Shown here in pieces: positions 1 through 64,000 of a stretch of 64,000 bases of DNA; position 1 is the stretch's first letter; each line of letters starts with the position of its first letter. Source of the stretch: Lachnospiraceae bacterium (lineage in GTDB: Bacteria; Bacillota; Clostridia; Lachnospirales; Lachnospiraceae); contig CABIZF010000002.1 of NCBI GenBank assembly GCA_902363135.1, positions 1 to 64,000 on the forward strand, in the 5' to 3' direction. The position numbers and the translations under genes are program-made. The notes beneath the pieces were generated by a model that was not told where the DNA came from, did not search any database, and saw nothing but the letters and a program-made list of their open reading frames with translations.

Positions 1-117
1 AATCATGATATTGACCATGTGCATGTAATGTTTCGTGCACAGCCTAAAACGGAACTCAGTAAATTTATCAATGCTTATAAAAGTGCCAGCAGCAGACTGC
101 TGAAAAAATTGATATGA
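1..117 (+). pseudogene. tnpA: IS200/IS605 TnpA (Y1 transposase) fragment
   Basis: Reading frame 1 encodes [11 protein letters not shown] and ends KKLI before a TGA at 115-117. It contains the HUH motif (HVH) of the single-strand transposases. It matches the tnpA remnant at 15507-15914 with three substitutions (R for C, K for E, and a changed tail). The beginning lies outside the window. The tail KKLI is created by the internal deletion, so the catalytic tyrosine helix is absent and the product cannot be active. Confidence 0.8.
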
Positions 118-401
118 AAGCGATGAGCCAGTGTCTGCATTTTGGGAAAAGTGTACAGGATAATGGATACGGGATGTTCCGGAATATGCTGGATTATAAG
201 CTTGCCTGGAAGGGAAAAGAATTAGTAAAGGTAGACCGCTTTTTCCCTTCAAGCAAAAAATGCAGTAAATGCGGAAAGATAAAAAAAGAGCTGAAATTAT
301 CCGAAAGAGTTTATCGCTGTTTGTGTGGAAATGAGATGGACAGAGATCGAAATGCAGCGATCAATATCCGTGAAGAAGCAAGAAGGATGCTGGCAGCATA
401 A
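114..401 (+). pseudogene. tnpB: TnpB C-terminal fragment
   Basis: 95 residues equal to the last 95 of the 367-residue TnpB at 14407-15510. They hold the zinc ribbon (CSKCG, CLCG) and the RuvC-III segment DRDRNAAINI, but lack RuvC-I and RuvC-II, so no nuclease can be made. The ATG used here is an internal methionine of the parent gene. It overlaps the end of the tnpA fragment by 4 bp because of the deletion junction. Confidence 0.85.
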
Positions 402-563
402 ACAACTGTCCGTATCTGGACAATAAGTAATAAAATACGCCCGTGTTCGGGCAAAAAATCGCGGGGCACGCGAGGATAGCTTGTAGATACTTGGCTCAAT
501 AGAGCCATTGAGCAAGAAGCCCCCACTTCAAAATCTGGGATTTAAGTGGTGGGAGCATGTCAC
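402..563 (+). ncRNA. Omega-RNA-like right-end region of deleted IS
   Basis: The noncoding stretch after the tnpB stop is GC-richer than its surroundings and can form several hairpins (GCCCG/CGGGC near 441-454, GCTCAAT/ATTGAGC near 493-513, right-end stem 520-555). In the IS605 family this part is transcribed with the tnpB 3' end as the guide-bearing omega RNA. The guide would be the flanking sequence starting at 564 (TAATAATCTATG). Without a nuclease here it could only work with TnpB from another copy. Confidence 0.5.
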
Positions 564-572
564 TAATAATCT

Positions 573-710
573 ATGATGTTGCTCGGATATGCTTATTATA
601 AAAGAGTCAGCATAGATAAAAAACAATTCGTACAGAGAAATATAAAGACAGAATTCTCAAAATCCGAGAAATATAAAGATGCATTTCCTCATGTTGGATG
701 TGTATTGTGA
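573..710 (+). other. Short ORF directly after the IS, unrecognised
   Basis: An open stretch of 45 codons (MMLLGYAYYKR...HVGCVL) starts 10 bp after the IS right end. There is no ribosome binding site in front and I recognise no family. It may be the tail of a gene cut by the IS or its deletion. The remaining sequence up to 771 shows nothing further. Confidence 0.2.
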
Positions 711-771
711 AGAATAAATTTGTTATAGTGACAATATCAACAAAAAAGCAGAATATAAATGGGGTGATCAG

Positions 772-900
772 ATGGAAGCGGCACAGAGAATTCGATTAAT
801 CCGGATAATAGAAAAGATGGAGAAAAATCCGGCATTCAGTAATAAGCTTGGCATAAAGAACACATCTGAATATTTAGCAGAAAAAGAACAGAAAAAATGA
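772..900 (+). CDS. Small 42-residue hypothetical protein
   Basis: ATG preceded by GGGGTGAT, 42 codons (MEAAQRIRLIRIIEKMEKNP...AEKEQKK), stop at 898-900. The product is basic, helical and Lys/Glu-rich, with no signal or membrane segment. It lies 38 bp upstream of the small membrane protein and in the same direction, so they could share a transcript. The good ribosome binding site and coding-like composition favour a real gene; I assign no function. Confidence 0.5.
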   Translation: MEAAQRIRLIRIIEKMEKNPAFSNKLGIKNTSEYLAEKEQKK

Positions 901-938
901 AAGACACATGTCAGAATGAGTTTCAGAAGGAGTAAAAA

Positions 939-1154
939 ATGTTATCGTTATTATTTACAATTTGTATGATTTGGTTTGTTGGAAAACTTTTTATATTTGG
1001 ATTAAAAGCATCCTGGGGAATTATGAAATTACTTTGCACAGTTATTTTCTTCCCGGTGATATTGATTGGTATGGTTGTAGGTGGACTGATGTACATTGCT
1101 TTTCCATTGTTGATTGTCGGTGGTATTATAGCATTGGTGACGTCACATTCATAA
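939..1154 (+). CDS. Small two-helix membrane protein
   Basis: 71 residues, preceded by AAGGAG seven bases before the ATG. Almost the whole chain is hydrophobic: helix one about residues 2-20, a short GLKASWG loop, helix two about 28-66 with a Gly-rich turn (GMVVGGLMY). No catalytic motif. Probably an inner-membrane small protein. It precedes the ArsC-like phosphatase by about 110 bp in the same direction; no function can be given. Confidence 0.55.
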   Translation: MLSLLFTICMIWFVGKLFIFGLKASWGIMKLLCTVIFFPVILIGMVVGGLMYIAFPLLIVGGIIALVTSHS

Positions 1155-1267
1155 TCGATCAGAAGGAGAAAACAGAAAGTATCGTCAATCAATTACAGCG
1201 TATGTAAAGGAAAAGGCAATGAATCAGAATAAGAACAACCAATGTATTAAGGAGAGGTGCCCATTTC

Positions 1268-1678
1268 ATGAATAAGAAAAAAGTCGCATTTATCTGTGTT
1301 CATAATTCATGCCGTAGTCAGATAGCAGAGGCATTGGGAAAACATCTGGCATCAGATATATTTGAAAGCTATTCGGCCGGAACAGAGACAAAGCCTCGGA
1401 TTAATCAGGATGCCGTTCGTATCATGAAAGAGATTTATGGAATAGACATGGAAGCAAATGGTCAGCATAGTAAGCTGATTACTGATATCCCAGATGTTGA
1501 TATTGCAATATCCATGGGATGCAATGTGGGATGTCCTTTTATTGGAAGGGTATTTGATGATAACTGGGGACTTGATGATCCAACGGGGAAATCAGATGCT
1601 GATTTCAAGGCCGTGATGAAAGATATTATTGAGTATCGTACGATGGAATATTATCGGAGAAGGTATATAGAAAACTGA
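1268..1678 (+). CDS. ArsC-like low-molecular-weight phosphatase / arsenate reductase
   Basis: 136 residues with the low-molecular-weight tyrosine phosphatase fold signature near the N-terminus (ICVHNSCRSQIAEA, a CX5R-like P-loop) and a late acid-containing LDDPTG segment (about residues 101-106), as in thioredoxin-coupled ArsC proteins. The family reduces arsenate to arsenite in the cytosol, using the P-loop Cys and further cysteines. Here Cys also occurs in the SMGCNVGCP segment (about 80-88), the place expected for the redox partner cysteines. A GGAGAGGTG ribosome binding site sits 8 bp before the ATG. No arsR or arsB is next to it, so a general phosphatase or redox role is also possible. 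Confidence 0.8.
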   Translation: MNKKKVAFICVHNSCRSQIAEALGKHLASDIFESYSAGTETKPRINQDAVRIMKEIYGIDMEANGQHSKLITDIPDVDIAISMGCNVGCPFIGRVFDDNWGLDDPTGKSDADFKAVMKDIIEYRTMEYYRRRYIEN

Positions 1679-1709
1679 TTCTTAATATTATCTCCAGAGG
1701 AATGGAGTT

Positions 1710-1925
1710 ATGATGTACACAGTAAAACGAATCGATGAAGACCTGAATTTTGGTTGTGAAGAACGACCGGATGATGCACCAGTCATGGCAATAGTGACTC
1801 TTGTGGATTCTTCAGGAAAAGAAGTGACAGTAAAAGCGGAGGACGCCAGGCTCTATGAGCGTAATATCAATGAAGGAGACAAAGTTTGTTTCGATGTAAA
1901 TAATAAATTGGAAAAAGTAGAATGA
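1710..1925 (+). CDS. Small hypothetical protein (71 aa)
   Basis: Begins MMYTVKRIDEDLNFGCEERP; either of two adjacent ATGs could be the start, with GGAG just upstream. The chain is acidic, with a predicted beta-rich middle (VMAIVTLVDSSGKEVTVKAED) and no membrane segment. It lies 31 bp after the ArsC-like gene and 18 bp before def, so the three probably form one transcript. Family not recognised. Confidence 0.6.
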   Translation: MMYTVKRIDEDLNFGCEERPDDAPVMAIVTLVDSSGKEVTVKAEDARLYERNINEGDKVCFDVNNKLEKVE

Positions 1926-1943
1926 AAGCTACAGGGAGAAAAA

Positions 1944-2354
1944 ATGGTAAAGCAAATTGTAAGAGACATTTTCTTTTTAGGCCAGCCATCCGAACCAGCC
2001 ACGAAAGCTGATATTCAGGTTGGAAAGGATCTGCAGGACACACTGCAGGCAAACCGGGAACGGTGTGTTGGTATGGCTGCAAACATGATTGGTGTAAAGA
2101 AGAATATCATCATTGTGAATATGGGATTCATAGATGTTGTGATGTTTAATCCGGTGATTGTTTCAAAGCGTGACATGTATGAGACAGAAGAAGGTTGTCT
2201 GTCGCTGGATGGTGTTCGTAAGACGACCAGGTACCAGGAAATAGAAGTAGAGTATTATGACTTCAATTGGAAAAAACAGCGCCAGAAATTGTCAGGATGG
2301 ACAGCACAGATCTGCCAGCATGAAATTGATCATTTGTCCGGAAAGATAATATAA
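1944..2354 (+). CDS. def: Peptide deformylase, short clostridial type
   Basis: 136 residues. It removes the formyl group from the N-terminal methionine of new proteins and uses a divalent metal. Metal-site motifs are present: EEGCLSL (Cys ligand, about residue 89) and QHEIDHLSG (two His plus catalytic Glu, about 125-133). Motif 1, normally GxGLAAPQ, reads GMAANMIG, so the usual Gln is replaced by Met; this is a variant motif and may alter activity. The length is short compared with about 150-180 residues for many Def proteins. It is the last gene of a likely operon with the ArsC-like protein. A fragment of a second def copy lies at 4703-4761. Confidence 0.85.
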   Translation: MVKQIVRDIFFLGQPSEPATKADIQVGKDLQDTLQANRERCVGMAANMIGVKKNIIIVNMGFIDVVMFNPVIVSKRDMYETEEGCLSLDGVRKTTRYQEIEVEYYDFNWKKQRQKLSGWTAQICQHEIDHLSGKII

Positions 2355-2355
2355 C

Positions 2356-2401
2356 TGAATGCGGATTGCGAATATCCGCTTAATCGCATGTGGATTGCGA
2401 G
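2356..2401. repeat. Partial copy of interspersed repeat core
   Basis: Holds GGATTGCGAATATCCGCTT, the terminal word of the repeats at 9431-9612 and 13964-14205, followed by a second GGATTGCGA. It runs directly into the ribosome binding site of the next gene (GAGGTGAC at 2399-2406). Confidence 0.5.
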
Positions 2402-2410
2402 GTGACGGAT

Positions 2411-2782
2411 ATGCTGAAAAATGTACTGATCGTGGTGGATGATATAGAAAAATCAATAGAGTTTTATAGGGACTTATTTGGACTGCAAGTGATTCTTCAG
2501 AATGAAGGTAATGTGATCTTATCGGAGGGCCTTGTTTTGCAGGACGCCGACGTATGGGGGAAAACATTGAATGAAACTTCTACGCCATTTAATAACAGGA
2601 TGGAACTGTATTTTGAGGATTTTGATATAGATGGATTGCTTGCAAAATATGAATCTGGTAAGTATTTCGTCCGATATGCCACTGAACTAACAGAGCTTGC
2701 AGGTGGGCAGATGCTTGTAAGACTCTATGATCCCAGTGGTAATCTTATTGAGGTTCGTACGCCATTTATAGCAATCCTCTAA
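2411..2782 (+). CDS. VOC-family (glyoxalase/bleomycin-resistance fold) protein
   Basis: About 123 residues from ATG 2411, chosen because GAGGTGA lies 6 bp upstream; an in-frame start at 2390 lies inside repeat sequence. The layout MLKNVLIVVDDIEKSIEFYRDLFGL and the closing VRLYDPSGNLIEVRTP are typical of the vicinal oxygen chelate fold, where paired beta-alpha-beta-beta-beta modules bind a metal. The end-strand Glu (EVRTP) is present. Substrate unknown: members include lyases, dioxygenases and drug-binding proteins. No resistance genes are beside it. Confidence 0.75.
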   Translation: MLKNVLIVVDDIEKSIEFYRDLFGLQVILQNEGNVILSEGLVLQDADVWGKTLNETSTPFNNRMELYFEDFDIDGLLAKYESGKYFVRYATELTELAGGQMLVRLYDPSGNLIEVRTPFIAIL

Positions 2783-2948
2783 ATTAATGCATCTTAATCC
2801 AGCCCATCAGAGTGTGAAATCCTGCGTCAGATATCTTTGCCGTGCGTCAGCACGCCTGCAGATATCTTCCTTGTTTTTCGCACTCTGCTGAACTGTCTTA
2901 AATGCATTATTTACGAGGATCGCTATAGTTGCAATTAAAGGAGAAAAT

Positions 2949-3404
2949 ATGCAGATTTTTGTTGATGCAGATGCCTGTCCGGTAGTTGGTATTGTAGAAA
3001 AAGTTGCAAAAGAGCACAGTGTTCCTGTAACGTTGTTGTGTGATACCAATCATGTGTTATCATCTGATTACAGTGAAGTGATTGTAGTTGGAGCCGGAGC
3101 AGATGCCGTGGATTATAAACTGATCAGCATTTGCCATAAAGGCGATATTGTTGTATCACAGGATTATGGAGTTGCGGCAATGGCACTTGGGAAGGGCGCA
3201 TATGCGATTCATCAATCCGGAAAATGGTATACCAATGAGAATATTGACCAGATGCTTATGGAGCGGCATCTGAATAAGAAGGCACGAAGGGCATCTGGAA
3301 AGAATCATTTAAAAGGACCAAGAAAACGAACATCGGAGGATGATGAGCATTTCAGAGAATCTTTCGAGAAAATGATACATATGGCGATGGACAAGGAGAA
3401 TTAA
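2949..3404 (+). CDS. yqxD: YaiI/YqxD family (DUF188) protein
   Basis: 151 residues starting MQIFVDADACPVVGIVEKVA, the family hallmark (FVDADACPV), with the second block GDIVVSQDYGVAAMALGKGA (about 66-85) and a basic C-terminal tail (KNHLKGPRKRTSEDDEHF). The family has a PIN-like alpha/beta fold with conserved acidic residues and is suspected to be nucleic-acid-acting, but its function is not established. AAAGGAG precedes the ATG. The stop is 2 bp from the next start, so the two are co-transcribed. Confidence 0.85.
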   Translation: MQIFVDADACPVVGIVEKVAKEHSVPVTLLCDTNHVLSSDYSEVIVVGAGADAVDYKLISICHKGDIVVSQDYGVAAMALGKGAYAIHQSGKWYTNENIDQMLMERHLNKKARRASGKNHLKGPRKRTSEDDEHFRESFEKMIHMAMDKEN

Positions 3405-3405
3405 T

Positions 3406-3747
3406 TTGAATATACAGATTTTTGGAACAAAGAAGTGCAATGATACAAAGAAAGCAGAACGTTTCTTTAAGGAACGTGGGATCAAGTTTCAGTTTATTGA
3501 TATGAAAGAAAAGGGCATGAGCAAGGGCGAATTCAATTCAGTTGCCCAGGCAAATGGTGGACTGGAAAATATGATCAACTGGGAGGGCAAGGATAAGGAT
3601 CTGCTTGCGCTCATTAAGTACATTGCAGAGGAAGATAAACTTGAGAAGGTGCTGGAAAATCCGCAGGTGATTAAGACACCGGTGGTTCGTAATGGAAAAC
3701 AATCCACTCTTGGATATCAGCCGGATATCTGGAAGGCGTGGAAGTAA
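3406..3747 (+). CDS. ArsC/Spx-like thioredoxin-fold protein
   Basis: 113 residues from a TTG start (MNIQIFGTKKCNDTKKAERF), placed two bases after the yqxD stop with AAGGAG upstream inside that gene. The motif GTKKCNDTKKAERFF resembles the ArsC/YffB active-site loop with a single Cys; Spx proteins usually have CxxC. The central KTPVVRNGK segment (the cis-Pro loop, about 87-95) and the C-terminal GYQPDIWKAWK are family-typical. Members are glutathione- or thioredoxin-dependent reductases or RNA polymerase-binding regulators; which of these applies cannot be told from sequence. Confidence 0.8.
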   Translation: MNIQIFGTKKCNDTKKAERFFKERGIKFQFIDMKEKGMSKGEFNSVAQANGGLENMINWEGKDKDLLALIKYIAEEDKLEKVLENPQVIKTPVVRNGKQSTLGYQPDIWKAWK

Positions 3748-3864
3748 GGGTGCCGGTAGCTTTTTGGCCAAGATAATTCAAGTCGAACGCATGTGAGACT
3801 TGGTGCGTGATTCTGGTCAGCGAAAGCTGAGATAAAACAAATGATTCAACTGAAAGGTAATTAA

Positions 3865-4195
3865 ATGACATTCAATTTTGACAGAGAATTCCAATCTATG
3901 ATGCAAGAGCACAATTTAAATTCGGTGATTCTTTTGGGGCATCTGAACCCAGATGGCGATGTAGCCGGATCGGTGATGGGCTTGCACATTATCTAAAAGT
4001 AAACTACCCACAGTACAAAGTGAGCCATATCTGGCAGATGCGTTGGATAAAGGACCGAAGAAGCAGGTAAAACTGGATAAGGTCTTCGATCCGTTTGAGA
4101 AGCCGGATGTAAAAGAAAAATATGCGGTTATCGTATGTGATACTGCAGTTTTAGCAAGAATGATCGGCAGGAAATACTTGAGCGGATTGTTATGA
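3865..4195 (+). pseudogene. DHH-family phosphoesterase (NrnA-like), frameshifted and truncated
   Basis: Opens in frame as MTFNFDREFQ and carries LLGHLNPDGDVAGSVMGL, the DHH N-terminal motif HxNPDGD. The frame then breaks where one base is lost (GGCTTG-CACATT), and a second base is lost after KV. Reading past both lesions gives ALDKGPKKQVKLDKVFDPFE and KYAVIVCDTAVL. The DHH motif proper and the DHHA1 domain are absent. The family cleaves nanoRNA, pAp or cyclic dinucleotides; this copy cannot. Confidence 0.7.
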
Positions 4196-4246
4196 TGAGA
4201 AAGATTTCCGGTCAGGATAAATAAGAATTAGAAACAGAACACCGGA

Positions 4247-4351
4247 GAATCGAGAGGTGTAGAATCCGGGATGAGGATTGTCGGACCAGAAGATGTACAG
4301 CAGCAGTATAAAGAATACCTAAAAAACGTGCTTCAGAACTATATGGACTGA
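4247..4351 (+). pseudogene. C-terminal remnant of a WYL-type transcription regulator
   Basis: An open tail reading ...SGMRIVGPEDVQQQYKEYLK and ending NVLQNYMD before a TGA. The order Gly-Pro-Glu then an amphipathic helix is how YafY/WYL regulators end. No HTH or WYL body precedes it. It sits next to the broken DHH gene, so the stretch 3.8-4.4 kb appears to be a decay zone. Call based on a short match. Confidence 0.35.
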
Positions 4352-4473
4352 CAAAGCCTGTTGGTTGTGCGGATTTTTGTACACCTATTTTGCGATAATA
4401 GGATCATCAATTAAAGGTACCTGTGGTACCAAGGTAAAATGATTGAGATGGTATTGATCAGGAGGGATGTACA

Positions 4474-4602
4474 ATGAGTAAGAAAGATGGATATAGCAGA
4501 CCGGGATTCTTTGGCGGAATGAATCATTATGATGACAGAGGTCGTAAGACTGGGCACAGTGACAGGAATTTCCTGGGAGACTGGAATCATTATGATGATT
4601 AA
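4474..4602 (+). CDS. Small protein with repeated NHYDD motifs
   Basis: 42 residues, ATG preceded by CAGGAGGG. The sequence shows an internal repeat: GFFGGMNHYDDRGRKTGHSD followed by RNFLGDWNHYDD. Related short proteins built from 'GGxxHYDxxGxKxGxSD' units occur in clostridia as far as I recall; the role is unknown. The good ribosome binding site and intact frame make it a likely real gene. Confidence 0.5.
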   Translation: MSKKDGYSRPGFFGGMNHYDDRGRKTGHSDRNFLGDWNHYDD

Positions 4603-4615
4603 TAGGATTTTAGTA

Positions 4616-4792
4616 ATGGCAAAGAGAGAACGAAAGGACAGACAGCTTCAAAAGCTGAAGGCCCAGGAAAAAAGATGCCGAAAAGAAAAAAATAGGCAGA
4701 CAAAACGTGACATGTATGAGACAGAAGAAGGTTGTCTGTCCCTGGACGGTGTCCGCGTTGCTACAAATGTGAGGTCACTTCATATTATCTGA
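4616..4792 (+). pseudogene. Chimeric ORF: Lys/Arg-rich start joined to a def fragment
   Basis: The first 29 codons (MAKRERKDRQLQKLKAQEKR...) are basic and helical. Then KRDMYETEEGCLSLDGVR, nearly the same DNA as def codons about 74-91 (2170-2216), appears, and the frame ends in unrelated sequence at the start of a repeat copy. Only the Cys motif of Def is present and the HExxH is missing, so no deformylase is made. It looks like a recombination scar. Confidence 0.6.
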
Positions 4793-4910
4793 TAAGCTGC
4801 AAAGCAGCATTCGGTTATGACATATCAGAAGGAGGGGCCCGCTTGCGGGAAGATTCCTTGTGATCCTACAAGTAGCGAAACGGATTGCGAATATTCGCCT
4901 GACTATGAAA
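4793..4910 (+). repeat. Interspersed palindromic repeat, copy A
   Basis: Contains GATAAGCTGCAAAGCAGCAT, CGGTTATGACATATCA, GAAGGAGGGGCCCGCTTGCG and CAAGTAGCGAAACGGATTGCG. It shares these with the copies at 9431-9612 and 13964-14205 but lacks the central GGCCCTG...CAGGG hairpin. The remaining stretch to 5140 holds one weak ORF at 5001-5078 (MNIYRYCPMCQGMEI..., a possible zinc-ribbon scrap) and the promoter zone of the next gene. Confidence 0.7.
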
Positions 4911-5140
4911 TATGAGATAGAGCGTATGGAAATAAACTATACGTTCTATTTTTTTGCTCTTTTGAGAAAAAGTGAGTCAAGCGTGGTGAAGTAAAATTAT
5001 ATGAACATCTACCGTTACTGTCCCATGTGTCAGGGAATGGAGATCAATGAAAATTCAGAGATAAAGAAATCCTATTAAGCAGAATGTAGATAGTATGCTA
5101 TAATCAAAAAAAACAGGCATCAGAAAAGAAGGGACAAAAT

Positions 5141-6073
5141 ATGCAAATCAGTTTACTGCTAATGGAAGAGATCGTAAAGCTTTTTGCGATCATGCTTATG
5201 GGATATGTGGTTGTAAAAGCCGGACTAATGAAGTCATCGGAGAGTAAAAGCATATCTGTAGTCATGGTTTATCTGGTTATTCCATGCGTGATTATTGATG
5301 CATTTCAGGTGGACTATACACCAGATGTACAAAAAGGACTGCTTCTGGCATGTGTAGCAGCTGTTTTGGTACATGTTTTATTTTTGATACTGACTGCAAT
5401 ATTAAAACAAGTATTGCAGCTGGATGCAATTGAGCGAGCAACTGTTATTTATTCAAATGCTGGTATACTGGTAATTCCGCTGGTACAGGATTTGCTTGGA
5501 CAGGAGTACGTTATTTACTCCAGTGCTTATATTGCAGTACAGCTGGTTCTGATCTGGACACACTGTAAAAATATGCTTTGTGAAGAAGATAGGTTAGAGT
5601 GGAAAAAAGTATTTCAGAACGTAAATATTATTTCAATTATAGTAGGAGTGATACTGTTTATCAGCAAAATCCGGTTGCCTTCGGGCGTGCAGGATGTCAT
5701 GGATATGATGAACAATATGATTGGACCGATCGGTATGCTGCTTGCTGGAATGGTTATTGCAGATGTACCTCTTAAGACTGTGTTTACTAAAAAAAGAAAT
5801 TATGTTTCGACAGTATTGAGATTGATTGTTTATCCAGTATTTATATTGATTTTAATGAAACTGATTTATACATTTGCGGGACTAAATGATTCTAAACAGA
5901 TTCTCCTGACTGTGTATATTGCATCCATAACACCTGCCTGCGCAACCGTAACATCCATAGCGCAATTATATGATAAAGATGCTGCATATGCGAGCGCATT
6001 GTATGTACTTACGACACTGCTGTCAATTGTGACCATGCCGGTGATGGTGGGAATGTATGAGATATTTGTGTGA
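5141..6073 (+). CDS. AEC (auxin efflux carrier) family transporter
   Basis: 310 residues with about eight to ten hydrophobic segments. The N-terminal LLLMEEIVKLFAIMLMGYVV, the central IYSNAGILVIPLVQDLLG and the late ITPACATVTSIAQLY blocks fit the AEC/BART fold of bacterial malate, lactate or auxin-type carriers. It acts in the cytoplasmic membrane; the substrate is unknown. The Asn/Gly-Pro motifs of the two inverted halves are visible (SNAGILVIP; ACATVTSIAQ). Followed by the LytTR gene about 80 bp downstream on the same strand, which may regulate it. Confidence 0.8.
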   Translation: MQISLLLMEEIVKLFAIMLMGYVVVKAGLMKSSESKSISVVMVYLVIPCVIIDAFQVDYTPDVQKGLLLACVAAVLVHVLFLILTAILKQVLQLDAIERATVIYSNAGILVIPLVQDLLGQEYVIYSSAYIAVQLVLIWTHCKNMLCEEDRLEWKKVFQNVNIISIIVGVILFISKIRLPSGVQDVMDMMNNMIGPIGMLLAGMVIADVPLKTVFTKKRNYVSTVLRLIVYPVFILILMKLIYTFAGLNDSKQILLTVYIASITPACATVTSIAQLYDKDAAYASALYVLTTLLSIVTMPVMVGMYEIFV

Positions 6074-6151
6074 GAGAATAGAAAAATTGAAAGTGGTGCG
6101 GATAGAAGTTGAGACGTATAAAATTATACCAAATCAGAAGGAGGCATGGCT

Positions 6152-6931
6152 ATGCAGCAGGAATTCATTACAGTAACCTTCAATCGTACTAAAATCGCGA
6201 TCCGATGTGCAGACATTCTTTATGTAATCATGTCTGATGATTATTGTACGATTCATATGTTTGATGAAAGTGTTTACCGTTGTCGAATGACATTGAAAGA
6301 ATTAAAGAAGCAGTTGAATGAAGGGTTCATGGAAGTAAAACGTGGATGCATGATAGCTGTGTCTGCAATCAGTGAGATTGGAGATAAGATTTTACTGTCT
6401 AATGGTGAAGAAATTTGCTATACAAAGCGAAAGAAAAGGGCTCTTAGAGAAGAGCTGCAGAAAAAGCAGGAGTTTATGATTGCAAAGATCAGTAAAGAAA
6501 AGCTGCCGCTTACACCGGAAGAATATGGCAAATATTATAAGATATGTGATGCGCTTCCTTTTGCATTTACGGATATCGAAATGGTATTTGATAAAGAAAA
6601 AAAGGCAGTGGACTGGATCTTTCGATATGGAAATGAAGCATTGGCTACATTCGAAAAGCTGCCGTTGGACAAGATGATCGGAAGTTCCTTTTCCAGTCTT
6701 TTTTCCAATATGGACTCAAAATGGCTTCAGGGTTATGAACGTGCTACCCTGTATGGTGAAACACTGGAAATCATAGATTATAGTCCGGAAATAGATACAA
6801 ATCTGAAAATTATATGTTTTCCGACATTTCCAGGACACTGTGGATGTATTTTATTTAATGCAGACAAAATGAGATATATAAAGGATGGAAATAATCTGGT
6901 CAGGTGGATTATAGTTTCCATGAAAAAGTGA
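6152..6931 (+). CDS. LytTR-domain regulator with C-terminal PAS-like region
   Basis: 259 residues from ATG 6152, which has AAGGAGG seven bases upstream; the ATG at 6146 is too close to that site. Residues about 1-100 resemble a LytTR DNA-binding domain (ITVTFNRTKIAIRCADILYV, YRCRMTLKELKKQL, FMEVKRGCMIAVSAIS). Residues about 115-255 (ICDALPFAFTDIEMVF, WIFRYGNEALATFEKL, GSSFSSLF) look like a PAS-type sensor. A LytTR domain at the N-terminus with no receiver is unusual, so the PAS part would be the signal input. It could control the AEC carrier or itself. Confidence 0.65.
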   Translation: MQQEFITVTFNRTKIAIRCADILYVIMSDDYCTIHMFDESVYRCRMTLKELKKQLNEGFMEVKRGCMIAVSAISEIGDKILLSNGEEICYTKRKKRALREELQKKQEFMIAKISKEKLPLTPEEYGKYYKICDALPFAFTDIEMVFDKEKKAVDWIFRYGNEALATFEKLPLDKMIGSSFSSLFSNMDSKWLQGYERATLYGETLEIIDYSPEIDTNLKIICFPTFPGHCGCILFNADKMRYIKDGNNLVRWIIVSMKK

Positions 6932-7050
6932 TTTTGCTAAATAAAGAATGTCGTTTTACCGCACTTTACGATGATTCGCCGCAACAAAAAGGCTATTTCG
7001 ATATAACTTAATTGTGTTTTTGATATCTTCATGATATGTTTCTATTAGTT

Positions 7051-7230
7051 CAAGAATGCCTCGGCATTCTTGCTGCGAGATGCGCGTCATGCAATGCATG
7101 ACATACTTCTTCTGCGCATCTCTGCAATCCTGCCGGAGGCTATATCAGATGGGGGATTGACTCCCACCACTGATACTGATTTGTTGCTCGCCACCTACAG
7201 AGGTGGGAGTCATTTCACATCTGATATAGC
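7051..7230. repeat. Cluster of nested palindromes
   Basis: Three structures in a row. A perfect palindrome at 7051-7072 has 10-bp arms (CAAGAATGCC). A stem GAGATGCGC/GCGCATCTC at 7077-7085 and 7114-7122 encloses GTCATGC/GCATGAC. A long stem (GCTATATCAGATG at 7139-7151 with 7218-7230) encloses GACTCCCACC/GGTGGGAGTC (7159-7168 with 7202-7211). No gene lies in 6932-7311. Could be a MITE-like element or a structured transcript; the pieces are not followed by a clear T-run. Confidence 0.7.
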
Positions 7231-7311
7231 TCTTGTGATCAGTTAAGATCTATCGCAGAGAACTTGCTTGATTCGGTTATATTTCTTGTAAGGCAAAGGG
7301 GGAAAGATATC

Positions 7312-9294
7312 ATGAAAAGAAAAAAGGTTATTACTATGATTGCCGCTGCATTGGCATTTACCATGACTGTCTGTGGCAGTTCAACCGCAATTGCAGCATC
7401 AGAATTAACAGCGGAAAGCAAACCGGCTACCCAGTATACGATTGATGCAAATCAGGAAGTTTATGCATTGCTGGATTTTGAAGATACTACGGAGTTTGAG
7501 AATGCGACCAAAGGTCTGCTTGCTTCTCCGGATACTCTGGATATTTGTGATGAAAACGGGAAGGTTGTATGGAGTCAGGCGGCATATGCTTTTCTGGATC
7601 AGGACGCTCCGGATACAGCGAATCCCAGCCTTTGGAGAAATACACAGCTGAATCATATTTATGGCCTTTTTGAAGTAACCGATGGAATTTATCAGGTGCG
7701 TGGCTATGATATGTCCAATGTCACATTCATAAAAGGTGATACAGGATGGATTGTAGTAGATCCATTGATGAGTGTAGAGTGTGCACAAGCGGCTTTTGCC
7801 CTGGTGGAAGAGAATCTGGGAACTTTTCCTGTAAAGGCAGTGATCTACAGCCATTCCCATGTTGATCATTTCGGTGGAGTCAAGGGAATTGTTTCGGAAG
7901 AAGAGGTACAAGCCGGCAATGTGCAGGTACTTGCACCGGAAGGCTTTGAGAAGCATGCTGTCAGCGAGAATATTTATGCAGGTACTGCTATGGGACGAAG
8001 AGCAAGTTACCAGTATGGAACAATGCTTGAGGGTGGTGAAACAGGATCCCTTGCCATTGGTATTGGTATGGGACAGTCCAAGGGCAGCACAAGTTATATT
8101 TCTCCTACACTTGAAATCACACAAACCGGTGAGAAGCATACCATTGACGGAGTGGAAATTGAATTTCAGCTTACTCCGGGTACCGAAGCACCGGCAGAGA
8201 TGAACTTCTGGATTGGATCGAAAAATGCTTTGTGGATGGCTGAAAACTGTACAGGAACACTCCACAATCTGTATACACTTCGCGGAGCCCAGGTGCGTGA
8301 CGGAAATGCATGGGCAGAGTACATTATGGAATCTCTGGCTCTTTATGGTGATAAGGCAGATGTGGTATTCCAGTCCCATAACTGGCCACATTGGGGAAAT
8401 GACATTATTCAGGAATATATGATCAATACGGCAGCTGTATATAAGTTTATTAATGACCAGACATTGCTTTATATTAATGAAGGTTATACGGAAACAGAGA
8501 TTGCCAATATGATCCAGCTTCCCGAGGAACTGGAGAAAGTCTGGTATACCCGTCAGTATTACGGTACCGTTTCTCATAATTCGAAGGCAGTATATGAGAA
8601 ATATATGGGCTGGTATGATGCTAATCCTGTCCATCTTGCTGAACTTACACCATCGGATTATGCCAAAAAGCTGGTAGAATATTTCGGTGATACAGATGCG
8701 GTTCTTGAAAAAGCAAAAGAAGATTTTGCCAAGGGAGAATATCAGTGGGTAGCCCAGATTACCAATACGCTGGTTTTTGCTGATCCGGAAAATACGGATG
8801 CACGTTATCTGTGTGCGGATGCATTGGAGCAATTGGGATATCAGGCAGAATCAGGTCCATGGCGCAGTGCTTACCTTTGTGCCGCACAGGAACTGCGAAA
8901 TGGTACAAATACCGATGATGCAACACGAAGTAACGGTAACGGTGATGTTTTCTTGCATATGACACCGGATATGATTCTGGATTATCTGGGAATTTTTGTA
9001 GATACGACGAAGATTTCGGATCTGACCTTTACAGCAAATATTATATTGCCGGAAGGCAATTATGTACTCCGCGTGAAAAACGGCATACTTCTTTATCAAA
9101 AGGATACACAGGATCCGGATGCAGATGTAACATGGACTACAAAACGTGCCGGACTGTTATCTATTGTTCAGAAAAACGCAGAGAATGTTGCTGCCTTAAT
9201 CGAACAGGAGGGTGATGAGACCTGCCTGATGCGATTGATGGATGCGGTTACTGTTAGTTCAGAGTATAAATATTTTAATATTATTGAACCATAA
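7312..9294 (+). CDS. Secreted alkylsulfatase-like metallo-beta-lactamase-fold hydrolase
   Basis: 660 residues from ATG 7312, chosen for the GGGGGAAAG site and because it opens the signal peptide (MKRKKVITMIAAALAFTMTV, cleavage near AIAA). The MBL metal motif HSHVDHFGG lies at about 181-189. The order fits SdsA1-type alkylsulfatases: MBL domain to about 330, a helical dimerisation domain with a long Glu/Tyr-rich stretch, and an SCP2-like C-terminal domain from about 540 (DILGIF... to NIIEP). Such enzymes cleave alkyl or aryl sulfate esters outside the cytoplasm with two zinc ions. A Cys in the signal (TVCGSS) does not make a good lipobox. It stands alone, between repeat regions. Confidence 0.8.
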   Translation: MKRKKVITMIAAALAFTMTVCGSSTAIAASELTAESKPATQYTIDANQEVYALLDFEDTTEFENATKGLLASPDTLDICDENGKVVWSQAAYAFLDQDAPDTANPSLWRNTQLNHIYGLFEVTDGIYQVRGYDMSNVTFIKGDTGWIVVDPLMSVECAQAAFALVEENLGTFPVKAVIYSHSHVDHFGGVKGIVSEEEVQAGNVQVLAPEGFEKHAVSENIYAGTAMGRRASYQYGTMLEGGETGSLAIGIGMGQSKGSTSYISPTLEITQTGEKHTIDGVEIEFQLTPGTEAPAEMNFWIGSKNALWMAENCTGTLHNLYTLRGAQVRDGNAWAEYIMESLALYGDKADVVFQSHNWPHWGNDIIQEYMINTAAVYKFINDQTLLYINEGYTETEIANMIQLPEELEKVWYTRQYYGTVSHNSKAVYEKYMGWYDANPVHLAELTPSDYAKKLVEYFGDTDAVLEKAKEDFAKGEYQWVAQITNTLVFADPENTDARYLCADALEQLGYQAESGPWRSAYLCAAQELRNGTNTDDATRSNGNGDVFLHMTPDMILDYLGIFVDTTKISDLTFTANIILPEGNYVLRVKNGILLYQKDTQDPDADVTWTTKRAGLLSIVQKNAENVAALIEQEGDETCLMRLMDAVTVSSEYKYFNIIEP

Positions 9295-9314
9295 AGTTTT
9301 GGTGCCGGAAGCGT

Positions 9315-9346
9315 AACATGTCTGTTGAAGCAGGCATGTTCGTTTC
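9315..9346 (+). terminator. Terminator after alkylsulfatase-like gene
   Basis: AACATGTCTG, loop TTGAAG, CAGGCATGTT, then CGTTTC. Lies 20 bp past the stop; the T-run is weak. Confidence 0.5.
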
Positions 9347-9430
9347 TATAAGAAGTTCGCAGAGTATAAGAAAAAATCTTTTATAGCATAGCACAGATTT
9401 GATGTGTTACTGTAGGATAATTAAAAATTT

Positions 9431-9612
9431 AACCGAATCAAGCAAGTCCCCTGCTTCAATTGCGCAAAGCAATAAGCAGGGGACTTGCTTGATTCGGTTA
9501 TGACATATCATAAGGAGGGGCCCGCTTGCGGGAAGATTCCTTGTGATCCTACAAGTAGCGAAGCTAGGCCCTGTCAGCAGAGCTGCAGGGATGGATTGCG
9601 AATATCCGCTTG
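9431..9612 (+). repeat. Interspersed palindromic repeat, copy B
   Basis: Starts with a perfect 26-bp inverted repeat (9431-9456 with 9474-9499; arms begin AACCGAATCAAGC) around an inner ATTGC/GCAAT stem. Then come GACATATCATAAGGAGG, GTAGCGAAGCTAGGCCCTG, the hairpin GGCCCTGTCAGCAGAGCTGC-AGGG and the end word GATTGCGAATATCCGCTT. It is the best-formed copy. The rest of 9613-9841 shows only a short remnant ORF (SWERAARFQFMDG... ending 9719) and a promoter-like TGATAAAATAC before the next gene. Confidence 0.8.
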
Positions 9613-9841
9613 ACCAGAGATGGGAAATTGGATAGCTGGGAACGTGCTGCACGGTTTCAATTCATGGACGGAATGATAAAGGATGATGAAAATGAATGGG
9701 TTAGTTGCACAAAAATTTGACTCGATTACAATGAATGATTTTATGGGAATGCAAAATTATGATAAAATACATTATAGAGACAGAAAGAGATAAGCCAATG
9801 AAACATCATATAATTGATGGAATTTACTGGAGGTGTCTGAG

Positions 9842-12800
9842 ATGAGAGTTGATAATATTAACATGCTTAACGATACAATGGCTATAATGGATAGAGGTTA
9901 TTACGAAGTAAATGGAAAGCGAGTAAACCTGAAGCTTTCCGAAAAAGAAAGAAAAGAAATATTCGTATTTCTGCCAAAGGATGTAAAGCGAATTGCTGAT
10001 AACAAGGATTTTCAGCATGTTCATGTAATGGGAAGGATTGGTGTTGGCTGTGTTAACATGGATTCTTATTCCCTGGCAATCAAAAGATATTCGGATTGCT
10101 CATATATGTTCAGTAAGAAATCAAAACCGATTCTTGTACTGAATCTTGCAAATCCAGTAAATCCAGGTGGCGGTGTACGCCGCGGATCAAAGGCCCAGGA
10201 AGAAGATCTCTGCAGAAAAAGTTCGCTTCTGTTATCACTGGAGAGCTTGGAGGCGTCTGTATATTATAAATACAATAAATCTTTGAATACTTACATGGGA
10301 TCGGATGCAGTTATGATCACTCCTCAGGTTGAAATTATCAAGGATGAAAATGGTGATTTGCTGGATGAGAGCGTTATAGTATCCGTTATGACATGTGCTG
10401 CACCAATGTTGAGAGACGGCATGGAGGGACTGACCGATCAGGAATATCGGGATATGGTTTATGGCCGTATTACCGGAATGCTGAAGGTGGCCGCATATCT
10501 CGGGTATGAAGTTCTGATTCTGGGTGCATTCGGATGTGGAGCATTTTCAAATGATGCCCATGTCGTTTCAGACCTGTTTTATAAGGCACTGAAGGAATTT
10601 GATTATGATGGAATGAAGGCAAAAGATTTTTTCCGCAGAATCGATTTCGCCGTGCTCAGCCGTTCTGCAGATCAATATAATTATAAAGAATTTGCCAGAA
10701 ACTTCAGTGATTTTTATCGTGAAGAAGATGCGGAAGATGTTGCGGATGCTCTTGAGAGAGTAAAGGAGACGGAAGTAAACCTGGATAGAATCAGAGGAAG
10801 CCTTGTTGGTGGAGCAATTGGCGATGCTTTGGGATATGCGGTTGAATTTCTGCAGGAGGACCAGATATTCAGAAAGTATGGCTCTGAGGGAATTACCGAA
10901 TACGATCTGGTGAATGGTAAGGCTCTGATCTCAGATGATACTCAGATGACATTATTTACTGCAAATGGAATACTGGTAGGTGATACCAGATTATCTATGC
11001 GCGGTATCGGAGGTGATCCAAAAGCCTATGTTCCAAATGCATATCTTGATTGGTTGAAGACTCAGGAATCGGATATTAACAGTGTAAATCATCATGAGCG
11101 ATATACAGAAAAGGGTGGATATTCATGGTTGCTGGATGTTCCGGAACTGTATGTTAGACGTGCACCCGGTAATACCTGCCTCTCTGCACTGGAAACTAGG
11201 GCAAAAGAGGGCTATGTAGGTAGCTTTATCAACAGTCCGATTAATAGAAGCAAGGGATGTGGCGGTATTATGCGTATCGCACCATTAGCTTTGAAATACA
11301 GGTCGGGTGAGAATTTTTATGGAGATATAGAGCAGATTGATATGGAAGCGGCAGAGCTTTCTGCCATTACCCATAGCCATTCTCTTGGATATATGCCATC
11401 AGCTGTAGTCAGCCATATCATAAGCAGAATTCTTTGCTCATATGACGAAATGAGCTTAAAGGATATGGTTCTTGAAGCAAGAGATTCTGTTTCAAAGCTT
11501 TTTGCCGGAGATAAGAATCTTCCGGTACTCGTTGATATTATTAACAGAGCTGTTCGATTGTCTGAAAAAGCTGACGCTGATGATCTGGATAATATCCATG
11601 CCTTAGGTGAGGGCTGGGTTGCAGAAGAAACCTTGGGAATTGCACTGTATTGTGCGCTCAAATACCAAAATGATTTCTCAAAGGCCATGATTACCGCAGT
11701 CAACCATAAAGGAGACAGTGATTCCACAGGTGCCGTTACAGGAAACATTCTCGGAGCACTGATTGGATATACTGCAATTGATAGTAAATGGAAAAAGAAC
11801 CTGGAACTCCTGGATGTGATCCTGGAGGTTGCGGATGATTTATGCCACGGCTGTCAGATGTCCGAATATAGTCATTATCAGGATCCGGCGTGGATTACAA
11901 AATATATGCATATGCATCGCTATCATAAACCAAAGAAAAATCCTGAGTACACATTTTTCTGGCTGGACAATGAGAAATACGGTGAGTTCAGCAACTGGTA
12001 TCAGAGAGAATTTGTGATTGATGATTTTCGTTATTTCTGTGTTGAACAGTATATGATGGCGCAGAAGGCAAAGCTGTTTCATGATTCTGTACGATATACG
12101 GCAATTATTCGTGCGAATTCTCCGAGAGGCTGCAAAGCATTGGGCAAGCAGGTAACACCATTTGACGCTAAGGTGTGGGATGCAGTTAAATATGATATCG
12201 TAAAAGCCGGAAATAAAGCAAAGTTTGAACAGAATCCGGATCTTATGAAATTGCTTTTATCAACAGGTGACAGTATCATGGCAGAAGCGAGCCCAAAGGA
12301 TGAGATATGGGGTATAGCACTTGATGCTGAAACTGCAAAGCAGATGGATCCTGAAAAGTGGCCGGGCCAGAATCTGTTAGGAAAAATCCTGATGGAGCTT
12401 AGAGCAGAGTTCAGAACAGATCAGACCGGATCACCGGCAACCGAGCTTCGAATGATCAAAGGCGATATTACAGAGCAGTCAGATGTGGAAGCAATCGTAA
12501 ATGCTGCCAATACCAGTCTTTTAGGTGGCGGTGGTGTCGATGGTGCTATTCACAGAGCTGCAGGAAGACAGCTGCTGGAAGAGTGCCGAAAGCTGAATGG
12601 CTGTAGAACCGGCGAAGCAAAGCTGACCGGTGCATATAAGCTGCCTTGTAAGTACATTATTCATACGGTAGGGCCGATCTGGCATGGCGGCAATCAGGAC
12701 GAGGAGAAGCTTTTAGCAGATTGCTATAGAAATTCCCTTCAGATAGCTGTTGATCAGGGTATACGCAGTGTAGCATTCCCATCTATTTCTACAGGTGTTT

Positions 12801-13021
12801 ACAGCTTTCCTAAAGATAAGGCAGCCGGTATAGCTTTGAGAGCAGTAAATCAGTTTGTCGAAGCAAATCCGGGAAAAATGCACCTTATTGAATGGGTGCT
12901 GTTTGATGATGATACGCTGAGTGTTTATAAGGATGCGTTAAGCAAGCTTCAGATAAGTAAAATCGTGGGTACACCGATGTTGGATTCGATTAACATGATG
13001 TTGAGAGACGGACTTGTATGA
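9842..13021 (+). CDS. Four-domain ADP-ribose eraser: PARG-like, ARH/DraG-like, NADAR, macrodomain
   Basis: 1059 residues; ATG 9842 chosen because GGAGG lies 8 bp upstream. Domain 1 (about 1-290) is a TIGR02452 / microbial PARG catalytic domain: [20 protein letters not shown] gives the PARG signature GGG-x7-QEE, and [12 protein letters not shown] follows near 228. Domain 2 (about 313-680) is a DraG/ARH ADP-ribosylglycohydrolase: [40 protein letters not shown] carry the metal acids. Domain 3 (about 700-860) is NADAR/YbiA-like: [44 protein letters not shown]. Domain 4 (about 868-1040) is a macrodomain: [38 protein letters not shown]. All four act on ADP-ribose linked to proteins, nucleobases or as free metabolites. 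No signal peptide, so cytosolic. No ADP-ribosyltransferase lies nearby. Active-site motifs look intact in each domain. Confidence 0.9.
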
Positions 13022-13065
13022 TATAATCGATCTTGTTGCTTTAGATCCGAGATGCTTATCCGAAA

Positions 13066-13152
13066 ATGATTATTGCACGAACCAAACATCCAAAATATAG
13101 CTGTGAAGGAATCGAGATTCAAGATATAGCTGATTGGTTGTTACAAGAATAA
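13066..13152 (+). other. Short remnant ORF, unrecognised
   Basis: 28 codons ([28 protein letters not shown]). No ribosome binding site is evident. It resembles the tail of a larger protein, but the source is not known. The rest of 13022-13275 holds nothing else clear. Confidence 0.2.
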
Positions 13153-13275
13153 GCAAGGAGTTTGAGGGGTACGATCAGTCTGTTCAAACGAAAAAATAAT
13201 ATATTTTATGGCAAAAGTGGAAAAACCATTCGCAAAACAATATAATATATGGATGAAATGGAGATGGGACATGTG

Positions 13276-13962
13276 ATGAAAATTACTTACATTAACCACA
13301 GTGGATTTTTAATTGAGACCAGAGACTGCTACTATATTTTTGACTATTACAGGGGTGAATTACCGCACCTTGACAAGGAAAAAGAGGTAATCGTCTTTTG
13401 CAGTCATTTCCATGAGGATCATTTTAATCCACAAATCTTTGAGATTCTTGATGATTTGGGGATGACTTATCAGGCAGTTTTGGCGAATGATATACGAAAA
13501 AGGAACCATTTATCGGATATGAAGATCACATATGTTTATCATGATCAAACTTATAATCTGGATAATGAAACCAAAGTCTACACATTGCTGTCTAACGATA
13601 GTGGTGTCGCATTTATTGTCAAAGCAAAGGAGGGTACCATTTATCATGCCGGTGATTTAAACGACTGGTATTGGGATGGTGAGCCGAAAGCTGACAATCA
13701 GAGACTTACTTCAGCATATCGTGCGGAGATCAGGAAAATCAAGGGTATGCATTTTGACGCTGCATTTGTTCCCTTGGATCCGAGACAGGGAGATCATTAT
13801 GCCGACGGGATGCTGTATTTCCTTAAAAATGTAGATTGCAATGTCATTTTTCCAATGCATTACTGGAATGATGCCAATGTAATTAAGCGGTTTATTACTG
13901 AATATCCGCAATATAAGTCACGCATTAGAAACACAGAATGTACAAAAGGAGAAAAACTATGA
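13276..13962 (+). CDS. MBL-fold metal-dependent hydrolase (UlaG-like)
   Basis: About 228 residues from ATG 13276 (MKITYINHSGFLIETRDCYY); the ORF can be opened at 13249, but that start has no ribosome binding site. Metal-site motifs: CSHFHEDHFNPQ (about 48-59), GDLNDWYWDG and a late MHYWND. UlaG/RNase Z-type beta-lactamase folds with HxHxDH hydrolyse phosphoesters or lactones; the substrate is unknown. It follows the ADP-ribose gene by about 250 bp with degraded sequence between, so co-function is a guess. A repeat copy starts one base after its stop. Confidence 0.7.
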   Translation: MKITYINHSGFLIETRDCYYIFDYYRGELPHLDKEKEVIVFCSHFHEDHFNPQIFEILDDLGMTYQAVLANDIRKRNHLSDMKITYVYHDQTYNLDNETKVYTLLSNDSGVAFIVKAKEGTIYHAGDLNDWYWDGEPKADNQRLTSAYRAEIRKIKGMHFDAAFVPLDPRQGDHYADGMLYFLKNVDCNVIFPMHYWNDANVIKRFITEYPQYKSRIRNTECTKGEKL

Positions 13963-13963
13963 A

Positions 13964-14205
13964 ATTTAACCGAATCAAGCAAGTCCCCTGCTTCAATTGC
14001 GCAAAGCAATAAGCAGTGGGGTGGGACTTGCTTGTATCAGGAGTGGTGCAAGCCACTCCTGATAAGCTGCGAAGCAGCATTCGGTTATGACATATCATAA
14101 GGAGAGGGGCCCGCTTGCGGGAAGATTCCTTGTGACCTTACAGGTAGCGAAGCTAGGCCCTGTCAGCAGAGCTGCAGGGATGGATTGCGAATATCCGCTT
14201 GACGA
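13964..14205 (+). repeat. Interspersed palindromic repeat, copy C
   Basis: Same order as copy B, but the right arm of the long stem is altered (AAGCAGTGGGGTGGGACTTG) and an extra hairpin follows (ATCAGGAGTGG, loop, CCACTCCTGAT) before AAGCTGCGAAGCAGCATTCG. It then has the GGCCCTG...CAGGG hairpin and the GATTGCGAATATCCGCTT end. The left arm begins a few bases after the MBL gene stop. The IS605 element begins about 40 bp after the repeat. Confidence 0.8.
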
Positions 14206-14247
14206 TGATTCATGAAAACTACAATGTATCAGACCTGGACCGATCTA

Positions 14248-14406
14248 GTGACATGCTCCCACCACTTAAATCCCAGATTTTGAAGTGGGGGCTTCTTGCT
14301 CAATGGCTCTATTGAGCCAAGTATCTACAAGCTATCCTCGCGTGCCCCGCGATTTTTTGCCCGGACACGGGCGTATTTTATTACTTATTGTCCGGATACG
14401 GACAGT
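14248..14406 (-). ncRNA. Predicted omega RNA of IS605-like element
   Basis: The region after the tnpB stop forms the same hairpins as 402-563. In this family the tnpB 3' end plus right end is processed into a guide RNA whose guide is the flank outside the right end. Here that would begin TAGATCGGTCCAGGTC (minus strand, from 14247 downward). The boundaries are by analogy with characterised IS200/IS605 elements. Confidence 0.55.
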
Positions 14407-15510
14407 TTATGCTGCCAGCATCCTTCTTGCTTCTTCACGGATATTGATCGCTGCATTTCGATCTCTGTCCATCTCATTTCCACACAAACAGCGGTAAACT
14501 CTTTCGGATAATTTCAGCTCTTTTTTTATCTTTCCGCATTTACTGCATTTTTTGCTTGAAGGGAAAAAGCGGTCTACCTTTACTAATTCTTTTCCCTTCC
14601 AGGCAAGCTTATAATCCAGCATGTTCCGGAACATCCCGTATCCATTATCCTGTACACTTTTCCCAAAATGCAGACACTGGCTCATCGCTTTCATATCAAT
14701 ATCTTCTACCGCGACTATATCGTACTGGTCTGTGATCCTGCGGCTCAGTTTATGCAGATAGTCTCTTCTCTGGCTTCGTATTTTTTCATGGCACCTGGCA
14801 ACTTTCTTTTTCTGCCGCACATAATTGCGGCTCCCTTTTACACATCTCGACAGTTTACGCTGTTCCCTTACCAGCCTTTTTTCATTTTTTCTGAAGAATC
14901 CTGCTTCTTCCATCTCAATCTCTTCTGAAAACACTGCCATCCCCTGCATCGCATAATCAATCCCAAGTATTTTGGCGTTGCTGTAATCCTTATCTGCTGT
15001 TTGGTTTTCGCAGCTGTATCCTTCATACAGCAGACTTGCAAAATACTTTCCGGATGGCTCCATACTGACTGTCACTGATTTCAGACGGCAGTTTTCTGCA
15101 GGCTCCCTGTGTTTTTTCATGGGGACCCATTTTAATTTTGGAAGCCGGATCCGGCTTCCTTCTACCAGAATATTTCCGTTGACCACATTTGTTGTGTAGC
15201 TGTTTTTAGAGTGATGTTTTGACTTGAAACGTGGAAATCCAACCTTCTGATCACGGAAAAAGTTTTTATATGCTTTCTCCAGATGAAGCTGAACATTTGC
15301 CAGTGCTAGCGAATCTACTTCTTTCAGAAACGGATACGCCTTTTTATACATAGCTGGTGTATTCTTTAACATCTTCTTTGTCTTTTTATACTCCTGGATC
15401 TTATCATTAAGCATCTGGTTGTACAGAAAACGACAGCAGCCAAATGTTTTTCCAAGGAGTATCTTCTGTTCTTCTGTTGGATAAATACGGTAACGATATG
15501 CTATGTTCAA
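14407..15510 (-). CDS. tnpB: TnpB RNA-guided nuclease
   Basis: 367 residues, a usual length for the shorter TnpB proteins. The RuvC triad is complete: D185 in ILGIDYAMQG, E269 in VEDIDMKAM, D350 in DRDRNAAINI. The zinc ribbon is present (CSKCG...CLCG). The N-terminal part (YRYRIYPTEEQK, LYNQMLNDKI, GFPRFKSK) is the usual wedge/REC region. TnpB cuts DNA at the donor joint using omega RNA and so helps retain the element. It overlaps the end of tnpA by 4 bp (ATGA type). It is intact although its partner is broken, so it may persist by itself. Confidence 0.9.
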   Translation of the reverse strand: MNIAYRYRIYPTEEQKILLGKTFGCCRFLYNQMLNDKIQEYKKTKKMLKNTPAMYKKAYPFLKEVDSLALANVQLHLEKAYKNFFRDQKVGFPRFKSKHHSKNSYTTNVVNGNILVEGSRIRLPKLKWVPMKKHREPAENCRLKSVTVSMEPSGKYFASLLYEGYSCENQTADKDYSNAKILGIDYAMQGMAVFSEEIEMEEAGFFRKNEKRLVREQRKLSRCVKGSRNYVRQKKKVARCHEKIRSQRRDYLHKLSRRITDQYDIVAVEDIDMKAMSQCLHFGKSVQDNGYGMFRNMLDYKLAWKGKELVKVDRFFPSSKKCSKCGKIKKELKLSERVYRCLCGNEMDRDRNAAINIREEARRMLAA

Positions 15511-15914
15511 TGCTTTTTCTCTCCCTGGGTTTCGATGTATTGACAGATTACTTCTACTGGTGCCCCTCCTTCCATCAAAAGGCAGAAACTCTGGATCCAG
15601 AATGCTTCCTTCCAGAGTTTTTCCCGGATTTCCGGATACTCTTTTTTCAGCAACCTGCTACTGGCACTTTTATAAGCATTGATAAATTTACTAAGTTCCG
15701 TTTCAGGTTGTGCACAAAACATTACATGCACATGATCAATATCATGATTCCATTCCTCCAAAACAATTCCATACCATGGAGCAATATATTCCTATATTTC
15801 TTTTGCTCTTTCTGAAATTGGATCATTGCTAACTTTTCTTCGATATTTTACCGCCATAATCAGGTGATAATACATCAAATATACTGAATGTGCACTGTGG
15901 TCTGTTTTTTCCAT
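15507..15914 (-). pseudogene. tnpA: TnpA (Y1 transposase) with in-frame amber stop
   Basis: The frame starts at ATG 15914 (MEKTDHSAHSVYLMYYHLIM AVKYRRKV) and runs 136 codons to a stop overlapping tnpB. Codon 41 is TAG (15792-15794), which interrupts the frame. Beyond it are the HUH motif HVHVM and the tyrosine helix (EVICQYIETQG). A full Y1 transposase is about 130-150 residues, so only the stop is wrong. A second start (TTG 15761) would yield just 84 residues without the N-terminal strand. Confidence 0.85.
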
Positions 15915-15962
15915 AGAATCAGTCCTTTTTTTGAAGTATTTATTTTATAGACTGATTCTATG
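15912..15962 (-). promoter_or_regulatory. Inverted repeat covering tnpA ribosome binding site and start
   Basis: CATAGAATCAGTC (15912-15924) and GACTGATTCTATG (15950-15962) are perfect 13-bp inverted repeats with a 25-base loop. In the transcript the AUG of tnpA is inside the stem and AAAGGA lies at its edge, so translation would be masked. IS200 tnpA is known to be kept low by a similar leader hairpin. Confidence 0.6.
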
Positions 15963-16143
15963 TACCAAGCTGCTACGCAGCGGCTTGCCAACTGACTCTC
16001 TTTATGATACATTTTTCATATAGGGAAATTGCATCATAATTTTCTGCTAATTTGCAAAATTGTTTCTTTTTCTAATTCAAGTTATATAGCAAATTATCAG
16101 AAAATAAGTTCGCAGTTTGGTACAATTGGAAAGAATCACATTC

Positions 16144-16180
16144 AGAGCAGTTCCAGTTTTTCGCAGAACTGCTCTTTTTG
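16144..16180 (+). terminator. Strong hairpin with T-run
   Basis: AGAGCAGTTC, 12-base loop, GAACTGCTCT, then TTTTGTTT. No intact gene on the plus strand precedes it, so it terminates transcription of a lost gene or protects the downstream unit from readthrough. The rest of 15991-16177 shows nothing else. Confidence 0.7.
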
Positions 16181-16618
16181 TTTGCTCTGAATCTGATACT
16201 TTCCTACTTTCCTAATGAATTATACCATGAATCACATTACAGAACAAGCGTTCTTTTTTTTGTTTGCAATTCATCTCCCACCTGTAGAGGACGGAGAATT
16301 CTTGCTATATATTATGTTAAATTTTACAACGAGGCCCTTGATCTGCACGAAGTGAGAAGAAAAACCACCGATGATTTTATCATTGTGTATCTGAGTAACG
16401 ATGTAAGTGATTTTGAGTTGGAACTTACCTGGCTTAAAGATCATCCACAGCCATATAATCTGGGTGAATGCGAATTCCATCTGGCATTTCAGGCGGAGGA
16501 TTACGAGGCAGCACACAAGAAGCACAAAGAGATGGGGTGCATTTGCTTCGAGAATGAAGCAATGGGAATTTATTTTATCGTAGATCCGGATGGCTACTGG
16601 CTTGAGATTCTGCCGTAA
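16178..16618 (+). pseudogene. Glyoxalase-I-like (VOC) protein, 5' truncated
   Basis: Family similarity begins only at about 16296 (VKFYNEALDLHEVRRKTTDD) and runs to the usual end ITDPDGYxxE-like segment (IVDPDGYWLEILP). The first beta strand with its metal ligand (normally HTxxRVxDxxKS) is replaced by unrelated sequence, although the frame stays open upstream. LELTWLKDHPQPYNLGECEF and HLAFQAEDYEAAHKKHKEMG are lactoylglutathione-lyase-like. Probably inactive. Confidence 0.65.
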
Positions 16619-16646
16619 AGCTATTAGTTCTATAAGAAAAAAGTGC

Positions 16647-16675
16647 TTGACAAAACAATAGCAGCGGTGTATATT
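16647..16675 (+). promoter_or_regulatory. Promoter of tetR
   Basis: TTGACA (16647-16652), 17-base spacer, TATATT (16670-16675): a near-consensus sigma-A promoter. The palindromic operator begins 7 bp downstream of the -10. Confidence 0.75.
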
Positions 16676-16681
16676 TCAACA

Positions 16682-16694
16682 TGAACATCGTTCA
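16682..16694. promoter_or_regulatory. Palindromic operator O1 (TGAACATCGTTCA)
   Basis: TGAACATCGTTCA lies at the expected transcription start of the TetR gene. Its exact reverse complement occurs at 17329-17341, in front of the membrane protein gene. It is most simply the binding site of the TetR protein encoded between them. Confidence 0.65.
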
Positions 16695-16728
16695 ACATGA
16701 ATTATGAAGAGCCATCGGAGGTAAGAAG

Positions 16729-17286
16729 TTGAATCATCTTGCTACTTCAAAAGAAGATATATTGGCAGCCAGTCGAGAGCTGATCAAAGAAAACGGATGG
16801 ACTGCCGTAAGCATACGGGCAGTGGCGTCAAGATGTTCCGTGTCTACTGGTACAATTTATAATTATTACGAATCCAAGGCTGATTTGCTTGGAGATACAA
16901 TTGAGAGTATTTGGCGTGAAATCTTCTTCCATCCTGAAGATGAAAGTGTATTTAAAGATGTTACAGCCTGTATCTCATGGATTTATAAAAGGCTGGAATA
17001 TGGAAATGAGCAATTTCCGGGTTTCTTTTCTCTGCATTCATTTGGGTTTATGAAGAATGAAAAAACGGATGGAAAAAAGAAAATGCTGCAAACCTGGGAG
17101 CATATTCTTAATGGATTATGTAATATATTAAAAAATGATCCTAAGATCCGTTCAGATGTATTCGATCAACAATTTACGGAAAAACAGTTTGCAGATATAT
17201 TATTTTCTCTGGTATTAGTATCAATGATTCGTCAGGATTATGACCCGTCATCGGTGTTGATGCTTGTTAATAAGACATTATATTAA
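16729..17286 (+). CDS. TetR/AcrR-family regulator
   Basis: 185 residues from a TTG start that has GGAGG about 8 bp upstream (AGCCATCGGAGGTAAGAAG before it). The N-terminal HTH is clear: KEDILAASRELIKENGWTAV SIRAVASRCSVSTGTIYNYYESKADLL (about residues 8-54). The C-terminal part is a variable ligand and dimer domain with no family match that I recognise. It is followed by a terminator and then by the membrane protein gene, with one matching palindrome before each gene, so it probably represses both. Confidence 0.85.
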   Translation: MNHLATSKEDILAASRELIKENGWTAVSIRAVASRCSVSTGTIYNYYESKADLLGDTIESIWREIFFHPEDESVFKDVTACISWIYKRLEYGNEQFPGFFSLHSFGFMKNEKTDGKKKMLQTWEHILNGLCNILKNDPKIRSDVFDQQFTEKQFADILFSLVLVSMIRQDYDPSSVLMLVNKTLY

Positions 17287-17320
17287 AATTCTCCCACCGT
17301 ATAGAGTGGGAAAATTTTTA
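17285..17320 (+). terminator. Terminator after tetR
   Basis: CCCAC, loop CGTATAGA, GTGGG inside an outer AAAATT/AATTTT stem, followed by T-rich sequence. Confidence 0.7.
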
Positions 17321-17328
17321 AAACAAAA

Positions 17329-17341
17329 TGAACGATGTTCA
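17329..17341. promoter_or_regulatory. Palindromic operator O2 (TGAACGATGTTCA)
   Basis: TGAACGATGTTCA is the exact reverse complement of the site at 16682-16694, placed about 100 bp upstream of the membrane protein gene. It supports TetR control of that gene. Confidence 0.6.
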
Positions 17342-17442
17342 TATATGGATTAACATTTTATCAGGTTGTAATTATGTGAAAGCTGCTTTAGCGGCGGGAC
17401 ATAGTTCAATATAAAATTTTAGAGTAAGAAAGGATGTTTATT

Positions 17443-18108
17443 ATGCAGGCAATTGTAGAAACTTTATTTGATACCGTATATTTAATTTCGGTAATCACAA
17501 TCGGAATTTTAATGGTTCGTAAAAGCAAAGGGAACCGTCAGTTTACGATGTTTGGAATTATGGCAGTGCTTTTAGGCAGTGGGGATGCATTCCATCTGGT
17601 TCCCCGTGCAATAGCGCTTTGTACAACTGGTTTTGAGAATTATACCGTACAACTGGGATTAGGTAAGTGGATAACATCCATTACTATGACCATTTTTTAT
17701 GTTGTCCTTTATCATATATGGCGTGAACGTTATCAGATTAACGGCCATAAAGCAACTACAGCAGCGATCTATGGTCTTGCAGGATTAAGAATTGCTCTGT
17801 GTATGATGCCTCAGAATGACTGGCTCAGTGCAGCAGCTCCTCTTTCCTGGGGAATCTATCGTAACATTCCGTTTGCACTGCTGGGATTACTTATCATCGT
17901 TTTATTCTATAGAAGTGCAAAAGAGAATAATGATAAAGCTTTTCGTTGGATGTGGCTGACAATTGTCTTGAGCTTTGGGTTCTATATTCCGGTTGTATTG
18001 TGGGCTGATGTAATACCAATGATAGGTATGCTGATGATTCCTAAAACATGTGCATATGTATGGACCGTATTGATTGGTTATAAAGCGATGAAAAAAGAGG
18101 TTGTTTAA
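17443..18108 (+). CDS. Integral membrane protein, unknown family
   Basis: 221 residues from ATG 17443 (MQAIVETLFDTVYLISVITI), which has AAAGGA 8 bp before it; ATG 17434 is inside that site. About seven hydrophobic segments: 7-24, 35-55, 66-95, 105-123, 135-155, 163-185, 193-212. Positively charged stretches sit between them (RKSKGNRQ, WRERYQINGHK). No transporter motif seen. TetR-controlled membrane proteins are often efflux or stress proteins, but nothing in the sequence proves that here. Confidence 0.6.
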   Translation: MQAIVETLFDTVYLISVITIGILMVRKSKGNRQFTMFGIMAVLLGSGDAFHLVPRAIALCTTGFENYTVQLGLGKWITSITMTIFYVVLYHIWRERYQINGHKATTAAIYGLAGLRIALCMMPQNDWLSAAAPLSWGIYRNIPFALLGLLIIVLFYRSAKENNDKAFRWMWLTIVLSFGFYIPVVLWADVIPMIGMLMIPKTCAYVWTVLIGYKAMKKEVV

Positions 18109-18144
18109 CCCAACATCATAAGATTTGCGTTCGAAACCGAAGTC

Positions 18145-18296
18145 TTGTGCATGCGATTTGCCGGTGGTATAATGTGGATGGTAGTACTAGAACATAGTAT
18201 CTGTATAGTTTTCAAGACTTTACAGAGATTAGCGAGGGTTCCTGGTCGTTGTGAAAAACAGGAAAAAATAAAACCGAAAAGGATAAGGGGATTAGG
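18145..18296 (+). promoter_or_regulatory. Promoter and long 5' leader of creatininase-family gene
   Basis: TTGTGC (18145-18150), 17-base spacer, TATAAT (18168-18173). The leader of about 115 bases contains GCGAGGGTTCCTGGTCG, which recalls part of a ykkC/guanidine-I riboswitch, but the 3' half of that motif is missing. Treated as an unproven leader. Confidence 0.4.
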
Positions 18297-19040
18297 ATGA
18301 GAAAAGTATTATATGAAGAATTACTTCCGGAAGAATTAGTGCAGAGAATACAGGAGATGCCGGTTGCTTACCTGCCGCTTGGCACACTGGAATGGCATGG
18401 ACCACATATGCCTCTTGGAGCCGACGGTATCCAGTCAAAAGAACTGTTTGTTCGAGTGGCGGAAAAAATCGGTGGCGTGGTACTTCCAATGCTGTTTATG
18501 GGACCTGATCGTGTATTTCATGACGGCGGAAAATCGTTTTATGGAATGGATATTAATACGGAAGGTGCACTGAATACCTATTGTGTTCAGCAGATGAAGG
18601 GCAGTGCTTACTGGATGGAAAAGGAACTGTTTCAGAATTACCTGCGCAGCATTTTTGCTCAGCTTTCCAGGGTAGGAGTCCGTATTGTTGTCGGACATGG
18701 ACACGGTCCGTCGATAAAAGCATTTCAGGAACTAAAGGAAGAGGCAGAAGAAAAATTTGGCCTGAGCATTTTGACAGCATGGACGTTTGCAGAAGATGAG
18801 AGACTGCGATATCAGAATGACCATGCTGGGGCGAATGAGACCTCTATCGTAATGGCCGTGCGGCCGGAGCTGATTGACTTTGGACAGGTAAAAGAAGATG
18901 AGAGTAATCTGATTGGAGTCGCAGGAGGTCATCCAATCAGAGAATCATCGGAAGCGTTTGGGAACGAAATACTGGAGTATACAATGAAAACATTAATCTC
19001 GGGTATTGAAACGGAGTATAAAAAAATAAAAGAAAGATAG
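18297..19040 (+). CDS. Creatininase-family amidohydrolase
   Basis: 247 residues. The family signature LPLGTLEWHGPHMPLGAD (about 26-43) supplies the metal Glu, His and Asp; GHGHGPS (about 140-146) and DHAGANETSIVMA (about 179-191) complete the binuclear metal site. Relatives open cyclic amides (creatinine, MftE and pyrrolo-type substrates). A 5' AAGGGG site precedes the ATG. Cytosolic, no signal. Stands alone with its own promoter; the real substrate is unknown. Confidence 0.85.
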   Translation: MRKVLYEELLPEELVQRIQEMPVAYLPLGTLEWHGPHMPLGADGIQSKELFVRVAEKIGGVVLPMLFMGPDRVFHDGGKSFYGMDINTEGALNTYCVQQMKGSAYWMEKELFQNYLRSIFAQLSRVGVRIVVGHGHGPSIKAFQELKEEAEEKFGLSILTAWTFAEDERLRYQNDHAGANETSIVMAVRPELIDFGQVKEDESNLIGVAGGHPIRESSEAFGNEILEYTMKTLISGIETEYKKIKER

Positions 19041-19076
19041 ATTGCGGGAATAAAAAGCAAAACGCTAACCGTGCTT

Positions 19077-19501
19077 TCAGCACAGGGTATCTTCATTTTC
19101 ATCAAAAAGACGGTCATTGATTGTGAACAGGTCGAGCCGGTGGAGCAGGCCATAATAAATGATAGCGTCGCGTTTCCGCTTTGGATAAAGCTCGGCGATC
19201 CCGCAGAGCCGTAACAGCTCCTGCGTCTCCTCAATGGTGGCCCCAAGGCCGTAGCACAGGCAGAGCAGGCGATTGCGGGAGGGTGTCCGTCTGCCAGCAA
19301 AGATCTGGTGCAGATAGATCTCGCTCATACCGGCCTGCTTGGCAAGTGCGGCCTTTGATATATGTTTTTTTCAAAGAGATGGGTTAACAGCTGTGCAATG
19401 CTTTTATTTGCGAATAGTTCTTCATTTTGTGATAAAAACTGCGTCAGATTCGGAGAATCCATGAGCTCCTGGCGCAGACCGTCTGTGTCTTTGTTTTTCA
19501 T
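19077..19501 (-). pseudogene. HTH (XRE-type) regulator with one-base deletion
   Basis: From ATG 19501: MKNKDTDGLRQELMDSPNLT, then LLTHLFEK, where an A7 tract (19364-19371 region) shifts the frame. With one more A it reads HISKAALAKQAGMSEIYLHQ IFAGRRTPSRNRLLCLCYGL and ends DRLFDENEDTLC, a complete HTH protein of about 141 residues. The span is 425 bp, one short of a multiple of three. Relatives precede serine/threonine kinase genes in some clostridia, as far as I recall; none is here. A sequencing slip is possible. Confidence 0.7.
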
Positions 19502-19672
19502 ATGTTGTGTCCCTTAGCAAACCAATCGCTTTTACTTTGTGTAGATTCTTACAAGGTTGCACATGGAATCTCATAATGTAAGAGCTGTGGTTTGCTTATT
19601 TATAGTTAGCAGGTTACAATAAATGGATTGAGTTGTGAAGCTATGATACCAGGGATCATTCTATATAGTTAA

Positions 19673-19745
19673 GCGGATATTCGCAATCCATCCCTGCAGC
19701 TCTGCTGACAGGGCCTAGCTTCGCTACTTGCTTGATTCGATTAAA
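19673..19745 (-). repeat. Interspersed palindromic repeat, copy D (inverted)
   Basis: Reads AAGCGGATATTCGCAATCC, the CCCTGCAGCTCTGCTGACAG hairpin, GGCCTAGCTTCGCTACTTG, then CTTGCTTGATTCGATTAA. It joins the two ends of copy B directly and lacks the middle part. Sequence 19502-19672 shows nothing else. Confidence 0.75.
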
Positions 19746-19926
19746 CTATAAATAATTCTGAAAAGCAATATGCACACCGCATATGGATACATAAAAACAA
19801 GGATAAGGTTCGAATAACGGCGTGTCGCATTCTCGTTACTTCAGTGATGAGTTAGACGCGCAAATTTTTTTGCTAAATAACAGAACATATGTTTACTTTT
19901 GCGTATACATATGGTATAATGTTTAT

Positions 19927-20376
19927 ATGGAGAAAAACATATTTGATATTAATAAAACAGATCTATCATATGGTAGAGGGTATGTCTATTCATTACAGTA
20001 CCATCTTGTCTGGTGTACGAAGTACAGGAAAGAGGTGTTAAAAGACGGGATTGATACCGAATGTAAAGAAATGTTACAGGATCTTGCCGCAGAATATAAC
20101 TTTCAGATTCTGGCAATGGAGGTTATGCCGGATCATATTCACCTGCTAGTGGACTGTAAACCTCAGTTCTATATTTCTGATATGATCAAAATCATGAAAG
20201 GAAACCTCGCCCGTCAGATGTTCCTTGTACATCCGGAATTAAAGAAGGAGCTGTGGGGCGGGCATTTGTGGAACCCATCTTACTGCGCGGTGACGGTCAG
20301 TGACAGGAGCAGGGACCAGGTTCTTACCTATATTGAGGGACAGAAGGAAAAAGAAAAGAGAAGGGTAAGAACCTAA
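19927..20376 (+). CDS. tnpA: IS200-type TnpA transposase
   Basis: 149 residues from ATG 19927 (MEKNIFDINKTDLSYGRGYV). The open frame extends upstream to 19822, but that part lies in the left-end hairpin. Motifs: LVWCTKYRKEVL, HUH in MPDHIHLLVD (about residues 62-71), and the catalytic Tyr in QVLTYIEGQKEK near 135. It joins and cuts single-stranded ends with a covalent Tyr intermediate. Length and motifs are complete, so it may be active. Followed 38 bp later by tnpB. Confidence 0.9.
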   Translation: MEKNIFDINKTDLSYGRGYVYSLQYHLVWCTKYRKEVLKDGIDTECKEMLQDLAAEYNFQILAMEVMPDHIHLLVDCKPQFYISDMIKIMKGNLARQMFLVHPELKKELWGGHLWNPSYCAVTVSDRSRDQVLTYIEGQKEKEKRRVRT

Positions 20377-20413
20377 AACAGGAAAAACGGTTATTGGGGG
20401 AGGGGGAACAGCG

Positions 20414-21742
20414 ATGCAAACGGTATCCAGCTATGGTGTAGAATTACGCAAACAGAATATCCCGCTCCGCCAGACACTGGGGATCTACCGGTCAGCGGTT
20501 CGTTACCTGACAGAAATATATGGGCAGGTTTGGAAAACGCTGGCAGGGATACCGGATGCAAAGAGGCGGTTTAATGCCGCAGAACATCTGGTGCATACGA
20601 CGAAAAAGAATGTGGCACGTTTTGATTTCGATTCCCGTTATCCCAAGATGCCGTCCTATCTCAGACGGGCTGCGATTCAGCATGCACTTGGGAGTGTATC
20701 TTCTTATGAATCCCGCATGAGGTTATGGGAAAAAGCCAGTGAAAAAAGCGGGAGGCCACGGCTTGTATATGAAAACCATGCCATGCCGGTGTTTTACCGT
20801 GATGTGATGTACAGGGAAGGGGCAGAGGGGAAGGATGACGCATACCTGAAGCTGTATGATGGCCATGACTGGAAGTGGTTTTGTGTACGGTTGAGCCATA
20901 CGGATATGGAGTACCTGCGTAAAAACTGGTATGGGAGGAAGGCCTCTGCCCCGACGATGGAGAGAAGGCACCGGAAGTACTTCCTGCGTTTTTCGTACAC
21001 AGAAGAAACAGTCCTCACAAAAACGTCTGTAAAAGACCAGATTATCTGCAGTGTGGATTTGGGGATTAATACGGATGCGGTCTGTACGGTTATGCAGTCA
21101 GACGGAACTGTCCTGGGGAGAAGGTTCGTCAATTTCCCCGGTGAAAAAGACCGGCTGTACCGCACACTGGGACGGATACGGAGATTCCAGAGGGCTCATG
21201 GATCTGCACAGTCACGGGGAAGATGGGCTTATACAAAACGCCTGAATATAGAACTGGGAAGGAAGATCGCAGGGGCAATCGTAAACTATGCGGAGGAGAG
21301 CCATGCAGACCTGATTGTCTTTGAGCACCTGGAAATGCATGGGAAGATATCCGGAAAGAAAAAACAGAAGCTGCATCTGTGGAGAAAGCAGGATATCCAG
21401 AAGCGGTGTGGACACAAGGCACACCGGAAAGGGATGCGTATATCCCATGTCTGTGCATGGAATACCAGCAGGCTTGCATATGATGGGTCCGGGCAGGTAT
21501 CCCGTGATCCCCAAAACCACAGTCTCTGTACATTCCGGACAGGGAAAAGATATCACTGTGACCTGTCAGCGTCGTATAATATTGGTGCAAGATATTTTAT
21601 CCGGGAACTTTTAAAACCCTTACCGGAAACGGAAAGGTCTTTGCTGGAGGCAAAAGTCCCTTCAGTAAAGCGTAGAACCTCATGTGTTTATGCGGACCTG
21701 AAGGAGCTCTATTTACAAATGGAGGTTTTACAGGCAGCATAA
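20414..21742 (+). CDS. tnpB: TnpB-like RuvC nuclease, divergent type
   Basis: 442 residues, longer than the TnpB at 14407. RuvC acids: D215 in CSVDLGINTDAVC, E304 in LIVFEHLEM, D383 in HCDLSASYNIGARYFI. The zinc-ribbon place reads CAWNTSRLAYDGSG...CTFRTGKRYHC, so the usual two CxxC pairs are not seen; only spaced single cysteines occur. This CDLSASYNIGAR type is a recognisable TnpB branch. GGGGGAGGGGG precedes the ATG. Presumed RNA-guided nuclease working with the right-end RNA. Confidence 0.85.
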   Translation: MQTVSSYGVELRKQNIPLRQTLGIYRSAVRYLTEIYGQVWKTLAGIPDAKRRFNAAEHLVHTTKKNVARFDFDSRYPKMPSYLRRAAIQHALGSVSSYESRMRLWEKASEKSGRPRLVYENHAMPVFYRDVMYREGAEGKDDAYLKLYDGHDWKWFCVRLSHTDMEYLRKNWYGRKASAPTMERRHRKYFLRFSYTEETVLTKTSVKDQIICSVDLGINTDAVCTVMQSDGTVLGRRFVNFPGEKDRLYRTLGRIRRFQRAHGSAQSRGRWAYTKRLNIELGRKIAGAIVNYAEESHADLIVFEHLEMHGKISGKKKQKLHLWRKQDIQKRCGHKAHRKGMRISHVCAWNTSRLAYDGSGQVSRDPQNHSLCTFRTGKRYHCDLSASYNIGARYFIRELLKPLPETERSLLEAKVPSVKRRTSCVYADLKELYLQMEVLQAA

Positions 21743-21903
21743 ACGCAGGCAGATATACAGCGGACTACCTGTAATGTGGGAATATGCCATATCTGGCATG
21801 AAACTGCGCATAACTGCGTGCTCCTAAGCTACAGGCGTATCCGCCGATATTCAGTCTGCCGCTTAAAGCGGCTGGAAGCATGTGACTTAAGTCATGTGAG
21901 GTT
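21743..21903 (+). ncRNA. Predicted omega RNA / right end of second element
   Basis: Noncoding after the tnpB stop, with hairpins (CATATCTGGCATG area, CCGCTTAAAGCGG, TGACTTAAGTCA). By analogy it holds the guide scaffold; the guide would start near 21904 (CAATACGTTTACC). No transcript evidence. Confidence 0.4.
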
Positions 21904-22063
21904 CACCAATACGTTTACCGGAAATGGTACGGCGGTCTGCATCGACAGCCTGCCCGGAAATGAGGTGCTTGATTTTGCAGGGAGCACCTTCTCTGAAAAT
22001 GAAGTGGACATTGACAATAAAATCGGGCATCCGATTGATACGGCGAAGGCAATTTTTAAATAG
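21904..22063 (+). pseudogene. C-terminal remnant of a repeat-rich (beta-helix-like) protein
   Basis: The open frame after the IS end reads TNTFTGNGTAVCIDSLPGNE and DFAGSTFSENEVDIDNKIGH, ending AIFK. The spacing of Asn/Gly/Thr-Phe triplets suggests a right-handed beta-helix coil. No matching upstream half was found to the left of the IS, so the rest was lost. It ends 30 bp before the histidine kinase stop on the other strand. Confidence 0.4.
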
Positions 22064-22092
22064 ATTTCTTTACTATGCTGTTGACGACGGAT

Positions 22093-23418
22093 TCAGATGG
22101 AGGTACACCTTAGCATAATCCGTGCGGTGAAGACGCCAGCTTCGTGAGTGAAGCTGCAGTCTCCACCGTTTTTTTCTGCAATCCGGCGGACAGACTGGAT
22201 ACCGATGCCGTCATCCGGGCGTTTGGAGGAGCGGAAGATGCCGTTTGTCTCCTGCAGCGTTCCGTCGAATGCATTTTCGACCTGAATTAAGAGCAGGTGT
22301 GTAAAATGACAGGATACCTCCACGCGGATGTACCGGCCGCTTTCCATGCGCAGGCTTGCTTCCAACGCATTTTCCAGAAGATTGGAGAGCACCAGGCACA
22401 TGTCGATCTCATCCACAGGAATCCGGGCGGGCAGGTCGATCTGTGCGGAAAACGGAATCTGAGCCCGCCCGGCAAGCGCACAGTAGTAGCCTACCACGCT
22501 GTCTGCAGCCTGATTTTCACAAAAAGGAACGGTGAGGTTCGGAATTTTGCTGGTAGCACCGGCGAGATACGTTCTTATTTTTTCGATGTCGCCCTGTTCG
22601 GCCAGAGCGGACAACTGAAGAAAATGATGGCGCATATCATGCCGTGCCTGTCTGGCTTCCTCGATGGCGGTGCGGAGGCTGTCGTACCGCGTCTGCTGCA
22701 GCAGGAGAAAATGATTCGCCTGCTGCAGTCTGGCGTTTCGGTTCAGGCTGTTTGCCATGAGCAGAAACATGGAGTAGAACAGGACGAGAATCACCAGAAG
22801 GATCAGGCTGAGCACGATGTAGATCTGCAGAATCCGACCCGTATAGAGTGTATCGTGACAGGTCGGAACCATGAATATATTCAGACCGATAAAGAGCATC
22901 GGCAGAATCCAGAAAATATACCAGGTCTGAGCAAAGTTCTGATCCTCGATCATCATCCGGACAGAGTGTGTGGCCGGATACCAGGCGGCAAGCAGAAACA
23001 GAAGACAGATGCCATTATATAAAATCCCGGCGGCAGGCTGGAACCAGAGAGCAGCCCGGGAAGGAGGCAGACCGGCAGCAAGCACGGCGTTGATCGCGCG
23101 GCAGAAGCTGTTGACGCAGGCAAAGACCGCACAGACCGCCAGAAAGATACTGACCGATTTCCAAAGAGAAATGCGAAGTGTCTTATGATACAGCATCATG
23201 GCAGGCGGTAACAGGGCAAAAAGCACCGGGCGTGTCGGACATTCCAGTGCACGGCAGAGCATGCCGCCCAAAATACAAAGGGCAAGGAGCAGTGGGGCGA
23301 GCCATGCAGCCAGCCTTCGCGGAGACTGCTTCAGACAGGGAATCACCGGGAGATAGGCAAGCAGCATGCCGGGAAGCAGGACGGTGAGCTCCAGCGTCGG
23401 GCCCAGGATCGCATTCAT
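22093..23418 (-). CDS. GHKL-type sensor histidine kinase (AgrC-like)
   Basis: 441 residues. The N-terminal half has about six or seven membrane helices (residues about 10-215). An H-box follows (ARHDMRHHFLQL, about 262-273), then the ATPase N-box (LSNLLENALEA, about 345-355) and G-box (DDGIGIQSVRRIAEKNGG). Phosphate passes to the LytTR regulator encoded upstream. Its ATG overlaps the regulator stop (ATGA), which couples their translation. No agrB/agrD peptide genes are nearby, so the ligand is unknown. Confidence 0.9.
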   Translation of the reverse strand: MNAILGPTLELTVLLPGMLLAYLPVIPCLKQSPRRLAAWLAPLLLALCILGGMLCRALECPTRPVLFALLPPAMMLYHKTLRISLWKSVSIFLAVCAVFACVNSFCRAINAVLAAGLPPSRAALWFQPAAGILYNGICLLFLLAAWYPATHSVRMMIEDQNFAQTWYIFWILPMLFIGLNIFMVPTCHDTLYTGRILQIYIVLSLILLVILVLFYSMFLLMANSLNRNARLQQANHFLLLQQTRYDSLRTAIEEARQARHDMRHHFLQLSALAEQGDIEKIRTYLAGATSKIPNLTVPFCENQAADSVVGYYCALAGRAQIPFSAQIDLPARIPVDEIDMCLVLSNLLENALEASLRMESGRYIRVEVSCHFTHLLLIQVENAFDGTLQETNGIFRSSKRPDDGIGIQSVRRIAEKNGGDCSFTHEAGVFTARIMLRCTSI

Positions 23419-24137
23419 AGTTTTGCCTCCTTTTCGAACAGAAACTTCATAAACGTCTGCCGCGCAGATTTGCTAAGATCCCGGCTGACCGAGACGCGAC
23501 TGCCGTCATCAAGCTGAAATACGGTTCCGTCAAAGTCGACGGCGTGCGCCAGGTTCACGACGGTTCCGCGGCTGCAGAGGAAAAAGCGTTCGTCCGTTTT
23601 TAACGGAGCTGTGAAGTCCCGGAAGGACTGGCGGACGGTCAGTACAGCGTCCTGCGTGGTATGAATGTGGATCATATGGGAAAAATGTTCCGCGTAGATA
23701 AAGCTGGAAAAAGGGAGCGGCACCTCAGTGCCGTTAAGCTTCAATGTCATGTATCTTTCCGTGGATGGAAGGCGGGCAAGGATTTCGTCGATCAGGTCGG
23801 AAATCATCTCTTCTGTATATGGCTTGACCAGATAGTGCATGGCGCGGACACGGAAGCCTTCCAGCGCGTGGTCTGTGGAGGTAGTCGTAAAGATCAGCAG
23901 GCAGTGTGTGTCCATGCTCCGAAACTGTTTTGCGGTCTCGATGCCATTTACCCCATCCATATAAATATCCAGAAATAAAACTGCAAACTTCAGCTTTGCA
24001 CAAGAAGAGAGAAACGCTTCACCGGTGTCGTACTCCAGCAGATTTGCCTGTATGTTTCGCCTGGACAGCTGGCGTTCCAGACGGCTGCGCAGCAGGGCAC
24101 GCTCCGCTGCGATATCGTCAACAATAGCAATGTTCAT
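23415..24137 (-). CDS. LytTR-type response regulator (AgrA-like)
   Basis: 240 residues from ATG 24137, which has AGGAGG just upstream; the frame extends further 5', but that part overlaps the divergent promoter zone. Receiver domain about 1-125 (MNIAIVDDIAAERALL; phospho-Asp in FLDIYMDGVNG; Lys in YLVKPYTEEM). LytTR DNA-binding domain about 140-238 (FIYAEHFSHMIHIHTTQDAV, FRDFTAPLKTDERFFLCSRG). Typical target: paired direct repeats about two helix turns apart, as seen at 24188-24225 in the divergent promoter. Confidence 0.9.
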   Translation of the reverse strand: MNIAIVDDIAAERALLRSRLERQLSRRNIQANLLEYDTGEAFLSSCAKLKFAVLFLDIYMDGVNGIETAKQFRSMDTHCLLIFTTTSTDHALEGFRVRAMHYLVKPYTEEMISDLIDEILARLPSTERYMTLKLNGTEVPLPFSSFIYAEHFSHMIHIHTTQDAVLTVRQSFRDFTAPLKTDERFFLCSRGTVVNLAHAVDFDGTVFQLDDGSRVSVSRDLSKSARQTFMKFLFEKEAKL

Positions 24138-24187
24138 ACTTAAAAATCCTCCTTTTCGTATCAACATCCTCAGTATATCACAGGACG

Positions 24188-24257
24188 TAACGATTTGTGC
24201 CGGATTCTTACCGTTCGTGCCAGATATATTGAAAAAGGGACGGCTTTTTTTTATAGT
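24188..24257 (+). promoter_or_regulatory. Promoter with direct-repeat activator site
   Basis: Two imperfect 18-bp direct repeats (24188-24205 TAACGATTTGTGCCGGAT; 24208-24225 TTACCGTTCGTGCCAGAT; 14 of 18 equal, period 20) end 3 bp before TTGAAA (24229-24234). A 17-bp spacer leads to TATAGT (24252-24257). This is the expected place for a LytTR activator, and the regulator gene is divergent next door. Confidence 0.6.
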
Positions 24258-24337
24258 TAAATCGAATGCACGCAAGAGCTGGTGTGCAATTTCGATCAGC
24301 TTCAGCTGATGTTTGTGACACAGAAAGGAGAACAACT

Positions 24338-26353
24338 ATGAAGAAAAATAAAAAGATGCTGGCAACGATTGCTTCCGTATGCGCGATGGCGTGCAGCCTT
24401 CCGGTAAGTGCAGAAGCGGCGTCTGCATTGCCGATAAAAGCACTTGCAGAAAAAGCAGTCGATGCAAATCCGTATATGGCATCCGGAGATACAAACATCC
24501 ACCACGATGGTTACAATACAGACACGACCGATTCAGTATTGCCGGTAGCGATTTATCCGGAGATCAATGTTTCCTATGAGAAAGTCAATGCGAACGCTTC
24601 ACCGGCGATTTTCTTTGATACGTACGGACATGCCATCGTACCGCTGCTCGGTGGTCTGGCGATTCGGGATATCAATGCGGATGAGACGACGACAGAAGGA
24701 TATTTTTCACCGAAGCAGCATGATACGGGCGATTATGTGATCCAGAGCTCGTACTCGTTTGTTGATGAGAGCAACCGTATCGTATGTCCGACGAGTAATA
24801 ATCATGTCCTGATGCTGAAAGCGACGGATGAGGATGGCAATGTGCTGCCGGAATTTGAAAAGGTGCTGGATATCGATATCAAAGCAGCGGCAGAAGAGAA
24901 GCTCGGAAAGACGCTGGATCAGAATCTGCTGGCGGTCGTATTTGACTATGAGGGGAACCTGTGGTTTGCGACCGGAGGGTTCAGGATTTATCCGGACCGG
25001 CAGCAGCAGGGCGCGATCGGCTATATTTCACGGACGGCAATTGATGCCATCTTAAACGGAGAAGAGACAAATCTGTCGGATGCGGTATTTGTACAGGAGC
25101 TGACACCGGGCGAAGGCGCGGAGAATGGCATTGCGGCTTCGGCAGACGGTGCGGTGATCCTGACGAATCAGAACTGCTATCTGCTGCAGGCAGATGAGGG
25201 TGTAAAGGTCGCATGGAGCACGCCTTATGAGAGCATCGGGGCGAAGGAGAGCAAAGAGGGCGATGAGACGACCGGAGGCGGCCTGGCCTGGGGCAGCGGA
25301 TGCTCCCCATCACTGACGAAGGATCTTGTGATGTTTACGGACAATCAGGATCCGGTGAATCTGATTGCGCTGGATATGAAGACCGGTGAGAAGGTCGCAA
25401 GCCTGCCGGTGCTCGATGAGCTTCCTGAGGGAGTGCAGGTATCGGTGGAAAACTCCGCGATCGTATACGACGACGGGGAAGGCACCGTCAGCACGGTCGT
25501 GTGCAACTGGTTCGGCGCGGGAAGCGCAGAGCTTGGCAATGCCGACAGCGATTCCTCGATCCAGAGCTATGCGAATATTTACGATATCAACTGGCTGAGG
25601 CAGGGCAATAAGATGATTATGCCGGGGGTAGAGCGTGTCGACACCGTGAAGACAGAGAACGGCTATGAGATGAAGAGCATCTGGTGCAGAGATGATCTGC
25701 GGGATACGTCGATGATGAAGCTTTCGACGGCGACCGGCTACATCTACGGCTATGTACAGGATATCAATACCGGCATGTGGCAGTATATTGTGCTGGATTT
25801 CGAGACCGGCGAGACCGTATTTACGATGGATATCGCGAATAAATACGGCTATAACAATATGGCGATCGGCATGTACGCCGGTGACAGCGGAAACGCGCTG
25901 TACTGTCCGACCGGCTATCTGGAGCTTCTGCGGTTGCAGGATCGCTTCGTTTATCTGCCGGAGATGCCATACCGGGAAGCTGACCTCGATCTGGCCAATC
26001 GGAATGTGCTGAGTCAGGAAGACTTTGAGGCAGCAGGAGGCGTTGGAACAGTCATGGGCTGGCTGAATACGGTGACGGTGGAAAATGTACATCCGAATAC
26101 GACAGTGGCGCTGCGGATGAACGGATTGTCCGGCACGGCAGGCGACCTGCACCTGTATGCATATGGAGCAGATGGCATGCTGCAGGAGGTACCATCTGAG
26201 CTGTGGCATATCCAGACAGAAGATGGCAGTTTACCGGATACACTGGAAGCGGATACCCTGTATGAAGTGCATATGACCGTGGAAGATGGCGGAAGCTTTG
26301 ACCTGGATGGAGCAGAGAAGGAAATACAGCTGTCCGCGGTGCTTGCGAAGTAA
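24338..26353 (+). CDS. Secreted beta-propeller-like protein, unknown function
   Basis: 671 residues from ATG 24338 (AGAAAGGAG upstream). Signal peptide MKKNKKMLATIASVCAMACS LPVSAEA, cleaved near SAEA-A. The body has repeated blade-like strands (LLAVVFDYEGNLWFATGG, AIGYISRTAID, IYDINWLRQGNKMIM, YVQDINTGMWQYIVLDFETG), suggesting a propeller to about residue 560. A short beta domain follows at the C-terminus. No sorting signal and no clear catalytic motif; Cys/Trp clusters (WCRDDLRD) may be binding sites. It is divergent from the AgrA/C-like pair and probably their target. Confidence 0.6.
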   Translation: MKKNKKMLATIASVCAMACSLPVSAEAASALPIKALAEKAVDANPYMASGDTNIHHDGYNTDTTDSVLPVAIYPEINVSYEKVNANASPAIFFDTYGHAIVPLLGGLAIRDINADETTTEGYFSPKQHDTGDYVIQSSYSFVDESNRIVCPTSNNHVLMLKATDEDGNVLPEFEKVLDIDIKAAAEEKLGKTLDQNLLAVVFDYEGNLWFATGGFRIYPDRQQQGAIGYISRTAIDAILNGEETNLSDAVFVQELTPGEGAENGIAASADGAVILTNQNCYLLQADEGVKVAWSTPYESIGAKESKEGDETTGGGLAWGSGCSPSLTKDLVMFTDNQDPVNLIALDMKTGEKVASLPVLDELPEGVQVSVENSAIVYDDGEGTVSTVVCNWFGAGSAELGNADSDSSIQSYANIYDINWLRQGNKMIMPGVERVDTVKTENGYEMKSIWCRDDLRDTSMMKLSTATGYIYGYVQDINTGMWQYIVLDFETGETVFTMDIANKYGYNNMAIGMYAGDSGNALYCPTGYLELLRLQDRFVYLPEMPYREADLDLANRNVLSQEDFEAAGGVGTVMGWLNTVTVENVHPNTTVALRMNGLSGTAGDLHLYAYGADGMLQEVPSELWHIQTEDGSLPDTLEADTLYEVHMTVEDGGSFDLDGAEKEIQLSAVLAK

Positions 26354-26444
26354 AAATGCCGGGGCATTCTTGAAAAAATGTTGCTTTTATCTTATGATAG
26401 AACAGATGTCTGGAATGAAATAATGAAAAGATAGGAGAAAGCAT

Positions 26445-26873
26445 ATGAGCAACGTAAACAAGACATGCAAAGTACACTACACAGGAACCTTCAATGATGG
26501 AACAAAATTTGATTCTTCTTATGATCGCGGTGAGCCGTTGGAGTTTGTCTGTGGTGCAGGCATGATGATCAAAGGGTTTGATGAAGCGGTAAAGGACATG
26601 GAAGTCGGACAGATCATCGATATCCATCTGATGCCGGAAGAGGCATACGGCATGCCGGATCCGGAGAACGTATTTACAGTACCGCTTGCCCAGCTGCCGG
26701 GAGCAGAGAATCTTGAGGCAGGACAGCAGGTCTACCTGACGAGCGCGAGTGGTCAGCCATTTCCGGTGACCGTGGTGAGCCGTGATGAGACAACGATCAC
26801 GTTTGACGCAAATCACGAGATGGCAGGCAAGGAGCTGAATTTCCGGATCGAGCTGGTGGAAGTCGCAGAGTAA
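26445..26873 (+). CDS. slyD: SlyD-like FKBP peptidyl-prolyl isomerase
   Basis: 142 residues. FKBP N-terminal part VHYTGTFNDGTKFDSSYDRG, then the Ile/Phe-lined pocket (IKGFDEAVKDMEVGQ), the insert-in-flap segment about 70-125 (MPDPENVFTVPLAQLPG), and the closing NHEMAGKELNFRIELVEV, typical of SlyD-type FKBPs. It catalyses prolyl cis-trans isomerisation and acts as a folding helper in the cytosol. GATAGGAG precedes the ATG. The His-rich metal tail of E. coli SlyD is absent. A terminator at 27151 probably ends its transcript after a repeat copy. Confidence 0.9.
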   Translation: MSNVNKTCKVHYTGTFNDGTKFDSSYDRGEPLEFVCGAGMMIKGFDEAVKDMEVGQIIDIHLMPEEAYGMPDPENVFTVPLAQLPGAENLEAGQQVYLTSASGQPFPVTVVSRDETTITFDANHEMAGKELNFRIELVEVAE

Positions 26874-26883
26874 GGATGTGAAC

Positions 26884-27067
26884 ACAGATAAGCATTCCCC
26901 CGCTTCAAGTGCGCGGAGCACTAAGCGGCGGGTGAGGGGGATGCTTATGTCAGTGAGAGTTGAAAGCTCCCACTGACAGATCGCGAAGCGACTGCGTTCA
27001 TGAGCAAGTAGCGAAGCTAGGCCCTGTCAGCAGAGCTGCAGGGATGGATTGCGAATGTCCGCTTTAC
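26884..27067 (+). repeat. Interspersed palindromic repeat, copy E
   Basis: It keeps the fold of copies B and C, but with different arm sequences: GATAAGCATTCCCCCGCTT pairs with AAGCGG...GGGGGATGCTTA. The inner loop CAAGTGCGCGGAGCACTA pairs GTGC with GCAC, where copy B pairs TTGC with GCAA. A hairpin with CAGTG.GAG arms follows, then the common AGCAAGTAGCGAAGCTAGG, CCCTG...CAGGG and GATTGCGAATGTCCGCTT. The pairing is kept although bases changed. Confidence 0.75.
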
Positions 27068-27150
27068 GTACCAGATGCTTCTATAGAAAACCGCCAAATA
27101 GTGTGTTTAACCAGATTAAAATAGTCAGAAAATTAAATAGAATGACGGAA

Positions 27151-27187
27151 AATATCCCATCATAAAAAAGATGGGATATTTTTTTTT
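27151..27187 (+). terminator. Strong rho-independent terminator
   Basis: AATATCCCATC, loop ATAAAAAA, GATGGGATATT, then T-run of nine. It lies between repeat E and the adhesin promoter and most likely ends the slyD transcript. Confidence 0.85.
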
Positions 27188-27197
27188 GAAAAAACGC

Positions 27198-27233
27198 AAA
27201 TGTGACCGAAATGTGACCGCCATATGATAGAAT
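27198..27233 (+). promoter_or_regulatory. Adhesin promoter with tandem 11-bp repeats
   Basis: AAATGTGACCG occurs twice in direct contact (27198-27208, 27209-27219), one helix turn apart. TAGAAT (27228-27233) is the -10. No good -35 exists at the proper distance (ACCGAA), so an activator bound to the repeats probably drives it. Confidence 0.55.
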
Positions 27234-27311
27234 TAATATCAAGTAAAAATCAGTGAATTGATTATGAAAAAGAACGGGAGGCTATCTCACTGAAGAAAAG
27301 GAGGATACACT

Positions 27312-27983
27312 ATGAGGAAGAGGTTGAGGCTCAAAAAGATGGTGTCTGCGCTATTGGCAGTGGCCATGATCGGACAGAGCTGTCTGGTAACAACCGCAGG
27401 TGATCTGACGGATGATGCGGTAATCGTGGCAATGCAGGAGCAGGCCGCGGCAGAAGAGGCCGCAGCCGCGGAAGGCAGCAGAGGAAAAAGCGGCGCAGGA
27501 AGCGGCAGCGGCGCAGAAGGCAGCAGAAGAAAAAGCAGCGCAGGAAGCGGCAGCGGCGCAGAAGGCAGCAGAAGAAAAAGCAGCGCAGGAAGCGGCAGCG
27601 GCGCAGAAGGCAGCAGAAGAAAAAGCAGCGCAGGAAGCGGCGGCAGCACAGAAGGCAGCAGAAGAGGCTGCTGCGCAGAAGGCTGCGGAGGATGCAGCAG
27701 CGCAGAAGGCAGCGGAAGATGCAGCGGCACAGAAGGCAGCAGAGGAAGCGGCCGCAGCACAGAAGGCTGCAGAGGAAGCAGCGGCAGCACAGAAGGCAGC
27801 GGAAGATGCAGCGGCACAGAAGGCAGCGGAGGAAGCAGCAGCGCAGGAAGCGGCAGCAGCACAGAAGGCAGCGGAAGATGCAGCAGCACAGAAGGCAGCA
27901 GAAGAGGCCGCGGCGCAGAAGGCTGCAGAGGAAGCGGCAGCAGCACAGAAGGCAGCGGAAGATGCAGCGGCACAAAAGGCTGA
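27312..27983 (+). CDS. Signal-peptide ORF of the split giant adhesin
   Basis: ATG 27312 preceded by AAAAGGAGG. Codons 1-53 encode a signal peptide ([30 protein letters not shown]) and the start of a helical Ala/Glu stretch ([11 protein letters not shown]). At 27470/27471 two bases (CA of an expected CAG codon) are missing. Beyond that the true repeat frame is +1, and this ORF reads Gly/Ser-rich shadow sequence ([11 protein letters not shown]) to a TGA at 27981. In the right frame the repeat [15 protein letters not shown] continues into the body. The signal and body are therefore one gene, cut by a 2-bp lesion. Confidence 0.6.
27481..27660 (+). repeat. Four near-identical 45-bp tandem repeats
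   Basis: Units at 27481, 27526, 27571 and 27616 each encode [15 protein letters not shown] in the body frame. More degenerate 15-codon and 9-codon variants continue to 28090. The region forms a long Ala/Glu/Gln helix or coiled coil after the signal peptide. Such repeats are prone to slippage. Confidence 0.85.
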
Positions 27984-28008
27984 AGAAGAGGCCGCGGCGC
28001 AGAAGGCC

Positions 28009-31000
28009 GTGGAGGAAAAAGCAGCGCAGGAAGCGGCGGCAGCACAAAAGGCTGCAGAAGAGACCGCAGCGCAGGAAAAAGCAGCGCAGGAGATCACGTA
28101 TCGCGTGACCTTTGAAGCGCATGCGACGGATTACGGAAGCATTTATGTCCGGGGCGAATCCGGTCCGATCGCATCTGTTTCCAATTATTATAAGGAAGTA
28201 AAAGAAAACGGATCCTTTGCATTTACGATCCACGCAAACGATGGCTATGAGGTAGAGCATGTCCGTTATGCCGATACGAATGCGGAGCTTCCGAAGAATG
28301 CACAGGGCGCTTATGAAATCGCAGCTGTGACAAGAAATGTAAAGGTAGTAGTTACATATAAGATTGTTCCACAGGAGACTGCAGATGCTGCAGTGGAGAC
28401 GGAAGCTGACGAAGGACAGACCGAAGCGCCGACGGATGAGTCTGAGACGGAGGAAGACCGGGAGGCAGAAACTGAGGTCGGAACAGAGAACGCAACAGAA
28501 GAAAGTACGGAGGCAGAGTCCGAGTATGAGACGGAGCCGGGTACAGAGGTGGAAAGCGAGACAGAATCGGAGAACGAAGAAGAAATTTTGATGCCGGAGT
28601 TTCATTACAATGGTGTCTGCAATGGAATTGCAGTAGCTATCCAGGCTCCGGAAGGGGTATTCCCGGAAGGAACAAAAACAGTCCTTGCAGCACCATCGGC
28701 GGAGAGTCTTGCAGCGGCGGCAGCGGCGGCAGGTCAGGATGTATCCGACCTGATGGGCGTGGATATCACATTCCGATATGACGGAAAAGAAATCCAGCCG
28801 ACAAGTGCAGTAAAGGTATCCTTTAGAGCAGCGGAAATCGCGGACGCAGAGATTTCAAATGTTTATCATGTGTCAGACGGTGGTGCCGTGCAGGCGGTTA
28901 CAGCGAGCCAGTCAGGTGCAAGCCTGGGTTTTACTGCGGATAGCTTTTCTACCTGGATATTCCCGACCGCAGGCGGAGCAGTCGCTCCGGCAAGCATTCT
29001 GGAGCCGGAGACAAGCATCGCAACGTATGTATTTAACGCAGACGGCGCAACCGTTGACACACAGTACATTACGAGAGGTGATACATTGTCCGAGCCGGCA
29101 GCTCCGGTGAAAGAAGGACATCGGTTCATCGGATGGTACGTAGGAGAGACACCGGTAACCTTTGGTACGGTTAGCACAGTATCCGAAACGGCAGAGATCA
29201 TCGTCAAGGCCAGATTTGAGGAAGTATATTATGTCTTCTTCCATAATCCGGAAGGCGCGGTAGTCGCGACGAAGGAAGGACGCGCTGGCGATGAGATCAC
29301 GACATCGGATGTGACCTTTGCAGTGGGCGCAGAAGAATCCATTACCGGATGGTATTATTCCGGAAGTGCAGTCGAGAGTGTGACACTGTCAGACTCCAAT
29401 GTCGATTTATATGCAAAGGTAGAAAAAGGCTTCTGGGTGACCTATGATTCAGATGGCGGAAGCTATGTTGCACCGGAATTTTATCCGGCAGGAGAGACCG
29501 CAGAATTGTCAGCACAGCCGACGAAAAACGGCTACAGCTTTGAGGGCTGGTATGACGGTAATGCCGAAGTCACCAGTACAACAAAGAGCGTTTCCGTAAA
29601 AGCAAAATGGAAAGAAAATTCAAGCGCACAGTATCGCGTGATCTACTGGCAGCAGAAGGTGACCGATGATAAGAACGCGATGGATGCACAGAAGACCTAC
29701 GCATATGTAGCAACAGAAACCAAAACAGGCAGGCCGGGAACGACGGTGAACGTAAATGCAATCACGAAAAGCTTTAACGGATTTAAAAAGAATACCGTGA
29801 ACAGCAAGAGCGTTACGATTGCGGCAGACGGCAGCACGATTATGAATGTATATTATGATCGTGTTCTGTGTACGGTGAATTATTATGTAAGAGAAAATAG
29901 AAAATGGAATATCAAGCAGACCGTCACCGGTCTGTACGGGGCGAACCTGAAGGAAGGAGAATGGTGGACCGATTATTATTGGTACGCTCATAAGGATGGA
30001 GGAACCGGTTGTATTCTTCTGACCTCCTATGATTTCAAGACGGCAGGTTATGCAAATAATGAAGGAAATATTAGTTCAGATGGCGTTGTGACGACCTGTA
30101 ATTTTTACGGAACAAGAAAAGAAACCGGTGGTAAGGTTTATTATTACAACGAGCAGGCAGACGGCAGTTTCAAACTGGTAAACACAGTTACTACCGGCGG
30201 TGGCACATTGACAATTCACCAGAAGTATGCGGGCTATGATTTGTATAAGTATACGACTGGAAGGATTAGTGGGGAGCCGACAACTGCAGAATTCTGGAAA
30301 AATAAGACCTCTTGCAAGGATGGAGAGAAAGCATACGAGAAACCTGTTTATATTGCAAGTAAACTGCAGTCATTCCGGTTGGATTACTCAAACGGTGGAG
30401 AAGTTCAGCATCATGAAACGGTAAAATATACCGCATCCCTGAACGGATATGATGCAAAGTTTACACCGACAACCAGACCGGCTACGGTAGATGCAAATTA
30501 TACGTTTGATGGCTGGTACAGCGATCCGGAGTGTACGAAGAAATTTGATTTCAATACGACAATGCCGGCAACGAATATAGTAGTATATGCAGGCTGGAAG
30601 GCACCGGAAGTCCGGGTAACGGCACACAGAAGCCCGGAAGATACGACGGGTGTAAATGTAGAGGCAGCATATGGCGAATCGGTAGATGAGAATCTGCTTC
30701 CGGCGATTTCGTATGATGCGGAGACACAGGAATTTCTTGGATGGTTTACAAGAAATGCAGACGGCTCTTACAGACCGTGGGATTTCAGTACAAAAATCTA
30801 TTCCGATGTAGATCTGTATGCACGTGTGATCAGTAAGGGCACCTTTAAGGTAACCTATGATGCGAATGGCGGAACAGGCACCGTAGAAGATGGCAGAGCA
30901 TATGCACAGGGCGCAAAAGCAGATGTGAAGGCAATCACCGGAATTACAGCGCCGACAGGAAAGACATTCTTATACTGGAGCCTTAACGCTGATGGATCGG

Positions 31001-34000
31001 GTAAGAAATATTATCCGAATAACACGATCGAAATCGAAGGAGACATCACCTTATATGCAATCTGGGGTGATACGACCACAACCTTACTGACCTATAACGG
31101 AAACGGTGGAGCAACCAGTGATGGTAAAACAAAAGTAGTGGTATCCGGACTTAAGAATAACCAGAAGGTAAAAGCAGAAGGTGCAATTTTTACCCGTACC
31201 GGTTATAAGTTTATCGGATGGAGCACAAACTCTGAGGCAACAGCTGCAGAATATGCAGCAGGTGCGGATGTGATCGTTCATGCGGATGAAACAGTGAATG
31301 TGCTTTATGCAGTCTGGGAAATCCGGAACGATTATCGGTATACGGTTCATTATTACTGGAACGACACAACAGAAAAAGTAGCAGAGGATAAGGTTGTTAC
31401 GAATCAGACGTATAACGAAACAATAACGGAAAGCCCAATTGCAATTGAGGGATATACGCCTGTAAATTCTGGCAGCCAGGAAATGGTAATAGATGCGGAG
31501 AATAAAACGATTACATTCTATTACTATAAGAACGTAGGACTGACAGCAAACAGCGATACGAAGGTCTATAATGGGCAGGAGCAGAGCGTAAGCGGATTTA
31601 CCGGAGCACCGGAGGGAGCAGATTTCTCGGCTATCCAGGTGGGTGCAAAGGGAACAGACGCTGGCGAGTATCTGGCAGCATTTGCTGAAGGAACAATCGG
31701 AACCGTTGATAAAACTGAAAAGTATATTGTAAAGGGGGCTACGGACGGCAAGCTGACGATCAAGCCGGTAGCGGATGAAGTGGTAGTAACTATCGAGGGA
31801 AACCATGACAGCAAGGTCTACGACGGAACAGAGCATGTGGTAACCGGCTATGAAGTAACGGAAATCAGCAATGTACTGTATACGAAGGACAACTTTAGCT
31901 TCAGCGGAAATGCAGAAGCAAAGCGTACAGCTGTAGGAAAGACCGATATGGGCCTGACGGCAGCAAACTTTAAAAATGAAAGTGCGAATTTCAGCAATGT
32001 AACCTTTAAGGTAACGGATGGCTATATGGAAATTACTCCAGCTGGAGATGCAGTAGTAGTAACCATTGAAGGAAACAATGCCAGCGCAGTCTACGACGGA
32101 GCAGAGCATAAGGTAACCGGCTATACGGTAGTATCCATCAGCAATAAGCTGTATCAGGAAAGCGATTTCAGCTTCAGCGGAACAGCGGAGGCGAAGCGCA
32201 CGGAAGCCGGAACGACCTATATGGGTCTGAAGGAAGAGCATTTTAAAAACAAAAATGCAAACTTCAGTAAAGTAATATTCAATGTAACAGATGGTTATAT
32301 GGAGATCACACCGGTAGCGGATGAAGTGGTAGTAACCATCGCAGGAAACAATGCCAGCGCAGTCTACGACGGAACAGAGCATAAGGTAACCGGCTATAAG
32401 GTAACCGCTATCAGCAATGAGCTGTATAAGGAAAGCGATTTCAGCTTCAGCGGAACGGCCGAGGCGAAGCGTACGGAAGCCGGAACAACCTATATGGGCC
32501 TGAAGGCAGAGGATTTTGCAAATAAGAGTGCGAACTTCAGCAATGTAACCTTTGAGATAACAGACGGTTACATGGAGATCACACCGGTCACGGAAGAAGT
32601 GGTAGTAACTATCGTAGGAAACAATGCCAGCGCAGTCTACGACGGAACAGAGCATAAGGTAACCGGCTATACGGTAGTATCCATCAGCAATAAGCTGTAT
32701 AAGGAAAGCGATTTCAGCTTCAGCGGAACAGCGGAGGCGAAGCGCACGGAAGCCGGAACGACCTATATGGGTCTGACGGCAGAGGATTTTGCAAACAAGA
32801 GTGCGAACTTCAGCAATGTAACCTTTAAGGTAACAGATGGCTACATGGAGATCACACCGGTCACAGATGAGGTGGTAATAACCATCGAAGGAAACCATGA
32901 CAGCAAGACCTACGACGGAACAGAGCATGTGGTAACCGGCTATGAAGTAACGGGAATCAGTAATGTACTGTATACGAAGGACAACTTCAGCTTCAGCGGA
33001 AATGCAGAAGCAAAGCGTACAGCTGTAGGAAAGACCGATATGGGCCTGACGGCAGCAAACTTCAAAAACGAAAGTGCAAACTTCAGCAATGTAACCTTTG
33101 CGGTGACAGATGGCTACATGGAAATTACTCCGGCTGGAGATGCAGTAGTAGTAACCATCGTAGGAAACAATGCCAGCGCAGTCTACGACGGAACAGAGCA
33201 TAAGGTAACCGGCTATACGGTAGTATCCATCAGCAATAAGCTGTATAAGGAAAGCGATTTCAGCTTCAGCGGAACAGCGGAGGCGAAGCGCACGGAAGCC
33301 GGAACGACCTATATGGGTCTGAAGGAAGAGCATTTTAAAAACAAAAATGCAAACTTTAGTAAAGTAATATTCAATGTGACAGATGGTTATATGGAGATCA
33401 CACCGGTAGCGGATGAAGTGGTAGTAACCATCGCAGGAAACAATGCCAGCGCAGTCTACGACGGAACAGAGCATAAGGTAACCGGCTATACGGTAGTATC
33501 CATCAGCAATAAGCTGTATAAGGAAAGCGATTTCAGCTTCAGCGGAACAGCCGAGGCGAAGCGTACGGAAGCCGGAACGACCTATATGGGCCTGAAGGCA
33601 GAGGATTTTGCAAATAAGAGTGCGAACTTCAGCAATGTAACCTTTGAGGTAACAGACGGCTACATGGAGATCACGCCGGTAGTGGATGAAGTGGTAGTAA
33701 CCATCGCAGGAAACAATGCCAGCGCAGTCTACGACGGAACAGAGCATAAGGTAACCGGCTATACGGTAGTATCCATCAGCAATAAGCTGTATAAGGAAAG
33801 CGATTTCAGCTTCAGCGGAACAGCGGAGGCGAAGCGCACGGAAGCCGGAACGACCTATATGGGTCTGACGGCAGAGGATTTTGCAAACAGGAGTGCGAAC
33901 TTTGCCAATGTAACCTTTAAGGTAACAGATGGCTACATGGAGATCACACCGGTCACAGATGAGGTGGTAGTAACCATCGAAGGAAACAATGACAGCGCGG

Positions 34001-37000
34001 TCTACGACGGAGAAGAGCATGTAGTAACCGGCTATAAGGTAACCGACATCAGCAATGAGCTGTATGCGGAAGGCGATTTCGACTTCAGCGGAAATGCAGA
34101 AGCAAAACGTACAGCCGTAGGAAAGACTGGGATGGGTCTGACGGCAGCAAACTTCAAAAACGAAAGTGCGAACTTCAGCAATGTGACCTTTAAGGTAACG
34201 GATGGCTACATGGAAATTACTCCAGCTGGAGATGCAGTAGTAGTAACCATTGAAGGAAACTATGACAGCGCAGTCTACGACGGAGCAGAGCATAAGGTAA
34301 CCGGCTATAAGGTAACCGCTATCAGCAATGAGCTGTATGCGGAAGGCGATTTCGACTTCATCGGAACAGCGGAGGCGAAGCGTACGGAAGCCGGAACGAC
34401 CTATATGGGTCTGACGGCAGAGGATTTTGTAAACAAGAGTGTGAACTTCAGCAATGTAACCTTTAAGGTAACAGATGGCTACATGGAGATCACGCCGGTT
34501 ACGGAAGAAGTGGTAGTAACCATCGAAGGAAATCGTGACAGCGCGGTCTACGACGGAACAGAGCATGTGGTAACCGGATATGAGGTAACGGGAATCAGCA
34601 ATGTACTGTATACGAAGGACAACTTCAGCTTCAGTGGAAATGCAGAAGCAAAGCGTACAGCTGTAGGAAAGACCGATATGGGCCTGACGGCAGCAAACTT
34701 CAAAAACGAAAGTGCGAACTTCAGCAATGTAACCTTTAAGATAACGGATGGCTACATGGAGATCACACCGATCACGGATGAAGTGGTAGTGACCATCGCA
34801 GGAAACAATACCAGCAAGGTCTATGACGGAACAGAGCATGAGGTAACCGGTTATGATGTGACTGGCATTAGCAACCCGCTGTATGAGGAAACAGACATCC
34901 ATTTCAGTGGAAATGCGGAAGTCCGAGGAACCAATGCAGACACTTATGAGATGGGTCTGAGTGCAGACGACTTTACAAATATAAGCGGCAACTTCGCAAA
35001 TGTGAGGTTTGATGTAACGGACGGCTTCCTCAAAATCACAAAACGTGAAGTGGAGTTTACAGCCAACAGTGCATCTAAGGCGTATGATGGAAAAGCATTG
35101 ACGGATGATGGTTATACACTCACGGGCGGAAGTCTGGCGGAGAATCAGAATGAAACAGTTACCATAGTCGGCAGTCAGACACTGGTAGGCTCCAGCGACA
35201 ATGAGATTACAGAAGTAAGGATTGTTGCGGGTGGAGCAGTGACCAGAGCACTGGGTGAAGACGTAACGGATAACTACGCAATTACAACCATTAAGGGAAC
35301 TCTCACCGTCACTGATGGAACAGAGAATGATCCGGTAGATCCGGGCAAGGTTGTAACGAAGACACATGAAGATGCAGCTTATGATCTTGGTGAGACAGTA
35401 ACCTTTACTATCAGCGTAACGAATATTTACGACACCGCCAAGACCATCACGATCACGGAGCTTCCGGGCGTTGCGATCGAGGGAGCAGATGCTTCCAAAC
35501 CGAACGTTCTGGTAGTGACGAATGTACCGGCAGGTGAGACGATTACTGCAACGGCGACTTACACAATCACCTGGCAGGATATCGCAAATGGCAGCTTTGT
35601 CAATACCGTAAAGGCAGAGTTTTCCGATGGCAAGCCGTTTGAGACCACTGATACGGTAACTGTGGTCGATCCGGTATATGATTATACGATGGAAAAAACA
35701 GCGAAGGTACCGGAACATGAAAGTGGCATGGTTAAGGAAGGCGAGACGATTGGTTACACGATCAGGGTTCAGAATACCGGAAATCAGCCGCTGGAGGAGA
35801 TCAGGCTCACGGATACGCTGAACGCAGCAGGTACGATCGCAAACATCCGGGGTGCAGAATATGTACAGGATGGAAAGGTAACGATATTTACCATAAGAGA
35901 TCTGCAGCCGAATCAGACGATTACCATTACATATGAGTATGTGGTATTGGATGCAGATAAGGGCAAGACGATCAGCAACGCAGTAGTTGGTCCGAATCCG
36001 ACAGATCCGGAGAAGCCTGGTAAAGAAGGTGATACGGAGACAACCGTTGAGGATCCGAAGCTTGAGGTGAACAAAGAAGTAAAGGCGATCACAGCAGCGG
36101 ATGGCACAGAGAAGGATGTGACTGCAGAGGCGGCGCTGAACGACATTATTACCTACACGGTAACGGTTAAGAATACCGGAAATGTAGTTCTGACCGATGT
36201 GCATGTAGCAGACAGTCTGGAGGGCATCAAGCTGGCAGCGGGTCAGAGCTTTGAGTTCAGAAAGTTGGAAGCAGGAGAAACACAGACGATTACCTATACG
36301 TATCAGGTACAGGAGAAGGATCTCGGATCGATGATCGTCAATAAGGCAACTGCTACGGCAAAGGTTCCGGAAGATCCGGAGGATAAGCCGCAGCCGAAGG
36401 ACGAGGACGAGAAGGAAGTACCAACCGAGGACCGCAACCCGTCGCTGAAGGTAGAAAAAGAAGTTACATCCAAAGCAGCGGCAGAAGATGGCAGGTACAT
36501 TGCAGGCGAGACAATCACTTATAAGGTGACAGTGACAAACAACGGTAATTTGACACTGAAGGATGTGGTTCTGAAGGATGTATTGACAAGAGCAGACGGC
36601 ACGACAGTTCTGCCGGATGGCTGGGAGTCAGACGGACAGAAGATCGGTGAAATGGCACCGGGAGCAACCAGAGTATTTGAGTACAGCCACAAAGTGACAG
36701 AAGAGGATCTTGGCGGCGTGCTGAAAAATGCAGCGACAGCAAGTGGTGAACCGAAGCTGCCGAATCCGGATCCGGAGAAACCGGAACCGAAGCCGGAAGG
36801 TGAGGATGAAAAGGAAGTACCGATCGAGGATCGCAAACCGTCACTGAAGGCAGAAAAGAAGGTAACGTCCAAACCTGCAGCAGAAGATGGCAAGTACACC
36901 GTCGGTGAGACAATCACCTACGAAGTAACCGTAACGAATACAGGCAACCTGACCCTGAAGAACATCCACGTGCAGGATATCATGACCCGTCCGGATGGCA

Positions 37001-38163
37001 CACAGATGATTCCGAGCGGACTGACGAATCAGGTACAGACGATTGAAGGACTGGAGCCGAATGCAAGCGAGACGCTGAGATACACACATGTAGTAACGGA
37101 ACAGGATCTTGGCGGAGAGCTGAAGAATGCAGTGACTGTATCTGGTGAGCCGTCTGTTCCGAAGCCGAAGCCGGATCCGGAGAAACCGGAGCCAAAGCCG
37201 GAGGATAAGACGGAGGAAACTGTAATCACAGAGGATCCGACAAACTGCAGCATTATCGTTACGAAGAAACTGACCAATATGATGGATGAGGCACTGGTTC
37301 TGGATAACGCAGTATTCTATGTGGCACTGTTCACGGATGAGGGACTGACGAACCGGATCGGCGAAGTCAAGAAACTGACCTTTGGTGCAAACCAGAGCAC
37401 AGCAACAGCAGTCTTTGCTAAGATAAAGCGTGGTACTTACTACGTGGCAGAGACCGATGAAAATGGTAAGGTAATCACAAGCGGAGCATACAACAACGGC
37501 GCATTTGTAGCACAGTACGCAGCAGGTCAGAAGGTAGAAATCAAAGAAAACGGAACAGCAGCAGAATTTGCATTCGCAAATCAGTTCCTGGTTCTGCCAA
37601 GTGAGTATGATCTGTCGAAGCGTGTGACGATCGTGAAGTCCGTACAGACAAAGAAGGGGAAAGAACTGAAGACAAACGAAACCTTCTATGCCGGAATTTT
37701 CAGTGACGCGGCACACACACAGCTCGCAGAAAATGTAGACCAGAACATCGTTCCGCTGGCAACAAATGGAACAGCAGGTGCAAGAAATGAGATTGAAGTA
37801 ACCTTCGCACCTGGCGCTTCGACAACGCTGTACATTGCAGAGGTTTCAGCAGATGGTGTACCGGTAGAACAGAATGCAGCATTCGAATATACCGCAAGTA
37901 TTGATCAGAATGTGATCACGCTGTCTGAGGACACCGATGATGTGACCGTAAAGATCACGAATACTTCGAAGAAGGATGAACCGGAGACCGAGTGTGAAGA
38001 CAACCGGCAGTCAGAATCCAATAAACCGAAGGCAGCTGCAAACAGTGTAAAGACAGGCGATGACACCCCGCTTATGACATTTGTACTTCTGCTTCTGTGC
38101 TCAGCGTCTTGCATGATGCTTCTGGCAGGCAGACGTAAAAAAGAGGACGGACAGGATAGATGA
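28009..38163 (+). CDS. Giant cell-wall-anchored adhesin (body)
   Basis: 3384 residues from GTG 28009. The frame is open back to 27424, so the original protein was about 3600 residues starting at 27312. Domains (from GTG): Ala-rich helix to 30; beta-repeat 32-122; acidic Glu/Thr linker 123-193; adhesin-type beta domain 194-325; several InlB/Flg_new-type B-repeats 335-1105 (motifs FIGWY, FEGWYDG, YAIWG); MucBP-like [11 protein letters not shown] at about 1106; twelve 91-residue MBG-like repeats 1255-2346; another MBG unit; five DUF11-like repeats 2443-3070 ([12 protein letters not shown]); two Cna-B-like domains 3071-3325; a sorting end [10 protein letters not shown], hydrophobic helix and [10 protein letters not shown]. 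Sortase would attach it to peptidoglycan. Likely role is binding host or bacterial surfaces. Confidence 0.85.
31771..35046 (+). repeat. Twelve tandem 273-bp repeats in adhesin
   Basis: Each 91-codon unit carries VVVTIxGNxxSxVYDGxEHxV and TGYxVxxISNxLY, then FSGxAEAKRT and [14 protein letters not shown] ends. Units 1, 5, 9 and 11 are of one type ([18 protein letters not shown]); units 2-4, 6-8 and 10 are of another ([16 protein letters not shown]); unit 12 has diverged. Units 1-4 and 5-8 match position by position, indicating duplication of a 1092-bp block. Confidence 0.9.
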
Positions 38164-38213
38164 CCAAAAGGCGGAGCAAAACAGGAAAATGGTAAATTAT
38201 AAGAAATGAGGAG

Positions 38214-38245
38214 ACTCCTCTGTCAGAGATGGCAGGGGAGTTTTT
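38214..38245 (+). terminator. Terminator after adhesin
   Basis: ACTCCTCTG, loop, CAGGGGAGT followed by TTTTTC, 50 bp after the adhesin stop. Confidence 0.75.
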
Positions 38246-38377
38246 CTGTGGATGTATATTCTGCGTTTTTCCGGAAATCCTATCATTAAGTCAGCAGAGC
38301 ACCTGCTGCAGTAAATCAAGGATACGTGGGCAGGGCATCAGGGTCGGTGTTCACGGGAAAAGGATGAGGTGAATAGG

Positions 38378-39247
38378 ATGAATCGAAAAGATGTCAGGGA
38401 ATTTCTGAAAAAGCGCAGCACAATCTGGACGCTCAGCCTGTGTATGACAGGTGCAATTGTACTTGGCGGAATCACATCAATGGATCAGGCCCGGCGGAAG
38501 GCAGAGCTCACGGAGACGGAGAGCGAGCCTGGCGCACAGGCACAGCTGGATGTAAATGATACGCTCGGAAGCGCTCTGGATGAGGAAGAGGCAGAATCGG
38601 ATCCGGTAGCAGCAGTCGCCGGAAATGAGGTCACAGAGGAAAAAATCACGGAAGCGGAATCAGAAAAGACAGAAGAGGAAAGCGCAGCAGTACAGCCGGA
38701 GGCGGTAAACGATGCAGGTCAGTCGGGAGATATTGCACAGTCGGACGGAAGCGGAGAAGAAGAGGCAGACGTGCAGGAGGTATCCGCATCCGTCATTTCC
38801 AACGAAGTGCTGGTACAGAACGGGATTGCATTTGCAGCCGACGAGGAGCAGCTGCTCTGGCCGGCTGCCGGGACTTTACTGATGGATTACAGCATGGACG
38901 GAAGTGTGTATTTTGCCACATTGAATCAGTACAAGTATAATCCGGCGCTCGTGCTCGGAAGCGAAGTCGGCAATCAGGTGCTGGCTGCGGCGAAGGGCAT
39001 TGTGGAATCCATTTACATCGATGAAGAGACCGGGACGACGCTTGTACTGAATATCGGAAATGGTTATCGTCTGACTTATGGACAGCTGAAGGAGCTGGCA
39101 GTATCGCAGGGTGATATCGTAGAATCCGGAGCGGTGCTCGGCTATGTGAGCGAGCCGACGAAGTACTATACAAAGGAAGGCAGCAACCTGTACTTTGAGA
39201 TGACAAAGGATGAGACACCGGTCGATCCGATCCTGTATCTGGAATAA
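38378..39247 (+). CDS. M23/LytM-like membrane protein with degenerate active site (SpoIIQ-like)
   Basis: 289 residues from ATG 38378 (GAGGTGA 5 bp upstream; the GTG at 38369 lies in that site). A single N-terminal membrane helix (TIWTLSLCMTGAIVLGGI, about 16-33), then an acidic Glu-rich linker to about 150, then an M23 fold (LLWPAAGTLLMDYS, VLAAAKGIVESIYIDEETGT, GAVLGYVSEPT, NLYFEMTKDETPVDPILYLE). The catalytic HxxxD and HxH histidines are replaced (NLYFE for HLHFE), so no peptidase activity is expected. SpoIIQ works this way, pairing with SpoIIIAH across the forespore membranes; this copy may be that or a general scaffold. Confidence 0.7.
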   Translation: MNRKDVREFLKKRSTIWTLSLCMTGAIVLGGITSMDQARRKAELTETESEPGAQAQLDVNDTLGSALDEEEAESDPVAAVAGNEVTEEKITEAESEKTEEESAAVQPEAVNDAGQSGDIAQSDGSGEEEADVQEVSASVISNEVLVQNGIAFAADEEQLLWPAAGTLLMDYSMDGSVYFATLNQYKYNPALVLGSEVGNQVLAAAKGIVESIYIDEETGTTLVLNIGNGYRLTYGQLKELAVSQGDIVESGAVLGYVSEPTKYYTKEGSNLYFEMTKDETPVDPILYLE

Positions 39248-39509
39248 ATGCACCGATCAGAGGGTGTGGTATATACTATAGAAGCAGCAGCTTTTCGTAC
39301 CGCTGAAGGCTGCTGCCTGTGTATAGCCGAATCCATGTATCAGTTGCTGTCCCGGGTATGACAGCCTGTATCATCAGGTGACTTGTCGTGCAGGAAGATG
39401 AGATGGTTCGGTAAAAAACAGTACAGGAGAATCCGCAGCTGCACTGCCACACAGGAGTTATTATTTCACTGGTGAAATACCGGACCGGCGGCTGCTTGAG
39501 ATAAATGAA

Positions 39510-39551
39510 GGCGCCATTCCACGGAACAGGAGACTGCATGGGAATGGCGCC
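39510..39551. other. 11-bp-stem hairpin in gene-free region
   Basis: GGCGCCATTCC (39510-39520) pairs with GGAATGGCGCC (39541-39551). There is no T-run. The gene-free stretch 39248-39594 otherwise holds only weak GC-rich stems near 39284 (GCAGCAGC...GCTGCTGC). A reverse-strand ORF here has no coding features. Confidence 0.4.
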
Positions 39552-39594
39552 GTACATAATGTCAATTCTGAGAATCATTGCCTGGATTTTTTTG

Positions 39595-39626
39595 CAAAAA
39601 AGAGGGTGGAACCTTTGTCCCACCCT
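39595..39626 (-). terminator. Terminator facing the rubrerythrin fragment
   Basis: Read on the minus strand: AGGGTGG, loop, CCACCCT, then TTTTTT (the plus strand shows AAAAAA at 39596-39601). It suits a minus-strand transcript that once carried a rubrerythrin gene. Confidence 0.65.
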
Positions 39627-39643
39627 CCTGCAAATGTCAAATA

Positions 39644-39716
39644 TTAGCCGAAGTATCTCTTAAGCAGTCCAGCGAATGCTTTTCCGTGTCTTGCTTCATC
39701 TCTTGCCATCTCATGA
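39644..39716 (-). pseudogene. C-terminal fragment of a second rubrerythrin
   Basis: Encodes [23 protein letters not shown] in the same reading as the 3' end of the intact gene at 55996-56538, with very high DNA identity (for example TTAGCCGAAGTATCTCTTAA). Everything upstream of this segment is missing. The downstream end was copied with its terminator region. Confidence 0.75.
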
Positions 39717-39821
39717 ACGGGTCAGAGGGATTCTTGAGAGAACAACAGGCGAAGAACTCTGTACTATAAGGAAGAGCTGGGAAACAAGAGTACACTTCTT
39801 CTTACAATTCTACAACAACTT

Positions 39822-40633
39822 TCAAAGAACTTTCGGAATAATTGACAGTATCGTGTCTGTTTTTCGCCGACAGAAAGAAATGATGCCTTTCATTACCACT
39901 TCAAATCCTGCACACAGCACATATGTGTCCAGCATCAGCTGAATGCTGCGCGCATGCAGCAGGTAATTCGGAAAGAAGAAATAGTTCGGGTTAGAGGTTT
40001 TAGACCAGTTGATTTGCTGAGCCACATCCATGTCGAACATCTGTCCCGGAAAGCCCAGGGAGTACATTAGTCCACAGACAGAGATCAACCATGGGCAGTT
40101 CAAGCTTTCTCCATCAGTCAGATACAGCCTCATGGAAGTGACTGATGCAGTTTTCCTATATTTTTTATGCAGGTAAAAGGGAATCACCAGGAAGGTGAGA
40201 AACATTGATAGTGCAGAATAGAAGCACATGCCGAAAATGTATACCCCAAAGAGTTTAAAGCCCAGTATAATGCCACAGTAACTTAAGGGGGCTTCAAATT
40301 GAAGTATTTTTTGGTATAGTTGTAGGTGTTGACGATGAAGTTGTTGCTTTTCGGCATCTCATAGGTGTTGACATCGTGGCGTGTTTCGTCCCAGTGCTGC
40401 AGCAGGCTCACATCCAGGCGGGCGAAGCAAACATAGCCGCACAGGAAGGTGAAAATGGCATAAATCAGCCAGATGCTGTAAGTATCGAAGATGTGCGGAA
40501 GCTTATTTTTCTTCAACTTCATTAGCTCCTGTTTCTTATGATGGTTTTGCAATCCGGGAATGAGCCGGAGCTGTTCTTTCTTATTATGGGAGATATCGAA
40601 AAAAATCCAATGCTTTTCGTTCGAGATATACAC
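39822..40633 (-). pseudogene. ArnT/GT39-like membrane glycosyltransferase, frameshifted and truncated
   Basis: The first part (40633-40283) reads DTYSIWLIYAIFTFLCGYVC and LLQHWDETRHDVNTYEM..NTYNYTKKYFNLKPP. This is the lipid-mannose/arabinose transferase start: a membrane helix, then the D/E-rich catalytic loop. One C is missing in the C-run at about 40285-40290. After it the frame continues (LSYCGIILGFKLFGVYIFGM...) to 39822. Only about 260 of the usual 550-700 residues remain. Confidence 0.6.
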
Positions 40634-40649
40634 TATTATTTATATGATA

Positions 40650-40695
40650 TTGACAAAAACGATAATAAAGAATAATATAAAATTATAAACGATAA
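40650..40695 (+). promoter_or_regulatory. Promoter with two AAACGATAA operator words
   Basis: TTGACA (40650-40655), 17-bp spacer, TAATAT (40673-40678). AAACGATAA occurs at 40657-40665, between -35 and -10, and again 30 bp later at 40687-40695. The same word precedes the ABC operon (47141-47149), so it is a likely DeoR-type or shared operator of this locus. Confidence 0.6.
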
Positions 40696-40719
40696 CAAAA
40701 CAAAACGAGGTGATATAGT

Positions 40720-41745
40720 ATGGGAAAGAAAACGAAAATTGGTTTGATCGGTTGCGGAAGGGCAGGTATGATTCACGCACGAGATATGATGTATAGTGTT
40801 CAGGATGCCCAGATGGTCTGTGTTTCGGACGTGAATGAGGAAAATGCGCGGAAAGCAGCGGAGGAGCTGGGATGTGAATATTGTACGGATTATCTTGATG
40901 TTTTAAAAAGAGAAGATATCGATGCGGTTATTATCGCTGTGCCGACAAAGTTTCACAGAGATATTGCGGTAGAAGCTGCAGCATATAAAAAACACATTTT
41001 TTGTGAAAAACCAATGGCGATGAATGTGCCGGAATGTGGTGATATGATTGCGGCAGCGCAGGAAAATGGAGTGATCTTACAGATTGGTTTTATGCGCAGA
41101 TTTGATACGAGTTTTCAACGTGCGAAAGAAATTGTGGAGTCAGGCAAAATCGGTGAGGTGGTCATGGTAAAATCGCTGACACATGGGCCAAGCACACCAC
41201 ATGAGTGGATGTATGATATTGCCAAAAGCAACGGACCTTTGGCAGAAGTAAACAGCCATGACATTGATACGGTTCGGTGGTTGACCGGTGCTGAGGTAAA
41301 AAGCGTATATGCAATTGCCGGTAATTACAGATGCAGTCAGGCTAGGGAAAAGTATCCGGATTTCTATGACAGTGTGCTGATGAGTGTTCGCATGGATAAC
41401 GGAATGATGGGGTGCATCGATGGAGCGCAGGGGGTTGAATACGGGTATGATGCAAGAGTGGATATTGTCGGAACTAAGGGACTTGTTACCATTGGAGATT
41501 TGAAAGATAAGACAACGGTTACCTATACAAAAGATGGCGGAATGACCGGGGATGTAGTCAGAACCTGGATGAACCTGTTTACAGATGCTTATATTGCAGA
41601 GGACAGAAGCTTTGTCGAATGTGTGCGTGAAAATAGGGAACCGCTGGTCAGCGGTTGGGATGGTATGATGGCAGTAGCCGTAGTAAGAGCGGGGAATGAG
41701 TCCATTCGAACCGGACAGGTTGTTACCTTGCAGGCGGACAGGTGA
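40720..41745 (+). CDS. Gfo/Idh/MocA-family NAD(P)-dependent sugar dehydrogenase
   Basis: 341 residues. N-terminal Rossmann motif IGLIGCGRAGMIHARDM (about 6-22), then FCEKPMAMNVPECGDM with the EKP Lys (about 92-97). The C-terminal half has the sheet domain with SHDIDTVRWLTGAEV (about 180-195; the Asp/His catalytic pair lies in NSHDID). Relatives oxidise inositols, glucose-type sugars or glycosides at one carbon. First gene of the locus, with GAGGTGA before the ATG; 24 bp before the isomerase-like gene. The exact substrate is unknown. Confidence 0.85.
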   Translation: MGKKTKIGLIGCGRAGMIHARDMMYSVQDAQMVCVSDVNEENARKAAEELGCEYCTDYLDVLKREDIDAVIIAVPTKFHRDIAVEAAAYKKHIFCEKPMAMNVPECGDMIAAAQENGVILQIGFMRRFDTSFQRAKEIVESGKIGEVVMVKSLTHGPSTPHEWMYDIAKSNGPLAEVNSHDIDTVRWLTGAEVKSVYAIAGNYRCSQAREKYPDFYDSVLMSVRMDNGMMGCIDGAQGVEYGYDARVDIVGTKGLVTIGDLKDKTTVTYTKDGGMTGDVVRTWMNLFTDAYIAEDRSFVECVRENREPLVSGWDGMMAVAVVRAGNESIRTGQVVTLQADR

Positions 41746-41769
41746 GATTGACGAAAAGGAGACCGGGGT

Positions 41770-43101
41770 ATGAAAGCAAAACTCGCGCCGCTGATCTTTG
41801 CAGAGATCAACGAAAGGGAACAAAGGGAGTATCAGGAACAGCTGCGGCTGCTTCTGGAAATGTATGGAGATGTGGCTGAATTTCTGAAACCTGTTACGGT
41901 AGGAGAGAAAATATCAGATCAGGCGGATGCGATTGTTTTTCCGCAGATGATTTTTGCTGCATTTCGGCACGATGAAGTAATGAAGAAATACGATTTGCCT
42001 ATGATCATGCTGACAAGCAAATTCGGCACAATAGAGATGTGGGACTGGGAAATTGTTACCTATCTGCGTGATCTGGGCTGCAAAGTATTTTCGCCTTATA
42101 GCGTCGATATGACAAGGGTGCTTATCCGGGCGCTGGCTGTTAAGAAAAAACTGGCTGACGGAGCAAAATTTCTGATGTTTCAGGATTCGCCTGGTGAGGG
42201 AAAGCAGGCGAATATTTTTAAAAAATTCTACTGGTGGGAACAGGGGAGTACGGCTGCTATGGAAGATGTGTTTGGCTGCAAACTGATTTACCGCAGTTGG
42301 AAGGAAGTCAATGAACGGGCCCGATCGATTTCCCTGGAAGAAGCGGGAAGGGTGTGTGCAGACTGGGACATCAGGCAGGAGGGTGTAGCGGAAGAATGTT
42401 TTCTGCGCGCTGTTAGATTGTATATTGCGGTGAAACGAGTCATTGAGGAAGTAGGAGGCGTAGATGGTGTTGGAGCAAACTGTCTGAATGAATCTTTTCA
42501 TAGTGATACAACACCCTGTCTGGCCTGGAATATGTTATTTGAACGGGATAATATCATCTGGGCATGTGAAGGGGACACACTGACATTATTATCTACATTT
42601 ATTATTTACAGAACGATTGAAAAGCCGATCATGATGACCAATCTGTATCCGTTTTTGATGGGAATGGCTGCTTTGGCACATGAGAGGATTGATCATTTCC
42701 CAGATATTGCAGAACCGGATAAGCATGCGCTGGGGGTACACTGTGGATACTTTGGTTTTGTGCCGAGAAAGTTCTGCTGTGAATGGACACTGCGTCCTAA
42801 GGTATTGGAAATTGTGGACGAACATGCCTGTGTGGTAGACTGCAGAATGGTAAAAGGTCCTGTGACATTGGCCAAAATTTATCCGGGATTTAAAAAATTG
42901 TCATTGATCAGGGCCGAACTGGAGGATTATGTACAATATCCGGGTTCTGACTGCAGAAACGGTGCGCTGATTCGTTATCGTGACGGGTATCGGGTGATGG
43001 ATGAACTCTGCTCGCACCATTCGCTGATCATCCAGGGAGATGCCATTCCGCAGCTGCGGCAGCTGGCGAAAATATTTGAATGGGAAGTTGTGGAAATGTA
43101 A
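41770..43101 (+). CDS. FucI/AraA-superfamily sugar isomerase-like protein
   Basis: 443 residues. The N-terminal region (MKAKLAPLIFAEINEREQRE, ADAIVFPQMIFAA) and the central DGAKFLMFQDSPGEGKQA and VGANCLNESFHSDTTPCLAW blocks resemble L-fucose/L-arabinose isomerase-fold proteins, where Glu/Asp/His bind manganese to interconvert aldose and ketose. Candidate metal residues: NESFHSD, CEGD (about 274), and GVHCGYFG. Called by fold-level resemblance; substrate unknown. AAAGGAG before the ATG. Followed directly by a kinase gene, as expected for aldose-to-ketose, then ketose-phosphate. Confidence 0.6.
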   Translation: MKAKLAPLIFAEINEREQREYQEQLRLLLEMYGDVAEFLKPVTVGEKISDQADAIVFPQMIFAAFRHDEVMKKYDLPMIMLTSKFGTIEMWDWEIVTYLRDLGCKVFSPYSVDMTRVLIRALAVKKKLADGAKFLMFQDSPGEGKQANIFKKFYWWEQGSTAAMEDVFGCKLIYRSWKEVNERARSISLEEAGRVCADWDIRQEGVAEECFLRAVRLYIAVKRVIEEVGGVDGVGANCLNESFHSDTTPCLAWNMLFERDNIIWACEGDTLTLLSTFIIYRTIEKPIMMTNLYPFLMGMAALAHERIDHFPDIAEPDKHALGVHCGYFGFVPRKFCCEWTLRPKVLEIVDEHACVVDCRMVKGPVTLAKIYPGFKKLSLIRAELEDYVQYPGSDCRNGALIRYRDGYRVMDELCSHHSLIIQGDAIPQLRQLAKIFEWEVVEM

Positions 43102-43102
43102 A

Positions 43103-43145
43103 AGGAAGGAGAAGTGCGCTGCGGTTTGCAGCGCACCCAAAATCA
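43103..43145 (+). promoter_or_regulatory. Hairpin between ribosome binding site and kinase start
   Basis: GGAAGGAG (43104-43111) is followed by GTGCGCTGC, loop GGTTT, GCAGCGCAC (a perfect 9-bp stem, 43114-43136), and then CCCAAAATCA before the GTG at 43146. Folding the hairpin would bring the ribosome site to about 11 bases from the start. Without it the gap is over 30 bases. Confidence 0.6.
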
Positions 43146-44639
43146 GTGAGAAGATATTTAATTGGGGTAGATATCGGAACGCAGGGAACGAAAGCTGCGC
43201 TTGTAGATGAGCAGCTGAAGGTAGTTTGTACGGCATTTGAGACTTCCAGACTTCTGCGCGGTCAGACAGGCGAAATCTGGCAGGAACCGGAAGCTATTTT
43301 TCAATCCTGTATTCGAACGATACGGGAGCTTATGACGATTAGCAAAGCAGAGCGTACAAGTGTACAGGCAATCGGAATTGACAGTCAGATGGCGGGAATC
43401 ATGGGAATTGATGAGACCGGGGAAGCATCAACCTGTTATGATTCCTGGCTGGATACAAGATGCCGGGAATTTGTTCCCTTTATGGAGCGGGAGGCAGGAA
43501 CTGATATTCTAAGGTATAGCGGCGGACCGGTTACTTGTAACCATGCTACAAAGATTTTATGGTGGAAGCATCATCATCCGGATGCTTATAAAAACACAGC
43601 GAAGTTTGTTCTTCCGCATGGATATGTGACGGGGAAATTGACAGGAAATTGTGCCGGGAACGCTGTATTTGATTATACCTGTCTGCATTTTAACAGTTTC
43701 GGTAATAATGAAAAAAAGTGCTGGAATGAGGATATACTGGAGCATTTTGGAGTAGAAGTTAAAAAAATGCCCCGGATAGTATCCCCGTTTGAGGTGGTAG
43801 GAAAATTAACTAGGCAGTTTGCGGATGAAACGGGACTGCAGGAGGGGGTTCCTGTTATCGCTGGGCTGGGAGACTCGGCAGCCAGTACATTTGGTTCCGG
43901 AATGTATGAGAACGGAAAGGTACTGGACTGTGCAGGAACCGCTTCTATCATGTGCAGCGTGGTAGATACCTATATACCGGATGAAAAAAATAGAACTTTC
44001 GTTATGATGAGGAGCCCGATTGACGGACTGTGGCTTCCACTGTCCTATATAGGCGGCGGAGGAATGTGTATCAGATGGTTTCGGGATCAGTTAAGTGGAA
44101 ATCCGGTGATGCATTATGATGTCTTGGAAGAAGAGGCGAAGCAGATTGTTCCGGGAAGTGACGAATTACTGTTCTGTCCACATTTTTCAGGCAGAGTATT
44201 GCCTCCGTCACCGGAATTGAAGGGCGCTTTTATTGGATTGGATTTTAATCATACAAGGGCTCATATGTATCGCTCTGTCTTGGAAAGTATCGCCTATGAA
44301 TATGCAGGTTATCTACAGATATTGAAGGATAATTTCAAAGCAGAGAATTTTGAGAAGTTGGATGTTATAGGAGGAGGCTCCAAATGCCGCTTGTTTAATC
44401 AGATCAAAGCAGATGTGTTGCAGGTCCCTGTAGAAACATATGAAATGGGGGAAACGGCACTGATCGGAAGTGCTGCTGTTGCGGGAATGGCAATCGGCAT
44501 GACAGAAGATTATAGAGCAAAAATCAGCAAATCAATTCGGAGGCAGATGTACTTTGAACCGGATGAAAAAAGCGGTCAGATATATCAAGCCAAGGTTTCG
44601 CAGTATAAGGAAATGTTAAAAATACTGGGGGCAAGATGA
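43146..44639 (+). CDS. FGGY-family sugar kinase (xylulokinase-like)
   Basis: 497 residues from GTG 43146 (MRRYLIGVDIGTQGTKAALV). The longer ORF starting at 43080 would run through the hairpin and the end of the previous gene. ATP-site motif VDIGTQGTKAAL at the start; second actin-like motif GLGDSAASTFGSGM (about 237-250); sugar-side Asp in AIGIDSQMAGIMG; late phosphate segment VIGGGSKCRLFNQIKAD. Family members phosphorylate ketoses such as xylulose, ribulose or rhamnulose. Next to an isomerase-like gene and before a zinc dehydrogenase, 14 bp apart. Confidence 0.85.
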   Translation: MRRYLIGVDIGTQGTKAALVDEQLKVVCTAFETSRLLRGQTGEIWQEPEAIFQSCIRTIRELMTISKAERTSVQAIGIDSQMAGIMGIDETGEASTCYDSWLDTRCREFVPFMEREAGTDILRYSGGPVTCNHATKILWWKHHHPDAYKNTAKFVLPHGYVTGKLTGNCAGNAVFDYTCLHFNSFGNNEKKCWNEDILEHFGVEVKKMPRIVSPFEVVGKLTRQFADETGLQEGVPVIAGLGDSAASTFGSGMYENGKVLDCAGTASIMCSVVDTYIPDEKNRTFVMMRSPIDGLWLPLSYIGGGGMCIRWFRDQLSGNPVMHYDVLEEEAKQIVPGSDELLFCPHFSGRVLPPSPELKGAFIGLDFNHTRAHMYRSVLESIAYEYAGYLQILKDNFKAENFEKLDVIGGGSKCRLFNQIKADVLQVPVETYEMGETALIGSAAVAGMAIGMTEDYRAKISKSIRRQMYFEPDEKSGQIYQAKVSQYKEMLKILGAR

Positions 44640-44652
44640 AGGAGGGTATAAT

Positions 44653-45693
44653 ATGCAGGCGTTAAGATTGTATGGCGCGGGAGATATTAGATTGGTGGAG
44701 GTTGCGGTACCTGAAATAACGGAAGGTGAAATTCTCCTCAAAACAGATGCGGCGGCAGTATGCGGAACAGATATCAGAATGTGGCAAAATGGGTATAAGG
44801 GAGTAGATAGCGAGCATCCGCTGACACTTGGACATGAATTTTCTGGAACCATAGTACAGGTAGGGAGCAAAGTACCATTTTATAGAGTAGGGATGAAGGT
44901 TGCGATGCAGCCCAACATTGGCTGTGGAATCTGTGACCAATGCGTTTCGGGAAATTTTCATTTGTGCAAAGATTATCGTGCTTTTGGAATTAATATGGAT
45001 GGTGCATTTGCAGAATATATAAAGATACCGGCGCAGGCTGTAACAAGGGGGAATTTGATGCTGCTGCCGGAAGGAATCAGCCCGGAGGAGGCAGCAGTTG
45101 TAGAACCGCTTTCCTGTGCATTCAATGGTTTTAGCAAGTGCTTTGTAAAACCGGGAGAAAAAGCGCTGGTTGTGGGAGCCGGACCTATCGGAATGTGTCA
45201 CGCAATGCTGCTGCACATGGCGGGAGCGAAAGTATTGGTAAATGATGTGCAGGCAAAGAGGCTGGATTATTGCAAAGAACGATTCTCCTTTATTGATACT
45301 TATTGTGGAAGTGACTTAGCAGGCTTTGTAAAAAAATGGACACAGGGAAAGGGATTGGATATCGCAATAGCAGCCTGTCCGGTGCCGGCGGTTCAGGCTG
45401 CATTGCCGGCGCTGATGAATTATGGGGGACGTGTGAATTTCTTTGGAGGAATTCCGGCAGATAGGGAACCTGTAGCAATTGATACCAATTTGATTCATTA
45501 TAAAGAATTGTATCTGACAGGATCAACTCGTTCCAGTATTGTACAGTACAGGAGAACGATGGAATTTGTGAAAGAAGGTCTATTGGATGTGGAGGCGTTG
45601 ATAACAGATCGTTATCAACTTGAGGATGCTTTGCAGGCGTTTGAAAATGCAAAAGAGGCCAGGGGAATCAAACATGTAATTTGTTTTTCATAA
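44653..45693 (+). CDS. Zinc-dependent medium-chain alcohol/polyol dehydrogenase
   Basis: 346 residues. Catalytic zinc: CGTDIRMW (Cys38), GHEFSG (His/Glu near 60). Structural zinc cysteines: GCGICDQCVSGNFHLC (about 92-107). NAD site: LVVGAGPIGMCHAMLLHMAG. Ends like sorbitol dehydrogenases. It oxidises a sugar alcohol or ketose. GGAGGG before the ATG. Last gene of the unit that starts at 40720. The downstream hairpin at 45705 is shared with the convergent SDR gene. Confidence 0.85.
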   Translation: MQALRLYGAGDIRLVEVAVPEITEGEILLKTDAAAVCGTDIRMWQNGYKGVDSEHPLTLGHEFSGTIVQVGSKVPFYRVGMKVAMQPNIGCGICDQCVSGNFHLCKDYRAFGINMDGAFAEYIKIPAQAVTRGNLMLLPEGISPEEAAVVEPLSCAFNGFSKCFVKPGEKALVVGAGPIGMCHAMLLHMAGAKVLVNDVQAKRLDYCKERFSFIDTYCGSDLAGFVKKWTQGKGLDIAIAACPVPAVQAALPALMNYGGRVNFFGGIPADREPVAIDTNLIHYKELYLTGSTRSSIVQYRRTMEFVKEGLLDVEALITDRYQLEDALQAFENAKEARGIKHVICFS

Positions 45694-45704
45694 GAAATGA
45701 AAAG

Positions 45705-45730
45705 GGGCGTGCACCGTGTGATGCACGCCC
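45705..45730. terminator. Shared terminator hairpin
   Basis: GGGCGTGCA, loop CCGTGTGA, TGCACGCCC between convergent genes. The T/A flanks are short, so a bidirectional but weak terminator. Confidence 0.5.
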
Positions 45731-45747
45731 TTGATAATTAAGAGATT

Positions 45748-46458
45748 TTACCAATTCAGCCAATGTCTTTGATAGTCCAGATACATAACATAGTCGGGAA
45801 CGCTTTCCGGATGCAATGTAATGGAACGGAGTGCATCAGCGGCCTGATCGGGAGTCAGTGCCCAGGTACACTGCTGAGCATCTTCGCCGCCCATATCGGT
45901 TTTCATCCAACCGGGATGATAACACAAAACGCGGATGTTCTGGCCTTCCAGTTGATTGGAAAAGATTTTGGATGCGATATTAAACGCGGATTTGGACATG
46001 CCGTAACCATATTCCCCTTTGCGGTGGCAATCTGCTACACTGCCGGATTCAGAGGTGACATTTAAGACCAGAGAACCGGATTTTAGTAAAGGAAGCGCGT
46101 TCTGCATGACTCTTAAGGGGCCTAACGCGTTGACGTTGTAAAGCTGCAGACAGCGGTCGATGTCTGTTTCTGCCAGTCCGACTCTATCGGAAGCAAAGAA
46201 AATGCCTGCAATATTATAGAGAATATTTATCTGTTTTTCGGAAGTAACCAGTTCTGCCATGGCCTCTTTTACTTCTTCTGTTTTGCCGATATCACATTGC
46301 TTTACAGTGAGGGCAGAATAAGCTGCCTCCAGTTCTTTTAGTTCATTTGTAATTTGATATTCCAGCGCATAGACATAATCACCATCTTCCAGATGCTTTT
46401 TGGTAATGGATAGTCCGAGACCTTTGCCGGCACCTGTTACAAGTATGCTCTTATTCAT
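45748..46458 (-). CDS. SDR-family oxidoreductase
   Basis: 236 residues. NAD(P) motif VTGAGKGLGLSITKKH (TGxxxGxG, about 7-14), NNAG-equivalent LYNIAG (about 77-82), catalytic YGYGMSKSA (Tyr-x3-Lys, about 148-156). Ends in a proline-rich PGWMKTDMGG and a short tail. Its ATG overlaps the VOC stop by one base (TAATG), so it is translationally coupled to that gene. Convergent with the zinc dehydrogenase. Likely acts on a sugar intermediate; substrate unknown. Confidence 0.85.
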   Translation of the reverse strand: MNKSILVTGAGKGLGLSITKKHLEDGDYVYALEYQITNELKELEAAYSALTVKQCDIGKTEEVKEAMAELVTSEKQINILYNIAGIFFASDRVGLAETDIDRCLQLYNVNALGPLRVMQNALPLLKSGSLVLNVTSESGSVADCHRKGEYGYGMSKSAFNIASKIFSNQLEGQNIRVLCYHPGWMKTDMGGEDAQQCTWALTPDQAADALRSITLHPESVPDYVMYLDYQRHWLNW

Positions 46459-46925
46459 TAAGAAAGTACCTCCTGTTCTTTATACAGCAATTCTAAAATT
46501 ACGTTCATGGATTCCTTTGCATCAAGATAAGCATAACTGCCGCCGTTAAAATCCCCTTTTTGGGTGAGCGTAAGTCCGAGTGCTTCGCAATCGGCAATGC
46601 ATGCATCCATGTTCTTGACCGCAAAAGAAATATGATGAATGCCGGGACCGTCTTTGATCAGGCATTCTTTCCAATAAGATGGTGTATCTCCGATAGGCTG
46701 AATGAGTTCTAGTTCAATGTTCTCAAAGTTGAAACAGACCTGGTAAATGCGGCCATTCAGGGGCTGGTCTCGATAAGATGCGTGGGTTATTTCGTAGCCA
46801 TCGGATTCAGAGATTGGCTGTACGGGTAGACCAAGGAATTTTTCCCAGATCGTTTTTGATGCCTGGATGTCCGATGTAAGGATGCCAATCTGCGTGATAA
46901 TCCGCTTTCTGAAGTTTTTTTGCAT
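46458..46925 (-). CDS. VOC-family protein (epimerase/lactoylglutathione-lyase-like)
   Basis: 155 residues. Motifs IITQIGILTSDIQASKTIWE (residues about 9-28, first metal strand), NIELELIQPIGDTPSYW and IHHISFAVKNMDACI (second module). The His/Gln/Glu ligand pattern resembles methylmalonyl-CoA epimerase-like members, so isomerisation of a keto intermediate is possible. First gene of the two-gene minus-strand unit. AAAGGAG precedes its ATG, and a CGATAA motif lies about 50 bp upstream (46970-46975). Confidence 0.7.
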   Translation of the reverse strand: MQKNFRKRIITQIGILTSDIQASKTIWEKFLGLPVQPISESDGYEITHASYRDQPLNGRIYQVCFNFENIELELIQPIGDTPSYWKECLIKDGPGIHHISFAVKNMDACIADCEALGLTLTQKGDFNGGSYAYLDAKESMNVILELLYKEQEVLS

Positions 46926-46969
46926 AGTGTGTATGCTCCTTTCTTACTGTTGGTGATAGTATACTCTTT

Positions 46970-46985
46970 TTATCGAAATAAATCA
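46970..46985 (-). promoter_or_regulatory. CGATAA motif before VOC/SDR unit
   Basis: On the minus strand: TTTCGATAAAAAGAGTATA, similar to AAACGATAATAAAGAATATA before the ABC operon. Probable common operator of the locus, inverted here because the genes are divergent. Confidence 0.45.
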
Positions 46986-47102
46986 ATAACAAACAATAAA
47001 AAACAATAATTATAAAAGAGAAAAAGAATAGGTATATTTGCATAAAAATATAGGAAAAAATTTGGCAAAAATATAAAAAATGAAAAATATAAGAAAAATT
47101 TG

Positions 47103-47149
47103 TTGAAAAAACCAGCAGATATGTTAAAATAAAAAACAAGAAACGATAA
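47103..47149 (+). promoter_or_regulatory. ABC operon promoter with AAACGATAA
   Basis: TTGAAA (47103-47108), 16-bp spacer, TAAAAT (47125-47130), then AAACGATAA (47141-47149) just downstream. The match to the site at 40657 continues past it (TAAAGAATA). Confidence 0.55.
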
Positions 47150-47222
47150 TAAAGAATATATAAAATGAAAATAGAAAGTAAAAGAAAATCGTTTCCCAAC
47201 AAATATAAAAGGAGGCATCAGT

Positions 47223-48569
47223 ATGAAAAAGGGATTAAAAAAAGTAACGGCAATGTGTCTGGCAGCTGTCATGGCAGCCTCATTTGTAGCCTGCGTGGGA
47301 GCAGCAGAGGAAGATGCACCGACTGCGGCAGAACCGGCAGCAGAAGAAACACAGGAAGTAGCATGGGATTTAGCTGGTGAGATTAACATCACAGCATGGA
47401 ATTCTTCTTATACAGCAATTGTGGAAGGGGCAAAACAGTTTATGGAGATGCATCCTGAAGCGAAGATCAATGTAGAGCAGGTTGCGGATAATACAAAGCT
47501 GTATACCCAGCTTGCTACGGGGACTGGTGTGCCGGATATCATGCAGTTCCAGAACAGAGATGATCTGACAGTTTTTGACAAATATGAAGGTTCCTTCCTG
47601 GATATTTCTGATCTGATGGTGAAATATGAAAAGGACTTGGTTCCTGCGGTTATCCCGCTGTTAAAGGATGGCGATAAGTGGATGGCAGCACCTTGGGACG
47701 TTGCACCTGCAATGCTGTTTTATCGCACAGACATTTTCGAGGAATGCGGTGTGAATCCGGATGATATTAAGACCTGGGATGATTATATTGAAGCCGGTAA
47801 GGTAATTAATGAGAAAACAAACGGCAAGACCAAGATGATGGGATTTGACTACAACGGTACCAGTAGTTTTGATATGCCTTTGATTATTTTCTATGAGGAA
47901 GCGGGCTCTTTCTTTGACGAAAGCGGAAATGTACAGTTTAACAGCGAGGCAGTTAAGACAGCATTTACTGTTTTTCAGAAAATGGTAGCAGAAGATATTA
48001 CCATGAATCTGCCTAGTGAATGGACAGACAGGATTACAGCATTGACAAATGACAATCTTTGTACAGTACCTTATGGCGTATGGTTCGCAGGAACTTTGAA
48101 AGAGAATCTGGCAGATCAGTCTGGCAAATGGTCCTGCATGCCTCTTCCGGCAGTAAAGGAAAACGGAAATAACCAGGTGAACTCCGGTGGTTCTACTGTA
48201 ATGGTATCTGCAACAACCAAATATCCAGAACTTTGTAAGGGATTTATTGAATGGTTCTTACTTTCTACGGAAGGCAGCAAAATTAATATGGAAGTTTCTA
48301 CTTTGTTTGACGCATATATGCCTGCTTACGCAGACGAGTCTTATACAAAGGTAGACGAGTATTTCGGTATGTCACCGGCAGCGCTTGCAGCAGAGCTTTG
48401 CTCTGAGATTCCGGATCTGCCGTTCCCTGCATACTTTACAGATATCGGACAGATTTTCCAGTCTGATGCAATCGGACCAGTATTCATTGATGGAAAAGAT
48501 ATGGAGACTGTATTAAATGAAGCGACCGAGAAGGCACAAAAGCAGCTTGAATTCTTAAAGAGTGAATGA
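47223..48569 (+). CDS. Sugar ABC transporter substrate-binding lipoprotein
   Basis: 448 residues. Signal with a lipobox-like site (MAASFVACVGAAEED; Cys24), then an acidic linker and the extracellular binding protein fold of family 1 (ITAWNSSYTAIVEGAKQFME; PWDVAPAMLFYRTDIFEECG at about 160-179; late SQFLNSGGSTVMVSATTK block). It captures a carbohydrate outside the cell for the two permeases downstream. AAAAGGAGG precedes the ATG. A stable hairpin follows it before the permease, which would raise its level compared with theirs. Confidence 0.9.
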   Translation: MKKGLKKVTAMCLAAVMAASFVACVGAAEEDAPTAAEPAAEETQEVAWDLAGEINITAWNSSYTAIVEGAKQFMEMHPEAKINVEQVADNTKLYTQLATGTGVPDIMQFQNRDDLTVFDKYEGSFLDISDLMVKYEKDLVPAVIPLLKDGDKWMAAPWDVAPAMLFYRTDIFEECGVNPDDIKTWDDYIEAGKVINEKTNGKTKMMGFDYNGTSSFDMPLIIFYEEAGSFFDESGNVQFNSEAVKTAFTVFQKMVAEDITMNLPSEWTDRITALTNDNLCTVPYGVWFAGTLKENLADQSGKWSCMPLPAVKENGNNQVNSGGSTVMVSATTKYPELCKGFIEWFLLSTEGSKINMEVSTLFDAYMPAYADESYTKVDEYFGMSPAALAAELCSEIPDLPFPAYFTDIGQIFQSDAIGPVFIDGKDMETVLNEATEKAQKQLEFLKSE

Positions 48570-48599
48570 TAAAAATGTAAAAATCTCTGGAGATTTTCG

Positions 48600-48625
48600 G
48601 ATGGCGGTGCGTATGTACCGCCATC
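48600..48625 (+). promoter_or_regulatory. Intercistronic hairpin after binding protein gene
   Basis: GATGGCGGT, loop GCGTATGT, ACCGCCATC (9-bp stem), 30 bp past the stop and 24 bp before the permease ATG. Fits an mRNA-stabilising or partial terminator structure. Confidence 0.55.
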
Positions 48626-48648
48626 TTGATTATGAAAGGTGGGAACTT

Positions 48649-49509
48649 ATGAGTTACAAATTGAAAATGAAACTTGCTCCCTGGTGCTTTATTGCACCAT
48701 TTCTGATCGTTTTTATTTTATTTGCTGTCTATCCGGTTATATATTCTGTCGTCTTAAGTTTCGGAACATACAAAGGTGGAACTGTGAGGCTTTCGGGAAT
48801 TAAGAACTATGCATTTCTATTATCGGACAAGGCCTTTTTCCAGTCTGTTTTTAATACATTCAAAATCGGTATTATTCAGGTTCCGATTATGGTGTTTCTG
48901 GCAATTGTACTGGCGAGTTTTTTGAATTCCAAGCTAGTAAAAGGAAAGGGGTTTTTCAGAATGGTAATTTTTATCCCTGTTCTGATTGACGCGGTAAGCT
49001 ATTCTGTTATTTTCTCACTGCTGTTTAATGATCAGGGATTTATTAATAGTCTAGTGGATTCTTTGGGAATAACGCCGGTATCTTGGTATACGACGCCGGG
49101 ACTTGCAACGATGATGATCGTAATTGCACAGACTTGGAAATGGACGGGTTACAATACCATTATTATTCTCTCGGGGTTACAGAATATTCCTTCAGAGCTT
49201 TATGAAGCTGCAGCGATTGATGGCGCAAACAGAATTCAGCAATTTTTCTCTATTACGATTCCACTGCTGAAAAATATGATTATTCTGGTCATGGTAACTT
49301 CTGTAAACGGAGCGGTTCAAATGTTTACAGAGCCTAATATTATTACGCACGGCGGCCCCACCGGAAGCACCACGACGGCGATGCTTTATCTGTATAATAT
49401 GGGATTTAAGAATTTTAATTTTGGAATTGCATGTGCGGGTTCCTATGTAGTAGTAGCGATTGTGGTCATTCTGACACTCATTCAGATGCGAGCAGGAAAG
49501 GAGAAATGA
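48649..49509 (+). CDS. Sugar ABC transporter permease (MalF-like)
   Basis: 286 residues from ATG 48649 (AAAGGTGGG upstream). An upstream start at 48562 would put the intercistronic hairpin inside the gene. Six membrane helices beginning APWCFIAPFLIVFILFAVYP; the EAA loop LYEAAAIDGANRIQQFFSIT (about 182-201) contacts the ATPase. Third binding-protein-dependent component; no ATPase gene is in the locus, so a shared MsmK-type subunit must come from elsewhere. Confidence 0.9.
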   Translation: MSYKLKMKLAPWCFIAPFLIVFILFAVYPVIYSVVLSFGTYKGGTVRLSGIKNYAFLLSDKAFFQSVFNTFKIGIIQVPIMVFLAIVLASFLNSKLVKGKGFFRMVIFIPVLIDAVSYSVIFSLLFNDQGFINSLVDSLGITPVSWYTTPGLATMMIVIAQTWKWTGYNTIIILSGLQNIPSELYEAAAIDGANRIQQFFSITIPLLKNMIILVMVTSVNGAVQMFTEPNIITHGGPTGSTTTAMLYLYNMGFKNFNFGIACAGSYVVVAIVVILTLIQMRAGKEK

Positions 49510-49512
49510 GAG

Positions 49513-50340
49513 ATGAAAAAAGTAAAGCTGGCATCGGTTGTTTCCTATGTGGTATTGACTTTTTGTGTAGTCGCATCCCTGTTTCCGTATTTATGGACGT
49601 TCCTGGCAGCAACGCATACCAATTCACAGGTATTTAATCTCAGCTATGCTTTTAAGGTTGGAAGCAATATGGTGCAGAATTATTTTGACCTGTTGGAGGT
49701 GCTTCCGATTTGGAATAATCTGTTTAGCTCCATATTTGTTGCTGCGATTTATACCGTATTATTATTGATTATCGATTCTATGGCAGGCTATGGCTTTGCA
49801 CAGTATCAGTTTAAGGGTAGAGATACGTTATTTATGATCTGCCTGGCGGCTATGATGATTCCGGTGCAGGTTTTGATGGTTCCTCTGTATATTCAGTTTT
49901 CAAAAATGGAAATGATAGATTCCTGGTGGTCCATTATTTTGTCAGGACTCCCGGGGGCGTTTGGCGTCTTCTTGATGAGACAGTCAATGCTTTCCTATCC
50001 GCGAGAATTAATCGAAGTAGCCAGAATTGACGGAGCGGGAGAATTCAGAATCTTTTTTACTATTGTACTTCCGAATATGAAACCGGCTCTGACGTCACTG
50101 GGAATTTTATCATTTGTAAATCAATGGGGTAATTATTACGTTCCCCTTGTTTTATTGAACACCACAGAAAAGTACACAGTGCCGGTAGCGATGGCGTTAT
50201 TGGCTCAGCCTAACTTTGATATCAACTATGGGGCCTTGATGCTGGGAGCGTGTATGGCGGTATTGCCGATTATGATTTTCTTTTTGATTTTCCAGAAGAA
50301 CTTCATTGATGGCATGATGGTTGGAGCAGTGAAAGGCTGA
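49513..50340 (+). CDS. Sugar ABC transporter permease (MalG-like)
   Basis: 275 residues. Helices from VVSYVVLTFCVVASLFPYLW on; the EAA loop ELIEVARIDGAGEFRIFFTI (about 165-184). Starts 4 bases after the first permease stop with GGAAAGGAG, so tightly coupled. Ends IIFFLIFQKNFIDGMMVGAV KG, typical of MalG-type permeases. Forms a heterodimer with the MalF-like protein. Confidence 0.9.
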   Translation: MKKVKLASVVSYVVLTFCVVASLFPYLWTFLAATHTNSQVFNLSYAFKVGSNMVQNYFDLLEVLPIWNNLFSSIFVAAIYTVLLLIIDSMAGYGFAQYQFKGRDTLFMICLAAMMIPVQVLMVPLYIQFSKMEMIDSWWSIILSGLPGAFGVFLMRQSMLSYPRELIEVARIDGAGEFRIFFTIVLPNMKPALTSLGILSFVNQWGNYYVPLVLLNTTEKYTVPVAMALLAQPNFDINYGALMLGACMAVLPIMIFFLIFQKNFIDGMMVGAVKG

Positions 50341-50354
50341 AAGGAGAACTGAGT

Positions 50355-51710
50355 ATGAAATTTAAAGAGGGTTTTGCATGGGGAGCAGCAACCGCTTCCT
50401 ATCAGAATGAAGGTGGAATGGCAGAGGATGGCAAGGGTCTTTCTATCTGGGATGTATTTACACACGAAAAGGGCAGGGTCGCAGATGGGACAAACGGAGA
50501 CATTGCATCTGATCAGTATCACAGAATCGGAGAAGATATTGATATGATGCAGCAGTTGTCCATGAATGCATATCGTTTTTCAATTTCCTGGCCGCGGATT
50601 ATGCCAACAGGAATGGGAAAAATCAATGAGAAAGGTCTGGATTTCTATGATAAAATGGTGGATGCGCTTTTGACACATGGTATTACACCATATATTACAC
50701 TGTTTCATTGGGATCTGCCTTATGATTTGTTTAGCAGAGGTGGATGGATGAATCCGGATATGCCGAAGTGGTTTGCGGAGTATACCCAGGCGGTGGTGAA
50801 CAGGCTCTCTGACAGAGTAGATCACTGGATTACACAAAATGAGCCGCAGTGCTATATTGGAAGCGGAATGGTGGGGGGGATTCATGCGCCGGGGCTTAAG
50901 ATGAATACTCAGGATTACTTATTGGCAGCGCATCATTCGTTACTTGCGCACGGGCGCAGTGTACAGGCTATCAGAGTGAATGCAAAACTGGCGCCCACCA
51001 TAGGATATGCACCGGCTGCCTGGTGGTTATGGTCACCAATCAGTAATAAGCCGGCAGATATTGAGGCATGCAGAAGACAAACCTTTAATGCGGCGGAGGA
51101 TCAGGTGGGAGGCAGCTCCTGGTGGATGGATCCGGTTTATTTGGGAAAATATCCGGAGAGCGGTGTAAAGAGCGTGGAGCAGTATATGCCCAAAATCGGT
51201 CAGGATGATATGAAATTGATTTCTCAGCCGGTGGATTTTTTGGGAATCAACGTATATCAGACGTATCTTGGAAAAGCGGCGGAGGATGGTTCCTGTATTA
51301 CCGTTGATCATCGCCCGGGAATGGATAAAACAGCATATCCCTGGCCGGTAACACCGCAGGCGCTTTATTGGGGCCCAAAGTTCTTCTCAGAACGGTATCA
51401 TACGCAGATTATTGTGACGGAAAACGGTATGTCAAACGTGGACTGGGTACACATGGATGGAAAAGTACATGATCCGCAGAGAATTGATTTTACACATAAG
51501 TATTTGCAGCAGTTAAAGAAGGCAGCGGCAGAGGGAGTCGATATTGGCGGCTATTTCCACTGGACATTAACGGATAATTTCGAATGGGCTACCGGATTCG
51601 GAAATCGTTTTGGACTGATCTATGTAGATTTTGGGACACAACAGCGGACTATCAAGGATTCCGGTTACTGGTATAAGCAGGTAATTGAATCAAATGGTGA
51701 AATAATCTGA
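50355..51710 (+). CDS. GH1 beta-glucosidase / 6-phospho-beta-glucosidase
   Basis: 451 residues. GH1 start FAWGAATASYQNEGGMAEDG; acid/base Glu in ITQNEPQCYIG (about 163); nucleophile in IIVTENGMSN (about 356); FSISWPR and HWTLTDNFEWATGFGNRFGL are typical. No signal peptide, so it works in the cytosol on the imported glycoside. The importer is ABC-type rather than PTS, so a non-phosphorylated glycoside is more likely. Separated from malG-like by 14 bp; end of the ABC operon. Confidence 0.9.
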   Translation: MKFKEGFAWGAATASYQNEGGMAEDGKGLSIWDVFTHEKGRVADGTNGDIASDQYHRIGEDIDMMQQLSMNAYRFSISWPRIMPTGMGKINEKGLDFYDKMVDALLTHGITPYITLFHWDLPYDLFSRGGWMNPDMPKWFAEYTQAVVNRLSDRVDHWITQNEPQCYIGSGMVGGIHAPGLKMNTQDYLLAAHHSLLAHGRSVQAIRVNAKLAPTIGYAPAAWWLWSPISNKPADIEACRRQTFNAAEDQVGGSSWWMDPVYLGKYPESGVKSVEQYMPKIGQDDMKLISQPVDFLGINVYQTYLGKAAEDGSCITVDHRPGMDKTAYPWPVTPQALYWGPKFFSERYHTQIIVTENGMSNVDWVHMDGKVHDPQRIDFTHKYLQQLKKAAAEGVDIGGYFHWTLTDNFEWATGFGNRFGLIYVDFGTQQRTIKDSGYWYKQVIESNGEII

Positions 51711-51794
51711 TGATTTTCGTGCAAAGTGATTGTAATTATAGTATAACTATAAATGAGCAAATACTGAAATTTGCACAAAATTACCCTACCATTT

Positions 51795-52190
51795 CTAAAA
51801 CAGCTTCAAGTCAGAAACGACCTGATGCCCATAATCCTGACAGCCCTTTAAATGAGACTGATGGAAATACGCCGCTTCAATAGGATGCAATGCCTGTGAC
51901 GAGGGCTTTGTATGCGAAGCGATTGTATCATCCACAATACAGAAAATGGGCTTACCAGAGAGCAGTGCCTCCCGGTAAATAGTCTGTATCACGCTGCGTT
52001 TCAAAACATCTTGGAGTTCAGAATCATTCCATTTTCCATGATTCAGGAAATAAGCGGTTGTAGTTCTGTGCTGACAGATGACTTCAGCGAAATCAATGAT
52101 AACCACGCAAGAAAATAGAGACCATGATAGTCATTAAATGGTTGAGGTACACATCGGATAAAAATAATCCGAGTTTTAAAGATTTAAAGT
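51795..52190 (-). pseudogene. DDE transposase fragment
   Basis: Minus-strand frame VVIIDFAEVICQHRTTTAYF, then SELQDVLKRSVIQTIYREAL and KPIFCIVDDTIASHTKPSSQ, ALHPIEAAYFHQSHLKGCQD. The DDT core suggests the N-terminal part of an IS4/IS701-like transposase. The frame breaks upstream (TIMVSIFLRGYH with a lost base before IIDFAE) and the rest of the catalytic domain is gone. AACAGGCACCCCC and a GGGTGTC inversion near 52300 may be IS-end traces. The rest of 51711-52452 has no other gene. Confidence 0.6.
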
Positions 52191-52452
52191 AATTGTAAAT
52201 ATGATTAGAATGATGTATACTGTTTGCAACAGGCACCCCCTTGTTGTATGTGTAAGATTGTTTTGTCGTTATTACAATTATACATCATTCAATAGAGGGT
52301 GTCTTTATTTTGTGCAATATTTGGGATTTACTTATTCATAGGTATAATTTGATATTATATTGAGTGAATCTCGTGGAGAAAGAAAATGTGGTAGCCAAAG
52401 CCCAAGTCAGGCTACAATTTGGGTAATATTTGAAGGGTCGGAGGTACAAGGC

Positions 52453-53250
52453 GTGGATAGCTGTTTAGAACAGGGAATGTTTGCTGAGGAGCGCAAAAGC
52501 AGAATTGTGGAATTGATTAATGAAAACGAAAAGGCTACAGTGACAGAGTTGTGCACTTTGTTTGACGTTTCAAGAGCGACAATTCGCAATGATTTAAATG
52601 AACTTGATGAAAAGGGCTTAATTAAACGTACACATGGGGGCGCAATTTCAACTCAATCAGTTAGTTTTGAGATGAATTATGTTGAACGGGAAGTACGATT
52701 CCAAAGCGAAAAGGAGAGTATTGCCAGGCAGGCGGTCAAATATATCAGGGAAGGTGATTGTATAGGACTGGATGCCGGAAGTACTACTTATGAACTGGCA
52801 AAATTACTATCCGGATTTTCAAAGCTGAAAATAGTTACTTATGATTTGAATATAGCGGCATATCTTGATACAAATACGGAACATACGGTTATTCTGGCAG
52901 GTGGAGAGATTAGAAAGCATTTTCATTATCTGACCGGTGAAGCGGCGCTGCGTACATTACAGGACCTGTATTGTGATGTGTTGTTTTTGGCCGGGAACGG
53001 CGTGGATGCGCAGAAAGGTTTAACCACTCCTAATTTGGATACCGCACGAATCAAGAGATGTCTGATTGCAAATTCGAGGCATAAGATATTGTTGGCTGAC
53101 CACAGTAAAATCAACAATATATCTTTTACAAAATATGCAGATGTTTCGGAAATAGATGTGTTTATTACAGATGCCGGTGCGGATCAAAAGAGTCTCGAAG
53201 CATTTGAAAAAAGAGATGTGGAAGTGATTGCGGTTGAGACTGCAGGGTAA
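52453..53250 (+). CDS. DeoR/GlpR-family transcription regulator
   Basis: 265 residues from GTG 52453, which has GGAGG eight bases upstream; an ATG at 52477 is also possible (MFAEERKSRIVELI). N-terminal HTH: VTELCTLFDVSRATIRNDLN ELDEKGLIKRTHGGA. C-terminal sugar-phosphate sensing domain: DCIGLDAGSTTYELAKLL, TVILAGGEIRKHFHYLTG, LAGNGVDAQKGLTTPN. Such regulators repress sugar operons until a phosphorylated sugar is bound. Best candidate to bind the AAACGATAA sites of this locus. Confidence 0.85.
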   Translation: MDSCLEQGMFAEERKSRIVELINENEKATVTELCTLFDVSRATIRNDLNELDEKGLIKRTHGGAISTQSVSFEMNYVEREVRFQSEKESIARQAVKYIREGDCIGLDAGSTTYELAKLLSGFSKLKIVTYDLNIAAYLDTNTEHTVILAGGEIRKHFHYLTGEAALRTLQDLYCDVLFLAGNGVDAQKGLTTPNLDTARIKRCLIANSRHKILLADHSKINNISFTKYADVSEIDVFITDAGADQKSLEAFEKRDVEVIAVETAG

Positions 53251-53293
53251 ACGACATCATTGGTGGTAACTCTATTCCGGGAAAAGAGGGAAA

Positions 53294-54001
53294 ATGAACA
53301 GTAAGACAATTACAAGAGAGCAGTTGTGTAAATTATTTGATCATACTTGTCTGAAAGCTTTTGCTGATCGAAAGATGTTTGAGAAGCTTTGCAGAGAAGC
53401 CAGAGACGGCAATTTTGCAATGGTGGCTATTAATTCTGCGCCGGTAGCCTTGTGCAAAGAGCTTTTGGCAGGAACCGATGTACATGTGGGGGCTGCAATT
53501 TCTTTTCCGTTGGGGCAGACCACATTAGAGACAAAGATATTTGAGATAGAAAATGCTGTTTTGTCCGGTGCAGATGAGATCGATTATGTGCTGAATTTGG
53601 GAGAAGTCAAAAATGGCAATTTTGTCTATATTCGTAATGAGATGGAACGCATCGTAGCGGTTTGCAGACAGCGTGGAGTTCTATGCAAGGTGATCTTTGA
53701 AAACTGTTATCTGACAAAGGACGAAATTCGGAAGGTGGCGGAAATTGCGCGGGAAGTCAGGCCGGATTTTATTAAGACAAGTACAGGGTTCGGAACTTCC
53801 GGTGCAACGGAAGAGGATGTACGTCTTATGAAAGAAACAGTTGGTGATGCGGTAAAGGTAAAGGCTGCCGGAGGAATACGTTCATGGGACACCTGCAGAC
53901 GTATGATTGATGCAGGAGCAGAAAGAATCGGAACCAGCAGCAGCCTGAAAATATTAGAAGAATTTGATCTGGCAGAGGCTTGCGAAGAGGATAAAGTATG
54001 A
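53294..54001 (+). CDS. deoC: DeoC-type aldolase
   Basis: 235 residues, a usual length. Schiff-base and proton-relay lysines in FIKTSTGFGTSGATEEDV (about 160-170) and VKVKAAGGIRSWD (about 188-193); the N-terminal DHTCLKAFADR matches the usual DHTxLK. 2-deoxyribose-5-phosphate aldolase splits it to acetaldehyde and glyceraldehyde-3-phosphate. In this sugar locus, downstream of DeoR, it may instead act on the kinase product. Its stop overlaps the next gene start by 4 bp (ATGA). Confidence 0.85.
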   Translation: MNSKTITREQLCKLFDHTCLKAFADRKMFEKLCREARDGNFAMVAINSAPVALCKELLAGTDVHVGAAISFPLGQTTLETKIFEIENAVLSGADEIDYVLNLGEVKNGNFVYIRNEMERIVAVCRQRGVLCKVIFENCYLTKDEIRKVAEIAREVRPDFIKTSTGFGTSGATEEDVRLMKETVGDAVKVKAAGGIRSWDTCRRMIDAGAERIGTSSSLKILEEFDLAEACEEDKV

Positions 54002-54813
54002 GACTTGGTATTAATGGAGATTTGGGACATAAGAATCCGGAAGAATGGGTTTTACTCATTCGAAAGTACGGAGTACGCACTGCAGTTGCTCCAATGACAA
54101 AAGATGATCCGATGGAAATCAGAAATGAGTATCTTTCATGGGCACAAAAAGAAGATATTGTGATCGGAGAAGTCGGAGTCTGGAAGAACGTTCTCGATCC
54201 GGATCAGAAAAGACGGACCGCTGCAATTGCATATGCAAAAGAACAGCTTGCATTTGCAGATGAAATCGGTGCGAGATGTTGCGTGAACATTACAGGTGCA
54301 GCAGGCGAAGTTTGGGATGGCTATTATCCGGAGAATTATACGGGGGCATTTTGGGAGCAGATGATTGATGTGACCAGGGAGATTATCGATGCAGTAAAAC
54401 CTCGCAGAACGTACTATACGTTGGAGCCCATGTATTGGATGCATCCGGATTCCCCTGATGATTATTTGCAAATCCTGAAATGTGTTGACAGGGAACGATT
54501 CGGAGTACATATGGATTATGCCAATATGATTAACAGCTTTGAGAAGTATCATAACTGCGAGTTATTCATAGAAGAGTGTTTCCAAAAGCTTGGTCCATAC
54601 ATTAAGAGCGTTCATGCGAAGGATGTGATTTTAAAACCCATTCCGCCGGTTACAATTCATGAGACTTTGCCTGGAACAGGCCGTGTAAATTTCAGACAGG
54701 TTTTTGATCTGGCAGATAAGCTGGATCGTGATATGCCGGTTTTTACAGAACACTTGTCTTCCCTGGAAGAGTATGAAAAAGCATTGATATACATGAAAAA
54801 GGTATTGCGGTAA
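53998..54813 (+). CDS. Sugar phosphate isomerase/epimerase (TIM barrel, AP-endonuclease-2 fold)
   Basis: 271 residues, starting inside the deoC stop (ATGA), so co-translated. Barrel segments RLGINGDLGHKNPEEWVLLI, RRTYYTLEPMYWMHPDSPDD (about 135-154), RFGVHMDYANMINS, HAKDVILKP (His at the metal site, about 203) and VFTEHLSSLEEYEKALIYMK. The Glu/His/Asp metal set suits keto-sugar epimerases or isomerases. Substrate unknown; likely acts on an intermediate made by the dehydrogenases. Confidence 0.8.
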   Translation: MRLGINGDLGHKNPEEWVLLIRKYGVRTAVAPMTKDDPMEIRNEYLSWAQKEDIVIGEVGVWKNVLDPDQKRRTAAIAYAKEQLAFADEIGARCCVNITGAAGEVWDGYYPENYTGAFWEQMIDVTREIIDAVKPRRTYYTLEPMYWMHPDSPDDYLQILKCVDRERFGVHMDYANMINSFEKYHNCELFIEECFQKLGPYIKSVHAKDVILKPIPPVTIHETLPGTGRVNFRQVFDLADKLDRDMPVFTEHLSSLEEYEKALIYMKKVLR

Positions 54814-54857
54814 AAGCGTGCAGGCAGTTTAAGTCTTATCATACGGGGGTATTACAT

Positions 54858-55721
54858 ATGGCAACACAATTTCCGAGAACGCGAATTGAAAATTTGTCTG
54901 TATCCAGAATGATTATCGGTACCAACTGGCTGGCAGGTTGGAGTCACACAAGTCCGTCTGCAGATCAGATGATCAGAGATACACATGCATCGACCAAAAC
55001 GATTGTGCCTATGCTGGAGACATTCCAAAAGGCCGGAGTAGACACTATTATGGCACCTTTTTCTCAGCTGCCCACAATTTGCAGAGCAGTGGAAGAGACA
55101 CGGGAAAAAACCGGAAAAGATTTTGTTTTAGTAGACACGCCGATTATCAACGTGGAAGATAATAATCAGGCGCGCAAAGAGGCAGAGGCATCGATTAAAA
55201 ATGGCAGAAAACTGGGCGCACAGATCAGTCTGATTCATCATTCCAGTGCAGAGCAGTTGGTGAATAAAGGCAAAAAGGTGATTGAGCGAATCGAAGATTA
55301 CACTTCCATGATTCGTGATGCAGGCATGATTCCTGGATTGTCCGCGCATATGCCGGAACTGGTTGTATATAGTGATCTGAATCATTACGATGTCCAGACC
55401 TATATTCAGATTTATAACTGTATGGGCTTTATGATGCAGGTGGAAATCGAGACCGTAAATCAGATTATCCATGATGCCAAAAAGCCGGTTATGACGATTA
55501 AGTCCATGGCGGCAGGCCGGTGTACTCCATTTGTGGGATTGAACTTTTCGTGGGCAACCATTCGTGACTGCGATATGGTTACGGTTGGCTGTTTCAATCA
55601 AAGGGAGGCAGAAGAAGATATTGAAATTTCTCTGGCAGCGTTAGAACACAGAAGAGTCAATCTGGAAAAACGCAACAGCCCGAACCAGAAACAGGATGCT
55701 TTTGGGCAGAAGCAGGAATAA
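54858..55721 (+). CDS. TIM-barrel-like protein of unknown function in sugar locus
   Basis: 287 residues (GGGGG 13 bp before the ATG). The order of strands and conserved turns (VSRMIIGTNWLAGWSHTSPS, VDTIMAPFSQLPTICRAVEE, GMIPGLSAHMPELVVYSDLN, MTIKSMAAGRCTPFVGLNFS) suggests an aldo/keto-like or barrel fold. No signal, no clear catalytic motif; Lys (KSMAAG) and His (HHSS, SAHMPE) are candidate active residues. Last gene of the DeoR-DeoC unit; family name not recognised. Confidence 0.5.
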   Translation: MATQFPRTRIENLSVSRMIIGTNWLAGWSHTSPSADQMIRDTHASTKTIVPMLETFQKAGVDTIMAPFSQLPTICRAVEETREKTGKDFVLVDTPIINVEDNNQARKEAEASIKNGRKLGAQISLIHHSSAEQLVNKGKKVIERIEDYTSMIRDAGMIPGLSAHMPELVVYSDLNHYDVQTYIQIYNCMGFMMQVEIETVNQIIHDAKKPVMTIKSMAAGRCTPFVGLNFSWATIRDCDMVTVGCFNQREAEEDIEISLAALEHRRVNLEKRNSPNQKQDAFGQKQE

Positions 55722-55842
55722 AAATATTCTAAAACCATCGGCAAATTTTTCTTTCTTCTTTATCAAAAAATGGTACAATGCATGTCTTTGACAGTTGTAA
55801 TCTTAAAAAGTCGCTGCAAATGCCCTGTTTATAAGGGCACTG

Positions 55843-55871
55843 AAAAACTCCCGTTTTTTGCGGGAGTTTTT
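55843..55871. terminator. Strong terminator at locus end
   Basis: AAAAACTCCCG, loop TTTTTTG, CGGGAGTTTTT, then TCTTTC. A-rich and T-rich flanks suit both directions, so it can also end the rubrerythrin transcript. A smaller TGCCC/GGGCA stem lies just before it. Confidence 0.75.
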
Positions 55872-55995
55872 CTTTCATCTATCAATATAACATTTCTTTT
55901 TTCTAGACAAACAAAAAAGCAAGAAAAAAGGGAACAAATCATAATTGATTCATTCCCTATTGTTCTTAAAAATCCTTTAAAATCAGGCTTTTGGC

Positions 55996-56538
55996 TTAGC
56001 CGAAGTATCTCTTAAGCAGACCTGCGAATGCTTTTCCGTGTCTTGCTTCGTCTCTTGCCATCTCATGTACAGTGTCATGGATTGCATCAAGGTTCGCAGC
56101 CTTTGCACGCTTTGCGAGGTCGGTCTTGCCAGCGGTAGCACCGTTCTCTGCCTCTACGCGCATCTCAAGGTTCTTCTTGGTGCTGTCAGTAACGACTTCA
56201 CCGAGGAGCTCTGCAAATTTTGCTGCATGCTCAGCCTCTTCGTAAGCTGCCTTCTCCCAGTAGAGACCGATTTCCGGATAGCCCTCTCTGTGAGCGACTC
56301 TAGCCATTGCCAGATACATACCTACCTCAGAGCACTCACCTGCGAAGTTTGCTCTTAAGTCTGCCTTGATGTCTTCCGGAACGTCAGATGCTACGCCAAC
56401 TACGTGCTCTGCTGCCCAGGACATCTCATCCTTCTGCTCAACGAACTTAGAAGCCGGTGCCTTGCAGATCGGACAGACTTCCGGAGCTGCCTCACCCTCA
56501 TAAACATAACCGCAAACGCTGCATACAAATTTCTTCAT
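55996..56538 (-). CDS. rbr: Rubrerythrin with N-terminal rubredoxin domain
   Basis: 180 residues. The rubredoxin-like domain comes first ([21 protein letters not shown], about 6-26; four Cys hold iron), then a ferritin-like domain ([51 protein letters not shown]) with ExxH iron ligands. This is the reverse order of classical rubrerythrin. It reduces hydrogen peroxide in anaerobes. AAAAGGAG precedes the ATG. A palindrome (56584-56598) 45 bp upstream resembles the PerR-type site before the perR gene. Confidence 0.9.
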
Positions 56539-56583
56539 AGTGGTAATCTCCTTTTCTTATTATATGTTTGAATTAATTGATAT

Positions 56584-56598
56584 CAGTAACTATTACTG
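56584..56598 (-). promoter_or_regulatory. Palindrome CAGTAA-CTA-TTACTG (Per-box-like)
   Basis: Perfect 6-bp arms with a 3-bp spacer, upstream of rubrerythrin. Shares AGTAACxATTA with the site at 57073-57093 before perR. Confidence 0.55.
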
Positions 56599-56637
56599 TT
56601 TTAATATAACATGCTTGTTTTCTTTTGTCAAGCAGTT

Positions 56638-57045
56638 TTATTCGTTTATTGCGTAATCTTTTTCATTAGAGAGGCAGTGCTCACAGATCCCGTAAAAATT
56701 GATCCGGTAGTCATCGATTCGCCCGTTGCAGCCGGCTGACGCGACGTTCAGGACAGAATCAATATTGTCCATTTCCAGATCGTAAATGTGCTGGCATTTT
56801 GTGCAGACGAAATGATGATGCCGCATCGTATTCGCATCGAAGTGATCTGCCCCGTCCACCGCCTGGATCTTTATGATCTCACCGAGTTCGGTCAGAAGCG
56901 TAAGATTCCGATATACGGTGCCAAGGCTGATGTTGGGATACTGTTCCCGAAGGCAGGTATAGACGGTATCTGCAGTCGGATGGTCGGTTCGGCTTTTCAG
57001 AAAATTTTTGATCGATTCTCTTTGTCTGCTGTATTTTCTTTGCAT
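56638..57045 (-). CDS. perR: Fur-family peroxide regulator (PerR-like)
   Basis: 135 residues from ATG 57045, placed 8 bp after GGGAG; ATG 57051 is too close. HTH: DHPTADTVYTCLREQYPNIS LGTVYRNLTLL. Regulatory metal His/Asp: GADHFDANTMRHHHF; structural zinc: CTKC (about 83-86) and CEHC (about 123-126). PerR lets go of DNA when its iron-bound His is oxidised by peroxide; this fits rubrerythrin and the TrxR-like neighbour. Could also be Fur or Zur by family alone. Confidence 0.8.
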   Translation of the reverse strand: MQRKYSRQRESIKNFLKSRTDHPTADTVYTCLREQYPNISLGTVYRNLTLLTELGEIIKIQAVDGADHFDANTMRHHHFVCTKCQHIYDLEMDNIDSVLNVASAGCNGRIDDYRINFYGICEHCLSNEKDYAINE

Positions 57046-57072
57046 ACTCATCGCTCCCTGATAAAATAAAAA

Positions 57073-57093
57073 TAGTAACAATTATTAAAACTA
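57073..57093. promoter_or_regulatory. Per-box-like site between perR and TrxR-like gene
   Basis: TAGTAACAATTATTAAAACTA in the shared upstream region. AGTAAC and ATTA spaced like the rubrerythrin palindrome. Could control both divergent genes. Confidence 0.5.
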
Positions 57094-57198
57094 ATATATC
57101 AAAAAAACTCAGCCTTGTCAACTGTTCCATGAACGGGTAAAATAAAAATATAGGAACTTGATTTACGCATATATGCATACAAAAAGGAGGCAGATGAT

Positions 57199-58119
57199 AT
57201 GGTGTATGATCTGATCATTATTGGTTCTGGTCCGGCCGGTCTGGCGGCGGCGATTTATGCGGCGCGTGCAAGGCTGTCGTTTCTCGTGCTGGAAAAGATG
57301 CCCTTAAGCGGCGGTCAGATTTTGAATACGTATGAAGTGGAAAATTATCCGGGGATTCCGACGATCGGTGGCTTCGAGCTTGGCATGAAGCTTCGGGAGC
57401 ACGCCGAGCATCAGGGAACGGAGATGATTCATATAGAAGTAAGGCACATCAGTCTGGAGGAGCAGGGGCGAATCAAAGTGCTCTATACAGATGGAAAGGA
57501 ATACCGGGCGCGCACTGTGATTCTCGCAATGGGAGCAAAATATCGGACCTTAGGCATTCCGGGTGAAAAAGAGCTGACCGGAATGGGTGTCTCCTACTGT
57601 GCGACGTGCGATGGCGCGTTTTTCCGTGGAAGGAAGGTCGCTGTCGCAGGAGGCGGCGATGTGGCGGCCGAAGATGCGCTGTTTCTTGCGCGTGGCTGTG
57701 AAAAGGTCTATCTCATTCACCGGCGCGATCAGCTTCGGGCAGCCGGAGTTTTACAGGAAAAGCTGCGGGCGGCAGAAAATGTAGAGCTGGTCTGGAACAC
57801 CGAGGTGACACGGGTCAATGGAGAGGAGCATGTAGAGAGCATCTGGACGCGGAAAAAGGACGGGACGGAGCAGCTGCTGGAAGTCGATGGACTGTTTATT
57901 GCAGTCGGCAATCTGCCGCAGACAGAACTTGTTGCAAAATTGTTACAATTGGATGAAACTGGATATATTCCGGCAGGAGAGAATTGTGTCACAGAGCTGC
58001 CGGGCGTGTTTGCTGCAGGAGATATACGGACGAAGCAGCTGCGGCAGGTCGTGACTGCCGTGGCGGACGGGGCAAATGCGGTGGCATCTGTGCAGGAGTA
58101 TTTATATAAGATGATATGA
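57199..58119 (+). CDS. trxB: Thioredoxin-reductase-like flavoprotein
   Basis: 306 residues. FAD motif LIIIGSGPAGLAAAIYAARA (about 5-24), redox pair SYCATCDGAFF (CxxC at about 134-137), NADPH motif VAVAGGGDVAAEDALFLARG, and the C-terminal GVFAAGDIRTKQLRQV. It moves electrons from NADPH to thioredoxin or an alkyl-hydroperoxide partner. AAAGGAGG eight bases before the ATG. Divergent from perR with a Per-box-like site between them. Confidence 0.9.
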   Translation: MVYDLIIIGSGPAGLAAAIYAARARLSFLVLEKMPLSGGQILNTYEVENYPGIPTIGGFELGMKLREHAEHQGTEMIHIEVRHISLEEQGRIKVLYTDGKEYRARTVILAMGAKYRTLGIPGEKELTGMGVSYCATCDGAFFRGRKVAVAGGGDVAAEDALFLARGCEKVYLIHRRDQLRAAGVLQEKLRAAENVELVWNTEVTRVNGEEHVESIWTRKKDGTEQLLEVDGLFIAVGNLPQTELVAKLLQLDETGYIPAGENCVTELPGVFAAGDIRTKQLRQVVTAVADGANAVASVQEYLYKMI

Positions 58120-58185
58120 TGCCAGGGTCAAAAGGTCAAAAAGCCGTTCATGCTTGCATGATAAGGCTTTTGAACTTGGGACCCG

Positions 58186-58320
58186 CCAAACATGAGAAAG
58201 TAGCGATTTACGTAGTAAATCAGCGGATTTCGAATGTTTGTAGAATTGCGGGAGCTGCTTTGCAGCGGAGTAATTCGTAGGCATCAGTTGGGGTCAAAAT
58301 AAAAATGGAGCGCAAGCTTC
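58186..58320 (+). repeat. Distant relative of the interspersed repeat
   Basis: AAAGTAGCGATTTACGTAG with GTAAATCAGCGGATTTCGAA: the same GTAGCGA...GGATTxCGAAT frame as copies B-E, with a different hairpin (TTTAC/GTAAA). It also holds AGGCATCAGTTGGGG, found again at 60467-60481. No gene lies in 58120-58480. Confidence 0.4.
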
Positions 58321-58349
58321 ACGATAATTCGCTTTATGTCAGAAACGAC

Positions 58350-58397
58350 AGCAGGAAGAAAGAGTGCTTTGTAAGACTCTTCCTTCCTGCTTTTTTA
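58350..58397 (+). terminator. Rho-independent terminator
   Basis: AGCAGGAAGAAAGAGT, loop GCTTTGTA, AGACTCTTCCTTCCTGCT followed by TTTTTT. Lies 230 bp after the TrxR-like gene, past the repeat. Confidence 0.8.
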
Positions 58398-58480
58398 TAG
58401 GAAATTGCGTTCTGTAAAGGAAAAACTTTATGAAATCATTGCAGAGATTTAATAAAATATTAAAAAAGTATGGAATAAAC

Positions 58481-58509
58481 TTGACACTAAAAGGGAGATG
58501 TGGTAGGAT
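58481..58509 (+). promoter_or_regulatory. Promoter of NlpC/P60 gene
   Basis: TTGACA (58481-58486), 17-bp spacer, TAGGAT (58504-58509), about 65 bp before the ATG. Confidence 0.6.
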
Positions 58510-58575
58510 TACCGTGTAATAAATGTAATAAATTCGTAATATTTGAACGGAAACGTTTTGGAGGTTGGATAGAAA

Positions 58576-60291
58576 ATGAAGAGAAGGGCAATGAAACTTA
58601 CCGCGTGTCTTCTGGCAGCAGGTATGACGGTATCTGCTGCAGACAGTGTTGCATTTGCGGCAAAGGGCAGTTCACTGGCAGGACTCGGAGCTGAGCGGAA
58701 TGAGGAGACAGAGCTGCAGACTGAGACAGCAGTACAGTCTGTAGATGGACAGGCAGCAGAGAGTGAGACGCAGGAAGAGACAGCACAGCAGACAGAGGCT
58801 GAGACGGAAGTTGCGACTGAGACAGTGGCACAGACTGTGGAAGAGACGCAGGAAGAGACCATTGCCGAGACCGAGGCATCGCTGGATACGAGCATGAACG
58901 GTCAGCTGGCATTTGCGCAGTGTGACGAATATATTAATGTAAGAAGTGAGGCCAGCGCAGACAGCGAGGTAGTCGGAAAGGTTTATAATAATGGTTCCGT
59001 GACAATTCTTGGACAGATCGGTGACTGGTATCAGGTACAGTCCGGAAATGCTACAGGATATGTAAATGCAGCATACTTTGCAACAGGCGAAGCGGCACAG
59101 GCGATCGCAGATGAAGTGGCATACAATGTTGCTACGGTATATCCGGAAGCGCTGACGGTACGTTCTGAGCCGAGCGAGGATTCCGAGCCGATCGGTACGG
59201 TATACAGCACGGACGAACTGGAAGTCGTGCAGTATGACGGTGACTGGATGAAGGTAGCGCTTGGCAATGATGTATATGGCTATGTGAGCGCTTATTATGT
59301 AGGATACGATACGTATTATGCTACGGCTGAGACTTTGGACGAGGAGCAGGCAAGACTGGATCAGGAGTGGCTGGATTACCTTGCAGAGTCTGAAGCGGAA
59401 GAAGAGCGGCTGAATCAGCAGTGGCAGGATTATCTGGATCAGCAGGCGGCTGAACAGGCAGCGGCAGACCAGTCCTATCAGGATCAGGCAGCAGCGGATC
59501 AGGCTTATCAGGAGCAGCTTGCGGCAGAGCAGGCAGCAGCAGATGCGCAGGCGGCAGCAGATGCAGCCTCCCAGCAGACGAGCGATGCCCAGACTCAGGT
59601 GGATCAGGCATATCAGGCATATCTGGATGCGCAGGCAGCAGCGGATGCAGCCACACAGCAGGGCGATGAGCAGAATGTTTATGATACCGCGGCAGCAGCA
59701 CAGCAGGCATATCAGGCATATCTGAATGCACAGGCAGCGGCAGATGCGCAGGCACAGGCGGAAGCAGATGCAGCAGCACAGGCAGCGCAGGCGGCAGCGA
59801 ACGCGGAAGCAGCAGCACAGCAGACACAGCAGGCGCAGACGGAAGCCCCTCAGACAGAGGCTCAGCAGACAGAGGCTCAGCAGACGGAGGCCCCACAGGA
59901 GACGGCACCGGAGACTGAGGCTCCGAGCTATTCTTCTACAGGCAGTCAGGTCGTAAACTTTGCGACACAGTTTGTTGGCAATCCGTACGTATGGGGCGGC
60001 ACGAGCCTGACAAACGGAGCAGACTGCTCCGGATTTACCCAGTCTGTATTTGCAAACTTCGGAATCAGTATTCCGCGTACCGCCGCAGCACAGGCTTCCA
60101 GCGGTACACCGGTATCCTTAAGTGATATTCAGGCAGGAGACCTTCTCTTCTACAGCAATGGAAGCGGCATCGGACATGTTACCATCTACATGGGCAACGG
60201 TCAGGTCGTACATGCAAGTAATTCCAACACCGGAATCATTATCTCCGATTATGGTTACCGTACACCGGTTTCCGCGAGAAGATACTGGTAG
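58576..60291 (+). CDS. Secreted SH3-NlpC/P60 peptidoglycan hydrolase
   Basis: 571 residues; GGAGG 12 bp before the ATG. Signal peptide MKRRAMKLTACLLAAGMTVS AADSVAFAA. Then an acidic Glu/Thr stretch to about 105; two bacterial SH3 domains (EYINVRSEASADSEVVGKVY, about 115-175; ALTVRSEPSEDSEPIGTVYS, about 190-250); a long Ala/Gln coiled coil (about 255-445) with Thr/Glu repeats; NlpC/P60 at the C-terminus. Catalytic Cys in GADCSGFTQS, His in IGHVTIYMG and a third residue in VVHASNS. It cleaves peptide stems (D-Glu-diamino acid bond) outside the cell. Alone between two terminators. Confidence 0.9.
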   Translation: MKRRAMKLTACLLAAGMTVSAADSVAFAAKGSSLAGLGAERNEETELQTETAVQSVDGQAAESETQEETAQQTEAETEVATETVAQTVEETQEETIAETEASLDTSMNGQLAFAQCDEYINVRSEASADSEVVGKVYNNGSVTILGQIGDWYQVQSGNATGYVNAAYFATGEAAQAIADEVAYNVATVYPEALTVRSEPSEDSEPIGTVYSTDELEVVQYDGDWMKVALGNDVYGYVSAYYVGYDTYYATAETLDEEQARLDQEWLDYLAESEAEEERLNQQWQDYLDQQAAEQAAADQSYQDQAAADQAYQEQLAAEQAAADAQAAADAASQQTSDAQTQVDQAYQAYLDAQAAADAATQQGDEQNVYDTAAAAQQAYQAYLNAQAAADAQAQAEADAAAQAAQAAANAEAAAQQTQQAQTEAPQTEAQQTEAQQTEAPQETAPETEAPSYSSTGSQVVNFATQFVGNPYVWGGTSLTNGADCSGFTQSVFANFGISIPRTAAAQASSGTPVSLSDIQAGDLLFYSNGSGIGHVTIYMGNGQVVHASNSNTGIIISDYGYRTPVSARRYW

Positions 60292-60320
60292 GAAGCTTCT
60301 GGAAAATCAAAGATGATACG

Positions 60321-60357
60321 CAGGCGCCAGAATTTAAAAGCTGGCGCCTGCTTTTTG
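60321..60357 (+). terminator. Terminator after NlpC/P60 gene
   Basis: CAGGCGCCAG, loop AATTTAAAAG, CTGGCGCCTG, then CTTTTTG. Perfect 10-bp stem, 30 bp after the stop. Confidence 0.9.
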
Positions 60358-60522
60358 TTCTGATCGGGTGCCTGCTGCTTGCCATCCTTTTCACAAGGTG
60401 TTATACTCGAAAGCAACGGGCGGACATGTGGTCCGTTCCGGACAGACAGTAAGACGGATTTTGCAGGCATCAGTTGGGGCTGTATGGCAGAAACAGAAAG
60501 GTATAGTTGGTGAACATAATTT

Positions 60523-61809
60523 ATGACAAAGAAGGACTGGCAGGAGGCCGGTGATCAGATCCGGGATCTCGTACAGAATGCCATAGACAGCGGAAATTAT
60601 TCGGAGCTGAGCAATACCATTACGGATGTTGTGAACAGCGCAGTAGATGGCGTGCAGGATGTATTGAAGAATTCGCTGTCGGATTTAGGGAGACAGCAGG
60701 CATGTGGCGGATGGTCGAAAAGACCGGAGGATTTGGCAGGAGCTGAGCGGAAGTCTGACCGGTATGCCCAGTCTCACGATACGGTAAGGCGCAGACAGGA
60801 GGCGGCTGAACGGATACGCAAGTCCATGCAGGGGAAGGAATATCATCCGGTGCCGCGCACAAAGACGCCGGGACTGATTGCGGGAAAGGCGATGAAGTGG
60901 ACGGGCTATTCTCTGGGCGGCATGTTTGCTGTGACAGCCGGGATTCTGGCCATTGTCAGCGGTGCGACAGGGGCTGAGCTGGTGCTCCCGATGGGGATCA
61001 TCGATGTTTTCCTTGTCGCATCGGTTGCACTTGGCATTAAGGGAAGCAGACAGGAGGGACTGGCAAAGCGGTTCCGGAGATATCAGCAGGCGATCGGGGA
61101 ACGGACATTCTGTCTGATTGAGGAGCTCTCAGCGGCCATCGGCAAGAAGCCGAAATTTGTACAGAAGGATCTGCGGAAGATGATCCGTGACGGATTTTTT
61201 CCACAGGGGTATCTGGACAAAAAGGAGACCTGCCTGATTACAGACCAGCAGACGTATCAGCAGTATCTGCAGACGGAAAAGGCATACGAGGCGCGGGCAC
61301 AGGAAGTGCAGGCGGATGGTCGAAAGGCCGGGGCGCAGCAGGCGTCTGCTTCCACCGCTGCACCGCATGGGAGCGAATATCAGGAGCTGCTTGCCGAGGG
61401 CCAGAGCTATATCCGGCATATCCATACATGTAACGATAAGATCGAGGATCCGGTCATCTCTGAAAAATTAGACCGGATGGAGATGATCGTGACGCGAATC
61501 TTTACTGAGGCCGGACGGAATCCGGACATAGCGGACGATCTGAAAAAGATGATGAGCTATTACCTGCCAACGACGAAAAAACTGTTGGATGCGTACTGTG
61601 AGCTTGATGAACAGCCGGTACCTGGGGAGAATATCGAGACAACGAAGCAGGAGATCGCAGCGACCTTAGATACCTTGAATAATGCATTTGCGAAGCTGCT
61701 CGACGATCTGTTTGAGGAAAAGGCGTGGGATATTTCTTCTGATATTAGCGTGCTCAATACGATGCTCGCGCAGGAGGGACTCACGGAAGGTGCATTTGAC
61801 AAAAAATGA
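60523..61809 (+). CDS. xpaC: XpaC-like protein (5-bromo-4-chloroindolyl phosphate hydrolysis family)
   Basis: 428 residues. No signal peptide. Residues 1-110 are helical and polar; two membrane helices occur at about 128-150 and 155-170 (YSLGGMFAVTAGILAIVSGA; VLPMGIIDVFLVASVALGIK). The rest is helical with the family stretch ISEKLDRMEMIVTRIFTEAG (about 310-329) and MMSYYLPTTKKLLDAYCELD. Paired with TelA in Firmicutes, as here (170 bp apart). Function is unclear; often linked to envelope or tellurite stress. Confidence 0.75.
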   Translation: MTKKDWQEAGDQIRDLVQNAIDSGNYSELSNTITDVVNSAVDGVQDVLKNSLSDLGRQQACGGWSKRPEDLAGAERKSDRYAQSHDTVRRRQEAAERIRKSMQGKEYHPVPRTKTPGLIAGKAMKWTGYSLGGMFAVTAGILAIVSGATGAELVLPMGIIDVFLVASVALGIKGSRQEGLAKRFRRYQQAIGERTFCLIEELSAAIGKKPKFVQKDLRKMIRDGFFPQGYLDKKETCLITDQQTYQQYLQTEKAYEARAQEVQADGRKAGAQQASASTAAPHGSEYQELLAEGQSYIRHIHTCNDKIEDPVISEKLDRMEMIVTRIFTEAGRNPDIADDLKKMMSYYLPTTKKLLDAYCELDEQPVPGENIETTKQEIAATLDTLNNAFAKLLDDLFEEKAWDISSDISVLNTMLAQEGLTEGAFDKK

Positions 61810-61980
61810 ACGCAAAGATGTTGGATACACGGATTGCTTCGCATTTCATGCTCTCGCAATCCTAAAACACCTCAAATTCGCTCATTTTTCTACGAAAAAT
61901 GGCTACTTTTCGGTGTTTTGCGGGTCAATAAGTCATGCAAATAAAGAGAAAGAAAAGACAAGGAAGCAGGGAGGATAATC

Positions 61981-63129
61981 ATGGACGATCAATTCAGGGA
62001 ATTTACAGATGTACCGACACCGACGCTGAGCTTTGGAGCACCGGTGGAGGAAAAGCCGGAACCGGTCGCGGTGAAGGAGGAACCGGTACAGCCACAGCTC
62101 GATGAGAGCATGCTCAGCGACGAAGAGCGTCGTCTGGTGGATGAGTTCAGCAAGCAGATTGACATTCACAATACGAACGGTATCCTGCAGTATGGCATCG
62201 GGACACAGAAAAAGATGGCGGACTTTTCCGAGACAGCTTTGAAAAATGTAAAGACGAAGGATCTTGGTGAAGTCGGGGATATGATTTCCGGCCTTGTGAC
62301 AGAGCTGAAGAGCTTTGATGTCGAGGAGGAGGAAAAAGGATTTCTCGGCTTCTTTAAAAAGTCCGGCAATAAGATGACCGCACTCAAAGCAAAGTATGAC
62401 AAGGCAGAGGTCAATGTGGAGAAGATATGCGATGTGCTTGAGGGACACCAGCGGCAGCTGATGAAGGATGTAGCGGTGCTCGATAAGATGTATGAGATCA
62501 ACCTGTCCTACTTTAAAGAGCTTTCCATGTACATTCTCGCCGGGAAGAAGCGGCTTGCCGAAGTACGTGCGACGGAGCTGGCACAGGCGAGCGCAAAGGC
62601 AAAAGCAAGTGATCTGCCGGAGGATGCGCAGGCGGCAAAGGATCTGGAGGAGATGTGCAACCGTTTTGAAAAGAAAATCCATGATCTGGAGCTGACCCGT
62701 ATGATTGCGATCCAGACGGCACCGCAGATCCGGCTTGTCCAGTCGAGCAATACGGTAATGATTGAGAAGATCCAGTCGACTGTAGTGAATACGATCCCGC
62801 TCTGGAAAAGCCAGATGGTGATTGCGCTCGGTGTCGAGCATGCGAACCAGGCCGCCCGCGCACAGCGTGAAGTGACGGATATGACGAATGAACTGCTGCG
62901 TAAAAATGCGGCGGCACTAAAGACCGCTACCGTCGAGGCGGCGAAGGAGTCCGAGCGCGGAATTGTCGATCTGGATACGTTAAAGACGACGAATCAGGCT
63001 CTGATATCGACCTTTGATGAAGTGATGAAGATCCAGGAGGATGGTCGCGCAAAGCGTCGTGAGGCAGAAGGCGAGCTGGCCCGTATGGAGCTGGAGCTTA
63101 AGAATAAGCTGCTAGAAATCCGTGGATAA
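61981..63129 (+). CDS. telA: TelA-like toxic anion resistance protein
   Basis: 382 residues, all alpha: long coiled helices from about 50 to 380 with family blocks NTNGILQYGIGTQKKMADFS (about 58-77), EVNVEKICDVLEGHQRQLMK and NTIPLWKSQMVIALGVEHAN (about 263-282). TelA proteins protect against tellurite and some cell-wall antibiotics by an unknown mechanism. Acts in the cytosol with XpaC at the membrane. GGGAGG precedes the ATG. No tellurite reductase or tehA/B gene is near. Confidence 0.85.
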   Translation: MDDQFREFTDVPTPTLSFGAPVEEKPEPVAVKEEPVQPQLDESMLSDEERRLVDEFSKQIDIHNTNGILQYGIGTQKKMADFSETALKNVKTKDLGEVGDMISGLVTELKSFDVEEEEKGFLGFFKKSGNKMTALKAKYDKAEVNVEKICDVLEGHQRQLMKDVAVLDKMYEINLSYFKELSMYILAGKKRLAEVRATELAQASAKAKASDLPEDAQAAKDLEEMCNRFEKKIHDLELTRMIAIQTAPQIRLVQSSNTVMIEKIQSTVVNTIPLWKSQMVIALGVEHANQAARAQREVTDMTNELLRKNAAALKTATVEAAKESERGIVDLDTLKTTNQALISTFDEVMKIQEDGRAKRREAEGELARMELELKNKLLEIRG

Positions 63130-63131
63130 TA

Positions 63132-63836
63132 TCATGTCTCTGCATCAACCATACGGTATCCGATACCGATTTCCGTAAAAATATATTCCGGCTGGGCCGG
63201 ATTGCGCTCGAGCTTCCGGCGGATGTTTGCCATGTTGACCCGCAGGATGCGGTTATTGTCATCCGCATAAGGCCCCCACACGTGAGAGATCAGGGCGTCA
63301 TAGGTGATGACCTTGCCGGAATTGTTTGCGAGCATGGATACAATTTTATATTCTACCTGTGTAAGATGCACCTCCTGTTCATGTACGGTGATGCGGCGGC
63401 GGTCAAAGTCGATGACCAGTCCGCTTGCCCGGAAAATGTGGGAGGTGCTGTTTGTTGCATTGATACGTGTCAGATGGCGGACGGCGGTGCGGATGCGGGC
63501 GAGCAGTTCGGATGTGCCAAAGGGCTTTGTGATGTAGTCATCTGCACCGAGATCCAGAGCAAGTACCTTTTCATTTTCTAAGGTCCTGGCAGAGATGACG
63601 ATGATCGGCATGGCAGACCACTTGCGCACTTTGCGGATGATATCTGTACCATCCATATCCGGCAGACCCAGATCAAGCAGTAAAATATCCGGGCAGCGCG
63701 AGGTGATCTGCGACAGGCCATCCATCCCGGAATAGCTTTTGAATACGCGGTAGTCCTGATTCATCAGAGCCGCTGCGATAAAGTCACAGATATTTTTTTC
63801 ATCTTCAATGATTAAGATCGATAATTTTGCACTCAT
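63132..63836 (-). CDS. kdpE: OmpR-family response regulator (KdpE-like)
   Basis: 234 residues. Receiver: ILIIEDEKNICDFIAAALMN, phospho-Asp in LLLDLGLPDMDG (about 55), Lys in DYITKPFGTSEL. Winged-helix part: VHLTQVEYKIVSMLANNSGK, DALISHVWGPYADDNNRILR VNMANIRRKLE. Strong resemblance to KdpE, which turns on the Kdp potassium pump under low K or high salt. Its ATG overlaps the sensor stop (ATGA). Convergent with telA, only 2 bp apart; kdpABC not in the window. Confidence 0.85.
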   Translation of the reverse strand: MSAKLSILIIEDEKNICDFIAAALMNQDYRVFKSYSGMDGLSQITSRCPDILLLDLGLPDMDGTDIIRKVRKWSAMPIIVISARTLENEKVLALDLGADDYITKPFGTSELLARIRTAVRHLTRINATNSTSHIFRASGLVIDFDRRRITVHEQEVHLTQVEYKIVSMLANNSGKVITYDALISHVWGPYADDNNRILRVNMANIRRKLERNPAQPEYIFTEIGIGYRMVDAET

Positions 63837-64000
63837 AATGGTTCCTCCGAGACTGTATGAGAGTAATCCCCGCGTGGGAGCGTGAAAGAGAATTCTGCGC
63901 CGCAGGGGGCTGGGATAGGGTGGCGAAAATGATGCCCTGTCGGGACTTCGCCCGGAATGTTGCAGGCTGTGATCGTGCCGTCATGTGCGGCGACGATTGT
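63833..64000 (-). CDS. kdpD: Sensor histidine kinase C-terminus (KdpD-like, partial)
   Basis: The last 55 residues are in the window: TIVAAHDGTITACNIPGEVP, then FRHPIPAPCGAEFSFTLPRG and a short tail. AHDG...F.FTLP is the end of the ATPase domain of histidine kinases such as KdpD. The start lies beyond the right edge. Coupled to the regulator by a 4-bp overlap. Confidence 0.75.
   Translation of the reverse strand, partial: TIVAAHDGTITACNIPGEVPTGHHFRHPIPAPCGAEFSFTLPRGDYSHTVSEEPL

Follow-up and report, generated by a model that had tools for sequence, protein, structure and literature searches.

What does a bacterium gain from one protein that carries four different ADP-ribose erasers, with no ADP-ribosyltransferase (ART) found beside it? 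The gene that raises this question lies in a 64,000-nucleotide stretch of a Lachnospiraceae genome (assembly GCA_902363135.1, contig CABIZF010000002.1, positions 1 to 64,000, forward strand), hereafter referred to as the window. An earlier note, made from the letters of the sequence, had described four fused ADP-ribose hydrolase or binding modules with their active-site motifs in place, and had named non-significant domains in profile searches as one point on which this description could fail. Our analysis confirms the description, since all four domains (PARG, ARH, NADAR, and MacroD) were significant in profile searches and their active-site motifs are intact. The gene and its parts are as follows:

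9842..13021, + strand: four-domain ADP-ribose hydrolase gene, 1059 aa (profile matches, motifs, AlphaFold2 model)
9842..10741, + strand: bacterial-type PARG domain, aa 1-300 (PF10021, 7.9e-24; TIGR02452, 1e-41; fold match 3sih; catalytic loop aa 109-121)
10718..10837, + strand: single continuous predicted helix, aa 293-332, forming the PARG-to-ARH joint (AlphaFold2, pLDDT block means 91-98)
10775..11911, + strand: ARH/DraG-type ADP-ribosylglycohydrolase domain, aa 312-690 (PF03747 profile, ARH fold)
11945..12421, + strand: NADAR domain, aa 702-860, Glu-type as in YbiA (PF08719, 1.2e-50; TIGR02464; aligned with 8bau)
12437..12961, + strand: MacroD-type macrodomain, aa 866-1040 (profile, NAAN and GGGGVDGA, fold)
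9759..9845, + strand: upstream open frame of 28 codons, ending in a stop that overlaps the start of the eraser gene (ATGA); possibly a coupled leader

The PARG part passed the cut-offs of PF10021 and TIGR02452, contains the GGG..QEE loop, and has the PARG fold. For the ARH part, the PF03747 match and ARH fold are accompanied by a candidate catalytic Glu and putative metal-site Asp residues, and E335, D365, D366, D625, and D627 were invariant in an alignment of 69 proteins. Which of these are taken as the catalytic Glu and which as metal-site Asp is our own presumption, aided by published passages. The same part missed the DraG/Tri1 NCBIfam equivalog cut-offs (TIGR02662, 70.7 versus 337.05; NF041672, 68.7 versus 490), and two ART toxin/immunity entries, 6dre and 8za7, were among its fold matches. 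The macrodomain scored above its profile cut-off, carries both NAAN and GGGGVDGA in a MacroD fold, and had the MacroD/YmdB chains 4iqy and 5cb5 as its nearest structural neighbors (44-51% identity, rmsd 1.3-1.6). The NADAR call is sequence-based, with no NADAR chain among the 50 structure-comparison matches listed: the domain matches its profile and has a Glu at the site of E125 of the Phytophthora enzyme, as in the YbiA subfamily, and it also matches TIGR02464, a riboflavin-intermediate N-glycosidase model. Alignment with 8bau placed its key residues at E735, K742, E815, D820, and W823, the roles of which we took from passages of PMC11543638.

To what extent is this protein a singular case? 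Among the best 120 of 1363 homologs, 66 carried all four domains, 40 carried PARG, ARH, and Macro, and 12 carried ARH and Macro, with single instances of ARH-NADAR-Macro and of PARG-ARH; moreover, a sister group at 89-90% identity had all four domains in each of its 14 listed members. A one-off fusion is thus ruled out, and the search that the earlier note had proposed for the same domain set in other proteins revealed a family trait where the note had seen an unusual order. What stands of that remark is that our literature search, which worked mostly at the level of titles and the starts of abstracts, found no description of a PARG-ARH-NADAR-Macro chain. The NADAR name reportedly goes back to de Souza and Aravind (2012), a work in which related fusions may also be listed.

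We also scanned a collection of species genomes using two peptide patterns, both within the PARG part, by which PARG-less relatives are invisible and long matches are over-represented. The scan found 423 stretches encoding relatives, and the best 80 were retained. Their titles named mostly Clostridia, a few Erysipelotrichaceae and unspecified bacteria, one Kiritimatiellae record, and two Muribaculaceae records, and many referred to the gut or stomach of ruminants or other animals. Together with L081 from a viral contig, these yielded 81 core loci (designated by L numbers; two rows with a split ARH were counted with their kind), of which 46 were PARG-ARH alone. The core was accompanied by Macro in 17, by NADAR in 7, by NADAR then Macro in 7, and by Macro then NADAR in 1; a further locus had a NADAR piece in front, and 2 had PARG only. 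The copies in L076 and L080 are truncated or broken. As a separate observation, L041 and L069 have nearly identical core genes but are filed under Muribaculaceae and Blautia, respectively, so that one of these contigs is probably misbinned.

The distribution of the gene is patchy. At E ≤ 1e-150, matches were found in 5 of 397 genomes of one family (G015, G016, and G079 carrying already known loci and G142 matching in ARH only), and at 1e-90 in 6 of 20 genomes of the L075 genus, where the PARG part was present solely in the starting genome and the other five had ARH alone. DNA identity of 88% to L075 spans positions 9828-10830 of the window, beginning at the upstream edge of the gene, with both flanks unmatched; the L075 copy ends abruptly at about residue 330. 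This match does not extend over the 28-codon upstream frame (9759-9845). The PARG-ARH chain was not found in IMG/VR or phage records: a viral search returned 12 loci, the closest of which (L081) is a 229-residue PARG stretch cut by the contig end, the rest being distant PARG or NADAR proteins, and none of the phage and plasmid records had a place covering 80% of the query. That this is a phage or plasmid gene is therefore unsupported, with a fusion being possible at the cut L081.

Active-site motifs are widely retained among the relatives. More specifically, GGG..QEE of PARG was present in 78 of 81 (the remaining 3 retain QEE), SDDTQ/TDDTQ and GDSDSTG of ARH in 77 and 76 of 79, respectively, and NAAN and GGGGVDGA of Macro in 24 and 22 of 26. 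The NADAR motif EASxxDx[IV]WG was found in 11 of 16, and its Glu and Asp were kept in all other 5 (a Leu sets L007 apart, Trp is replaced by Tyr in L008 and L012, the L028 sequence is ECAYSDTAW, and L034 is fragmentary). Motif losses were seen in L011 (ARH and Macro motifs), L064 (SDDTQ), and L077 (GGGGVDGA). The PARG part had a dN/dS of ~0.06 and is under purifying selection; this value, the four significant profiles, and the confident model exclude a chance or frame artifact.

NADAR and Macro have joined or left the PARG-ARH core many times. On a quick tree of the core (95 rows of a biased sample, with 28 of 91 inner branches open and L075, L076, L080, L081, and L011 excluded), there are indications of at least 18 changes in the presence of NADAR and at least 21 in that of Macro. 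The NADAR of L028 lies behind Macro and scores 123 versus 232-306 elsewhere (the L034 fragment apart), and the Macro scores of L034 and L039 (141-143) are about half of the usual 267-337, which points to separate domain acquisitions.

What might such a protein do? We give an even chance to the reading that it is a stand-alone, modular, broad-range eraser reversing ADP-ribosylation by foreign ARTs. As so conceived, a PARG-ARH didomain, joined by the one predicted helix, would carry NADAR and MacroD on looser tethers. With linkages assigned to each domain by analogy with characterized relatives, PARG would take ADP-ribose off the ribose 2'-OH and phosphate ends of RNA, ARH off arginine or serine, NADAR off guanine, and MacroD off acidic residues and phosphate ends; together, they could hydrolyze many of the linkages that foreign ARTs set on cellular RNA, DNA, and proteins. 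The protein would then provide enzymatic, non-cognate immunity or repair against the ART toxins of rival bacteria and phages, a role that we infer, and its domain set may be reshaped through frequent loss and gain as threats change.

Published work, as far as the excerpts we drew upon extend, offers precedents for immunity and bears on the linkages. In PMC11833690, PARG was the one family among those tested that reversed ADP-ribosylation of the RNA 2'-OH, and E. coli was protected from RhsP2 by two bacterial PARGs; guanosine ADP-ribosylation of RNA was reversed by NADAR only, such that the PARG and NADAR linkages on RNA are complementary, and phosphate-end marks were reversed by macrodomain and ARH enzymes. 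Likewise, in passages of PMC11699363, the ARH1-type hydrolase BAH gives protection from Bxa, which is an ART from the prophage of a gut Bacteroides, and in those of PMC11543638, NADAR acts against DarT1. Section 3.8 of PMC9503650 predicts that erasers to which no ART is linked reverse what foreign ARTs have modified, sometimes in partnership with Macro and NADAR. Even a "broad" eraser need not act on all linkages, since the PARG, ARH, MacroD, and NADAR enzymes tested in the part of PMC13036486 that we used failed to remove ADP-ribose from uracil.

The gene's surroundings accord with a protein that acts alone. Its ten neighbors in the window encode a transporter, a LytTR regulator, an alkylsulfatase-type and another metallo-beta-lactamase, an IS605 TnpB, a glyoxalase, a TetR protein, a protein without a match, a creatininase, and a Y1 transposase. 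No ART, Tpt1, or DarT domain was detected among 20 window proteins scanned (the ten neighbors and ten further ones), and no HD domain, Nudix/WYL regulator, phosphatase, or chaperone among the ten neighbors. The earlier note's statement that no ART is nearby thus holds for those 20 proteins, and its term "stand-alone" agrees with the relatives as far as tested: their commonest neighbor family made up 3 of 150 and 4 of 137 neighbor proteins, in tallies covering the 25 most frequent of 148 and of 169 families, in which a single ART could be missed. This Pfam scan took in 287 of 345 proteins (≥110 aa, within three genes), the remainder being 49 third-batch proteins and 9 long ones. As a point against an immunity role, PADLOC, run on three family members, matched only the NADAR part, to model PDC-M42C (whose description field is blank), and gave no match for the NADAR-less homolog P0030.

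Several other features of the window were recorded. The IS605-type TnpB gene (14407-15510, - strand) lies 1.4 kb downstream of the eraser gene, and the Y1 (IS200-type) transposase gene (19822-20376, + strand) is separate from it, 6.8 kb downstream of the eraser gene. Positions 28009-38163 (+ strand) encode a 3384-residue, repeat-rich protein that is surface-like by its domains (DUF7507, DUF11, and Listeria-Bacteroides repeats), and the strand opposite this gene holds a 1706-codon open frame (31084-36204).

The main rival, which we consider unlikely, makes the protein a partner of Tpt1/KptA in RNA-end repair, where it would clear the ADP-ribose phosphate products or ADP-ribosylated RNA ends left by the NAD+-using Tpt1. 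At 3 of 80 loci (L021, L032, and L067), against an expectation of ~0.12-0.16 (Poisson P 0.0003-0.0006), a Tpt1 gene lay at a distance of 0.5-3.9 kb from the core gene, and in the L032 region a Schlafen-type (Schlafen-group-3) helicase, Tpt1, Smr, and PARG-ARH follow on one strand (L100, 4381-9773). Tpt1 was also present in 20 of 44 carrier genomes versus 62 of 393 other members of one family (p 1.5e-5); the three Tpt1 neighbors were known before the 44 genomes were chosen, and without them the count was 17 of 41 (p 2e-4). In the excerpted part of PMC11833690, the bacterial PARG SCO0909 was most active on KptA-made 5'-phospho-ADP-ribose RNA, yet the NADAR target there is guanosine rather than phosphate ends. 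The co-occurrence was weakened by 35 held-out carrier genomes, in which Tpt1 appeared in 7, with no enrichment over the same-family background of 62 of 393 (p 0.48), although this was nevertheless above the 18 of 293 found in another order (p 0.01). When pooled, Tpt1 and the core gene were found together in 27 of 79 carrier genomes (versus 62 of 393 and 18 of 293 others), leaving 52 of 79 in which Tpt1 was not detected, and the 20 scanned window proteins lack it, too. As a side observation, Tpt1 adjoins a second ADP-ribosylglycohydrolase gene in L104 (3703-5511), 2 kb from an ARH-only close relative.

We regard as improbable a role in nucleotide signaling or NAD/ADP-ribose salvage, whereby the protein would work with an HD hydrolase of the alarmone-hydrolase kind, presumably resembling MESH1, to clear O-acetyl-ADP-ribose, cyclic ADP-ribose variants, and alarmone-like nucleotides. 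Such a role draws on the HD gene that L035, L053, L055, and L080 (4 of 80 loci) have at a distance of 25-96 bp, with its strand shared, and on the HD domain of the same family that is fused in L078 and L079; on vWA and separate Macro genes alongside L022, L053, L076, and L080 and a Macro gene alongside L047; and on the TIGR02464 match of NADAR. However, HD occurs at 6 of 80 loci (4 separate, 2 fused; vWA at 4, separate Macro at 5) and at none of the ten window neighbors scanned, and housekeeping fits poorly with a gene found in ~1% of one family (5 of 397). In L078 (9545-11962) and L079 (5065-7476), the HD domain is fused in front of PARG-ARH, the HD_4 match of L078 (4.4e-4) being below the cut-off.

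Close homologs (designated by P numbers) revealed how the domain set can shrink. At 96-99% identity across the aligned part, some have no NADAR (909 or 918 aa) and others neither PARG nor NADAR (673 aa). Among the nearest listed homologs (P0016-P0052, P0089, and P0110-P0121), 36 lack NADAR, 12 lack both PARG and NADAR, NADAR and the greater part of Macro are missing from P0089, and P0052 has NADAR but lacks PARG. These variants are known as predicted proteins from assemblies (P0030, 3 contigs, the longest of 54,368 bases; P0110, 10 contigs, the longest of 18,211), and the breakpoints were read from the window DNA, where the following features bear on them:

11984..11991, + strand: 8-bp direct repeat GAGTTCAG, copy 1, at the start of NADAR
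12407..12414, + strand: 8-bp direct repeat GAGTTCAG, copy 2, at the end of NADAR
11932..12386, + strand: region of a 450-bp in-frame deletion that would yield the 909-aa junction (six equivalent breakpoints)
9815..9823, + strand: 9-bp direct repeat TGATGGAAT, copy 1, in the upstream frame
10606..10614, + strand: 9-bp direct repeat TGATGGAAT, copy 2, at the end of PARG

If the copies of GAGTTCAG recombined with an in-frame loss of 423 bp, the junction of the 918-aa homolog P0016 would result. The 909-aa form retains the final NADAR residues ILMELRAEF and hence arose by loss. A 12-bp repeat, GAAAAATCCTGA (11935 and 12381), was rejected as its source, as recombination between the copies would be out of frame and run into a stop at codon 705. 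Loss of 791 bp between the two TGATGGAAT copies would give the N-terminus of the PARG-less, 673-aa P0110, which also lacks NADAR: it consists of the first 21 residues of the 28-codon upstream frame followed by the end of PARG, and the predicted product agrees with P0110 in 118 of the first 120 residues. Across the 120 listed proteins, the ILMEL junction was found in 46, a GEF junction in 4, and a third in P0063, a more distant homolog (87% identical).

Do these deletions signify a decaying fusion, with the four-domain form breaking up as some domains are no longer needed? The prevalence of NADAR-less and PARG-less forms among the nearest listed homologs and the abrupt end of L075 fit such a course, but the deletions leave the reading frame intact and the motifs of the other domains in place, the PARG part has a low dN/dS, and the sister group keeps all four domains in its listed members; overall, we consider decay improbable. 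Weakest of all, and rejected as most improbable, is the antitoxin of a linked toxin of the DarT1-NADAR or DarTG type, a strict form of the earlier note's "antitoxin": NADAR and macrodomains are antitoxin domains in those systems (parts of PMC11543638 and PMC11125620), but a linked DarT is missing (none was detected in the 20 window proteins scanned, and the 3 carrier genomes of 44 that have DarT each hold it on a different contig from the core gene), and E815 is a Glu where DarT1-partner NADARs carry Asp.

As a modular, broad-range eraser, the protein most resembles the ART-less, ARG-centric conflict systems of Iyer et al. 2022, the following comparison being limited to sections of PMC9503650. 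There, as in the window (20 proteins; the relatives' tallies are partial), an ARH-type eraser is found without a linked ART, the accompanying parts include Macro, NADAR, an HD phosphatase, and vWA, as they do at loci here, and the prediction that ADP-ribosylation by viral ARTs is undone is shared with our reading. Those parts, however, are mostly separate genes, in contrast to the single PARG-ARH-NADAR-MacroD polypeptide, and the systems are reported from a number of lineages (actinobacteria, planctomycetes, and proteobacteria among them), frequently together with Nudix/WYL regulators. Nudix/WYL, phosphatase, and chaperone genes, each of which accompanies only part of those systems, were lacking among the ten window neighbors, and the word "PARG" is absent from the main text of PMC9503650. 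Viral tandem NADAR-Macro proteins in the same sections likewise combine these two domains in one chain, with no PARG-ARH part mentioned there.

Individual domains also have characterized counterparts, compared here through excerpts of the cited papers. The PARGs SCO0909 and DRB0099, for which enzymatic immunity to RhsP2 was shown (Lu et al. 2025, PMC11833690), share the intact QEE loop, whereas the PARG here is the first of four eraser domains and its activity is putative. Among ARH-type immunity proteins (BAH for Bxa, PMC11699363; pairs 6dre and 8za7), BAH adjoins its ART toxin, whereas no ART gene was found among the genes scanned here. The NADAR of DarT1-NADAR (PMC11543638) shares E735 and K742, but here no adjacent DarT was found in the window scan, and the domain is Glu-type (YbiA subfamily, as the Phytophthora enzyme) instead of carrying the Asp of DarT1 partners. 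In contrast to 4iqy and 5cb5, the macrodomain is fused as the last of four domains. The individual domains and the idea of an ART-less eraser are already known, and the four-in-one chain, its PARG-ARH core, and its natural deletions appear to be new.

In the excerpted papers, each conflict eraser is confined to a single linkage class or a small number of them, and several are bound to one particular toxin. Four erasers in one sporadic, domain-polymorphic gene, with no toxin found beside it, would make a candidate for general immunity to ART toxins. If all four activities served immunity, the loss of NADAR in most listed nearest homologs would need relaxed or changing selection, and the deletion variants provide ready-made comparisons of domain versus linkage. 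Tentatively, and with more doubt than conviction, we suggest that one polypeptide, erasing several chemically different linkages, may amount to pan-specific immunity, with a swappable eraser cassette whose domains are lost singly and in frame in wild populations by deletion between short direct repeats; conspecific strains might then survive different sets of ART toxins.
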